64,000 nt of DNA, taken from NCBI GenBank assembly GCA_000310025.1, contig FN649738.1:560346-624345 (forward strand), in the 5' to 3' direction. The stretch is from Ectocarpus siliculosus. Its lineage: Eukaryota; Sar; Phaeophyceae; Ectocarpales; Ectocarpaceae. Positions 1-64,000 of this stretch are shown one piece after another (positions within the stretch are counted from its first letter, which is position 1; each line of letters opens with the position of its first letter). The notes under the pieces were generated by a model. It did not search any database. It worked only from the letters and a program-made list of their open reading frames with translations, and was not told the origin of the DNA. Position numbers and translations under genes: made by a program.

Positions 1-105
1 GTTTGGGCGACTTGAAGTCTGATCGGTCTCGCCTTCCGACCAAGGAAGAATCCGACCGTCCGTCTGGTTGGCGTTATGCCAGGAGCAGTTCGGTCCGAGA
101 ATTCC

Positions 106-364
106 CGTAGGTGACATGACATGACACAAAATACCGCACCCCCCTGGGCCGATTTTTCTGAACTCGATTACGCCACGAAGGAGAGGATGCGTGGCTGAAA
201 TGTTGTGTTGTCGGAACGCTCTCGAACGAGACACTTCCCATGCCTCTCGACGAGACGGTCCCAACGCCTCCCGCCATTTTCGATTCCACCGCTCTTTTTT
301 GCTGTGGAGAACTCGAGCTTTGACAATCGGTCCAGGGGGTGTGATGTCTTGTGTCACCTCTAGG
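106..364. mobile_element. Palindromic MITE, copy 1 of 3, in a DGK intron
   Basis: The two ends are inverted copies of each other: ATGACACAAAATACCGCACC near the left end faces GGTGTGATGTCTTGTGTCAC near the right end. An inner inverted segment (GGCCGAT and ATCGGTCC) lies just inside. The same termini and inner segment recur at 61610-61829 and 63721-63944. No coding capacity is seen. It lies upstream of the first DGK exon in the window, so it is presumably intronic. No superfamily is assigned because the target-site duplication is unclear. Confidence 0.75.
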
Positions 365-476
365 TAGTTGAAGAATAGAGTTAGATCGCTCGCGGGGGAG
401 GGAATCCAGATGGAATGGCGGGATCCAGGACCACTCTCCCCGACACGAACGCCGTTTTTTGGCTCTGGGTGCGCAG

Positions 477-3400
477 GTGACGATGCTGGACAGGTGGTCG
501 GTGTCGGTGGTGACCACGAGCAAGGGGTTCCGCAAGGGCCAGAAGGACAGGCAGCTCATCATGAACAACTACCTCGGCATCGGCGTGGACGGCCAGGTGG
601 CCCTGGACTTCCACAAGGTAACAATATTCATTTTTTCACGTTAGGCAAGGATACTCGGCGCGGAGGGTTGTGTGCCGGTCCTCTCCAATAGGTCCTGTTA
701 ACAATGTTTGGCCCTCTTTGCTGGAGTGTTTGATGGGGGTTCGGGAGCCTCGTTCGCCTCAAATGCGATGACGACGACTTCAGCAACCGTAGTGCCGAGC
801 AGGCGTGACAGCGATGAGCGGCACCCCCGCGGTTGCTCGTGGAGCGTATTTTTCGATCGTGGTTGTAGCCAACCACACGTCTCGATCGAAAGCTGCGACA
901 AACCCCGCCATATAACTACAACTACTTCAACAGCCTTGCGTGTTTCGACTTTCGGTTTTTCTGCATCCTTGATGTCTTTTGCCTGTTGTGTTCCCTCCAG
1001 ATGCGCGAGGCGAGACCCGTCCTCTTCTTCAACAGGCTCTTCAACAAGGTGAGTGATCAAGTCTCTGCGTACCATCACCAATTTTATACTGTAGTTTAGA
1101 GTCCTGGTGTGTAGTAGATGCTGTGTGTGAATTTTGATTACTTGTCCCTCTCTCCCGGTAGTCTTCCCCTCCCGTTTCCTCCACTCCCTACAGCTTGGCC
1201 CTTTCCTCTTCTCCTTTTCCTGGTGTCACCCTATCATTTCTTCCCACCACTCTGGACGGGCTCGTTCGTTCGTTCAACCGAGACGCATGACCATGTCGAC
1301 GCCTCCAAGTACCGACCAAACCCGCCCTCCACCTCATCTCTTTGCTCCTTCTAGGCCCTGTATGTTTGCCTGGCTTGTGTGGTCGTCTTGCGTCGGCGCA
1401 ATCGTCTACCGAAACTCCCATCCTCGTATGCACATGAGTTGTTGGGCTTCTTCTTTGTTGCGCGTCTCTGTTTTCCCCCGCAGTCCAACGTCCGCACTCA
1501 CCATGTCCCTTGCGGGTGTCGTCTATTTCCGCCGGCTCATCGTCTCGAGGAGGCGCGGGCAATGGTCTAGCAACGAAGGCATGCAAGACATGAGTACGAA
1601 CCCCCCTCCCCCGACGTTGCCCAACCCGTTTCAGGCTCTGTATGCTCAGCTCGGCGTGCGCTCGGCCCTTGTGCGTGCTTGCCACGACTTGCCGTCGCGG
1701 ATAGAGCTGCGGTGTGATGGGCAACTGGTGGACCTCCCCGGTGAGGGCGGTGTTTCTGGTCTTGTCTTGTCTCAGTGGGTGGCGGCCGTGTGTTGGATGC
1801 GTGCTAGCTGTTGATCGTGTATCAAACGTGCGGAACGCCACCAGGGTGTCTCCGTTTTATACCACACCGTACCTTTTTGTCTGGGGAGCGTGTTCTGTTC
1901 CGTGAAGCGGTGTCCCCCAAAAGTTGGTCGCGTGTCAGCTATCCCCCCTCAACCTGCCTCCCCGGGGCCCCCACTCGTCTTCACCTCGGTCGTCTTTTCC
2001 TTTCGCAGCGACCACCGCGAGCATCATCGCGTGTAACATCAACAGCTACGGGGGGGGTTCCAAGCTATGGGCAGTGGAGGTGAGCGGATATAAAAGTATT
2101 TGTTTGTTGTTGCTCCGAACGCTTTTCCGCTCTCTGCCCGCTATCATGTGCCATGTATACCGGTCCAACTGACGTGGATCGTCTTTTGTGGTCGCTGAAT
2201 AGTCTCCACGGAAACCCCTGCGGTGTGCCCTGCGCGGTGTGTGATGGGTGATGATGCGATATCGCCAGCACATACATATAAGAGACAGAGGCCGACAGTG
2301 TGGGGGGGATGGGAGAAACGCAACCCCGCTAGTAGTGGCTCGGCTCAGGCTGCAGAGGCCCCGACTGCACGGATAAACAGAGTGCCTCGGCTCCGACTGC
2401 AACGTCCTAGACTGCGCAGAGGAGGCTTCATAGAGGGATCACGTGGTAGTATTCGTATATACAGGAGCTCCAGCCACCCGGGGCGGGCGCAGTGTGACCG
2501 CTGCTGAGTCTAGTCTCTCTCAGCACCAGCTGTACACAGGACCGTCGTCTAGAGCTAAGAATCACACCGCAGCGCCTGCAGTGCCTGCCGACGCACATGC
2601 TGCTGAGGCCCGCACAGCAGATGCTACTGCTGGAACTCCTGAAGCACCTGCTGTGCTTGCCACCACCCGCGATGGCGGGACCCGCACAACCCACAACCCG
2701 CCACACGCGTACACAGCACACGCCCCTCTTGCGTCACACCCCTGAAGCAACCTAGCACAAGGGTAGAAATTGTTACACGCCCTTCGGTACCACGACGTCG
2801 TCTTGTAGCCTGGGTATCTGTGAAATGACATTGATCACCACGAGAGTAACGGAAGATATCACATCCCGATCAAATATGATGGAAAGCAGCGCCATATCGG
2901 TGTCGCGGTTGTATCAACCTAATTGTATTATTTTCCTACGGGTGCATCTTTTGCAACCCATGATAGGCAGATGTCCACCGCGTATTCGCCCCCCCCCCCT
3001 CCCTCCCCCCGTGAACCTTTTTTTTATGCCCCCCTCCGTGCACATTTTTTCCAGGAGCGAAATAGGCGTACCTGGGCGGGGAGAACCTCCAACCATCCCC
3101 TGAGCTACCCCCAGTCCCAGCAGCAACGAACCACCATGTGGGGGTTCGATACGGGCGGCCTGGTCAACCCGGGGGGAAGCCTGCCTTCCGGCGGCGCAGG
3201 GGGGGAGGCGGCAGCCGTTGGAAACCCTGAGGCGGCGTCGCCATGGGGGGGCGGGGGAGGGGAGTTGCCGCGAACGCCGGCGGCGGCGGCGGCGGCGGTG
3301 ACGGCGGGGGAGAACACTCGTTTACGGCGCTTCCGTACGCGGCTAGGCGGAGGAGGCATTGGGAGGGAGGGGATGGGGTCGGGGCGTCCCCCCCCCCTCG

Positions 3401-6249
3401 CGGCCGTTTCGGTGGAAGGGGGCTCCGCCGGGGAGGAGGAGTCCTGGGGGGGGGGGGGCGCCGCCGGAGAGTCTTCCGATAGCGACGAGGGGAGGTGGGA
3501 GAAACCGAGGGACAGCCGCGGCTCGTCGTCGAAGAGGCGAGAGTCGAAGACCTCGTTTCACGATGGAGTGCTGGAGGTGGTGGCCGTGGAAGGGGTGCTC
3601 CATCTCGGACAGATTCAGGTCAGTGAGGGGTGTATTCATACCCGGCCATGCCGTAGTCGCTAGCCCATTGCCCTTGCATCCCTAAAAAGCGGGGAGGTTT
3701 TTCGCGGGCCCGGGTTTTCACTTCCCCAAGCGGGAAGCCCCGTGAGTTTTTGGCCAATTCCCGGGGGGGGGGGGGGGGGCTGTTGGGATTTTATTAGCCG
3801 TGGTCGTCCATGTGTTGCTGGCGTTGAGGTTGGCTGTGGTCAACGGTGCGTTGCTGATTGGGTTTGGCGTTGGAGTTGGCTGTGCTGGTCGAGGTGTTCC
3901 TGATTGAGTTTGGTGTTTTGAGTTGTCTGTGTGTGTGGTCGTGTTCCTGAATGGATTTAGCGTTAGGGGTTCCGCCGGATCTCCAAGCTATATGATCGCG
4001 AGATTGCGCAAGTAGAAATCACGCGAATTTTGTGCGGGCTCGTCAGGAGTCACGCCAGCATGCAGCCAGAGCGAGGTGTGTTTTGCTGATGTTCCGGCAA
4101 TTTGTTTGTTCTACTGCGGTATGCGTATGCACATGGATGATGTTGTTGTGCGGGTGTTTCCATTTCTGCGTGGCACGATCGTAGTTAACCTGCTTCAAAA
4201 AAGAAGTTCTACCTGATGAAGCTGAACGGTGCCGAATGTTCTCCCTCAAGTCAATTCCATCGTGAGCCTCACCCCTCGCACGTACATGCTCTCCCGTGTG
4301 TGCTGCTGGTGCTTGTGCATCCACCGCCGCCACCACTGCTGTACCGACCGACGCTCAACGGCTTTGCTGATGCCATGCACACGGTGTTGTCGTGCGTTCT
4401 GTCCCTCTTACAGCTGGGGTTATCCCGTGCCCTTGCCGTGGCGCAGTGCCGTGAGATGCAAGTAAAGTCTTCGGCCACGTTGCCGATGCAGGTGCGCGAC
4501 GCCGTTCTTTTCTCTTGGTTAGTTTGTCGCCACAAGGGAAGGCTGAAGGAACGCTTCTCGCGACAAACATCTTGATTTGTGTGCCACCATAAGGGGAGAC
4601 TTAGTGAACCCTTGTCGCGACAAGCATGGACGAAAATACCACAGGGGTTAGAAAATGAGCGGGGGGCATGCGCCGCAGCAGAGAAGTATTTTCTGTGTCA
4701 CCTCGGATCGTAGTTATTGAAAGAGAGAGAGAGGCGCAGTCGTATGGAGGGTAGAGCTTCGAGCGACAGGACGAAAAAGTGAAGGTTTTTTGAGCACTCA
4801 AATACGTTGCTTGAAAATGGTGTTATTTTTTTGGTTCTTTCTGTTGTGAGGCTGCTTTTGCTTGTTTTTTTGCCTGAATGCCGTGTCGAACAGCGTCAGC
4901 TACGACGTACTGTTACTTGTTCGCTGCGTCTTGCCATGGCGGGGTTTCGTAACGTGCGACATGTGTTTCGTTTGTCTTTGCAAGCAGTTCGTCCTGTGCT
5001 GCTGTGATTTCATTCTTTTATCGTCTACTGCTGCATTGTGACGGATGTCTTTTCGCGTCATCCCGCTACGTTTTCTTCTAGGTGGACGGCGAGCCGTGGA
5101 AACAGCCCCCGTCGGAGATCACAGTCAAGCTCCATAACCAGGTGCGCCATTCAGCAGTATCGTGCGGCAGATATTTAGGATCCATAGCAATGTAATCCTC
5201 CGCTCTCCCTTGGGTGAACAGTGATCAAACCTTGCGCGGGACACGCTCGAAAAAAATAAGGTTCGTCGCGTTGCAGGCGATAAAGGACCGAACCTGTACT
5301 TGGAGTGTTACCCGGTGTGTGTTTTCGGGCACGCGCGGATCGTAGGTAGAGGTTCATATGTGGGAACTACAGTAGTTCACGGCAGAGTTCGTGAACCCCA
5401 AGGCAGCCGTTCGTTAGGCCTTGCGCTTGGCCGTCGTTGAATGGTACCATGGTACCATGCATGGTACGCGTTTTTTGTTTGCCGGTTGCTCCCGCACAAG
5501 CAAGGGTGACGGCACCGAGTTGTTGGTACCACCTGTGTAGGGCTTCTCTCCGAAGAGATGTTTCCCACAAAGCCCGTATCGTTGTGGGGCGGGGTACGTG
5601 AGTGAGATTGGACCACCACGTTTGTGCCGACGTGTTCGGTGATACACGGAACCCCCCTAGCGAAGATGTACTTTTGCCGTTCTTTCTTTCAGCTGTAGCC
5701 TTATCCTTGTTGCTTTCGTGCAGACGTCGCTCTCCCGCCGCTTGGGCGCTCTTGGCCCTCCGGTCGATCTGTTTACTCTTGTACCCCTCACCATGTATTT
5801 TTTAAGGGTATGTTCGGTAGGGCACGTACCGGGGCATACCGCCGGTATGGTATTTACTGCCGGAATATACCCTACCGAGCGTCTCGGCACGATGTGCACA
5901 GGCTCCCATATACCCTATACACCGGAAACCTCGGTACGATCTGTACAGCCTTCCATACCTCATCGAAGCCTCTGCACGATCGGTACAAACCTCCATACCC
6001 TACCGAGAGTGCGACTACCGTATCGAGCGAACCTTGTAATTTTCTGTTCCTTTTCCCCTGCGACGTTTACCCCGTTTTCTTCAGGCGGCGATGCTGAGAC
6101 CGGCGACGACGACCGAGCGGGCCGTTGCCAGCGTGCTGAATGACGTCAGTTCCGCCATTCACGGGGCCGAGGAAGACTTGGTCATCAACGAGAGGCAAGC
6201 GAGGACCCTGCTCAGCAGAATAAGAAGGTCCACGCGCTTGCCCGAGTAG
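477..6249 (+). CDS. Diacylglycerol kinase, C-terminal (accessory-domain) part; 5' exons lie before the window
   Basis: Eight exons join in frame: 477-617, 1001-1048, 1635-1740, 2009-2079, 3055-3618, 4414-4491, 5082-5141 and 6085-6249 (TAG), giving 410 residues. They spell the DGK accessory domain in order: NNYLGIGVDGQVALDFHK, then MREARPVLFFNRLFNK, INSYGGGSKLW, DGVLEVVAVEGVLHLGQIQ, LGLSRALAVAQ and VDGEPWKQPPSEITVKLHNQ, followed by a charged C-terminal tail. Family knowledge: DGKs phosphorylate diacylglycerol to phosphatidic acid and so attenuate DAG signalling at membranes. The catalytic GGDG-type domain is not in the window. The fifth exon carries an unusual Gly/Ala/Ser-rich insertion of roughly 130-150 residues between the INSYGGG and DGVLEV segments, where animal DGKs have a short linker. 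All eight exons have AG acceptors and GT donors in compatible phases. The family is secure; the subtype is unknown. Confidence 0.92.
5867..6010. repeat. Short tandem repeat in the last DGK intron
   Basis: Three diverged units of 40-47 bp begin near 5867, 5907 and 5954, and a partial one begins at 5994. Each carries a core like GGCACGATGTGCACAGGCTC or CGGTACGATCTGTACAGCC followed by CATA. An inverted copy of the CCCTACCGA motif sits at about 5816-5826. No coding signal is seen. Confidence 0.6.
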
Positions 6250-8366
6250 AGGGCGTCATAGTCTAGTTGGATTACCATTCCTTGTGACGATCGATTGGTC
6301 AGTACTCCGAGACAGACCTCTTGGACCACTCCAGATGGGTTAGGTTTTTTCGCGATGTATGATGTGACCCCGTCGCCGCTTTTCGGTGCGGGGGTTGGGC
6401 GTTGGTTGCGTTATCTGCCTGGCACCGTAAAGCTGTCTGCGCTAACCCGGATGGAGTTGCTGTATCGGGGTGCAGTGGGTATAGGTCAGAAGCCATTTTA
6501 CTGGGGTGTCCGATGTATGCACTCAACAGCATGTGGCGGTGTGCGCAGCGCTGGCCCACAACTGATGCGCGGGCGTCTTGTGTTGCTCGGCAGGCAAGTG
6601 GGAGGGAATACCCAATACTCGTTCATGACGGTCGATACATGCTTGCAACAAATCTGCCCCTGTTCGGCTGTGCGAGACCACGAGCGAGACCAGCTTGCTT
6701 CGCAGAAATTGGCTGTTGTTGGGCGCCCGGTAGCGTGATCCCGTACAAGGCTCCTGCACGCGCATTTCATGAGTGGTTAGCGTGCTGTCCATCCAGGTCT
6801 TCGGGACAGAGGAAGGATGCCCCGTTTCAGCTCCTTGTAGAGACATGAATGTCACGCTGGTTGGGATTTCGAATCATTTCAAAGGCGGGGGTTAGCTCAG
6901 CGGGATCACCTTGCATCCCAACGAGAGCGATAGATTGTGCAGGCGCGGGCTGCATACTGCATGTGTGGTTTATACCTTGCTGCTGTTGTTGACGGTCCTG
7001 CATCTTCTGTCACCACGTTTGGTATGTAGGTGCTATTAATAGTTGCCTCATGTTTATCCCTTGATTCTCCACGCGGTCGGTTCCGTCTCCGGTTGCGTCT
7101 AAATATAGATATATTCATCACAATTTTAAGTCTTTGCGCGCAGAGGTTCGCGCTTACCGCCTTCTACGGGGGGAGGGGGGTGGCGGGGTAGAAGAACCCT
7201 CCCTGCTTGCCATTGATTCCGTGTTGCACTTATACAACCGTCGTGTTGCGGAGCATTGTACAATGTAGGGATCCAGAGCGCTGGGGCAAGACAATAATCC
7301 GCATCGTGTTGTACAAAATAACCTTTATAGAACACGTCGACCGAGTTATCAGTTTTTTGGGGGCTTTGGGGCGGACACCGTCGTGGGGCATTGTTGTATT
7401 GGATCCGTACGAAGCTTGAACGCAAGAAGCTGGGCGTGTGCTGGCATCGAGAAGCGAACTCAAGACAGAAGAGTGACGCCCTCTCCACTGACTGATGCCG
7501 CACAAATGGGGGGTTTTGTGTGTGTCTTTGTCATCCCGTTCGCTCTGGATGTCGATTTTTACCGTTGTCGGCATGTTGTTGGAAGCATAGGCCGGGTGCA
7601 CACGGGAGGAGGGCAGGCCACGCAGAACATATTCTGTAACCTTGTCCGGGAGAGTGACGCGTGCGTGTGGTAAAGGAAAGTCTCCTTTTCTTCGTATGAT
7701 TACCTCGCCCCCCATGCTGTTGGCCGGGCTGCGTGTTGTCATTCATACTGACACGGTATCCTTCGAGCCTACTGAGCATCAGGGAGCACGGCAAACGAGA
7801 GCGGCATCGGATGCACCTCTGGAAGCATGGGTGGCAACGAACGAGCAATTGTCAACAAGGTGACAGCACAACAAGCCGACTTCGAACAGCTTCAAACCTA
7901 CGTAGCACAGCTTCTACTGTACCTCTTATTGCAGTTGTTGTGGCGAGGCCGAAGTAGTAGTATTCTCCGGTCTCGCACCCCGCGAGCGCGTGTCCATTCG
8001 TATTTTCCCGTACACGTACAAGTACTGTAATACAGTATATACTACTGTAGAAGTAGAGCTGTGCTGCTGGTGCTGATACACCCGGAGCCCTTGTTTCCGG
8101 CGACCGTTTCAAGTTCCACGGAAGTTCTTCTTGAACACCTCCTCCCTCCTGCATCATCTCCCAGACCAAAATACCTATCCGCGATATGTGGGTTGGCTCG
8201 CCCGATGAACCGGCGGTTGGGCTTCTGGATGGGACGGGCATCATATTATTACCTTTGCCCACACGCTCGCCTTGGACTCCTTCCAAGCCCTTGTCATGAG
8301 GCGATAGAGGTCACCCACATGTATATATATGTGGTGGTCAATGGCAGATCTGGCAAATGTGTACCG
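6250..8366. other. Intergenic stretch after DGK
   Basis: I see no convincing gene. Open frames here, such as one of 170 codons on the minus strand at 7230-7742, have no recognisable domain, no splice partners and biased composition. An isolated tRNA A-box-like string (TTAGCTCAGCGGGAT near 6893) has no matching B box or cloverleaf. Confidence 0.5.
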
Positions 8367-8904
8367 CTTCCATGGAAGCTAATATGTATCTGTTACATGG
8401 AAGCTACTCGTTTCGCACTTCCGTGAAACCGCGAAACGACACTTCCATGGAAGCGATATTCACTTCCATGGAACCAAAGATATGAAATATGGATGTGCCA
8501 CTTCCATGGAAGTTAACTTCCACGGAACTCCCATCGAAAACCCATGGGAGTGGAATAGCTTCCATGGAAGTCGAACATTAAGCTTCCAGGGAAGCTATTC
8601 AACACAGGTTTAGGGAACCTTCCATGGAAGTATTCAGCCTCGGGTTAGCTTCCACGGTCTTATCGGGATTAGGGTAGGGAAGCTGGAATGACCACATGCC
8701 TAGACACTTCGGTGGAAGTTGCTTTCATGGAATTTTCGGTGCTTCCACGGAAGTCGGTTTCGACCTCTGTCACCCACTTCCAAGGAAGTTGCTTTCATGG
8801 GGGTTCGGGCTTCCATGTAAGCAGCTCGTCATGCTTCCGTGGAAGTCCGAAATGCAACTTCCATGGAAGCAACGAGCGGTTGATATCGGGTGCTTCCATC
8901 GAAG
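8367..8904. repeat. Array of a 12-bp perfect palindrome, CTTCCATGGAAG
   Basis: Exact copies lie at 8367-8378, 8442-8453, 8501-8512, 8559-8570, 8619-8630 and 8858-8869. At least eight one- or two-mismatch copies lie between and beside them, for example at 8463, 8583, 8707, 8742, 8777, 8810, 8834 and 8893. Spacing is irregular (about 15-70 bp) and the intervening sequence is not itself repeated, so this is not a simple satellite. Open frames through it are side effects of the repeat. Possible roles are a cluster of binding sites for a dimeric protein or a mobile-element terminus. Confidence 0.85.
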
Positions 8905-9348
8905 AGCAGCGCTACTGAACATTGACCTATACTGGCTATGTGCTAACATTCCCGTAACACTCCCCCTCAATGAAAGTTGTTCTGAAATTTGGGAAACAAT
9001 TTCTGTATATGTACATGGATATCAAATGAACCAAATATAGATATTCATTCGATTCTCGCGAAATAACTCAACTCGTTTCTCGCGTTTCAACCACCAATTC
9101 ACCAAGTGATACACGTGCTACAAGAAGTTCATGCGCTTGTAAAAAGAGCCTGCTGTTGTTTCCTGCATAAACCAAAGTGCCACAACTTTCAATCCTACAT
9201 GGATGGCTCGTACAACCAGTGATGGTGCGATGCCGAATGTCGACTACCGAAAGAATACGAAAGAATACGCTGATTCACACAAACATAACAGATTCAAAAA
9301 TACTTGGTAGTCTAAATAAACACACAACAACAAACATATACAACACGA

Positions 9349-9691
9349 TCACTTGAACTTGTTGCTGATGAAGTCGTTGATGTTGAACCTGGTGACGATT
9401 TCCAGCAGATGTTTGAACCGATGCTTGTTGAGATGTTTTGTCCCGATGTCTGCAGGGTTGCTGTCGGTCGAGATGTAATGGATGGAGATCATCCTTCCCC
9501 TTCCGAACCTTTAGCTCTTGGATGCAAAAGAAGCGAAGGGCGATATGTTTTGTCCTCGAGATGAAGGAGCGGTTTCCCAGCGCGCGTCCAGCGTCCCCGA
9601 GTTGAGCGGGCCGTACTGACCTTAGCATCCCTGTACGTCAACGATCGATGATGTCGGAAGCACAGTCCCGAGGCTCGGTTCAAGCGAAGGG
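9349..9691 (-). mobile_element. Fossil of a Ty1/copia-like retrotransposon (RNase H end of pol)
   Basis: Minus-strand reading gives copia RNase H signatures: RTKHIALRFF and, further on, HYISTDSNPADIGTKHLNKH. These match the C-terminal end of copia polyproteins. The element is broken and only this end is present. A related fragment lies at 12126-12219. No LTR can be assigned to this copy with confidence. Confidence 0.75.
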
Positions 9692-12125
9692 GTCGTCCAC
9701 CGATTCATGCACCGGTCGGTTCAACGCCCTGGTCTAGAAGGAAAGGTCCAGCCTCCAGCCGATCCCAGTCATCCCTCCCGCCTCCCCTCTTCGCACACAA
9801 TCGTCATGAACCCCAACATCACTCCGGACAACATACACACCGCCACCCGTCTTCACCATCGACTCAAGAACAGCCACTGCTACTACTGTGTGGCAAGCCA
9901 AGCAGGTGAGGTAGTTGATACAGCAGTGCATACATACGTGTCTCGACACGAATGAATGCCAATATTGATTTTTGATTTAATGTAATCAGTGTATGTAGTA
10001 CAGGTGCGTCTGTTCGACTGCTGCTCGTCCGCATCATTGATAATTGGTGCTTCCCAACGGCGGTGACTCTCCCCGTTCATGCTGAGGGCTGAAGAAAGAG
10101 TTCTCGGCCGAAAGCGCGCTGTCTTCAAGGAGCTGCACGTCACGGTGGTGCTCAAACGTCCGTAGTCAAGAATGCACATGCGCCGGAAACAAAAGCGAGA
10201 CGTGCTCGCGGTCCAATGTTTGCAAGATTGCGGTTGAAAGAGGGTGATGATCGTTTGCCAGCAGTATAGCACTGAACTGGTAGTTGTCGGCGAGAATGTC
10301 GCCGAAGCACACGCAGACGTCGCCAGCACTTCGGTGGAAACTCGTCACTTGGAGCTCATCTATGAATCGGGAGCGCCAGATGTACACTATTTGTTCCGTG
10401 GAAGCTTCTACAGTAACATCATACTTTCTCACTCACTGGCGTGATCAAATGGGAGGTATTTGGTGATCGTTTTCTTTCATCGTTCATGGACCCCATATGT
10501 TCTGCACGAGTCATTCAACCTTCCATAAGAAATGTCCCGCAAATGTTTGTCATCACCCGGGCCGACCATTCATTACTTCTGTCGCAGGCAGTTCCGGGTG
10601 CCAGCGATCAACGACAACCTGCGATTCTCTGACGACCAAGAAGAACGACGGTCATCATCACGGCTCGCACAGACCAAACAGGCGAGGGAATTGGAATTTA
10701 TTCGGTCGTTGAGCATGAGATCTACATTGTCAAGTACCAAATTGGGGGACGAACAAGCACACATGACCACATCCCATAGCACCGAGGCTCAAACAGCACT
10801 GGGCCAGACTCCAGCGGTGGCCCCACGCTGATTCTTGTATGTAGTTCTTCTCTTACAGCGACGTGACAGCACACACACACACCGCTGGTGACACCGAAAG
10901 TTCTCGCCTACAAAATGTCTCACATATGATACCACGCCCCCTAGACAAGGCCACACCGGTGCGATAACTTGCCATTTGCGAACACTGTAATATTCCCGAT
11001 GAGGCGTTCTTCCAAAACAATATGCGCCCCTCCTTCGGACATTCTCCATTTTGTGTGGGGCGGGAAGACGTAAACTCGGGAATAGAAAGCTTGACCAGTT
11101 GGATAGATACATCCAACGCACAGTCGAAGAAGTTGTGGCTGCGCGTACCGGTCGGTTCAATAGACCCAGACGACAGGTGAGCGGTTGTGTACATCATATT
11201 GTCGGGGGGGGAGGGGGCAATCAAAATGGATAGTAGTGCGAACCCAAGAATGACGGGTGACAGGGTGGGCGAGAGAGCCAGGCGAGCTGCTACAAGCGCC
11301 GGACGGAAATGAATGTACTCTGGGGGGGGGGGGGGAGGGCCCCCGGGAGGGATTTCGGGCCCGACCCAACCGAAAAAAGGGGGGAAAAGGGGGGGGCCCC
11401 GGACTGGGGGGAGGGGGGGGGGGGGGAAAAACGGTGAGGGTGAAATTAAATTTAAAGGAAACCCACCTGGGAAGGGGGGGCCCCCGGGAGGGCAAGACCG
11501 GGGCCAAGGGGGGGGGCGGNNNNNNNNNNNNNNNNNNNNNNNNNNNNNNNNNNNNNNNNNNNNNNNNNNNNNNNNNNNNNNNNNNNNNNNNNNNNNNNNN
11601 NNNNNNNNNNNNNNNNNNNCTCGGGTGGGTCGCGGGGATGGCAGGACGGGGGCAAGGGGGGGAGCGGGAGAGGCGGGAAGGGGGTTAACGGAGAATGAGA
11701 ACCAGGGAACGGACGGGTGGGAGAATGGATGGGGGGATGGGGGGGCGGGTGGGGGAATGGGGGGAACGGGGATGGAGAACGCGAGCGATTTCTGCGAGCT
11801 GGAACGGAAGGATGGTGTGCTACATTAGAGTGAGGGCCGGAGGGCGAATGGGGGATGTATGGACGGGAGAGAGGCTTCAGCTGCTGGCGGACACTATGCT
11901 GCCGGCCCCTGGCTCTTCCCGCCCTTCCCCCCCCCCCCCGCCCCCTTGATACGTGTGTGCGTGTGTTTACCGGGTTTACGTATATACTTAACTGGTGTTC
12001 TGCTTCTCGTGTGACTGCTATCACCTCGTACTGTCAGGGTCACTGCGTTCTGTGACCCTCTCCTCTCCTCTCCTCCCGCCTTCGCTATCCCCGTCCGTTC
12101 TTTCTCTCTTTCTCTCGATGCAGCA
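9692..12125. other. Gene-poor stretch with two unassigned open frames
   Basis: Two frames look more protein-like than background, but I cannot identify either. On the minus strand, about 10166-10432 encodes 88 residues including FHRSAGDVCVCFGDILADNY, and protein-like sequence continues below it. On the plus strand, 10532-10831 encodes a hydrophilic, Ser/Arg-rich tail with possible acceptor TCGCAG near 10587. Neither shows a family motif or clear splice partners. They may be transposon remnants or terminal exons of undetected genes. Confidence 0.3.
11520..11619. other. Assembly gap inside a very G-rich stretch
   Basis: Exactly 100 N, so the true length is unknown. The flanks at about 11320-11519 and 11620-11790 are dominated by runs of G. 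Homopolymer lengths there are likely unreliable, and open frames across the gap should be ignored. Confidence 0.95.
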
Positions 12126-12219
12126 GGTGTTAAGCGGGCCGTACTGACCTTGGCATCCCTGTACGCCAACGATCGATGATGCCGGAAGCACAGTCCCGAG
12201 GCTCGGTTCAAGCGAAGGG
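12126..12219 (-). mobile_element. Second copia-like fossil fragment
   Basis: About 85 bp nearly identical to 9605-9691 of the other copia-like fossil (shared core CGATCGATGATG and GCTCGGTTCAAGCGAAGG). It abuts the left terminal repeat of the next element. It is a broken fragment only. Confidence 0.65.
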
Positions 12220-12458
12220 TGTTCGTGTGAGTGCGTATGTAGTCGGACCTGTAGACGAGATGACTGTTTCAGGTGCCCTGCACATAGGTTCGGGCTAGTA
12301 CGACCAGAGAATGAGTGTGCGGAGCCCCCCACGCCAGCAGCTGTCAGCTGTCGTGCGCGTGGCACTCCCTGCTCTTTCCCCCCAACCGGGTGTGAGAGAT
12401 AACAAGCATCTAAACATCAAGCACTACAGTCTCTACAAAGACAACAAGGGCATACCAC
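12220..12458 (+). repeat. Left long terminal repeat
   Basis: Direct repeat partner of 16766-17006. It begins TGTTCGTG and ends ATACCA(C). Identity stops within a few bases of each end, which fixes the borders well. Confidence 0.7.
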
Positions 12459-13765
12459 TTAGGGTTGACGAATACTCTAGAGTTTCCTTCGAAGGAGCCC
12501 CTTTGCGGAGATTATGCCTGACGACACCCCAGAGAGCGACAGCGGCGGAACCACGATCGACACGCGCGTGGCGGAGCTGTCCACGAGGCTCGAGGAGCAA
12601 AGCAAGGTGCTGTCGGCTGTCATGGAGAAGCTAGGGCAACTTCATCAGATGCCGCCTGCCAAGGCGGCGGGGGCAGAAGAGGGGGAGTAAAGCGGCGCTG
12701 CCATCGCCGCAGGGCGCGGAGGAGCCGCGCCGGGCACACGGTTTGGGGTGCCACCCGGTGGAGTCGGGGGAGTAGGTCCCCCGGGCCACCCATCCGCTGG
12801 CCACCCGCTGGGAAGCAATGCGCCGGGATTTTGGATGCAGGGGGTGATGGACAAGATGTCATCGCTGCTGCAGGCAATAACAGATTGCGGAAGCCGAGGG
12901 GGGCCAGGCGGTGCTGGAAGACGCGCGCCGCATCCTGCGGTGGGATTGTTGGAATCTCACCGCCAGGCAGCTGCCTATCAGAGCTGCACGCTGCGGCTGG
13001 CGTTAGAACAGATGACGCCGCTGGAAGAGAGAGCAGCAGTAGATCGGGCACGGAAGGTGTACCGGTGCGGGCGTTTGACGTCCCTGAAAATGGTGGTTTT
13101 GGTGGGTTCCAGACCATCGACTTTCTCTGTACGGTTGGCAGCTCTAGCAGAGGCACTGCTGGGGGTAGTTTGACTGCCCCGGGCACACGGGACGAGTTGT
13201 CAGGAGGTGGAGCCTGGAGGGTAATCCTTCGGGGCCACAAACATGAGCGACCTGTTGGGAACGGCCTAGTTACAAGGCAGCAAAGGGGCGGCGGCGTCGG
13301 CGGTGGAGTAGCGGGCGGCACAACACACGAGCCTGTTGATCGCGGGAAAAGTACTCGCTCCGGGAGAACTGGAGGATTGCGGTCATGGCGATTCTGGTGA
13401 ACGTGGAATTGCCGCAGAGGAGCAAGGGCGACACCGCGAAATCTGCTGTGCTTTTGAACGAGGGCCAACAACAGCACGGCGTTACCGCGGGGCGCTTCTT
13501 TCTGGTTGAGTTCGTGAGTGATATTGAATGATTTTGCTTGCGACGAATGATACCGAAAGTTTCTACAGGGGATTCGCGGTTCAGGCGTTTCCATTCTTGA
13601 GTGTGGGTGTTTTTTTGAGCAATTGTTGTTCGTCTTTCTCGATGGTAAATCCAGGCGTGTTATCGCGGGTGTTTCATACGACGATGGTAATTCGGCTCCA
13701 AAAACCAGCCACTCTATGATGGGGATTCGCGGTACAGGTGCTTCCATTTCATGATGTCCGCGGGC

Positions 13766-14175
13766 GATGAAAACTTTGTCTGGGGCAGAATAAAAGGGGT
13801 ACGCGGGACCAGGCGTATCAAAGGAGGGGATGCAGCATCGGCGCTCCCTACAACCGATGAAAATTCACGCACAGAGGTAAACCAGTATCTAGCGTGGAGG
13901 TTGAACAGAAGGGGTGCACAGGTCCATGCAGCAAAGGCGCTCCCGACAGCCGATGAAAACTTACGCACGAGGTAAACAGTATCTAGCGTGTCGGCTGAAG
14001 AGAAGGGGTACACAGGACCCGGTGTATCAAAGGAAGGGATGCAGCACAGGCGCTCCCCGCGGCCGATGAAAACTGACGCACAGGGGTCAAACAGTATCCA
14101 GCGTGTCGGCTGAAAAAAAGGGGGTACACAGAAACCGGTGTATCAAAAGTTGCAGACACCGGCGCAGGTGAAATT
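13766..14175. repeat. Four tandem units of about 90-112 bp
   Basis: Units start at 13766, 13856, 13952 and 14064, each with GATGAAAA followed by ACGCAC-like sequence. Shared internal strings are CAGTATCTAGCGTG, AAGGGGTACAC and GGCGCTCCC. The units are diverged and differ in length. They lie inside the LTR-flanked element, and no coding role is apparent. Confidence 0.75.
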
Positions 14176-15986
14176 GTGCTGGCGTCAACATGAGGTGGAA
14201 ATGGGGAGGGGAGGACACTGTTATACTGCTGTAGGTGACATTTCCGTTGTTGCTGCAGGTAGGTGTGGACCCATGTATCAGACGTATCCACCTTATTGAG
14301 GGATTCGCAGTAGCAAGGCGTCCCCACAATCTATATCAGTGTTTGTCTTGTAGAAGGGGAGAAGCCCCATGATGAGAATCACTGTGTTTGTCTTGTAGGA
14401 GGAAAATAAGCCTCAGCAATGATAAGTTCTCGATGCAGTATATCGTCAGGCGTGTTTTCCGCGAGGGTTGAATGAAGGAGGTATTGTGTGTGGCTCGCAG
14501 CAAAGAGCGAGGGAGGTTATCGCACGACATGATGGACCGCAGTTTTCTTCGAGTGAGGGAGAGCAGCCATATCGACGCGTGCTGTATGGCGGTTGAGAAT
14601 CGGAACTTTGTTTTTTTTTAGAGTCGAAGAGTTGTGTGTAAGCAGGCTGAAGTTTGAATTTCTGAGAGTCGGAGTGTGAGTTGTGTGCAAGGAGGCTTAT
14701 CATGCTTGATGTGTTTGGCAAAACAGCTGTCCCAGGATGATAGCATTTATCACCGACCCCGGGGGCGACGCGATGCGCCGGAATCAAGGGGGAGGGAGGA
14801 AGTTAGGTGCTCAGATCATCGATAGTTGTTCGTCGAGCGGGGAGGGCAGGGCAACAGCTGGCTTGAAGGTAGAGCGTCATAATGTACATGTGTGCTCACC
14901 CGCCCTCTTGTCTTTTGTGTTGACCCCGGAAAAAGAGTTCACTTTTTATAATAGTTGGTTCACTTTTATAACAGTTAGTTCACTTTTTTGTAACAAGTGA
15001 TTCTCACTTTCATAACAGAGACTTGGCGTTTCCCTGGCGACGGCACAACGGGGTGTTTTCATTAATGCGAGACAGCACACACGAAACGTCCAGGGTATAC
15101 ATGTTCTTGTGCGACCTGGTCTGTCTCTTGTCTTCCGACTGTCTTGCCAACATGCACGCCCACACCATCAAAAGACCGATTTTTGCGCCCACGTCGTGTT
15201 ATTGTTTTTTTATGCTGCCATGCTGCTCCCCTGCTTTTCTAGGCTTTGGGGTCGTCGTCAAACAGATGCCTAAAGTGCTGAGGGACTTCTTCCTCAACCA
15301 CGCCATCCTTGTTCGGAATGAGACCCTTCTCAGGTCCAAACTGATGAGCCAGCACCCTACCTTCGATGGTTGACATCGGTGGTGGAGAGATGCATGTTCT
15401 GGTTGTGGTGTAACCTTGCGTTTGGTCAGCAATTCACCGCTGTTTTGGCGGGTCTAGATTGGCATTCACCGATCGTCGGATAGGACCCCCGACAGAGACC
15501 TACTGTTACGGGTTGAGTGGTTACTGTCACCGGTTGAGTGGTTCACTCAACGACCTTCGTTGAGGTTGTTCATCTGCCGTGGGGTTCATTTGCGTCGTCG
15601 GAGGAAGGCCCGCGGTGGTATCAAAGGTGTTGTCGGCGGGTGTAGTATGCCTTTATCCTTTTAGGTCTTGCTGGCGGTATGTGCGAACCTAGGTGAACCA
15701 GCCGTACACACACGTGAGAATCGTTCTGGCTGCACAGGGGGTTCGTCTTATGTATGCGGTGCACTACACGTACGGGCTTTCCTGCCCGAGGATCGCCATA
15801 TCGCAATTACCTTCGTCACGTCATGCGACTGGAACCTGTAACTGAAGTTGCATATTTCTATGATGCAATGATGCGCTTGGGCAAGTATGTGCTCGTCCCA
15901 TCGTTCCGTTTCTTGATGAGAGCTACAGAACTGCTCCAAAATCAAAGTCATTTTTACCGCCTGGCTGTTAAAGGTGGCTTTTGCAC

Positions 15987-16380
15987 GACAGTCGTCTCAC
16001 TTTTATAAAAGTCCCCAAACTGACTGTTGGTAATGGGCACCCACCTCACTTTCATAAGAGTCAGCTGACTGTTATAACAGTGTGTGAACTGACACCTCAC
16101 TTTCACAAGGGTCAGCTGACAGTCGTTTCACTTATATAAAAGTCCCCAAACTGACTGTTAGTAATGTGCACCCACCTCACTTTCATAAGAGTCAGCTGAC
16201 TGTTATAACAGTGTGTGAACTGACACCTCACTTTTACAAGAGTCAGCTGACTCTTATGAAAGTGAGTAAATTGACTGTCATAACAGTGAAATAACGATGA
16301 CTGTTATGGGAGTGAGCCGACTGTTATAACAGTCAATCCACTGTTATAACAGTCAAATATTCACTTTTATAACAGTGAAT
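15987..16380. repeat. Array of the 14-bp palindrome ACTGTTATAACAGT with a 131-bp tandem duplication
   Basis: Perfect copies of ACTGTTATAACAGT lie at 16068-16081, 16199-16212, 16320-16333 and 16340-16353. Many half-sites and relatives (CACTTTTATAA, CACTTTCATAAGAGT) lie around them. A 131-bp unit is duplicated in tandem, 15987-16117 and 16118-16248, with only a few differences. Related CACTTTTATAACAG motifs also occur at about 14936-15020. It lies inside the LTR-flanked element, just upstream of its right repeat. Confidence 0.85.
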
Positions 16381-16765
16381 CCATTTATAAGATTGTGTGG
16401 GAGCCCGGGAGGGCAGTAGGAGTAAATTGCGACAGACCTTTGTTTGGGCTTCGTGGGAGTAAAATCGTGGCATTGGCTGCATACGTTTTGGACTTTGTTG
16501 GGTACTAGGGAAGAAGGTGATATTGAAACGTGGCGGGAAGGTTACCCGGATCGATGACGTTGTCGGAGTTATCCTGTTTGCTTCTCTATCTTGCTTTTTA
16601 GTAGTACCATCCTTGGGAGGGAGGGGTTTTGACCCGGTGGCCGGGTTTCCCATTAGGTTTTTATTGATTTGTCGTTTTTGCGGAAAAAACCTGACTTGAG
16701 GTGGCGGAAGCACGCATCCCACAGAAGAAGTGGTTAGTTACTTTTGTGTAAAGAACCAGGGAGGG

Positions 16766-17006
16766 TGTTCGTGTGAGTGCGTATGTAGTCGGATCTGTAG
16801 ACGAGATGACTGTTTCAGGTGCCCTGCACATAGGTATGATGGGGTAGTACGACCAGAGAATGAGTGTGCGGAGCCCCCACGCCAGCAGCTGTCAGCTGTC
16901 GTGCACGTGGCACTCCCTGCTCTTTCCCCCCAACCGGGTGTGAGAGATAACAAGCATCTAAACATCAAGCACTACAGTCTCTACAAAGACAACAAGGGCA
17001 TACCAC
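16766..17006 (+). repeat. Right long terminal repeat
   Basis: Direct repeat partner of 12220-12458, preceded by a purine-rich tract. Just beyond it, an A/T-rich inverted repeat (AAACAATAATTGTTT) lies near 17030. Confidence 0.7.
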
Positions 17007-17184
17007 CTAGGGATTTTTTATTTTGAAAAAAACAATAATTGTTTTTTTTTTATCTCGATAAAATACCACAAGAGATGCAGTCAGTTGGATTGGGCCAGCA
17101 AACGGAAGCCAAGAAGAGGCGGGATATCCCCTACACGTACAACATCCCTGAACCCGGCGATCGGATACACAATCACTATCGAGC

Positions 17185-20100
17185 CTAATCGTGAGGTTCC
17201 TTTGAGTCCATGCCCTCCAATACGGCATCGAAAGTGGTCCGTGCGCGGGGCTCCCCAACCCAGCAAGCCTTGGCGATTTCCACGATGTCCGCAGGAGCAT
17301 CGTGACGGAACGAAGGCCGCGCTCCCATCAACACCGCGGACAGTATCTCCCTAGGGCGAGTTTTGTTCGCCCAAGGAAGTTCGCCTGACACCACTTCCCA
17401 CACAACGATGCCGAAGCTGTAGACATCGCTGGCGTAGGTGCTACCACCAGATTCGAGCACCTGAAATTACCGACGAGAGACGCAGAAGCCACACTTCAGT
17501 TGGATTCTTACCCTGCTTCGTCAGAGAGAACCGGCGTGTGAAAAACGCGACGAGCAACAGCTGAGCATCTTCTTTACGGCAAGGACCCCAGCTCTATTGA
17601 TGACCCCGGCGAGAGGATGAGTCTGGCTTTGACCCCAACCACTTGTAACTCGGAAGGCCGGGGTTGTCTAGGCCGGGAGCTGTTTGGGGGGTGGCAATCT
17701 CGATACTAGCAACAACAGGTGCGAAACAATACAATCCTGGACAGCGTGCAGGCACGCTCTCATTCCAAGGGGCGACATGCACAACAACAGTGACAACCGT
17801 CAATGTTCAGGCATAACACCAATGCAAAGTCTCGAAAGACGCGTGCCGTAAGCTGGTCAGCAAGCACGAATTATCCCCCCAAGGCAGAGATAGATATAAC
17901 AGCGTATCCAGGATTGAAAGGAAGAACGCACCTCCGGGGCGCTCCAGGCGAGGCTCATCTGAGTGCTGGGTTTGGTGGTGGTATACGTAGCCAAACCAGT
18001 TGAGTGTGTATGCTGCGACCATCTGGAGGTACCGAAATCTCCAATCTGGACAATTGGAAAAATTATGACGTCGGGGTGGGGCGGGTCAAGATGAACAACT
18101 GTCACAACCCTAACCCTAAGACACACCCCGAACTATGCCCGACTGCAGCGTAGCTCCTCTCTGCTCCCCACAAAGTCCGCGAATACGAGAACAGTCCGTC
18201 TTAACCTAAAACGTCATCAATACGAGAATATGTACTGTATGCTGTTCATGCTGATTCTGCATAGCGCTGCAACCCTACCTTTGCTCGTCCAGACCCGTCG
18301 AGAAGCACGTTGGCTGACTTGAGATCGCCGTGAACTGTGTCCTTCTCATGAAGGAAGGCCATGCCCGCGCAGATGTCTCCGATGATGCGCCTGGATTGCT
18401 CCTGGGGAAGGGGCTGTTCAGAGGTCCTCAAAAGCGTTCGGAGGTCACCACCAGAGAGCAGCTCCATGACGAGAACCATATGGTCTGGCTGAGACGTGAC
18501 CGCTCCGTAGACGTTGACCGTGTGAGGGCTCCTCAGACGGATCATGGCATCGAGCTCTCGCAGGAAGGCTCTTCGCTGACTGTCGTTTTGGTGGTGCTTG
18601 ACCGGCCCGGGGGGGGGGAGTCAGGAGCATCCTCCTCAATGAGTTCCCCTAGATGGTGGGCGATACGTAGTACCTTTGTTGCAAACGTAGTGGTAGCACC
18701 AAATCGGTACAGCAAGCGATCGAAACGCGTACTATTCTTGAGAAACAACAACAGCAACCAACAGCAGGGCTGAAAGTACAGGATGGTTCCAGAGCACCAC
18801 CCATGTGTAGGAGAGGGCACATGCCACCCCGGATAATGCATGCTAGATATGACGTGGTGTTTTGCGATTACGCAATATTCATGCTCTCATGTATGCCACG
18901 GCAGATACGTAGAACCCCCGTGGAACGGGAGAAAGCTCAACTTGCCGCCAAAACAACATGAAATCGTGCACTGGTTTTCCGGGTTTTTCGGTCCGTTGTC
19001 TTCCCCCAAAACACCGCCGGTTGTTGGATGTGGCCCCGATGTATCACTACGTTGGAAAGACGAACTATGAATACCTTGGCGGCGGCGTTACGACCGTTAT
19101 AGTCGGCGAGGTACACCTCGCCGAAGCCGCCCTTTCCGAGAACTTCGTTCGTGATGGTCAGGTGTCCCTCGGGGATCTCGACTTGATCTAGCTTGCGCTG
19201 ACGCCTTGTTCTACGAGCGTCCGCCAGAGACTCCGATTGGGCCTCCGCAATGGAACCCTGGCAAGAACAAAATAAAGCTTTCCACGTCATGACTGTGCGA
19301 GCGCCACCGGAAATTCACCGTCATGCCTAGAGGACCTGCGTTGTATCGCCCACAGCCGAAGCGTGTCGGTTCCAGCCAAGGTATAAGATTTGCTCTTTAT
19401 AACTGCAGGACAAACATTCGGCGACATCGGAAAAGCGGAATGTATGCCTCACCTTGTATTGGTCCATTCCTGTCTTGATCGCACTTACGTCTTGTCCGAC
19501 TTGCATGTGGAGACCCAACTGGACAGGCCGAGAAACAATAACGACCGCAAGTTCAAAATATCGAAGCGAGTCCGCGAAAATGAAGGCATCAGGGTAGTAA
19601 AGCACGCACGCGTTTACGACACGCATACTGCTACGCGCACACTATCGATCGCTCTTCACGACGAGCTTCCCAATCTAATACCCGGCTCTCTCAAAAAGTG
19701 CCGACTCTTTCTGAAATGAGAATGTACTCAAGTCACCACACACCTGAAGGCGCACCATGGCCCTGTCTACGACCGCATCAAGCTCGTCCTGTCGCCGCTT
19801 GAAGAGGGTCGACATCAGCACCTTCGAAAGCTTGTTTTTACTTTGGTACGTTTTGATGAGCTCGACGAGGTCGAAGATTGCCTCATGCACGTCTTCGATC
19901 AACATACGGGTCACCTCCCCGGTCGTATTTTCACCCTGAAATTGATACGCGACGACATGCCGGGGCGACAATTTCTAACAATGGGTTGCCAGAGACACCC
20001 TCTCTCGCCTAAACGGTAATCATTACCGCAACGCCTGGAATATAAGCAAGATGGTACTGCTCCCAAGGTATCAACCCAAATCCTCGCGAGACTCCACCAC

Positions 20101-23100
20101 TATCATAAATGAAGGACGTCGACCATTGAGAGCGTGTCTAGCATTTCACAACCGCGAACATCAAATACGAAGACATGCAAGGGCCCCGCGTCAACTCACG
20201 TTACCAGCCACCTTGTCGGCCCGGTTGAGCAGAATGATGATCGAGCGGCATTGCCTGAGTCTCCCGTCACTCCCGCCGTTGTTGTCGCAGCTATCCGTCA
20301 CCAGATTCACCAGAAGGGAAACCAGTGTTGCTACCTCGCTGACACCAGGAACCTGGCAATGGTGCGCCAGCTCCTGGGCTAATAGCAAAACAGCCTGGCC
20401 ACCCCCCACACTAGTAACGACCGATGCTCGGTGGCTATCGGTTTGGGAGGTCTCTCCCTTGCCTGAGACTAGTATATGGTCGTCGGCAAAATGGGGTGTG
20501 CCTTTACGGCTGACGGCGGTAGTATCGGCCCGCTCACCCGGCAAGGTTGTGGTGGAGCTCGTTGTTGTCAAGGACTGGTCCGCTGAAATAGCTTCTTCAA
20601 CCACGCATGGAAACGCAACTCCTCGTGTATTCATCCGGGTTTGTGCGGCCTGTTCGGTGCTGCGTGATGCAGACCCTCCGGGTGCAGCTTCCGATGCCAC
20701 GGCCATGCCTTCGACACCCGCCACAACCTCTATTGGCTTGCGCATGTGCGGAGGCTGGTTATTGCCTCCATGAACAACGGTTGGCGCATGCTGCTTAGCG
20801 CCTTGCTGATTGTCACCCTCACGGCCATGCTCGAAGTTATCATCGTTGCTGATAGGAGGGACCACCGAACCAGTCTTCATGCCCTTCGCTCTTTGCCACC
20901 TCTTGTACCAGATAGCAAGGGCGATGAAGATAGCAGCGGCAACCGCGGAAACCGCCCCGGCTACGATTGGCGTAGGGCTCGGGGCTGACTCATCCCCCGA
21001 AAGAACGTCCAATGAGTCGACTGTCGAGGAAATCCCACCTGAAGGTGCCAACGTCGAGGAACTGCGGACTGACGGTGCCAGTGTAGGAGCAGGTAGTTCG
21101 ACAGGTGTATCAGAAGGTGGAAATGCATGTGCCGGAGTGGCTGGCGCGGGACTCAGTGCGACGGTTGGTGACGTCGTTGGGGGTGTTGAGGTGTCGAGAG
21201 TGGAGGTGTTGAGCAGGACGACCAAGAAATCTTCAGAGCCAAGATTGGGTTCTCCTCCCCAAGACCCATTGATACTCCCGACCATTACCATCCTCCCGTC
21301 TGAGCCTGCCGCCATCCCCCGGAGCATGAAGTCATCTGAAGAACTTCCCTGCCGGTTACACAGCCGGCACACACGAAACAATGGGCGCATGGCGTCCGTC
21401 GGTATAATGATCGCCGTGGTGCAGCGAACGAAGTTCTCTTCCTGCGGTAGTTCCTAAATATGCGTACAAAGTTGGAGAGACAAGTGCGTGCCTCTTGATT
21501 TGAGCGTACAAGGAGCACACCCATTTTAGGAGTTCGTCAAGAGCAGTTACCTGCTTCCAGCGCCAGATCTCTTGTCCGTCAGCCCCTAGCATCACTGTCG
21601 CAATATCGGAAGATCCCACACGTTTGTCGGACATAACCTGAGATCCCCCCGTTCTTCCGGCGAGAAGAACAGTACCGTCTTCTTGCACCGAAACTGCGTA
21701 AATTACGTTGTACTCGACCTCATAGCCGCCCTGTCCAACCAACACGTTGTGAAACGAAACGGTGAGGGATCATGACGGCACTTAGTGCCCGAATCTACTT
21801 ACTTTTACGGTATACAACACGGTACCAACAAAAGAACCGTTACGGGCAGACCCAAAAAAGTCGAACTGTGTCTCTTGTGCCTGTAGTAAACGTCTAACGG
21901 GATCTATCGACGAGCGAAGTCATGACATCTTCGCCAACAATGCCTGAGATAATATAAAGAAGGAATACCATACAGCGCTCACGAACCTACGCCGACGGTA
22001 CCGGAGGCTGACATGCACCTTGGTGCGCTGGTCCACAAAAATGTTTTTCCTGCGACACCTTCGGGCTAGCCACCAAGTTGTTCTGTACGTGTCGAAGTGT
22101 ACTTTTGGTGTTTGAACAGCGTTGTCTACAGGCCATGGAAGATGTCACTTTGCCTGGCGTTGCCGAATGCATGTCTTGTGATGTGACCACTCCGTGGTCA
22201 AACAAAGCCTGTACCGCGCCTAGCGTTCTGAATCAGAACACGTAATCGGGTTTGTTGCCACTAAAGTTTATCCCGTTACCGGCTGGAACAGTTACAGAAT
22301 GCATGCGGACAAGTTCCTCAATGTTACGACAGCAACAGTAGCAGCAAACTACAATCACCTGCCACCTCCAAACCTCCGTTCCGTTCGCATCGAGCTTCAC
22401 CGCGGCGAAATCACATTCCTCGCCCGTCAAGCCCCCGCTCCACTCGCCAAACGTATACCCAGCCAACACGACGAACCCGTCCCCCGTGGCCGCAGCAGCT
22501 TGAATTTCGTCGCTTGAGCTGGTACCATCCTGTGTATCGATGGAATCAACGTCGATGGACAACAAAACGCTGGGTAAACCATGAACATACAATACCATGC
22601 TGTTGAACCGGCCAACCGCGATCGGAAACCGCACGGTATTTCGCCGGAACGTATCTCCTTTAATATCGCGTATGTGATGGTACGTACCTGCGGCCACTAT
22701 CTCTCATGATCTCAACGCGGTCTGCGTTGTTTTGTTGCGCTCTTGTTGACCGACATGGATTCCCACAACTCTTTTCAAGGACTACCTTATGTCGTCGTGT
22801 TGGTTCCTGGTGCCAATCCTGTTCGCGCGGTTTGCTCTGTGATTCGGGAGCTTAAGGCTGGATGCTTGCGAGCACCACCAACAGCTGGCCATGTGCAGAC
22901 CTTTCAAAGGAGCCCCAAGCGCGTGTAGTGGACCGGACTCGAGCTTGTACAGGCATATGTATTTACTGAAGGATAAAAACATTGGAGAACATCCGCCATT
23001 CACGCAGAGTTTTGGCTTCAGTTCCGTCGGTAGTTCGCCCTTGTAAGATCTCGGGCATCGAAAAGTACCACTCATCGCCCATTCTGTGGAAGTTGCAGTG

Positions 23101-26100
23101 ACTCTGGTTGAATCCCGTCATAACCCCGTTGTGCGTTGCGATAGCCTTCCCAGTTGTGGAACAACCAAACCAAACGCTCAGGTGATATTTATGATTTGTC
23201 CAAAGCCATGTGTATGACTCACCAACGCCGACAGAGTTCACCCTTTCACTTCGCAGACATACTGAACAGCAAAATCGAACAACCTGCCACGTCCACAGTG
23301 TCGTCCCTCCTGAGTCAAGCTTGATGGCGACGAAGTCTAAGCTTCCAACAGATGGCCCCGAGAAATCCAGCGATGTCATCCCTGCCATGATGACTGACCC
23401 TTCCTCATCCGCCGACACCACAGCCCACAAGATGTCGAAGCCGATAGTCCCATCCTGCGGGACAAAAATATAGCGCAAATATGTTCCAAGGGAAACGAAT
23501 CTAATCCATCGCCAGCGGGTTTCACACTCCCCTCGCTGTCTCTGTAGCTGGTTGCATATTGCCGGAATAACGGCTAGTGACCATCAAGTGCTTCGGAGCT
23601 GATCAGGTTCTTGTGTGTGGTATACCCCGCTTGCAAAATGTTGGGCGTTGCGAATGTTGAAGTGAAAACAATATCTTCAACAGTGTAGTACAGTCAATTT
23701 CGAGCTCTGAGTGAATACGCACCTGAGCCAAACGAACGGACCCAGGAAAGAGGATTTGAAGCCGCTGTATACGACTGGCAACGGATGAGCACCCGCATGC
23801 GATATCCACAGTACGGCCAACAATCAGCCCGCATCAACCCCAAAGTTACTGATGTCAGTCTCTTCGCAACCTGATCCTTTCCCACAACACAAAGGGTGCA
23901 CGACGGTACTCGAACAAGACACTCAAAGAGCCAGAATTGGCGGAAATTGCCCAGATCGCCGGATACCTCACCAACGGTCGGGCAGATGGTCACACAAGCC
24001 CAGGAAATATGCCCATGTGTTTCGGAGACACCACTCTACATGGCAAACGACAACATTCCTGGAGACAACAACCACGCATTCCAAGGTATGTAAACTGTCC
24101 GCCAAACTACCCGAGGCATGGCTCAGAAGCAGTGACACGTGCTTATCGGCATCGAACGCGGTAATCGGCTGACGAATCGACCATGTTAGCCTTGGTGGGA
24201 CCCAACTTCAACACGTTGGCGCGCAGATGAGCGTTCTTGTGCGGGTGGAAGTTGATTTCTCGGTGTGTGTCAGTGCAGTTTTTTTTCGAAGGCATTCGTG
24301 CCCTCCATGTCAACGCCGATGGCGACAAACATATGTGGAGATGGAGTTTCGACTTGGAGTCAGTCCACCTACAGTAGTATGAGGTCAGGTTTAGAAATAT
24401 CATCTACAAAGCGTGCATTTGATTCCCGGCTCCGGATCGAAAAAAGTACATCTTGCCGAACTTGCTGAAGCAAAGTTTCGTAGAAGCTCTGGATTAAGCA
24501 AGGTGTGCCGAAGTACGACAATTGATTGTGGAGAGCGACCCTACGCGAAACATTTTCTCAGTCGAGGCTCCATAAGATCATTGATGAACTGTTCAAATAT
24601 TGACACGGAAGTGATCACAAACTATAACGTACGGGGATAATGCAAGAGAAGTTGCGCTGAGGCGGGCATAATCAGTGATGCCATGCCGGCCATGGCACAT
24701 TTCAATGCAATAGTTCACCTGCCATTTCCAGAGCAGATTGCCGTCGCCGTCCACTTTGTACGCGATGAAGTCGTATCCCCCCACACTCGGGGTGGCCCAC
24801 TCGCCGTCATTGATCGTCCCGACGGCGACCACGGAGCCACTGTCTGATGCCGCAACGCCGTAAGCTCTGCAATTTGCGTCAATAGAGTTGTCCTGGTCAC
24901 CAGCGAACGCAAAATGGGTGGAATGGACACCACCAAGTCAGCTCTATCGAAGAGGCGACACATTGCTTCCCGGAAAACCAGCGTTGATCAATACTGAGAT
25001 CCGTGTCGTCGTCGGGGAGTCAGGTGACGGATAGACGCGACAGCAATGGCGGGGGTGACTTGATGAAAAAAATCGACGAACCTGCCACCTCCACAGCTCC
25101 ACTCCTTCATAGTCAAGCTTGAGCGCTGCGTAGCCTTGGTAGTCGCCATCTACGGTGGACCCGGCAAGGATCACGGATCCATCCAGGCCTATGACTGCTC
25201 CGGCCACGTATGACAGCGTTGTTCCGTTCTGTGGAAGACGCAGATCTCAGGCAATAAAGGTGATCAATTTCGACCGACTTTGTCACAGCGGGAAATAACC
25301 CGCATCGGTCGAGCTGTAAGACAGCATTGAGTTGGTGGGAACTTTTTTCGGCTACCAGATAGAACGTCAATGTTGAACTCTTGGCCTTGGTGCGAGTTTC
25401 CCTCATGCTTCCGTTCTAGGCCCGTCCGATAGGGTGGGCAGCTGAATCCACATCATTCTACTGGGCTCTGCAGTAGGCTCTCAAACCGATCAGAGTGTGA
25501 AACAAGTTGTGCTCGCTCGAGGTTCCGAAAGTGTCGGAGTTAGAAGCGGCAGGCAACAACGTTGCAACAACGACCTTCCTTCCCTTGCGACATGCGGCGG
25601 CGGTAGACAGCGTGGCCAAGCCACATACGTTCACAAGGGAACTCGACGCGAAGATCCGCGGATGCAACCCACAACTAGTTGCAACGCCATAACACAACAC
25701 GAGAGCCACAAACTACTGTAACATTGCGCCCTAAGCGTACCGAGACTGAACCAGTGAATCATCCGCAAGCCGGCGGTGACCGGAGGTACCTAACTTCGGC
25801 GTGAGATAAATGTGGCCAACTCACCAGCCACTCCCATACCACCGCCCCTTCTTCGTCCACTTTCAGTGCCGCCCAAGCAGGATTGTCGACGTCTATTCCC
25901 ATCCAGTCTCCGAATGTATATCCTGCATCAGCAGACGCCCGGACGTAAGTTCAACGGCCTCGTGTGTATAGAAAGGTTGTTCTCTCGTTATTAGTCTATT
26001 GCCGGTCTGCCTCTCCTGCACCCTTGCCGCACAACACAACTAACCCAAAAAGAATAGGACACAGGAAAGCCAGTCTTACCGGTTGTGACAGAGGACCCAT

Positions 26101-26149
26101 CCGAACCCATCACTATCGCAGAAAATGCATCTTCTTCGACAGTCCCACC
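17185..26149 (-). CDS. Receptor-like TKL protein kinase with seven-blade propeller-like ectodomain and four-helix-bundle region
   Basis: Fourteen exons, high to low coordinate: 26149-26080, 25922-25825, 25228-25082, 24892-24719, 23454-23284, 22529-22359, 21730-21551, 21348-20200, 19935-19744, 19518-19453, 19257-19075, 18596-18279, 18045-17932 and 17460-17185 (TAG). They join in phase to 1102 residues. Residues 1 to about 387 are seven repeats of 45-60 residues, six ending in WxW plus Q, L or KQ (such as ELWRWQ, LLWKWQ). A Ser/Thr/Pro stalk and one membrane span (about 465-484, GAVSAVAAAIFIALAIWYKR) follow. Residues about 650-806 resemble the MLKL/HeLo-like four-helix bundle often preceding TKL kinases (KNKLSKVLMSTLFKRRQDEL). 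The kinase has LGKGGFGEVY, AAAK, HGDLKSAN (Gly for the HRD Arg), DFG and APE, so it looks active. Family knowledge suggests surface-ligand sensing; the ligand is unknown. The signal peptide and first exon were not found. The unusually long intron 24718-23455 may hide more. Confidence 0.88.
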
Positions 26150-27457
26150 CTGCGTAGCCCAAAACCACGCGTCGAAGTGACCGGACAAAGCAAGGATAGG
26201 TGACGGCGAAAATGATGGACGTGAGTTTTGGGGGGGGCGATAGAAATATTCAAGTATTTTTGCTTCACAGGCGCTCGGCTGCGGAGCCGCTGGTCTGACA
26301 ACCACTAAAAAAACCCGACTGCATCACAAATACCGTTCAAGACTTTCAACCGTCTCAGCTCACACAACGTGCATGAAGGTTTAGACGAGGACGTTGCCAC
26401 ATGCACGGATGGGAGAGAGGGGTCCAAAACAATAACACTTCATGTTTCGATCAAACTCAAGAACGTGTGACCCGTTCGTGTGGATTCCACACGACAGAAG
26501 TGTCACGGTGTAACTGAGGGAGGGATACCCAAAGCATGACCTGCTACATTGTACCGTAGATTTTCGCTTCCATCACGTTAATTTTCGGGCATAACAAATT
26601 CCAAAAACTACCCTGTTTTTTTATACAAGATATGATCTCTTGCAAACCCATAGCCCTGTTCCCTCAAGGCTAATGGTGTACTGTAAATGCACAACAAAAT
26701 GGTACGCCACGCACCAGAGAGCACCTAAACCGCTCAGTACATGTATGTGTGAAATATTGTCAATAAATAATCAATACTAGCACAAAGTGTGACCCCCGTG
26801 AGGCTTTCTTGAAGTTGACTCTAAACCCCAACAGCAGGGTTGCAGGAGCAGCAATTTGTAAAACAGTACCGGGTAGATAGAGTGTTTTGGCCGGGGCGGA
26901 GGTATGTATGCACCCGTTGTTGTACCAGGAGCGGATTTGCTACATAGACTAAATATATCACAACTGTCAACCAACCTGTGACACTGCTCCCTCTTCCCCG
27001 ACACTGCTGTATACAGCAATCGGGACGGGCAGCGTCGGACGCTGTTTGTGCCGCTCCTTTACGGTGAGCAATGCTAAGTCGGCCGGCTGCAGTCTAGGAA
27101 AAGAATAGTAGATCGATGGAGCAAGACGTAAGTAACATCACGAAATCCTTAAACAATTACACTGTAGACTTTTGGGGCTTCGTGTTTTTATGGTGTGGTG
27201 TAAGGTGACACCAGACTAAACTTCTCAAAAGAGAGCGGGGGAAGGGAAGAGGTAGAGGCAGAAGAGCATGTATGCTGTAGAGAGAGTGCGATGCAGCTGT
27301 ACAGGCAAAGTGCCCCTGTGATCTACGCTCTGTTGCAACTGCGAAGGTAAATCCCCGGTGTCATAATCTACGAGACAGGACTCTGAGGACATTCACCTGC
27401 TGGACGTTCAATTTTCACAGCGAGTGGTATTCTATCTTCCAAACGACGCTTCCTGAC
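26150..27457. other. Region upstream of the receptor kinase exons
   Basis: The receptor kinase's first exon (start codon, signal peptide) and promoter should lie here or beyond, but I could not place them. No minus-strand frame shows a convincing hydrophobic leader joined to a GT donor of the right phase. No other gene is seen. Confidence 0.45.
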
Positions 27458-27544
27458 CTCGACATAGCTCAGCCCGGTAGAGCGACAGACTGTAGTGGCA
27501 ACCGTAGTCATCTGTTGGTCCTTGGTTCGAATCCGAGTGTCGAG
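27458..27544 (+). tRNA. tRNA-Tyr (anticodon GTA) with a 14-nt intron
   Basis: The acceptor arms CTCGACA and TGTCGAG pair over all seven positions. The D stem is GCTC/GAGC and the anticodon stem ACAGA/TCTGT. The T arm CTTGG-TTCGAAT-CCGAG pairs with one G-T. The loop reads CTGTAG, then a 14-nt insert directly after position 37, then A38, which is where eukaryotic nuclear tRNA-Tyr introns sit. Internal promoter boxes are intact: A box TAGCTCAGCCCGG and B box GGTTCGAATCC. The mature length is 73 nt before CCA addition. Long minus-strand frames across it are shadows. Confidence 0.96.
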
Positions 27545-27547
27545 ATC

Positions 27548-27552
27548 TTTTT
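27548..27552 (+). terminator. RNA polymerase III terminator of the tRNA-Tyr gene
   Basis: A run of five T starts four bases after the tRNA 3' end, with further T-rich sequence behind it, which is the usual Pol III stop signal. Confidence 0.8.
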
Positions 27553-30263
27553 CTCTCTTTTTCTGTGTCAGATGGACTTGTCTCTGCTTGCGTGTGAAGC
27601 ACCAAGATTGAACCAAGGGGGTGTACCTCTTTCTCTCTGGCCCGTGATGCTGACTCCTAGTACCTCGCATAGCGCGCAGAGGGAGCGGAGGACTCCAGAA
27701 TATCTGTCGTTGATTTCTGTTGACTTGTGGACCCCTCGGGGCCAGTTTGTTTGAGTGTACCTTTTTAGGGTAAGGTTGCCTGTGACCACGGGAATCGACC
27801 GCGTCAAGTGTTGGGTCAGTACGGACATATGGAGGTACTGGGTAGAGAGAGATCGGAACGGTATTTAATGTGAAGACAACAACAACAATCCAACATCCCG
27901 GCCACCCACTGAACTGTATACCTTTCTGCAAGTTTGACTGCAGTCAAGTGTATGAATCGAGAAGGAACAACAGTCGCTCAGCGCATATGGTACGGTAGCT
28001 ATTTATTTATCTAGATGCTCTCCCGTGTGCTGTGACCACTGGTATGTCGACGTTGAGGCTTAGACTATTCCTTATCTTCATCTATTCCTCTTTTTCTTTT
28101 CTGTTGCAGGTACGCATACAATATGCCGCCCTCAGGTGTACATGCACACATGCACGGTTTGTTCCATGGAAAACGGCAGATGGACAGCAAAATATCAAGT
28201 GCAACTTTACCTCTAGACCTATAATCGCGAAGTTGGACGGACAAACGGCAGCCTCTTCAGTCTGCCTTTCACTTGCCCACGGTGCTGGTGTATCCTCGTT
28301 TGTTTTCTTCTGACATCATCGCACGTATCACCAACACGAAAGTAGCTAAGGTAAAAGGCGCAGGAACTCTTGTAGCACGCGGAAAAAAAATCCGGACACA
28401 TATGCCACCCCCCCCCCACCCCCTCGGAGGGGGAAAAAACTCCTCCAACTTCCTCATTCGGCGCAGCTGCTGCTAGCAGCTTCGTGGATTTTTTGTTGCT
28501 CCAAAACGTCTGAGAGACGACCTCTGCTTGTAGTTTATTGCGATCATGACCATGCCCTTCAGGTCACCATAGGGCAAGCATCAGATCACCGATTACAGCA
28601 GTACTATGTATGCATACGTTGACGTCTTTCAGATCTTCCTATGTGCTGTCCCTTTCGAGGAGGGCCATCGTGCTACTGTACATGTATGATGCTACTTGGT
28701 GAAAGGGGAAAAACGAGCGTCGAGAAGTCAGAAGGAAACACTATTTCCTATTTCCTGCGGTGCTGCATGCACCAAGGGTCGGATCTACAGGTTCTTAGGA
28801 TCATGGTGTCCTTTGGTTTGGGTGCTGCCTTTGTTGTGCTCGTGCCGCTATTGTATGGTGAGCAAAGTCAAGTCGACCGGCTGTATGTGTGTGCGAGAGA
28901 AGTGACAGACAGAGAGATACAACAAAAATATTGTACGCGTTGTTCGCGTTGACGGTAACAATCGATTCTTCAGTTTTTTTTTAATACATATTCTGGAAAC
29001 GAGAGCGTGGTCTCCGGAAATCCAAAATTCCGTGGTGTGCGCCGGTGAGAAGTAGACCATAGACGGGTAGACACAGTAATTGGGTCTGCTTTGAACAGTG
29101 CGGCACGTACCGCAGTGAGTGGCAGTGCCAACAAGGAGGTTGCAATCGATCGTTGTACGACGTGACCAGGTTGTTTTTCGTCCGGAACTGCTGCTGTCTG
29201 TGAGTGACATGTAGTCTAAGAAGATCTGTTTTGATGAAATGAAGGAGGAGCGATGCCATACGAAAGTTAAACCGTCTAAATGCAAATCGTACCCTCATGA
29301 ATTACCCACCTGCCAAGACCACAGTTCCGTCGCCATTTCTCTGAGCCCTCGTTCAATGGTGTCCAGCTGGGTGTTGCTGTGGGAGAGTGCACTCGTACAT
29401 TTATATAGTAGTAGTAGGCGGTGAACAACGTTCGCTCCGATTTACAGCAAGTGAGTGGTTGGGGTCTGCGCTACGAAACAAATCGTTCATTTTGCCTGGT
29501 GCCCGAAAATCCGACTTTATCTTGCTTGATCTATCTATACATATCTACATATTTTCTCGACCGGTCGGTGCGGTAGCTTTTCTTTCTAGCATTTTGTTTT
29601 CTTTCTCCGAGTGGTTTGTACTCTTGTTTTTTTTTTTTTTTGTGATGACACAACGAATCCATCTCTATTTGAGAAAAAAGTCTAATAAGATAGACTAGCA
29701 TGAATCCATAGCGTCAGAGGAAGGCTACCTGTATTTCCACGATTTCCCAAACAGCACACAGCGACATCTCCCCTGTGGGTAACAGGCTCAACAAGACAGT
29801 TTGGTAGCCGTCTTGTGTATCTCTCTGCATGTTATGCTGGAAAGGGTATTATTCTTGTTTTGCTTCCCCGCGGCGTCGTATGTGCCGGGTTTTGCGACCA
29901 CGGGCTCCCCATTTTTTTGGACTATAGACTAGAGCTAATAATCATGTACATGTAAATGTGAGAGAAACAACAACAACAACAACAACAATTACACACGTTG
30001 TTGAAAACTGTTCGGTCCCCACTCAAGTACGTACGCATATGCGTACCGGTGTACCGGTGTACCGGTCCTATTGCTGCTGAGCCCCCAAACAAGCTTGCTT
30101 GTTGACCAAACCAAACTTGGACCAAACAGGGTACTACAGCAGAGAAGTACACCAAAGGGGGAAAAAAAATGACCGACGGCGTTTTCGCGGCAGGACTGTA
30201 CGCGAGAAACAAGAGGTCTTGCTGCTTGATGCTTGATAGACAAGACAAGGAGGAGTCACGGTG
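27553..30263. other. Intergenic stretch with no convincing gene
   Basis: Contains homopolymer T and C runs (29628-29641, 28410-28422), CAA repeats near 29970 and a GTACCGGT repeat near 30044-30067. On the minus strand, 29304-29370 could be a short exon ending in ELWSWQ before a GTGGGT donor, but no partner exons were found. Nothing else stands out. Confidence 0.4.
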
Positions 30264-31625
30264 ATGGTGGGATCCGCGATGAATCCCGCAGCAGCGTTGG
30301 TGGGACCACCGTCGTTGCACTTGCAGGTGATACGGCATACTTCCACGTTGCCCCTCTGCTCGTTTGCGGGGAGCAGCCGATTGCGGTGGCAAGACGACAC
30401 GATTGGACACAGCAGTAGTGGCGCGAGCAGGAGAGGGTCGGCCCGATGGAGGCTGCGGCCTTCAGCAGCAGCAGCTGACGCAGCTGACGAAGGAGCAGAC
30501 TACGAAGGGCGGGTGGGTTCTTGTTCAGCTTGCCGATGTGCCAGTAGCAGGCGGTACGTTCGGTCTCTTTTCGTTCGTATCGCGGCACAACCACGATATG
30601 TATACTGCTGTAGTCACAAACGACCGAAGAGCCTTGAATAAGTATTTCACATTTGAGTGTCATGTTTCCGTAGTGCAAGAAACAGATGATCGGTGCTCTG
30701 TGGCTTTTGCCACGCAATAGGCCCAATACAGGCCCAATGTTGCCACTGCTACTACAATAGTTTTCCCAATTTTCCCCTCCTGTTTGAGTCTTGTCTGTAG
30801 TCTATACCCGTGCACAACGTTCCAAACAGCAGATTCTCCGTGCACAACGTTCTCGAAAGACAACCCACGGAGAGTCCTCAACCGCGACATACGTTCTCTA
30901 CCCTTGAATCATAGGACCCATACCTCCAAGCTCTTCTAGCTTTCACCCCCAATCCTGTTCGCGTCCGCGGTGCTTTGGCAGCTTGACAATCCCCGCCGCC
31001 CGGTGCCCAACGAGTACCTAGCTGGCTGGGCCTTGACACAATACGATACAGCCTGCCTGCAGCGGTTCCAAGACATGGGTTACACAGGTACGACGTGACA
31101 ATACCTCCCTTCGTGTAAAACATTGACCTCGTCTTGTTTTTGTTTTTTTGTTCTGTGTTGCGATCTCCTTCAAGTATTTCCCGCCAGTGACGCTGATACT
31201 GACACTGCCATCTCGCCAACCAACATTCATCTTCCCTGTGCAGATCGACATGACCGTACGGATGTTGTTTCGCCCTGTACACCCACCATCTATATGCGTG
31301 TTTTCTCCAAGCGATCCACGATACCGTTTGACATACTTCACGTGATTCGAACGCGAAAAAGCGACACCCCCCGTCCTTACTCTTCGTGAAGGTGGTGGTA
31401 TCGGAAACGTTGAAGTCCCGGCGCCTTTTAGCGGACCCCTCAATCAAGCACGTTAATCACATACGGTATGTAGTTGTACCGAACCTCCTACAAATACGCA
31501 AATCAAGCAGAGGCCAGAGAGTCAAATGCTTGTCCCGAGCTTGCTGTACCAGCGGCAGTCGCCCCCTTGACGTCTCTCGCTGACCCTAGGACACGTACCA
31601 GATTCTGACACGCCTACGAAAGTGA
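30264..31625 (+). CDS. Possible small spliced gene, product unknown
   Basis: Tentative exons 30264-30326, 30466-30543, 30940-31087, 31188-31255 and 31590-31625 (TGA) join in phase to 130 residues, starting MVGSAMNPAAALVG. The best-supported part is the third and fourth exons (PVPNEYLAGWALTQYD, then TLILTLPSRQPTFIFPVQID), which read smoothly across a phase-1 junction. I recognise no family. The protein has no long hydrophobic span and no obvious catalytic motif. Each border has AG/GT sites, but such sites are common, so the first, second and last exons may be wrong. The next frame starts 135 bp downstream. Confidence 0.35.
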
Positions 31626-31760
31626 GGCTCAGGCAAGACCTTGGGCTATATAGAAGAAGGTTGTAGGGCTACCAGTGTCTCGGACAACGAGGAGTCGGTT
31701 GTGTTTCACACATTCCCCCCCGGCGAGTAACGTGAAGTCGCCCCTGCCACTACTGCTGCG

Positions 31761-32039
31761 ATGCGTGCCGCTACGCAAGACTGTGGTGACCAGGAGTCGT
31801 CACCCGAAGAAACGAAAGGAGAGAAGGCAGGGTTCCGTTTGTGGGGGGAGGCCACGAAGGCGTTGATGGACCGGGTGGACATTGTTCACGATCTTGACCA
31901 GAGGAGGCTCGCGGCTTCGCGCTACTGGCAGCGGTTGCAGGTGCATGGGTTGGGTAGGGCGCTGTTGTTGGTGCTGTTGGTGGTGGTGTTTGGGGTGTTG
32001 CGTATCTCTATTGTCCACAAACTCTGGTTGACTGCCTAA
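31761..32039 (+). CDS. Small predicted tail-anchored membrane protein
   Basis: Uninterrupted frame of 92 residues from ATG to TAA. The first 60 residues are charged and hydrophilic, with a likely amphipathic stretch (ALMDRVDIVHDLDQRRLAAS). Residues about 65-84 form one strongly hydrophobic span (GRALLLVLLVVVFGVLRISI), followed by only eight residues, which is the layout of a tail-anchored protein. No family is recognised. It ends only 37 bp before the start codon of the methyltransferase-like gene on the same strand, so it could be an upstream ORF of that transcript, a bicistronic partner or a separate tiny gene. Confidence 0.45.
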   Translation: MRAATQDCGDQESSPEETKGEKAGFRLWGEATKALMDRVDIVHDLDQRRLAASRYWQRLQVHGLGRALLLVLLVVVFGVLRISIVHKLWLTA

Positions 32040-32076
32040 CTGACTCGGGTCCTCTACTCCTTCTCGCGAACCAACT

Positions 32077-34097
32077 ATGCCGCAGAGCACCCCGCCAAAG
32101 GAGGCACCCGCATCCAACACCGGCAACAAAGGAAAATTCACCGACCTTGACCCCTCTCCTGGTCTGGCCGCGCCAACTTGGGCAGACGTAGATGCTCTTT
32201 TCGAGAGCGACAACGGCTTTGTACGGCGAGAAAGCGAGCGATACATCGAGGAGGCGAGGGAGGGCATGCCTTCCGAAGGCGGGTGGAGCGGGGACCGGGT
32301 GTCGCGACAGTGGGTGGCGAGCTACCAACTTTCGGTCTTCGAAACCCGTAGGCAGGCCCAGCGGTTTTTCTCGTGGGGCATCCCGGACGAGGGGTGAGTA
32401 AGCTTCAAGTAGCAGGAGCTTTTTGACGATCAGTCTCGGTGTTGTTTGTTTGGGCGTGGGTAGGGGTTCGGGTCAGGGTAGGGTAGCGCCCGCATGAAAC
32501 GCCAGCGTGCAAGCCTCACCCCGGCAACATCTCCCGTCTTTTGTGGACGAGCTACGGTCGTGAGTTTTGGCCAAGTTTCTTTGTACACACGAGGATGCGT
32601 ATGGTTCTTTTTTCGTCTTTTTCGGCGCAAGGACGCCCCTCCCAGTACTATCCCTTGAACCACCAACTCCGTCTCCTTGTGCGAGGGGCACCTTCGACAC
32701 GGGGAGAAGGGTTTTCTCCTATTGGTTTTGGCTCGCGAGAGTCTCTTGACGGTGATCCTTGTTCCGATGCCGAAACTCTTTTGTGAGCGGTAGTCGTTCG
32801 AACTAAGGTGGGCCCCGGATTCTCATTGCGACCGACGTTGCGACGGGTCTTCTGTGTTACCCCCCTATGTGTACTCGGCCAAACAGCAGATACTGACGTT
32901 AGGTAGAGTTCTGCTGTAGTTCCTCGGCGACCGTAGGAATGAAACATCCTTGAACCACTTCTACGCCATTTGTCCTTGCCTGCTTGGCTGGAATGCCCTT
33001 GCTAATAGAGCTCTGGACTGCATCCTGGAGCCTGGAAATCGGGTCCTAGAGGTCGGAAGCGGCCTGGGCTACTGGGCCTACCTCTTGAAGCTGCGAAGCG
33101 GAGACGACTCTCGCGTGCGCTGCTTCGACCCGTTCGCTCCACCAGCCCGTCAACGTACCGGTAACATGCCTTGCGCGCCGCCACAGGCAGCACTTTTTTT
33201 TTTTGTCAGATTTTGGCGGAACACAGCGGGAAGCTTAGAGCGAACCGCTCGCATTCCCCTTGGATTCTCAATGCTGTTTTGATTCTTTGGCCGCTTATGA
33301 GTTTCGGAGTTAGGGGCCGCGTTGGTTTGATACTGCTTGTCGGGAGCGCGCATTATGCCGTTCTTCGCTTGGCCACGCCATCGTTTTGAACAGCCAAGCG
33401 TTTTTCCCCGGGCCGCAAATGAAGGGGCGGGGTCACATGTACTGCTTCAGCTGCTCCATTAGTCTTGTTGCTTTTCTGCGATGATATTGTAGTGCCTTTC
33501 GCCTTCCCCGCGCAGCCCTCGTGAGATGAAGCGCAACAGTCTTTCTCATGCCGTTTGGTGGTACTCGTTCCTACACCAACAGACGGTTTCGTCAATAAAT
33601 CTCCAAATGTTAACCCTCCACATATACGTTCCGCCGCCGACGCCGTGTCAGAAGTCTCAACCACAGAGGACGAAAGCGGTTATTCGGTCGAAGAAGCACC
33701 ACCCCGCTCGATCGAAAACGTTCCATCGCCGGAACCAATCAGCATGCGAGAAGAAGAGGTCGACGACTGGTTCGGGGAGGGGCGAGAACCCTTCTCCCCG
33801 GCGGAGCGCGGGTCGTTCGACCGAATAGCCCGCGAGGACGGGTTCCGGAAGTGGTCCCTGCTCATCTGCTGGCCGAGCGACGGGCAGTGGCCGGCTGGCT
33901 GCCTGCAGGAGTTCGCAGGGAACGACTTCTTTTACGTGGGGGAGGGGGAGGGCGGCGCGACACGCATGCCTTGGCGGGTGTTGAGGGAGGAGTGGGAGCT
34001 CGTGAGACGCGTGGAGATACCCACGTGGCCGGGATTCCGGGACGCGCTCTGGTGGTACACAAGGAAAGAACCGGGCGCCTTGTCGCGGGACCGATAG
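32077..34097 (+). CDS. SAM-dependent methyltransferase-like protein
   Basis: Three exons, 32077-32393, 32937-33160 and 33583-34097 (TAG), join in phase to 351 residues. Exon 2 holds methyltransferase motif I, RVLEVGSGLGYWAYLL (about residues 141-156), and an acidic strand end, RCFDPF, about 20 residues later. Exon 3 has a Glu-rich linker and then LLICWPSDGQWPAGC, YVGEGEGG and VEIPTWPGFRDALWWYTRK. From memory, this order (GSGxGYW, CWP, GEG, WPG) is typical of a poorly characterised eukaryotic methyltransferase-like family. The substrate is unknown. Phases 2/1 and 1/2 match at both junctions. The first exon (FVRRESERYIEEA, then RFFSWGIPDEG) is consistent with the N-terminal part of such proteins. 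The long acidic insertion before the CWP motif may be a disordered loop. Confidence 0.75.
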
Positions 34098-35444
34098 GAT
34101 TGCTTTCCCTCCACTCCTTGGGGACAAATAAACGCATATGACGAATGGTTATGTCGATGGTTCTTTAGCCCAGAATAAATTATGTCACATGTTTTTCTGT
34201 GCACGCCGGATGTTCCCCGACTTGTGGCACGATTGGCAATATGTCTTTGATGCCAGTTTTTTCCTGTGATCGTTGTGACCTGAAAACATGAACAAATATG
34301 AAGGTTTTGTTTGTTTCTTGTCGATGTCCATTCGCCTGGTCTGAGGAACCTGTGTATCATTTCCAAAGTTGCGCCTTGTCCAAAAACGGCCCTACGACTC
34401 CAATCCACATCTTTTGTTCCAAACCCTCGGTGCTAAATCTTCCTGATTTGAACACGGTTGTTTGTTATCAAAACGCCGCATTGGAACTCCCCAATCACGG
34501 AGAGACTTACTACGAGCTCCACCAGGTGATGTTCGTGGCACTTCATTGATCATGTAAGCCGAACATTTCCACTAGCTCTAGGCAAGGCAATGCCTCCACC
34601 TTTGATTGAGCAAGCCCCGGATTTCTCCTTTCTTCTCGCTTTTCATTTACAATCTGACAAGGATGCTCCTCTTCTGCCACCAAGGCACAGACGATACCTA
34701 TCCAATCATGACGGCCAAGAATGTTAACGCCCACAATCCCTGGCAGTGGTCCATGCCGATTCTACTTGAATTCTCTTTGAATTCTCTAAAAAAGTAGCAG
34801 TAGCCATCGCACGAATTTCGAACCAAATTTGCCCATGTGTCTTACGGCAGGAAGTTGGAAAGAACCCGGATTTGCTGCAGACCAAAATCACACATCAAGG
34901 ACAAAAGCGAACGCTCCTCACCCGGAAACCTCTTGTTGCCTCACGACATGGGCAACGAGCACGTTCTAGCAGGAGCTGTAGAATACTGATACAAACCCCC
35001 CACACAAACACGACTGTGAATCACCTATTTAACTTGTCCGGGTACTCAAGGAGAAAGAAAACGCCGGCGAACGGTCGAGTCATGACGTCCACGCAAGCCC
35101 TTGAAGGGCATGAACAAGCAGCTACGCCCGGCTACCGCCGATACATCGGAGTTCCGCCGCTACCAAAACGATGATGCCGCCGCTAACTCCTTATGCACAC
35201 AATGACACTCCGAAGAAATTCGCTAGGAAGAGTAGGTGACTGCCCGCAAGAATAACCCTCTGCGCGCAGTGCCGACACGAGCAAGCAACGCGACGCGACA
35301 CGACCAAAGCGCCGATACCAAGACTAACACCGTGTCGTACGTATATGCCAAACCGTTCGGCCCCAGCCCCCGCTTGCAAAAAAAGCAAAAGGAAGACAGC
35401 GTATGATTCGACATTGTATCTGAATCGTCGGAGTTTCCAAAATA
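34098..35444. other. Intergenic region between convergent genes
   Basis: Lies between the 3' ends of the methyltransferase-like gene (plus) and the nuclease gene (minus). A possible polyadenylation signal, AAATAAA, is at about 34127-34133 for the former. No gene is recognised; open frames here are short and lack domains. Confidence 0.5.
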
Positions 35445-38400
35445 TTATAACCCACGGCAAGACGTAGTGGTGCAAAGGTGCCGGAAAACCCGAGGCCTGT
35501 CCGCTGTCGACAAGCTTTGGTCATCTTTCCCGCTCTTTTCCCTCCGGTTCGTCTTCTCTATCCCGGTCCCCCAATCGCCCGAAAGCGCGGGGACCCCTGC
35601 CCTCTCTCGCACCTGAATGGCCTCTTTGTCGAGGGAGAGCTTGGCGGTTTCGTCCAGCAAGCCCGTGCCCAAGAACCTCATGCCAGAGACCGACGAAAGT
35701 GCCTCCAGAGGCACCAGGAAATTCCGGAGGTCCGTGTTGTTCGGGATGTCGGCGTTGGGCATGGCGAAGGCGGCCACAAACGTTGTCGGCTTGGAGACGA
35801 GCGCTTCTGAGGGAGGCGGGGGATATGGTTCCGCCACGATTATCTGCCAAGAGAAGGACCCAGCCGAGCGACGACGGTAACCGGTGAAACGTGAACGAGT
35901 ATCTGGCCCGGTGGTGCGAGGAAAAACTGACAGAAGCCAAGGTTGATGAGGTGTGCAGTTGATATGGAGCCTGGAAAACGGTTGAGACGGGAGGGTAGCA
36001 ACGATCCATGTGCAGCGTGTGTGGGGCGCTCAGCGGTGCCCGTGTTCAGAACGCGCCGCCACTCAAAAGCCTCTCATATTGGCCGAGGCTCGTTTCTTAT
36101 TTTGTCTATGGGGTACTGTACCCCCACACGACGCGAGCGCATAACACGGCTAGCCTTGACCCATGCACCACACCACAAGCGTGCGCGCGCGTGTCCAAGA
36201 AAGGGGCAGGATTGGGCGTTGTGGGTCCGGTTCCCTCTTAAGGCATGCTGGCATAACCACCTTGAAGAAGTGAGTAGGCACCGCCACCATTTGCATAGGG
36301 TTTCCTAGTATGTCGTGCTTGACGACCCACTTCGTAGCTGCGGGTGTACGGGAGGATTGCGATGGCACATCCACGGCCACCCCCTCGGCTTGTCCTTGGT
36401 CGATGTCGACCGCTGCGTCAAGACAGCCGAAGACAGGAGGAAAACAAGCAGTTTTGACACAAACGTGAGTCCGAACGCACAGGCACCACACTGACGGAAG
36501 CAGCGGTACCCTAGCACCAATACATCGGGGCGTTCGCAGACTGGATGTGTAAAAACGTTTGTAGCGTTCGCCTCCGGGGGCCGACAAAAGCACCTCGCGG
36601 GGGAATTTCATTAGATGCGTTGCCGCGGAGAACCGCAGCACAACCAACCACCACGGGTGCTGTCGACGGATTGTAGCTAACCCCATACAATGTAGTCACC
36701 GCGGAATTTCCTGTTACCTACCACCCCAGCTTGCGTTACCGCGATACGGTAACGCGGATCACTGAATTTTTCGACCTCCACTACAATTGATAGCACAACA
36801 CATGTATGGCACGCACAGACAAGTTTCGCCTCTAGAAAAATCAGCACAAGTAGAGGCTACAGTGGGGGGCCCTCTATAGTGCCGGTTGAATAGTGCCAAC
36901 TGCCGGTATAGTGCCGGTAAAATCTCTCCACACAGAAAGCGCCCTCAATAGTGCCAAACGGCACTATTGAGGGCGGGCCTGGTATAGTGCCGGTTGGGCA
37001 CCACGTCAGCCCGCAATAGTGCCGGTTCACACACGCACGCACACACACCACCACACTCCCAAAATACAGACACCGTGCTGCTGCAGTCCAACACAGCTCT
37101 ACGCAGAGGCGCACCATGCCGTGTGCGGAAGGTGAACTGTGCCTTCAACAGAACAGAACGCCGAAGGCCCCTCATGGCCACGTCTGCAAGGGAGGATGTG
37201 GCGGGCGGCTCCATGGCACTTGCGGCAGCGTGGAGGGTGACTTCGAAACATCCCGCATCTGCAGTTCTTGCGTCGCTGCTAAGACTGGCAAGCGCAAAGC
37301 GACCGCAGCTGGGGTTGATGCTGGGGCGGGACCATCTAAACGTCCGACAGAGAAAGGGGGGGGGAAGAAGGCTTCTCGTGCGCGGCTGAGCAACGCTGAC
37401 AAGGTTGAGGTCCTCAAGCTGCTGGATGCCAAGATTTCTCATGAGCAGATAGCAGATCGCTTTAAGTGCTCGGAACGGCTGGTCCGCAAGGTGAAAGCTG
37501 AACGGAAGGAAGTGGAGGCTAAGGCAGCTGCAGGCGACGGAAGCCAGAAAACCGCACGCAGAGGAGACTTTCCGGAGGTAGGTAGAGTACACGACATGCC
37601 TAGCAATTTCCTCTCGAACGTTGTTTTTCCCCCCCATTTTCAAAAATGCCCTCATGTCGCCGATTTCTACTGCTGTACCTTTTTTTTTTTTGCCCTTCCT
37701 TGTTTCTTTGCCTTTCCCTTTTCGTCTTTTCGTATGTATCATATCGTGTTTTTTTTTTTCATGTCACCTCCTTTTTTTCTTTCTCTTTGCCTTTTTTTGT
37801 TATGTCTTTGGCCTTTGAGGTCCTCGATGTCCACACTCATAGACCTTCCGATTATTTGTCCTTGAAATTGAAAGAGCACTGTTGTGTACATATTCGCACC
37901 CGCTTTTTTTTCAAAACAAACAAGCAGATGTAAGCAGATGTAGCCTGTACGAGCGTCTCCTCGCAACTTTCCCTTTTCCCTCCCGCAATTTTTTCTTTCC
38001 GGGTGTAGTGGCACTTAAAAAACATCAGCTTTGTTTACGGTGTACCGCGGCGTCGTCCCTCGTATCTGCGCCGCGCAGCGTAGATGCTTACGTTTGAAAC
38101 TAACCGTTGGTCGCTTGAACCTCTGCATTGTATACTCTTTTTCGCCGGCAGGTGGATGAGATAGTTATTGATCTGCTCGATAAAGTCCGGAAGGCCAAGA
38201 TGCCCGTCACACGGGACGTACTTCGAAGCTTCGGCCGTTCCACCGTGGCAACCCTGCTCGCTGAGCCCGCTACTTCTGCAGCAGTGAGGGCGAGGGTCGA
38301 GGACTTCAAGGCCGGTGAAAAGTGGGCCAAGAACTTCGTGAAGCGCAACAAGGTGCTGAGTGCGAGACTTCATGGCGAGGCTGGTAGTGTCGACCCAGCG

Positions 38401-41400
38401 GCCATCGAGAAGGGCATGGAGGAAGTCAGGAGCCTTTGCGCGAAGTACCCAGCTACATGAGGACACGGGGGGCGGCCGCCGCGCCCCACCGGCTTACGGT
38501 GAACTGTCTTCTCACTTCGGCGTCCTGGAGGTGGCCGCGCGGGAGAGTGGAAACGGGGACGCTGCGTTCCACCTATCGAAAGCGAAGATGGCGATGATCG
38601 CGGCGCATGCCGCTAAGGGCGTGCGCCAGACAGACATGAGAGAGTTTGTTGATGAGTGAGGGGGGGACAGCTATACCGCAGTTTTTTTCTTTTTGTTTTG
38701 TTTTATTTTTGTCCGCTTCGTTGCTGGCGCGTTTATTGGTTTTGTTGGCGTGTCTCATCACGCAACATCGTAGGGAGGCAGCGAGGAACGTGATATTTTT
38801 TCAAGTATACTAAGTTGCACGGACGGGAGCTGTACACGGGGTTTGGCTCCGAAGGTGAATTCTGCGCGTGCATGTGGGAATGGTTTCGCGGCAAACTCAG
38901 CTATCAGAGTGGAACCCACGTTTGTCTCAGAAAAGGCTGCCCCTGCCGCCCACAAAGTATATTCACCACACTCGATCCACATGCTACTCTGTTGGCCTCG
39001 CAAATGGTAAGCGATACACCATGAACTCAAACAGCAGTGCCTCAGTAGTGCCAGACCGGCACTACTGAGGGATATCGATCACCCGAATAGTGCCGTTTGG
39101 CACTATTGAGGCACTATTCCCAGTTGTGCCGGTGCCCGCTATAGTGCCGGTGAACGCCCTGCGCACGTACCGGCACTATAGAGGGCCCCCCACTGTATAT
39201 TACTTCTACGGAATCGTCGTCTCACCGTTGCCTGTGCCGGCTACCGATGCCGTCTCCTTTGACGGGAGGAAGAGCGGCCCGGTGATGACGTAAACGTCCT
39301 TGAACGGCGGCGACAGCGACGAGGAGGTCGAGAACCCCGCCGCCGCCGCCGCTTTGATGGACCTCTCGGACGGCACGACGAGGGTACGCACGAACTCCTC
39401 GAAGTCGCCCCAGTACCCGCGGTTGAAACTTGGCACCTGCACGAAGCGGGTCAAGAAAAACGGACGGACCAATAAGAACGACCAAACTATTCACTAAAGA
39501 AAAACTCTGCCACTCGCTGGTCAGAGGAGTGAAGGTAACGACGGGTTCGGCATTGGAGCGGGGTCGGATGGGCGGGTTGAATATGGAATTGTGCTGTCAG
39601 TCTTGGGGGGAATACGGGGGGTGAGGCGAATTGACTCGTATCGGAAAGGACATGGTCTCGGAAAGCCTGCAGACTGGTCAGTAATGAAATTTCGCCCCAT
39701 TTTCCACAGCTCTCTAGTTGTTGTATTCTGTGTCTTGAGCTTGGTTTCGCTGAAAATGCGACGACGAACCTGCCTAAAGGCACCAAGCAGATACCGTCGT
39801 CCTCTGCCTAAACAACTTGTCGAGACAAGTCAGTTGTCTGCGACATAAAGTCTACCCCGCAAACTACACGTCGCTGCCTCTTCAAACCACCGCCTACTGC
39901 AGTTTGCTGTTCTACAATTCACGGGTACTTGTGATTGATCTCGACACGCGTTTTGCACCAGATTTATTACCAAGTACATGAGGACGAGCGATAAGCACTC
40001 GATCAACCGTCCGCCTATTCTTGCAATGGTATCTGAAAATGGCGTGTAGAATCTCAAAGACAAGAGCTCTCAAGGTGAAGCTGCGATGTGAGCCACGAGC
40101 ACGACGGCGCCAAGCCTCCAGGAGTTGGTTGCGGCTGCTGTAACGATATTCTCGCCGCAAGGTCAGACCGGGACAAAAATGTGAAAGATCATCTGAGGCA
40201 CGGCTTCACTCCGATTCTCCGGGAGTTGGTTTGCGGCTGAAATTCTCACCGCAGGTCAGATCGGGGAACACAAATGAAGGATTGGTTATGACTGTATCGA
40301 AATTCTCGCCGCAAGGTCAGATCGGGACACACACGTGAACTTTCACCGGAGGCACTCGGAGCATCACCTGGGGCGCCATGTTTGAGAGCAGAAACGTTTG
40401 CGTGAGGTTGGCCTGAGTTGTCTTGTGGTCGCCAGCCGGTGCGAGGTGCCCCCGATCGTAGCCGCTCCCGTAGAAGTCCGACAGGCTGCTCCGGAATAGA
40501 GGCTGCAACCTTGAGTCCGGCCGGAAGGGAGACTGAATGGAGGAAAAAACGTTATCGGAGAATCCCCCCAGACCACGGCAAGTTGGTTGCAGGTCGGAGA
40601 CCTTCAGAAGACGATGTGGCGAAGCAGCAACGAGAGGGAACGACGCTCGCGGGACTACGCAGGACCTAGGCCGGTGCCGCACAGCAGGTGATGCACTCTA
40701 TGGCAATGCGTCCTGCACTGTGCGCGCCCCCACACACAAGCTCTGGAAACAGGATTGCACGCCATATTCCAAGTCAGGGAACAAGACATCGAAGATTCCA
40801 ACTAGCACGTGCATTTCGAGGTCCTCCGGCAGGGTGTCATCATCCGCACAACGCTGAAGCGTTGCCAACAGACAGAAACCGCATGCCAGGTAGCATCCTA
40901 CGTGTGTTGTTCCGTTGGCGAAAGCTCAACATGTCCTGGTATTCGGGCTTACTGAAAGAGAGAACACACCAGAAAATTCAACAGGGGGAAAACACACACC
41001 ACGGACAGCACCATCACCAATAATCGCAACAAACGACAACGAGGAGGACGACAACCAAAGCTGGTAGTCTTCGATGAATGGATACTGTACCTTTTTTCTG
41101 TCTCCCGGGCCGGACACGGTGTTGAGGTTGATGCGTTCCACGACCCACCGAGCGTTGCGCGTGCGGCTATCCCAGCAAGACGTATACTCCTCGGACGGTA
41201 GGATCACCTGGCAAAACGGTTCGCGTGCGGCTGAATATTTCGACTTGGTCGTCGTTGTGTCTGAGACGGTACTGGGCAGATCAGGACGACCCTTCAAAGA
41301 AAACGCGCAAGGGTGACTGAAACGACTACCCCCCTTTGTGACACATGCATGTGGTCAAAATAAATAAATATATTACGTATCGCCTAAAGGTAGTGGTCGA

Positions 41401-41832
41401 AACATTCGCGAAGAGAGCGGTGAATGCGAGTAGGATGATGGAAGCAGCAACATGACGCGGAGGGAGCCAAACATAATACCAGCAGGATGAAAAACCTTTG
41501 TAGACACGTGCATTCTAGCTGCTACCGTTTCTCTCGTCAATCCGGAGAATAGCCACATAATGGCCGTTATTATAGACGTGTTTTCCGTTTTTGAGAAGCA
41601 ATGAAACTGACGGTTAGCACATTCGATGCTAATACCAAACAGACATAAAGGCGGAGTGTTCCTTTGAGAGAAGTGGATTGTGCAGATGTAATGTGTACGT
41701 TTCACACTCGTGGCAGCCAACGCTGAAGCCGTTTTGTACCTGATCCAGGTCCGGATATCCATAGCGCTTGACGAAAGGCATGATAAACGCTGACGCTGGT
41801 GCTTTGCCGTTGTCCTCCTGCGCCTGTGGCAT
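35445..41832 (-). CDS. DNA/RNA non-specific endonuclease of the EndoG/NUC1 family
   Basis: Exons, high to low: 41832-41740 (first exon uncertain), 41207-41091, 40532-40368, 39436-39226, 36337-36261 and 35843-35445 (TAA). They join in phase to 353 residues if translation starts at MPQAQED. Signatures in order: VKRYGYPDLDQ, SCWDSRTRNARWVVE, the catalytic DRGH in FYGSGYDRGHLAPAGDHK, LLSNMAPQ, FNRGYWGDFEEF (the metal-site Asn region), KDVYVITGPLFLP, VAVPTHFFK and FLVPLEALSSVSGMRF. Family knowledge: EndoG is a Mg-dependent nuclease, usually in the mitochondrial intermembrane space, linked to mtDNA turnover and cell death. No targeting peptide is visible in the short modelled N-terminus; the frame stays open upstream, so the true start may be further out. 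The last exon has an optional in-frame GT site at 35612. A DNA transposon fills most of the intron at 36338-39225. Confidence 0.92.
36860..39195 (+). mobile_element. pogo-like (Tc1/mariner superfamily) DNA transposon, non-autonomous, in an intron of the nuclease gene
   Basis: The terminal inverted repeats match perfectly over 27 bp, beginning CAGTGGGGGGCCCTCTATAG, and are flanked by TA on both sides (36858-36859 and 39196-39197). Length is 2336 bp. Both subterminal zones carry many copies of AATAGTGCCGG/TATAGTGCCGGT in both orientations, as expected for transposase binding sites. CAG ends and a TA duplication fit pogo-type elements. It carries one spliced gene with CENP-B-type DNA-binding regions but no recognisable DDE catalytic domain, so it probably depends on a helper. 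Perfect ends suggest recent activity. Confidence 0.88.
37116..38460 (+). CDS. Transposon-borne DNA-binding protein: Cys/His cluster plus HTH and CENP-B-like domain
   Basis: Two exons, 37116-37577 and 38152-38460 (TGA), give 256 residues. Residues 1-50 hold a Cys/His cluster (HVCKGGCGGRLHGTCG, then ICSSC) that looks like a zinc-binding module. Residues about 90-135 form a helix-turn-helix (LSNADKVEVLKLLDAKISHE, then RFKCSERLVRKVK). The second exon resembles the CENP-B/Tigger DNA-binding half (WAKNFVKRNKVLSARLHG). After the stop, protein-like sequence continues in the next frame to 38659 (VLEVAARESGNGDAAFHL, then KGVRQTDMREFV), so the stop may reflect a frameshift. A pogo transposase would have a DDE domain of about 200 residues here, and none fits. 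It may regulate or bind the element ends. Confidence 0.7.
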
Positions 41833-42387
41833 GCACAGCAGGCGTGGAGGATGGTCTGCGGGTCTTTGGACTCCGAAGAAGGCACAGCAGTACCCTACTG
41901 CCCTGCTTGCAGGGCGCAGATATTCTCTTGGTCGTGTCAGTGATGCGACAAAAAAACAAAAAAGAATCAACGATAGGAAATGAAGAGCAAAGGCCACCTT
42001 AACGGGAATAAGCTAGGGTTCGGAGGCTCTTCCGCGTGCCATGCACTCAGCAGCTGTAACCGCACCAAGGACCCAAGGGAATACCGTAAGGTAGCGATTC
42101 ATCGCACCCCCGTGCGGTCGTGTTTAATTTTTTTTCGCCATTAAATTTCATCGCACAGGGGGTGCGATGACTCCGAACCGTGCGATGACTCTGGACCCTT
42201 TGCGGACATCGAAATAAATCATTTGGGTTTTAACATGTACCATAGCTCCGGGATGTGCTGTCCTGAGTATAAACACTGAAGGCGATAATATCAAGAATTT
42301 AAAGGGGGTGAAGAAAAGGGGTTGAGACGCTGGCTCTTTTTCCAATACTTTAATCCTATACAAAGAAAGAAAACAACCTTCCCGTCA

Positions 42388-42846
42388 GGGTTAGGTGTCG
42401 CATTCTATTGTCATCAAGAGGACATCATGAAGAGGCGTTGTGCGTGCTGGCACGTTCAGGTTTTGCTGCTTGTGCTGAGATATCGAAGGTCGCAGCAGCC
42501 CCTGAAAACTGTCCGAAATCTGCGCCGGAACTAAGCGGCATCCAACATTTGTCACAGCCGTGCTCACCGCCACGGATAATAAACCCGTGAACCACGGGTC
42601 TTCAGCAGTAGTTGAGGCCACTACTGCTGTAAACCCGCAGTTCAGTGGATTGGAGTTAGTGGCGGCGAGCACGGCTGTGACAAATGTTGGATACCGCTTG
42701 GTCCCATCGCAGATTTCGGACTGTTTTCAGAGGCTGCTGTGACCTTCGATATTTCAGCTCCAGTAGCAAACCTGAACGTGCGAGCACGCGCGACGCATTT
42801 TCATGATGTCCTCTACTGATGACAATATAATGCGACATCTAACACC
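42388..42846. mobile_element. Foldback (long inverted-repeat) element
   Basis: Left arm 42388-42575 and right arm 42656-42846 are inverted copies of high identity along their whole length (for example CCAACATTTGTCACAGCCGT in the left arm faces ACGGCTGTGACAAATGTTGG). The spacer is about 80 bp and contains a smaller hairpin (CAGCAGTAG...CTACTGCTG). Ends read GGGTTAGGTGTCGCA and TGCGACATCTAACACC. No coding capacity and no clear target duplication are seen. Transcription through it would give a long hairpin RNA. Confidence 0.85.
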
Positions 42847-43576
42847 TTGTTTGAGCGCCTTCCGTTTTGGCTCTTTTGATTAGAAATTAGAATGGTGTGA
42901 ATTTTTATCTTGATTTCAAGGGAGGCGTGTGGAGGTAGACGCGTGAAATGTATGTATTGAGCAGCCTCTACTGCCGCCCTGTGCGAGAATCAACTTTTTC
43001 TGTTTTTCGCGCTGCCTTCCTACTGGTCTGGTGTGGCTGTTGTGCAATTTCTGGTGCTTTTGCATTTGATTTCAAAAGTAGCCAACTTCAAAATTCGTCT
43101 TCTGCACCCCCTTAATTAACGCACACACCCCTGTGCGATAACATGGTACGGTATGTGCGGTACTCAAAAATCTTCACAGGCGCACGGACACCTCACTCAG
43201 TTGAGTTAGCGCGGTCGATGCCAATAAAAATACACACACACAAATTATACGGCGGAATAAAATGCGGCGAAATACGAAATCCCGCAGGCGGAAAACATAA
43301 TTTCCCGCCGTCGAGGTGTGCCCACACACGGCACGCGACATTGGCTTATGGGGGTTTCTTATGTTTTGGTTGAATGGACATTTTTCAAGTTGACCAATCC
43401 AATGGAAACCGTGTTTTTCGTTTCCTTCATACCTCCACGTGTGGTGTGCGACGATGACATACCCTTAAGCAGAGCTATTAATACCATGCCAGCATGCCAG
43501 CACTGGCATGGTTGCAGGGGTGAAAGTTGCCCCGGAAGCGCTGGCACTCAACTACACTTGTACCCTAAATAGGTTG

Positions 43577-43700
43577 CGTGCGAGTCATGGCCCCCTGTGT
43601 GGGTGGTGACTCCGGACCCTGTGCGGAAAATCGAATCAAATCTAGCCAGTTGATTATTATCGCACGGGGGTGCGATGACTCCGGGCCGTGCGGTGACTCG
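43577..43700. repeat. Dispersed repeat block related to 42100-42210
   Basis: Shares ATCGCAC.GGGGGTGCGATGACTCCG and GACTC.GGACCCTxTGCGGA with the block at 42100-42210, though in a different internal order. Each block contains short inverted motifs (ATCGCAC/GTGCGAT). Likely a small degenerate inverted-repeat element present twice. Confidence 0.55.
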
Positions 43701-44425
43701 CAACTCGCAACCGGAACTGAGCAGTACAAAATGTACTACTGTATGAAATCACTCCGCCAACGCCCAGACAACGACCCGGTTGTCACATATGCATTTTTTT
43801 ATGCAGATGTGCATCGCAAAAGGTCCCAGATAAGGCAAAGAATGATGATTGGCGTTCACCGGCTGCGGCAGAGGTAGACTTCTCGGTGTAGAAACCAACA
43901 TATCATCCTTCTTGGCGTCGTCTTGCGCTGGACCCTCTTTCCTGCAGGCAAATGTGTGTACAGCAGTCCAAGCGTGTCCGGTTGAACGAAGGAGTCAGCT
44001 CGTGTGCCGATGCGAGCATGTACTGCTATAGTTGCCCCGCATCAGGTCACGAAGTTCACATGCTCTACTCTGTCCACTCACCCGCGATCCCACAAGTACA
44101 AGTACATGCCAGCTGCCCCAGCGGCAATGCCGCTCCCTGCCGACGCGAGCAGCATCGCGACCGTCTTGCTCATGGCACTACTGCTTTTCTGTCCTGTGTG
44201 TGCTATGTATAGTGGGTTGAACAAGGTCGAACATGCGGAAGACACGCAGACAAGATTCGTTTAACGTGCACATACCTGCGGAGTCCCATTTAGCGTGCCT
44301 CTCGGTTTCGCGTACCTGCTGCATTCACCACTTGAAGGGCGAGAACACACGCCTCCCTCTTGCGTGTTGGGCACGCCGACAAACACCGACAGCACCGACT
44401 GCACTCAAACCAAAGGGGAACAGTC

Positions 44426-47400
44426 ATGTCTGCCGTTGTAGGCACTGCCCCAGCTCTGCCGATCAACCCCGCGGACTGGTCCTACCTAGCCGAAGGCGGC
44501 TTCCACATTATCCTTCGCTACGACGGCGAGGACCCGGTGCTGTCGGGCCGGATCCTCAGAATTGGGAAGAAAGCTCTCGGCCACCAGAAGGAGGAAGGCG
44601 GGAAAGAGCCCGCTGGGCCTGCTGCTGCGGTGGTGGTGCCGGACGAAGCTGGCGCGAGGAGAAAGTTTGAGCGCGGCGTGCTTATCCCGTTGCTCGGGGA
44701 GCAATACGTTCAGCCGGGGGATGCGGTAACGCTCTCTCGGGAGGACATATGGAAGATCCACCTGAGGTACAGCAGTAGCTTGTTTGAGGGTTGCGTGCTC
44801 TTGCGCTCTGGCCTTTCGCAGCGAGGGGCGATGGCATGGGCGAAAACGTGTCGTTGGTTTGAACCTGTCAGATTTTCTAGAGTGCCCTATGCACACATGC
44901 TTCCAACGCGCTATTTTATTGCGGACGATGGTAGAATATAGCCAGCCCTTAGCTTTCTACAACCTGCCTGGTACAAGTATGCATACTCCTGTTCCAAGTT
45001 GCCAATTTCTTCAGCAGCACTGTAGACTACACATAATACCGCGTGTACAAGTAAAGATATGCAACCAAGTAGATGCACTCTCCGAGGCATACCGCAGTTG
45101 CTCCATTTCTTCAGTGAGGTCACGCTAAACTTGTTTCTGAATCTGCGTGTTTGACTCGGGATGGCTACGGCCCGTGCAGGCTCGTTCTTTGCTACAGGTA
45201 GCATTAAAAATCAAGCAGGTGGCCCTCACAGCAGTAGCTAATTTCGCCCGAAATTACATACTTTTAGCGCCTTGCAAATGCCGAACCTAAAGCAACGAGT
45301 TAATCCTAGATAGGGCGGGGTAATGAGCGGGGTATCAATTCAAATACCTTGCAGTAGTCTACCTGCGATGCTGTGCGATGAAGAACGTCGTTGAAAATAA
45401 AAATAATACACCAGCAGAGCGAGGAAGGAGGAGCCCAGCCAACACAACGCCCACACGGTATGAGCAAGGCGGCTACAGGTGCTTTGTGTGTGCGCCCCCT
45501 TTGCACAATTGCGGAAATTGCTCTCCGTTGACGTCACGAACTCAAGAACCAAATATTAAGTCTTTCCGCCGTGCGCGGACGCAAACACGCAAATCGGGAA
45601 GAGGCACGGTGCTGCGTATACCTAGCGGCGAGCATATCACATTTGGCGCAGGGCACCAGCAGCAGCGTAGGCATCGCATCGTAACAGATAAATGCGGCAG
45701 GCTTACAACTTACCGCCACACCCTCCTCAAGCATGCCGATTCCCGCGAAGTGAACGCAAGCAGTATGCATTATTTTTCTCTCAGGCAACAGAAAAGTTTT
45801 TGTGATAGACTACATGGAGTTCACGAAGCGACTCAGCAGCAGCAACATCAGTAGGCAGAAGGCCTTGCCTCAATTAACATGTGTCTTCGAAGACAGTCGG
45901 TAGCACGGCGTAAGCAACCTGAACCGATCCCGGGCAACCATTCTGAGAATGCACAGCAGTAGACCCGCACACCCTCGAAGGTTCTCTCGATGGTGGGTAG
46001 GCTCTCGGCTTGGGAACGTGTGTTGATGTGTGTGTGGTGTCATCACTCTGACGGTTGAACATGTGGAACAATAAGCAACCAAAGGCATGGCTATTCCCAC
46101 GACGCGCAGGTCGTATTGGCCCGACCCCTGCTGTTTTTGATAGCTGGCCTCGGATCTGTGGGGGATGGATGGTACGTCCCAGCGTTGTTGCGTTGGTAGT
46201 TGAGTGATATCTCTGTTTCTCTTGGCTTCATTTCGTACGTGGGATCTCCGCTTGGTGTTCCCCGTTAACCTCTACACTTCCGGGGCTTGGGTGAGGTACC
46301 TCCTCCATCAGATTTTTTGGCACAAAATGCGTGTGTAGCACGGCCACCTGTTTTAGGAGCACGACCATACCGGTGCGACAAAGAGAGCCCTATTTTGTTC
46401 CTCCTCGAAGCCAGCAGATCGTTAGTTGGTGCTGTATACGTCTTGTTTGGGTCGAAAAGGAGGGTTATTCAGGCTTCGCCGTAGCTGCTGACCGCTATTT
46501 ACTCGATTCATCGTAATATCTCGGGCCTCCTCCAGCAGAAATACCGTGCAGGCATCCATGTCGCGACCGCATCTCCCTGGACAGTGCGCTACCCCTCAGG
46601 CCTGCAAACCAGCAAATATTTTTTCTTGTTTTTATGATCGGACAGCACCATCCTGAATCTGTTTGCGAAATCGCTCGTGATTACTGTGCTTCCGCGCGTT
46701 GGGACAAACGAAAAAAGCATTGACCACCTGCGTCCGGAGGGGCGCATCAAGAAGGACAACGGAGACTGGTCTTCGGCCTGTCAACTGGAGCCAGACAAGA
46801 CGGCCTTCTGGCTCAAGCTTCCCTCTGCACCCTCAACCGCCGGTCCAGCATCCCCAACAGAGGATCGCAAGAAGAAGGGCATCGTCATCGCGGTCGAGAT
46901 TAAGCCCAAGGGGGCGACCATGCCGGTAGGAACCCTGGTGCCACCCGGAAACAACCGTCTCAAGTACCGCGTCGCGAGGTTCGACGCCCAGCAGAGGTTC
47001 AAGGCGCAGGTAACTCGTTGCGGTCGGCACCTTCTGTTGTTCAGAGATTTGACTCCGACGCAGTCACAGCGGTGTGTCCTTCATGGGGGACCAGGGAGGG
47101 CCATGTATCTATCTGCGACTCTAGACTCCTGCTAGCGCTGAGCCACTTGCCTCAGGTCTTGTTTCAGACGCAGGCAACAAGTCGACTTTGCGGGAGAGAT
47201 GCATCATGGAGGTTATTTGACACAGATATTGGCCTCTCCTTCGTTCCCCACTCCTCACACCGCCTCGGTGTGATCTGAAAGTTGCACCCAGAAAAAGTCG
47301 ATAGTTTTTTCGATCCGATGCCGCGATGACTGATCCTGTTGGGTTGGCCATGCGCCCCGAAACGTCTCACCTTCATCGGTCAGTCAACGTGCTACTATCG

Positions 47401-50260
47401 TGGCGGAGAACCCATTCTGTGGTGATGGCGTTGTTCTCCAGTTCATTCTCAGCAAAGGCCTGAAATGATGCGCGACGATAGCCACTCCGTATTCACACTG
47501 GTTCAGCCCCGTGCCGAAACTCATCTATTGAGCAAACAATGCTACGTGGCGTAATATTCGGGGAATCCAATGCCATTGTACCTAGAAGGCACGGAGGCGT
47601 GTCCCTCATGAGAATCCCTGCCCCCCTCCCTCCCCCCAAGAAGAGAGACAGATGGGACTGGACGTGTAAAGATTTTGCCATGTTCGCTGGTAGATGGACT
47701 TCTCCAACCTTGAGCGAAAACAATGGTGTGCATGAGTTTCAAACACCGTCAGGGGACTGGGAGAGCTGTCGACAGTGCTCGGGAAACATCACTGAGCCGG
47801 TTCTTCAACGCGCACCCCGGCGTACTCTTTTTTTGTTGCCTAAGTCACGAGAAGCAACGGGTCGTTGCGAAACATATGCATACAGTGAAGGACCCTCAAT
47901 AACGCCGGTATGTGCCCGGCGCATCGACCGGCGCTTTCCAGAGGGGCCGACGCCATTCACCGTGCAGAATGATGCTTCAGTCTGTTCCCAATCTCACCGG
48001 CGCTGTACGTGGCCCCCGGCGCTAGTCAGCCGGCATTATTGACGCCCCCCCCACTGTACCTCCTTGACGCGACTAACTGTGCAAAGGGAAAGCAATCCTG
48101 GGGGTCCATCGACAGGCCGTGCCTGTACCATCCCCGGGAGTTGTACTCGGGAGATGCGGGTCGGGCTGCAGCAACCCTCAAGGAGCTCATGAAAACGCCA
48201 CAGAACAAGCTGAGGGCGTGGGAAAACGGAAACATGCTGTTCGGGGCCGGTTCCGGCAAGGGCGGGGAAGACATGACGGAAAGTGGCGAGACTGCCGGGG
48301 AGGTGGCGCTGGGCAAGGCGGTAGTGGCTGCGAGGCTCGCTGGCGGAGACGGGTGAGAGGTTTGCTGCCCTGAACCGATGTGTCCTGCTGTTCCAGCTGG
48401 TGCGGTGGAGGAAACCAATTTTTTCGTGCGGGTACATTGTTTTCACTTCGGCTTTTTCTCTCTCTTTTTTAACGCTCCCGTCGTTGGTGGCGAGATGTCC
48501 ACTCTGGTTGTTAGGTTTGTTTCTGTTCATTCGTGACGGCCACACGCGCTTTAAGTTTCTGTGGGTTTCCCGTTTCCGTGGCGATGGGTTGCAGGACACC
48601 CGCGGAAGCTCTGATGGACTTGGTGGGCGAGATCCTGGCGAAGGAGCCGCTGGTTTCGAGGCTCGTGGCAGCTCAGGCGTTGGACGTCCTCGAGGTCGAG
48701 GGTGGGGGTCTCGTCTTCGACAAGCTTGTCTCGCTGTGCGGAGGCTCAAAGTGAGGATTGCGTCGTTGTCGCCGGTTTTCTTTCCCGACGTCGCGCACCT
48801 CTTGCAGGAGGATAGGAGGTTCGCAAACGCGAGTTGTTGTGAGTGTCGGTGCGTGTCGTTTTCTGATCTTGGGGTCTTTTTTGACAAGTCGTGAGTCCGA
48901 GACAGTCATGTGCTTTGTTCGGATGACTGTAGCGGTGCTGCCTCTCTCTCGGAAATCTGTTTTCTAGGCATGTGAAAGCCGGTGTTTGAGTAGAAACCCG
49001 CGCGGCCGTTCGTTGAGAATACAACTGCCGCCGTTCTCTTTTCACCAAAAGGTGGACACCCGTGCCTCTCTAGTTGTCAAACATGTGTGTCATGCCAAGG
49101 GTGCAGAGATTGAGCCTTGCCACCCTCGTCGGGGCCCGATCTGCAGGGAAGAGGCTCTCAACATGCTCGAGGCTCAGGAGTCGGATCCTTTCGTGGCTGA
49201 GCCGACAGACAAGGACCTGATCGTGCCCAAGGCTACCCTCGAAGCGCTGAGGGCGGGTTCGCCCGTGTTAGCCGGGGAAGCGAGCAGCATTGACACCCTT
49301 CACGCCAAGGGGCTGCTTGCCGTAGAGAAACTGGGCGTCAAAGACTGCGTGCAGCTGCTGAGAAGGTGGGTTATGTCCACGGCTTGCTGGAGGCGCGCTG
49401 ACTTCTGCGTGTTTGTTGGAGAGGAGAGAGAGAGGTGTCTAGTCCATCATCATCAGACTGAAAAAGGCTCTTTTCTGGGTGCAGGGCCGTTCGCTTGTAT
49501 ACCGTCGTTGGTTTTTTGGGTGTCGCCTTGAATCAGACGAGGTGCCCAGAATCACCTGGCGTTGTTTTTTTGGTTGTGTGTTTGTTTCCTTTTTCGACCC
49601 GAGTTGCAGGAGTCTGTATTTTTTGTCCATTGTTCCATTGTTCCTCTTGAGTCTCACAAACGGTACCATGGAAGCAAAGGAGGCACGTTTGCCGTCACCC
49701 GCATGCATCCATATAAGACCCAGTAATTTCAGCGGTTCCGCTACCGCTTGCACCCAACGTAGTACCCCGTTCAAGGGGGGCTTGCTAGAGGTCGAGTCTT
49801 CACCGCATACTACCTCAACCTCTCGTTCCTCCTCTCGCGGCTCTTTGTTGGCCAAGTTCTGTGCGTTGCACGGAAGCTGACGAGCTGCCTTGTGGTGCGG
49901 CTGTATGGGCACCAAATAGGATCCCGCTCATTTTTTTGGCGAATGACTTCGAATCTCCATCCATGCGTCGTTAGGTACATCATCGCCCTCGGCGTTATGG
50001 ACTGCAGCGTGATGATGTCGCTCAAGTCTATTCCCGCTGAGCCCGAGGGTGGTTCCGGCGGCGAGGGCCAGCCGTCGGCAGTACAAGGCACGGACGTGGC
50101 AGGCGTGTTTCAGACGGGGGGCGGCCGGAGGGTGGCGTACTGCGTCTCGGTGGTGGATGCCGGGCCGAAGCCCCCGACCAAGCTCAGCGGAAAGGCCAAG
50201 CACGAGGCCGAGATCTGGGACTTCGTGGCCGGGCTGGAAGAAGCCGGCCAAGTCATATGA
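44426..50260 (+). CDS. IPK1: Inositol-pentakisphosphate 2-kinase
   Basis: Six exons, 44426-44766, 46646-47009, about 48087-48352, 48595-48750, about 49018-49365 and 49975-50260 (TGA), join in phase to 586 residues. Family marks in order: WSYLAEGGFHIILRY with GRILRIGK (N-lobe), AVEIKPKG (about 198-203), ARFDAQQRFKAQ, ELYSGD with TPQNKLRAWENG, LVAAQALDVLEVEG, GPICREEAL and DCSVMMSLKS. The order matches plant IPK1. The reaction adds the 2-phosphate to Ins(1,3,4,5,6)P5 to give InsP6 (phytate), feeding phosphate storage, RNA export and pyrophosphate-inositol signalling. The protein is longer than Arabidopsis IPK1 (about 450 residues), with extra Gly/Ala- and Glu-rich loops after GRILRIGK and after the NKLRAWENG segment. 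The 5' borders of exons 3 and 5 are the least certain (48087 or 48093; 49018). A small transposon sits in the second intron, ending about 30 bp before exon 3. Confidence 0.92.
47883..48057. mobile_element. Short pogo-like MITE in an IPK1 intron
   Basis: 175 bp with ends CAGTGAAGGACCCTCAATAA and, inverted, CAGTGGGGGGGGCGTCAATA, flanked by TA on both sides (47881-47882 and 48058-48059). The termini and the repeated GCCGGC-type subterminal motifs resemble the element at 36860-39195, so it may be mobilised by the same transposase. No coding capacity. Confidence 0.78.
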
Positions 50261-51990
50261 AACCCTGATTCAAGTTACGATGCCTGTTTTATGGAACTTC
50301 TGTACCTATAGCTGAAAGTCGACATACCAGGACAGGCTATTTCGTGCATGAGCCAAGCGTTGAATAGCAAACGAAGGGTGTAGAATATTGTTATATTTTC
50401 TGTGTGCGTGTTGGTTTACACTTGTTTGCGCGTGTCTTTATTATTTGCATCGACCGCGCTAACCGGCTGACCAATGGAAAGACGTCAGTCTTAGTGCGGT
50501 TGAAAACACAAAAAACTTGTAAATGTCATGAACTTTGCGTTTTGAGGGAGTGGTGTACTGGGGTGTTCACCGAGCGTTCTATTCGGCGGGGAGGAGCGGT
50601 TTGAACATTTGAATCGCTCCGTGACACGAGCAAAAAGACGCGCTCCGCCCCGTGAGTTTTTCCCCTCGGATAAACGGCTCCGCTCCGCTCCGTGAGGTCT
50701 TCCAAAAATCCGTAAGGGTTTTTTTTGCGGAGCGGTTTGAGCTACTCCCGTTGCATAATCCACGGTTAAGATCGCGAAATCCGCGGCTAAGACCACAATA
50801 CAGCCCCGGTTTTTTCACTGAGTCGCGCTTTCGCACGGTGAGTCTTTCGCTAGACGTTCTGTGTGTGCAAGGCTTCCCCAAACACACGCGCATATATCAG
50901 GAAATCGTACGCACGTGCGTACGGCCGCCCGCACACGCACTATGTGCACCTTTGCCCACTCACAGAGAGAGGTAGTTTTCATGGCTGGGGTTCGTGTAAA
51001 CTCATCTTTCGCAGGCAATGACGCCCGACCATACCGAGATGGTTGTGTTGTTCCCCCATGTCGAAGCCCGACCATGCTCCGGAGACCAAACAGCTGTTGG
51101 ACCATGAGTTGGGGAAACTGCTCGCAGTTCAAAGTCTTGGGAAGGCGAATGCCGCATCATCTGTCGGAGCTGCTCGTGCGGGAGAGCAAGTGGTTCTCGA
51201 TTTCAAATCTGGCGCTGTTTTGGGCGTAATTCTCTTGTAGTAGGTGGTGATTAGTGCATAAGGCATGTCGTCCTACCCATCACATGCATGCACGCTCCAA
51301 CAGGAGAGGAGTAGGGATGTTAACTGCTGCAGCTGTTTTGTGCGTATTGAGAAACGAATAGGGCGAGGTGGTATCGATGTGGGCAACGGTCCCTTCACTT
51401 AACTTGACAGCGTGTTTGTGTCGTCTGCGCTGTTTAGCCGCGAGGGTGCCTACGGTGTCGCCGGCGGCTTCCTGCACTCAGCTACTTTCGATTTTCCAAA
51501 CCCAACGTGTTTCACGAATTTGCGTGCACTCCGTCAGTACAGGTATCCGAACGATATAGGCGCTTTTTTCTGACGATGCAGCGTCAAGGTCACGGTTTCA
51601 CGCGATCCATGCTACGGAGGAAAATAAATCGCCCCGTACAAAACGTGATACAGATGAACCGCTCCGCTTTGCTCCATGACTTGAAAACTAATCAGAAAAA
51701 ATCTCTGCCCTCCGCTCCGCGAAAAACTAAGGGAAAAAAACACCGGAGGGTTTTTCTCCGTGATGTGAACACCCCTTGTGTATACAGACAGCGCGCACTA
51801 CAAGAGCTTCGCAATTATAATTTCTGATCATTTTTATGCTCAACGTTTTAGCAAACTTTGGGACTGGAGCACCATTTGTGAGCCCCAACAGCAAAGTCTA
51901 TTATTCGGCAGTTAACAGCCCACAAGAGGCACTAAGAACCCCGCCTCGGCCACAACTAGAGGAACGCTATCTCTAGCACCGCTTCCGTTT
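50261..51990. other. Intergenic stretch with two CGCTCCGCTCC-type repeat blocks
   Basis: Two blocks, about 50550-50760 and 51640-51790, are rich in GCTCCGCTCCGTGA/GGAGCGG motifs in both orientations. Their outer ends face each other as GGGGTGTTCAC and GTGAACACCCC, so they could be termini of one 1.2-kb element or two small ones. An 18-bp perfect palindrome, CGTACGCACGTGCGTACG, is at 50906-50923. No gene is recognised. Confidence 0.5.
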
Positions 51991-53453
51991 TTACTTTTCA
52001 AGAGAAACTCCTCGGGAGTAGCATGTACCCATTGTGTTTGCGGCATCAAGAGCAATGGTTTCCGCATACGCAACGTCACGTAACCACGACCAAACTTGGG
52101 TGCATTTTGCGCACGCGACCATCAAGGCATGGTAGGTGATGACGCCCGGGACAACTCCCAACGCGCGCATTTTCTCCAGCAGAAATACTCTTTCGGTCCA
52201 CCGTCCCCTTTTCAAACAAGCGCCCATCGCCGAGGTGAAACTAACGGCATCGGGGGTAAGCCCTGCCTCCCGCATCTCGCCCAGTAGTTCCAGGGCCTCC
52301 TCCTGCTTTTGCGCACGCCGCGATGGATGGGTTATGGTTGATAACATTGGGGGCTACCCCACCGTGGGCACATCTCTCAGTATGTTCAGAACCTCGCTTC
52401 ACTGGTCCCCTTTTCGCGCACGCGCCGATAGCAGAGTTGACCTAATGGCGTCGGGGGTCAATCCTGCCACCCGCATCTCGCCCAGTAGCTCCAGGGCCTC
52501 CTCCCGCTTCCCTCCGTTTGCGCACGCCGTGATGGCTGAGTTGTAGTTGATAACATTGGGGGCTACCCCTGCCGTCGGCATATCTCTCAGGATGTTCAGA
52601 GCCTCGCTCCACTGGTCCCTTTACGCGCACGATTCGATAGCAGAGTTGAACCTAATGGCGTCGGGGGTCAATCCTGCCACCCGCATCTCGTTTAGTAGCT
52701 CCAGCGCCTCCTCCCACTTCCCTCCCGTTGCGCACGCCGTGATGGCTGAGTTGTAGTTGATAACATTGGGGGCTACTGCTGCCGTCGGCATATCTCTCGG
52801 GATGTTCAGTGCCTCGCTCCACTGGTCCCCTTTCGCGCGCGCGTCGATAGCAGAGTTGAACCTAATGGCGTCGGGAGTCAATCCTGCCACCCGCATCTCG
52901 CTTGGTAGCTCCAGGGCCTCCTCCCACTTCCATCCCTTTGCGCACGCGTCGATAGCAGAGTTGAAACTACAGTAATGGCGTCGGGAGTCAGTCCTGCCAC
53001 CTGCATCTGAAGCTCCACAGCGATTGCCCAACGACCCCCTTGGAACAAGCGTCGATAGCAGAGATGAAACTAACGGCGTCGGGAATACCGCTTACCGCTT
53101 TCATCTCCTTCAGTAGCCTTAAGGCCTCATTCCATTGTTTGCCCTTTGCGCACGCAGCGATGCCTTAGTTGTAACAGACAAAATTGGGGGCGATCCCCAC
53201 CCGTCGGCATCTCTCTCAAGAGCGTCACAGCCTGTTTCCACTGCCTCCTCCCACACGCGGTGATTGGCCATGCCGTACCATTTCCGATCATTGACCCCAC
53301 CAGGGAGTTCTTGATGCCTAATAGAGCCCTCAGCGCTTTCCTCCAGTCCCCACTCATCGAATCGCGTAGCATGTTCTTCAACTCCGTGAACGATTGGGTA
53401 AGGCCTTCCCTCTTCCTCGCCTGCCGATTTGGACGAGGTGGCGAATCGGGCAT
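51991..53453 (-). pseudogene. Pentatricopeptide-repeat (PPR) gene with tandem near-identical repeats, apparently disrupted
   Basis: From an ATG at 53453 the minus strand encodes PPR units, such as APNVINYNSAITACANGGK, REEALELLGEMRVAGLTPDA and DQWSEALNILRDMPTAG. Two 35-residue motifs form a 70-residue block repeated at least three times between about 52380 and 53000, with very similar DNA. Family knowledge: PPR proteins bind organellar RNA in a sequence-specific way. The main frame is interrupted by in-frame stops near 52621 (TAA, from one missing base in the usual GCGAAAGGGGAC), near 52399 (TGA for the Trp of DQWSEAL) and just above 52347. The first segment (53453 to 53127, beginning MPDSPPRPNRQARK) is in another frame. 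That suggests a pseudogene, though sequencing error in repeats or introns skipping the lesions remain possible. C-terminal units (GVVPGVITYHALMVACAKC) look intact. Confidence 0.85.
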
Positions 53454-56400
53454 AAATGACCCCTAGCGGGATCTTCCCTCAACCCTAGCAGTGCTATTGG
53501 CGGCGTCAGGACCTGGACCTCGAGCACGGAGTTCAAGCTGCGTCCCTACGTCCCGCCATCTTCGGGCGGCTCGCTCATTTGTCCGCGTACGTGGAAACAC
53601 ACCGGAGGCCCGGCAGTTCCCTCTCGATATACGACAGGCCTCACGCAGAGGCAATTCATCATGAGACCTGTGCCGATTTACATTACCAATGTCTGACACG
53701 GCAGCGCACGCAGACGGAAGCGCAATCAGTGGTAAAATGTTGGATCCGATGAGAATGAAAGGCACAACTGGCGAACATGGCAATCGACATCAGGCTTACA
53801 GGCAAATGTAGCCCCGTACATGCGTTGGTACGGGAGCAAACAAGTGGAACGGAGTAGACCACGTGCAGAGGCGGCGCACGTCAACAAAATTGGAATTCCC
53901 CATGCGGAACGAGGTACACACATTTCGGGATTAGCTTTTTTTTTTTAAACAAATTTTTTCGTGGTCGATAGCCCGATAGAGGTTTTCCTTCAAATACCAA
54001 ATAAATACTCCTATATATAACAGGAGGTTAACGTCACCAAAACTCATCGAAACACAGCTAACCCCACTTGCCAACAGCATGAAATTGTACGAAGGACACA
54101 GCACACAACACACACAACCACCAGAAATGCCAACAGAACTACTGTATGTGCACTACTGACGGGTGAGGAGCACTAATACAGAAAGCCCATCAGTTGGAGC
54201 AGCAGCACATGAATGGATTCATTCGTTCACAGCAAAAACAGCAATAGAGTCGGAACATTTGACAGTGGACGAAAAATAGACCCAGTAAAAAAAATGTTAT
54301 CAACAGGTGATTCTGGACTATTAAGTCTTTCCGTATTGCGGCCATTCACAAGCAGTCGCTAGCAATCTCGTGCGCACGACCCTTTAGCCCTACAACTCAC
54401 ACGGATTCTTACAAATAAGTCACTTCGTTCGCCCGTAATGAAAGCACACTCACAAGCACTTTCCTGCAACCAAGCTTCCGCGGGTCAGTGCGAGCGGGGC
54501 TAGCGGAGAATGTGCTCAGGATCGCCTTTGGCAGCTTGCCGACGGCGGCAAAAGGATGAAACGAATAAGAAAGTGTGTGTGATTTGTTCGGTATGTTTTT
54601 TTCGTGGGTTGTCAAGTCCCCGTTGTCAAGCAACGAATGTGGACACCGCTTTGACGCGGCTGCCTTTTTCAGCTCCTGAGCATGGAACTCACACTCTGAC
54701 TCACGGCAGGATATTTGATGGCCGCGAGAGCGTTCTTGCGTATCTCCGCTCATGCCTTCATCACGCTTTTAATAGACGCCGCGAACTCCTGGAAAAGCAT
54801 GCCGTCTCCCTTTTGTTTCGACCACGGTTGTTGGTGATCACCCCTACAATCCTAGCCCATGACAGGCGAAATGCAAGTAGCTGCTCCTCAAACGGCAATG
54901 CCTTAGATCGGTAAGCAGTTTTTGGAGTCCAATACACGGAATCACTGCTAGAAATCATCGGGATCAACATGTTGAGTTACACTGAGAGAAATCGAGCATC
55001 GGGCCAACGTATTCAAAATAACTTGCGTTGCGGCCTCCAATCTGGCGGGGGGGAAACATCTTCTGGTGGATCCTTGAATACGTTCTAAAGACAGGTGGCC
55101 TAGAGCTGAGGCGCAAACCCTTTACCTGAGGCAGTACTACCAACTCCTATGTAGTTGCTGGTCTCCCTCCTAGATACTTATAATTCGGCCACCTAGTCAC
55201 GATGAAAAAACGAACAAAGAGCCCCTGGTCGTCATGTCGTTTTCTTGCTGACCAGCGCAATCTCTCAACGTTTAACAACAGTTGAAGTCCCTCACTGGTG
55301 CCGGTATGTGCCCGCCAGATTCACCGGCATCCAACGGGCATCCGGTCCCTATTCAAAGGTGAGCAAATGCAACATTCCATCAGTGTCACACGATTTCATC
55401 GCCACTACATGTATCCAAGGCAGTGGCACTATTCACTGCCACTTTTGAGGGACCCTGAATGTACTACTGCTGTAGATATATAGATCAGTGATCACGGCTC
55501 GCACAAGCGGGGTTTGCAAAAACATCCGAGTTTGCGGTAATTGGCCTTCAACCCTCCTCGGGCGAACAGCACCTCTGCCAGAGGCATTGCTCGTTAGGCG
55601 GGCAGGATTCGGACTGGGTCAGAAACATGCGAGTGGGTGGAACCAAAAACACTCAGCGCCATGGACGACATGGACAGACTCTGCCGGAGAGTCGATGACA
55701 AGTGCCACGCAATAAGGCAGTATATAGACACACAAATAACGGCTACGGCCCAAGAGAGGGATTTAGTCTTGCCCGGTCGTGGTCGATACAAGAGAGAGAG
55801 AGACTGGCATAGACTACATGTCATATACTGTTGAAAATAGACCCCGTGACAAGGAAGAGCCGCACATGACACACGCCAAAATGGGTGTTCCGCGGCCGCG
55901 ATGGAAAAAAAGGCAGCGGACACCTATCTATATATGAAGAGGGTAAAGATGGTCTCAGATGGCGAGCGGAACCCTAGTCTCCTGGACCGCGGGCGTACAC
56001 GGCAGTGCTCACACAACTAGGCGCCTTGAACGACCAGCACTTTGAGGGATTGGGTCCGTCTGTGACGGCGCGAACAGCGGCGGATTGTGAATGGTACGTA
56101 TGGACCTGCGGTAAGAAAATATTTATTTGTAGACTAAACGCTGTTGCGTGGGGTGTGCTGGGGGGGTCTCCAAAAAACACTTGGAAGAAAAAAGACCTTT
56201 GCTTTGCCTTTCTGGCCGCAGCTGCAGCCGTCGACAGCACGACCCCAGCATCAGACCCGGGTGCGCCAACGCGCAGATCGCTGCTCCTGATGCTGTCTTC
56301 TACCTGCTGCTAACACTGATTTTCCCTCGAATATCCACACTTTTTGCACAGTATCTGTACTGTCCAGATGTGAAGTTCCAGCAGATCTGCAAAGCAACAC

Positions 56401-58547
56401 CAAAGTGATGAGATCGTGAAAGACGTACTGCTGTAACAAGACGATCATGACTACTGCTCTGTAGTGTTTAAAGTCTACAAACATTCTGTGTAGAGTATGT
56501 AGAGTGCATCGCGCGCGTGCACGAGAATTTATCCACCGTGAAAGGGAACTGTTGCTGTAGACTGGCTGCTGCTGTCGGGCATGTAAGCAGCAGGGCGGCG
56601 GCACGCCTTGCCACCTACCGCAGTGTAAGGGACGTTCTCTGCGAATGCACAACATGCAATCATATGCATACATGATGCATACCTGGTATACACAAACTCT
56701 ACTCTATCTACCTGATTCTGATGGTGGTGGCGGTACAGGTCCTACATAAGTGCAGGGTGCTCTCGTGTAGTATCTTCAGTGCAGAGAGCGAGGAACCTGG
56801 TGCTCGAGGCGGTGCACACTTCTCTCCCGAGCTGTCGGCCGCGGGCAAAAACGGTATCTTCTGTTGCTTCGGAGGAACGAAACGCGCGGGGCCGGTTGCC
56901 GACTGCCGACTGCCAACCATGCAAGGCGGTGTTCCAACGTTCGTGAGGATTTCCGCAGGAGGAACCTGCATTTTCTGGTGTGGAACAGCACTATACAAGG
57001 GTATACTTGCAGAACCTCATAGGACGGACGGCCGGTCCGGGCCGGCGGTCGCCGTTGGCTGTGCCGCATCGTGTTGTTGCACGGGACTGTCAGGTACATT
57101 GCATCTGCCATTTCCCGTTCGCGCGCCCCCCAGTAACAGGGCAACCGACCTGCAGGGAGCGAGCCGAGAGCCCGAGCTACTCTGTGCTTGGTTCGGCTAT
57201 CTACGACGCTGCACCGCGGGGCCGTCGTCTGCTGTACTGCTAGAGTCTTCTCGTTCTCGAACACCAGGTACCAGCTTTCCATCCAGTGCCGTCTCAATCA
57301 AAGCGAGCTTTGGTGCTCTACTTTGCGCACGGGTTGTCCCGATGAAGTTCGCTAGTGCCTCTCGTTGCCGTGCGTTCGACAGCATGATGTGTGATTATGC
57401 TGCCACGTACTCCCACAGCTCTGTGGTGTTGCGGGTATCGCCAGGCCAATGTTCTCCCATGTCGAGAATATCCCACGCGATTCACGCTTACGTGACCGTA
57501 TCAACCTTTGCTATCAAGGAGTATTTGTTCTGTTCCTGTCCTGCTGTACATGGCATATTTCTTGCTGCTAAATGGTGTTGTCTTGTATTCTCACATATCG
57601 CCACTAAAACGGCTGTATGCTGTGTGTCTTGCGACAAGAACCATGCTATAATAGTAGCAAGAACATGCGGTGGCCCAGGCAGCCGGTCCCCGATATACCT
57701 ACGCAGTAGCAAGCCACCCTACCTTGCGATGCACGACTCACACGCGCACAGCAGTTCAGCAGTTTTCCTAATTTGATGGTAGTGCCCCACACCGTATATC
57801 TGCGGCCTTTTTTGAGCGCAAGGTCGTTCTCTCGTTCTTCCGATCTTCCGAGCACGTATGCATTGTACTTCATACATCCACGCACTTCTGCATGACGGCA
57901 GGCCAAAAGGACGGCAGTGAGTGCTCGTGCTTCGCACGAGGGAACTACGTAGCCATCCTCTCTTTTCATGCACGAATGAACTACTACAATTTGATAGTCT
58001 ACGCACCACTAAATAGATGTGCAATAGAGGAAGCTTGGGAGAAGCCTTGGCTCCAGCCGAAGTGAAGAGCCCGGCTGCATGCCACACATGATCTTCCACT
58101 GCCATGCTCGTTGGTGCGGCATACATATGTAGCGATTCGCCCACCCCTCCCGTTTCACGAATTTTGACGCCCTACTTGTGCACGTTGAACCAAGGTCTTT
58201 CAACTTGGCAGTACTCTGTCTGTATCTTTGCTCGTTGGTGTGGAGTCTGCTGTTCTGTACATGCTCACGGACAGCACTGTTATAGCACAACACGTTTGGA
58301 GTCGTGAACCTGTTGGGGTGGGTGTCGATACCATCTTGGGGGCAAAATCTCGCGTACGCAATACTGCCCGATACCGCGCGCACGACTCAAGCGTTGCTTC
58401 CCTGCTTCGCAATCGGCACTGCCTGACGTCGAAGCTCCACCACACGTACACCTCATATGCGGATGTTTGTTATCGATGCCCGTGCCACTCACAGGGTCAT
58501 CTGCTGCTGACTGCCCCCTCAGAGGAAGAGGAGGCGGCGGAGCAGAG
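53454..58547. other. Long intergenic stretch
   Basis: No supported gene in about 5 kb. Two frames deserve mention. 55661-55834 (plus) encodes about 57 hydrophilic, helix-forming residues (MDDMDRLCRRVDDKCHAIRQ) with no family. 56721-57776 (plus) is open for 351 codons, but its Cys/Ser-rich composition, lack of motifs and an overlapping long frame on the other strand suggest chance. A degenerate pogo-like MITE is at 55279-55461. Confidence 0.45.
55279..55461. mobile_element. Degenerate pogo-like MITE
   Basis: About 183 bp with imperfect inverted ends: CAGTTGAAGTCCCTCACTGG on the left and, read inverted, CATTCAGGGTCCCTCAAAAG on the right. Subterminal GGTGCCGG and GGCACTATTCACTGCC motifs resemble the elements at 36860 and 47883. 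TA follows the right end, but the left flank lacks it, so the element is old or mis-bounded. Confidence 0.5.
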
Positions 58548-61500
58548 ATGGACCAAGAGGACAGTTTGCCCTCAGGGGCCTCAGGTACCGGGCTTTCAGT
58601 ATTCAGTGCCTCATGGGATATATACCGATGCTGACATTATCGTACCGTCTACAACGCCGAACAGGCGGACTTCAGTTGTGAAATGAATGTGTTGATTGCG
58701 GCACCGCCACGCGAGGCTTTCCGACGACTGTTTGAGACGGGTACTTCTGGGTCGATTATTGTTCTGTGGATTTTATGTAAAGCCGTCGCGGGTTCGCACG
58801 GATATGATAGAAATCGAGCGAGCTCAAAGGTACACCGTCTCCGAAACTTGTTTGCGTAAAAATTCTCAAGGCGGTGGAAGCACCTGGACTCCGGGCATTA
58901 CTGTCGACGAAGTTCCGCTTCAGCTTAAGTATCGTAATTGTACTCCTGTACTCCTGAAGCAGTCGGGCTTCAATCTTCCTGTGAGCCCCGAAACTTCCTT
59001 GAAATTTCTCCAACTGGTTTACACACACACCCCGCTTGCCCACCAGTCGAAGCTGCCAGGCAAGACAGCCGAATTCTCTCTTCGTTTCGTCGTTCTCTTT
59101 TTGCTCACCCCCGTTGAACAGGCGACCTCACCCCATCTCCACTGGTGGAAGCTATCGAAAGCGGCGACCGGGCTTCGGTGTCAAAGGTGTTGGAAGGATT
59201 GACCCCTGACGAACGGCAATGCGAGCTTACGACGGCGTGCGCCGGGAGTGGTGCAGGACGAAGCCATGGTGCTGACCTGTCGGCACCGTCGGCACGCACG
59301 TCAGAGACGGTCATGCTCCCCGTCTTCCATGCGGCGTACGTCGGCCACGTTGACGTTTTATCGGAAGTGCATAGCGCGCTGGGGGCCAACCTGTCCCATG
59401 ATGCGGTGAGCCTCGGGAAGATGTCTTGACGGGCCGGGAAACCTTGTACCACCGGCAATGTTATTGTTGTGTTGAGATCTCGTATCGTTGCCATCCACAC
59501 GCTCAAAACGGCGTACGATGCTCGCGTGTGTGTCTTGATTATTACCATGGACCTTCATCGACCTACTGACCAATGAAAAGACATCACTCGCGGTGCGACT
59601 GAAAACAGAAAGGCCATGATGTGGGACCTCGTGACGGGGGGCGCCATGCGGGACGCTAGGCTGTTCTCCGGATTATTGGAGTAGTGTGTGTTTATCAGTA
59701 GCGACGCTTATCGGCTCCCCATTCAGAAGACGTCAGTCATGTAGCGGGATAACAAAAACAATACGCGGAACGTTTGCTATTATAGCGGGCTCCCCGGGGG
59801 CGCAGGGCTCGATGCACTGCTCGAACTGGGCTAAGGTCAGATCAGGAAGGGGGGGGGGGTCTGTACTATTATTTTTATGTATACGATTTAGTGTTATTGC
59901 GGTTGTATACTTAATCTTAAACACCTCTTACACGTGGTTTTTAGACTATAATAAGACCTTATCTTGAAAATAATGATGGAAAAACCTTGATGATGTGATA
60001 TTCTCATCTCTTGTAGACTGTACTCCAAACGGNNNNNNNNNNNNNNNNNNNNNNNNNNNNNNNNNNNNNNNNNNNNNNNNNNNNNNNNNNNNNNNNNNNN
60101 NNNNNNNNNNNNNNNNNNNNNNNNNNNNNNNNGTTCTCACCGGACCAGGCTCTCACATCACCAAGCGCGAAGCGCCGTGAGGTATTTGGCGAGTCGCATG
60201 AAGGGTGAGCTGCATCCTGCTAAGGGTGTTCGGCATCTTGTGCTTACTTCCTTGCGTACGGATGACAGCTACGTATGACTTAATTTATTTTCTGGTGCTT
60301 TCACTTCCAGAGACAGTTGTAAGCGCTGTGTAACTGCCTCGAGGAAGCTTGACCATTTTAACACATCGAGGTGCGATCATCCCCCGTTGCGCGGAGTGAG
60401 GTTTCTCGACCCCGCACAACATGATCTACTCGACCACCATTATGGTTACCGCCAACAAAAAAAAACGAGGTAAAAAAAAAAACACGGTAACCTGGTTGCC
60501 GAGTTCACGAAGTGAATGGGCTTGTTTTACAACGTCGTTGCCAAGCGACGAAAACCCAAACCCCGATGGCAAACACCGGGGGGGGCGGCTTGTTTTACAA
60601 CGTCGTTGCCAAGCGACGAAAACCCAACCCCGATGGCAAACACCGGGGGGGGGGGAAAGGGGGGGGGGAGCAATGCATCCAGCCCTGCGTTTCGCAAGCC
60701 TCGTTGGCCCCCCCCCGGAGGGGGCACCGCGGAGGATATTTATCGACGGGGTGCAGCCTCCGAGTTTGCGTGTGTGTGCCCTGTCGTGTAGCTTGCAGGT
60801 TTACTTTCCGGTCTGCCCGACCTGCACCACCCCACGAAGACCTCGCGTTTCATGTCTGGCCTTCGAGCTCCGCTTGCCAAGCCTTCTACGCTACAAGTTT
60901 ACATACACCACCACACAACGGTAACCGCTCCACCTCAAACTTGTTGAATGAACCAGGTGGAGAAGATGTTGACGTCCACGTCGGATCGCGGAGGCCGGAA
61001 CCTTCTCGCGAAGGCGGTGCAAGGCGGGGCGGCGCCGGTGGTGTGCGCCCTGGTGGACCTCCTGCTTGCCCACAAGCTCGCGCCCGCGCAGGTGAGCAAC
61101 GCAACTTACATTTTTCGTCTGAGTTGACCGTCCGGCGTTGGGCGTGGCCAGGTGGCAACTTACCCAGGGCTAGTCTCATTCCTGAACAACGCCAAAGCAT
61201 TTCCTGCGGAACCTAACCCTGCGACGGGGTGAGGCTGCTCGAATGGGCGCAGCAATTGTTTCGAAGACACTATCGTACCAGCTTGAGCTTTCCTCTCCCC
61301 CGCGAAGCACGTTCCGTTTTCTCGTTTTCGACGCACCGTTGTTTTCCGCCGGACTGCGTGTTGTCCTAGCGCAGAGGGTGAAGGTGCTCAGCTCCGCCAA
61401 CGGCAGGAACCAGACTACTTTGATGGTCGCAGCTCAGTCGGGGCAATCAGAGATTGCGCAAGCGGTGATCAGGCTTGTCGGAGAGGACTGGGTGCCGAAC

Positions 61501-63209
61501 GATAACGAGGTGGGTGCATGCGAACCCCCCGCGTTATTTGAAACATTTCGTTTTTCCCGTATGCTGCTCCCGATCCCCTCCCCCTGCTTTTTTCTTCCAC
61601 GACAGCACCTACCGCAGGGTGCGTAAGATATCACACCCCCTGGACCGATTTTCAAAGCGTGTTTAATCCACGACGAAGAGGATGCCGAAATTGAGGTATT
61701 CGTTTGCGGAAAGCTCTCGAAGAGACGGTTCCAACGCCGCTATTTTCGGCACCGTCATTGCTTTCCAGCCGAGATATCGATCGTCGAAAATTGGTCTAGG
61801 GAATGTGATATCTTGTGCAGCCTACGGTATACACCCGAAGGGTGTAGGAAGTGAGAAGACGCCTTTGGCTTCAACTGTTCGTTGTATGCGTAGCGGATGA
61901 CACCGGTTCACACGAAGCAGTGAAGCGCTTGAGCGTTTTTGGCGTGCCGAACTAGGAGGCGGTTTTCATTTCATGTCAGCTGATTTGTCGTCAGATCGTC
62001 TCCTGTACCCTTCCTTTCCCATGCTCTCTTCTACCCTTTTGTTGTTCACGCTCCCCTATGCGCTTTTTTGCCCACGCTCAGCAAATATATATCATCACCC
62101 AAGCTCGATCCATGCCATCATCACTGCGGTCAAATTTTTGCGTAATATTTTTTCCAGGAAGCGGAATTTGTAACCAAAACCGACAGCCGGGGGTGGAGCG
62201 CCCTCTCTTACGCCGTCGTCAGCGGACACACGGCCGTCGTGGATGCCGTGATTTCCCTCATCGAGCGAGCGGTTCTTCCTGAACAGGCACGTACACTGCG
62301 TCCGCAAAACGTAAAATTTACATATCCCCAAAACAAATAAATCCAAACCGATACATCCCCTTACAGGTGTTTTGCCTTTACGTAGGCAGAAACGGCGTAG
62401 ACTACTAGACTATGCCGCATGTGTACATGGGAGGAATTTAGTGCGGCGGGTCTTCCTCGAATAAGTGTCCAAAGTGTGGATTTGCTTGGTTTCTCAACAA
62501 AACGGCCTCCAGCAAATTTGTGTTTTCTGGGTCGACAACATCTCTGTCCGTTGCGCTCGCGGTTCGAATCCACTCTCGTTGTTTTGCTGTCGATTTGTCC
62601 TCCGCCAATCGGGTCAACGACGGTCACAAGTGGTCAACCTTCGCCGTCGGCCATAAAAGCCTCTGATCTTTTTGCGACGTTGTTCGAAGCGCCGTTTACA
62701 CCCATTATGGTTACTCCGGCCTTTTTTTTTTGTTTCGCCAGCGGTCGTTCTAACCTCCTGACCGCTCCAAAACAACAGGTCAATCCGATCATCGACGACT
62801 GCCTCCCTTTGGCGATGTCCGAGGTGCTCATGTCCAACAACCAGGTCCGAGGGGACGAGGCCGTCTCGGTGTTGTCGTGCCTTATCAAGCACGGCGCCGG
62901 ACCCACGCCAAGGCAGGTGTCACTCGTGGGGAGCAAGGCCGGCTTCGAGGCGGCGAGGAAGTGCTTCCTCGATGCCGTGTGCTCCGCCGTGAACCCCTTG
63001 CTGGTCGGGATGCGGCTGTCTCTGCTGCTCGCGGATGCTGCAGAAATGGGCAACGAGGGGCAGCGGCAGGTGCGTTTGTTGGGTGGTGTTTATCTGCTGC
63101 TGCTTTCTGTTCTTCTTTCTGGGTCACTGAAACGTTGGCCGTGGTGTGCGAGAGCCTGTGGTCTATTCCTTGCCGACAGGTCCAGTTCGGGGAGCGACAT
63201 CTTCTATGA
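58548..63209 (+). CDS. Ankyrin-type repeat protein
   Basis: Seven exons, 58548-58584, 59122-59405, 60957-61091, 61375-61509, 62158-62286, 62779-63069 and 63180-63209 (TGA), join in phase to 346 residues, starting MDQEDSLPSGASG. The middle exons encode ankyrin-like units: SPLVEAIESGDRASVSKVLE, FHAAYVGHVDVLSEV, GRNLLAKAVQGGAAPVVCAL, NQTTLMVAAQSGQSEIAQAV and GWSALSYAVVSGHTAVVDAV. The sixth exon is a helical C-terminal region with more diverged repeats (EAVSVLSCLIKHGAGPTPRQ). No other domain, membrane span or catalytic motif is visible; ankyrin arrays usually mediate protein binding. The start is chosen because the short first exon ends in phase 1 and fits the next acceptor exactly. The intron after exon 5 uses a GC donor (CAG|GCACGT). 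Three repeat features, including an assembly gap, lie in its introns. Confidence 0.77.
60033..60132. other. Assembly gap in an intron of the ankyrin gene
   Basis: Exactly 100 N in the intron between exons 2 and 3. An additional exon could be hidden, but the flanking exons already join in phase. Confidence 0.95.
60519..60656. repeat. Two tandem 68-bp units in an ankyrin-gene intron
   Basis: The unit starting GCTTGTTTTACAACGTCG, containing GCCAAGCGACGAAAACCC and ending in CACCGGGGGG, occurs twice in a row with nearly no change. The second copy runs into a long G tract. Recent duplication is likely. Confidence 0.85.
61610..61829. mobile_element. Palindromic MITE, copy 2 of 3, in an ankyrin-gene intron
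   Basis: The inverted ends TACCGCAGGG and CCTACGGTA enclose AAGATATCACACCCCCTGGA on the left and TCTAGGGAATGTGATATCTT on the right. An inner segment (CACGACGAAGAGGATGC) is shared with the other copies. About 220 bp, no coding capacity. Confidence 0.8.
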
Positions 63210-63720
63210 GTCACAAGCGACCCAAATGACGACGTTCGGGAAACAAACATAGCCCAGAATGACCGTTTATGTTTCGCTTCCATGATCGAAAGTGGCTCCG
63301 AGTGAAACGAGTGTAAAATACGAATAAAGGGACGAACACTCATACACACATCCAAAGTAGGTCTGGGTATCTTGTTACGGCTACCTCCTGGGACTGCCTC
63401 CTAGCCACCTCTTATGCGTGTGCCTCACCGAAGTTTCGGTACAGCCTACAGCGTGGCCTATTTAAGGCCCCCAAGCAACTTCATGCAGTGAATTCGGGTT
63501 GGCCTTCAACCGACTACGAGTACGTTCATATACACGGAAAGTTATTCTCCATTGTATACCATTTCAAGGACCCCGCTTTAATAATCATGTGAATTAATGC
63601 AATTAATACCTCTTGTGGTTGGTGAACACGAAATGTCGAAGGAAATCCAACGTTAAACAGCACAAAATAAAATCGCCGGAACCCCGCCTTGCAGAGCAAT
63701 AGAATGTTATTTATTCGATA
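63210..63720. other. Downstream flank of the ankyrin gene
   Basis: No gene seen. A possible polyadenylation signal, AATAAA, is at about 63321-63328 (ACGAATAAAGG). Confidence 0.5.
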
Positions 63721-63944
63721 TATACCGTATATGACACAAGATAACACACACCCTTGGCCGATTTTCAAAACTCGATTTCTCAACAGCAGGAAGAGTCACG
63801 GCGCCGAAAACGGCAGCGTTGGAATCGTCTCGTCGAGAAATTTTCGAAAATGTATCGTTTTGTTTGTGCATCCTCTTCGTCGTGGAGTAATCGAGCTTTG
63901 GAAATCGGTCCAGGGGGTGTGTTATCTTGTGTCATATACGGTAT
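63721..63944. mobile_element. Palindromic MITE, copy 3 of 3
   Basis: The best-preserved copy: ATACCGTATATGACACAAGA on the left faces TCTTGTGTCATATACGGTAT on the right, a perfect 20-bp match, then further near-perfect pairing through CCGATTT. About 224 bp. The inner arms also pair partly (CTCGATT and AATCGAG), so the whole element can fold into a hairpin. Confidence 0.87.
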
Positions 63945-64000
63945 GCTGCTCTCATGGTGGTTTTCGGCGGGAATATCGTGCTCACCAGCAGGCGGCATCC

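Follow-up and report, generated by a model that had tools for sequence, protein, structure and literature searches.

What kind of protein does a long minus-strand gene of Ectocarpus siliculosus encode, and does the helical region inside it belong with the MLKL/HeLo-type bundles that permeabilise membranes? The original prediction, made for a window of 64,000 nucleotides, had read 14 exons between positions 26149 and 17185 as one protein, in which a seven-blade propeller is joined through a stalk and a single membrane span to an MLKL/HeLo-type bundle and a kinase.

Comparison with paralogues and inspection of splice sites gave a minus-strand model, 29336..17185, with 15 exons. The predicted protein has 1146 or 1111 residues, since the two candidate starts of the large exon, 21453 and 21348, differ by 35 residues. 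All 14 exons proposed between 26149 and 17185 are present on the minus strand, but the gene does not begin at 26149: a 27-nt exon 1 lies upstream at 29336..29310 and is matched in two paralogues. Two exon starts also had to be moved. Kinase exon 2 was placed at 18596 instead of 18602, because the latter position lacks a preceding AG. For the large exon carrying blade 7, a start at 21348 is more probable than one at 21453, since in the paralogue on contig C1 the matching acceptor is immediately preceded by an in-frame stop. In the corrected model all 14 introns are GT-AG, and all are in phase 0 with the sole exception of the intron that splits blade 1. The exon blocks recur in the paralogues, and judged by its sequence the gene is genuine and larger than earlier described. 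Its features are as follows.

29310..29336, minus strand: exon 1, MATELWSWQ, start codon and putative closing WxWQ strand; matched in the C472 and C1 paralogues
26080..26149, minus strand: blade 1, first of two exons; GT-AG, with the same blade-1 split in C472:202875-217500 and two pieces in C1
25825..25922, minus strand: blade 1, second of two exons; placed by splice sites and the paralogue split
25082..25228, minus strand: blade 2 exon; blade-pair shuffle test
24719..24892, minus strand: blade 3 exon; blade-pair shuffle test
23284..23454, minus strand: blade 4 exon; blade-pair shuffle test
22359..22529, minus strand: blade 5 exon; blade-pair shuffle test
21551..21730, minus strand: blade 6 exon; blade-pair shuffle test
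20200..21348, minus strand: large exon with blade 7 (no closing strand), Pro/Thr stalk, membrane span, juxtamembrane linker and start of the bundle; alternative acceptor at 21453
20911..20967, minus strand: membrane span IVAGAVSAVAAAIFIALAI, followed by WYKRWQRAK; hydropathy 2.65, the lone strong peak
20200..20436, minus strand: N-terminal part of the helical bundle, inside the large exon; from the family alignment and Pfam on relatives, whose MLKL_N matches omit its first half
19744..19935, minus strand: bundle exon h2, one of the most conserved (five comparisons, dN/dS 0.06-0.10); inside the MLKL_N matches of relatives
19453..19518, minus strand: short exon h3, at the position of a brace by analogy; read as an exon and recurring in paralogues
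19075..19257, minus strand: kinase exon 1 with basic linker, GKGGFGEV loop and AAAK; PF07714, E 3.4e-56, whole domain
18279..18596, minus strand: kinase exon 2 with the helix C Glu and HGDLKSANVLL; Pfam and motif reading
17932..18045, minus strand: kinase exon 3, DFG to APE; exon reading
17185..17460, minus strand: kinase exon 4 and stop codon; exon reading

The seven repeats of the sensor half, built at about one blade per exon, were compared in all pairs. Data showed that 18 of the 21 pairs scored above all 300 shuffles, while the three weaker pairs, reached by 1, 4 and 2 of the 300 shuffles, all involve blade 7. The repeats had been described as ending in WxWQ-like motifs throughout; the count of seven stands, but the ending is missing from blade 7, the others being WxWQ in blades 2 to 5, WEWL in blade 1 and WRWKQ in blade 6. 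A phmmer search of the PDB returned CylK as the propeller match (E 1.1e-23, aligned in three stretches), and the solved propeller of this protein is described as seven-bladed in extracts of its report (PMC8916777). Two NCBIfam models matched below their cut-offs, those of the LipL53 SBBP propeller lipoprotein (E 9.8e-20; 70.7 bits against 400) and delta-60 (E 8.7e-8; 31.9 bits against 76.5), and the Pfam scan of the window protein matched no propeller family. Homology to CylK together with the seven repeats upholds the proposed propeller. CylK itself is a cyanobacterial alkylating enzyme that, according to the same extracts, differs in having an extra calcium-binding domain; the likeness drawn here lies in repeat sequence and blade number, not in catalytic or calcium-binding residues.

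Comparable propellers occur elsewhere in the genome. All seven blades, with blade 1 split identically, are present in the paralogue at C472:202875-217500, six blades were recognised in the C1 paralogue, and the second C472 copy shows only blades 4 to 7 within the DNA examined. A scan of bacterial genomes with four blades yielded 15 pattern matches, none of which was confirmed. Further propeller genes at C12:1526942-1576022 and C24:1515783-1519229 have long open frames of 286 to 725 aa, one match containing an internal stop and some being followed by Pro/Thr-rich sequence; they carry no kinase module within the DNA examined. A search for cytosolic partners of such module-free genes, in the DNA downstream of four loci, gave no domain above cut-off.

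When the DNA upstream of blade 1 was compared among three of the propeller receptor genes, one common short coding piece was found, followed in each case by a GT donor. It encodes MATELWSWQ in the window gene, MATELTELWYWQ in the C472 gene and MATEEWYWQ in the C1 gene, and it is from the ATG onwards that all three resemble one another. Because blade 7 lacks a WxWQ strand and exon 1 supplies exactly that strand, the ring is likely closed by the N-terminus, with the strand of exon 1 completing blade 7. On this exon-1 model the protein begins directly with the propeller.

The stalk and the single span proposed earlier are both present. Residues 509-527 form the only strong hydrophobic stretch (2.65), with acidic residues before it and WYKRWQRAK after it, and a Pro/Thr-rich stalk stands on the propeller side. 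Of a receptor-kinase layout, with sensor outside, single span and kinase inside, the span and a basic inner flank are present; a crude rule found no signal peptide in the 4.7, 1.0 and 3.8 kb upstream of the three genes or in intron 1. Because no signal peptide was found, the position of the propeller outside the cell is one that we infer. A protein anchored in some other way, with its propeller in the cytosol and hence no surface sensor, would fit the conserved start MATE...WxWQ, which has no signal sequence, as well as the outcome of the rule upstream. We consider this unlikely, given the one strong span with its acidic-to-basic polarity, the Pro/Thr-rich stalk on the propeller side, and the crudeness of a signal-peptide rule applied to those upstream distances alone. 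A propeller exposed at the surface remains our preferred placement.

At the other end, the kinase matched PF07714 (PK_Tyr_Ser-Thr) over the whole domain with 190.9 bits against a cut-off of 23.1. Direct reading of the motifs bears out the prediction of a kinase with all key motifs as far as the full domain, the Lys of AAAK, the catalytic Asp and DFG are concerned; the catalytic loop, HGDLKSANVLL, has HGD in place of HRD, which makes the kinase one of non-RD type. The same loop was read in each of the seven loci that yielded one to the motif search. In the PDB, the best 60 of 604 matched sequences include plant CTR1, Src-type kinases, TAK1 and RIPK1. Non-RD kinases are associated with plant immune receptors. 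With its motifs kept, the kinase is apparently catalytically competent.

The protein is not a one-off. Searches of the genome (189 Mb, 492 contigs) returned 18 matches to the kinase exon, 47 to three blades and 46 to the bundle. With bundle exon h2 as the anchor, 17 sites were obtained; a single disrupted locus accounts for two of these, as its halves, and thus at least 16 loci, the window included, share the helical-kinase module; the count is a lower bound that leaves out three weaker bundle matches. Four of the 16 carry propellers, two carry leucine-rich repeats (LRRs) and the remaining ten have no assigned sensor. The LRRs lie upstream of the module at C33:4136008 (Pfam LRR_8, 1.1e-11, 44.8 bits) and at C16:6728000, where two of three frames were scanned and LRR_8 scored 5.5e-5 and 23.3 bits, under its cut-off of 27. 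They were identified by Pfam and by eye, a regular expression for LRRs having given none; no sensor domain matched upstream of the C47 (three frames) or C55 (one frame) loci. The common signalling half therefore carries at least two types of sensor, of which the propeller is one. Propellers and LRRs are both built at about one repeat per exon, and such sensors on one conserved signalling half are a concrete example of receptors diversifying through repeat change at the level of exons. A tree built from partial sequences of the shared half at 15 loci places the window gene with the two C472 genes. The fourth propeller gene, on C1, falls with LRR genes at a support of 39 percent, which leaves one and two gains of the propeller indistinguishable.

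We determined dN/dS by simple counting, with synonymous change saturated in several comparisons. Every block that gave a finite value was below 1; the rows for blades 2 and 3 against C472:110600 and for blade 2 against C1 probably pair blades that do not correspond. Against C472:202875-217500, the propeller gave 0.39 (five exons, 280 codons, blades 1 and 7 excluded), h2 plus h3 gave 0.13 (83 codons) and the kinase 0.19 (293 codons). The large exon, which is mostly stalk and linker plus the start of the bundle, evolves faster, at 0.68 against the same paralogue. Values for the bundle exons and the kinase were 0.13 and 0.11 against the C33 LRR sibling, where the bundle was not the slower, 0.07 and 0.12 against the C16 LRR sibling, and 0.10 and 0.10 against C1. 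Exon h2 alone ranged from 0.06 to 0.10, below the kinase in four of five comparisons and equal to it in the fifth. Thus, the h2 part of the bundle is constrained like the kinase, whatever the sensor.

Whether this conserved helical region is of MLKL/HeLo type was addressed with the 14 of 16 loci that have an intact spliced bundle; that of C33:4461123 is broken, and the N-terminal part of the C1 bundle lies in another piece. MLKL_N (PF22215) was the top match for 10 of the 14, falling below E 1e-3 in seven of them (best 1.4e-5), and none reached the gathering cut-off of 27 bits (best 25.1). In the other four, the window gene's own bundle among them, Pfam gave no MLKL_N match. The matches begin at profile position 25 or later and end at 121-126, which leaves the first helix region of MLKL_N uncovered. 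They include a member that shares just 43 percent identity with the window bundle, and none of the seven best bundles matched MLKL_N, at an E limit of 1, once exactly reversed (0 of 7). A direct hhalign comparison of the family profile, whose effective depth is only 1.8, with a single sequence, human MLKL, returned a probability of 1.3-1.8 percent. Its score of 18.0 was equalled or beaten by 8 of 200 column shuffles under equal local settings, and the highest score among rotations of the alignment was 18.7; this comparison therefore gives no support to a likeness with MLKL. PDB searches with the bundle, as single sequence and as profiles, gave no MLKL and no meaningful match, and a predicted model of the bundle made from an intron-containing read-through had a pLDDT of 37.

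The claim of an MLKL/HeLo-type bundle thus finds support at the level of the family, through sub-cut-off matches that vanish on reversal, and none in the window sequence alone or in the profile comparison with MLKL. Sub-cut-off scores throughout, the weak appearance of other helical models (GIT1_C and DYN1_lid) and a profile comparison not clearly above shuffles are what might be expected of an ordinary receptor kinase whose middle part is a helical juxtamembrane dimerisation segment, resembling MLKL_N by convergence among helical bundles. We hold this explanation to be possible but rather doubtful, as MLKL_N leads in 10 of 14 members, with a consistent end in the profile and the 43-percent-identical member included, and as all seven reversals failed to match. 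On balance, the family data suggest that the bundle is somewhat more probably than otherwise a remote homologue of MLKL_N.

By sequence, then, the protein combines seven blades and a stalk with one span, a helical region that is conserved, and a non-RD (HGD) kinase that appears to be active. We judge it reasonably probable that it is a modular single-pass receptor kinase whose MLKL_N-type bundle couples sensor and kinase. The propeller would bind a ligand outside the cell, and ligand binding or clustering would be relayed through the span to the bundle and brace. These may restrain the kinase or assemble it into oligomers, and the kinase would then phosphorylate itself and, next, downstream targets. 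The bundle is best read as a coupling module, not as a proven pore.

The same parts could in principle form a one-chain death receptor, in which sensing leads to kinase activity or clustering and so frees the MLKL_N-type bundle to permeabilise the membrane in the manner of MLKL and HeLo domains. Consistent with this are the MLKL_N similarity of the relatives, a fairly hydrophobic segment in the bundle (1.59), and descriptions, in extracts of the reports concerned, of related bundles with a membrane-permeabilising action in animals and fungi and a part in the immunity of plants (PMC10197012, PMC12881547, PMC10951266). Against it, the bundle lies some 160 residues past the span and not at the N-terminus, and the N-terminal helix whose importance for the action of HeLo domains and MLKL is stressed in such extracts (PMC10197012, PMC12881547) is the very part of the MLKL_N profile that is unmatched here. 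The kinase looks active, unlike that of MLKL, and purifying selection is compatible with any role. We regard a death receptor as very unlikely. Equally improbable is the broadest claim, that of a surface receptor with its own membrane-permeabilising MLKL/HeLo-type bundle, an active kinase and interchangeable propeller and LRR sensors, a protein that would give a lineage other than animals, plants and fungi a death or immunity system at the level of the receptor.

Set beside known systems, the coupling receptor that we prefer shares its proposed order of bundle, brace and kinase with animal MLKL, to which the Pfam MLKL_N similarity of the relatives also points; MLKL differs in having a pseudokinase and an N-terminal bundle, and the direct profile comparison was not significant. 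Wheat Pm13 and the plant MLKL_NTD-kinase proteins likewise have a bundle, a brace and a kinase with activity residues, and Pm13 mutants in the MLKL_NTD bundle, the brace or the kinase lose resistance. According to the extracts of that report (PMC10951266), which describe no sensor domain, Pm13 was observed in both the nucleus and the cytoplasm and carries its bundle at the N-terminus. The immune role of Pm13 was shown by mutants. As membrane receptor kinases, the closest in kind are the brown algal LRR receptor kinases, described in part of one source as independently evolved (PMC8307928), with two LRR-RK genes counted in Ectocarpus in part of another (PMC3268121). Two LRR siblings found here share the helical-kinase half. 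The Ectocarpus LRR receptor kinases, likened here by description, differ in their sensor, that of the window gene being a seven-bladed propeller, and a bundle goes unmentioned for them in those parts.

LRR receptor kinases are thus already known in brown algae, and neither a propeller receptor kinase nor an MLKL-type bundle from these algae was found in the literature searched, the coverage of which was incomplete. A large comparative study of brown algal genomes, Denoeud et al. 2024, reportedly discusses receptor kinases and perhaps propeller sensors, and an earlier description is therefore possible. Were the bundle a true relative of MLKL_N, an alga-like lineage would have this module built into its transmembrane receptor kinases, and one could then test if the original task of MLKL/HeLo bundles was coupling to kinases or killing.

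Minor observations were made at the related loci and next to the gene. The two propeller receptor kinase copies on C472 (110600-118576 and 202875-217500) lie about 92 kb apart on one contig and are nearly identical across bundle and kinase. A kinase-only paralogue on the window contig (C13:156931-160224) has apparently disrupted exons, and a sibling at C33:4461123-4464431, with a frame break and a stop in bundle exon h2, is apparently a pseudogene. Just downstream of the window gene, at 15987..16383, are short tandem arrays with units of 131, 51 and 20 bases. Upstream of the C33 LRR sibling, at C33:4143400-4145400, near-identical units follow each other at about 480 bases; one peptide recurs at 4145338, 4144858, 4144378, 4143898 and 4143421, and LRR exons lie within the stretch. 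This repetition suggests rapid change of LRR number.
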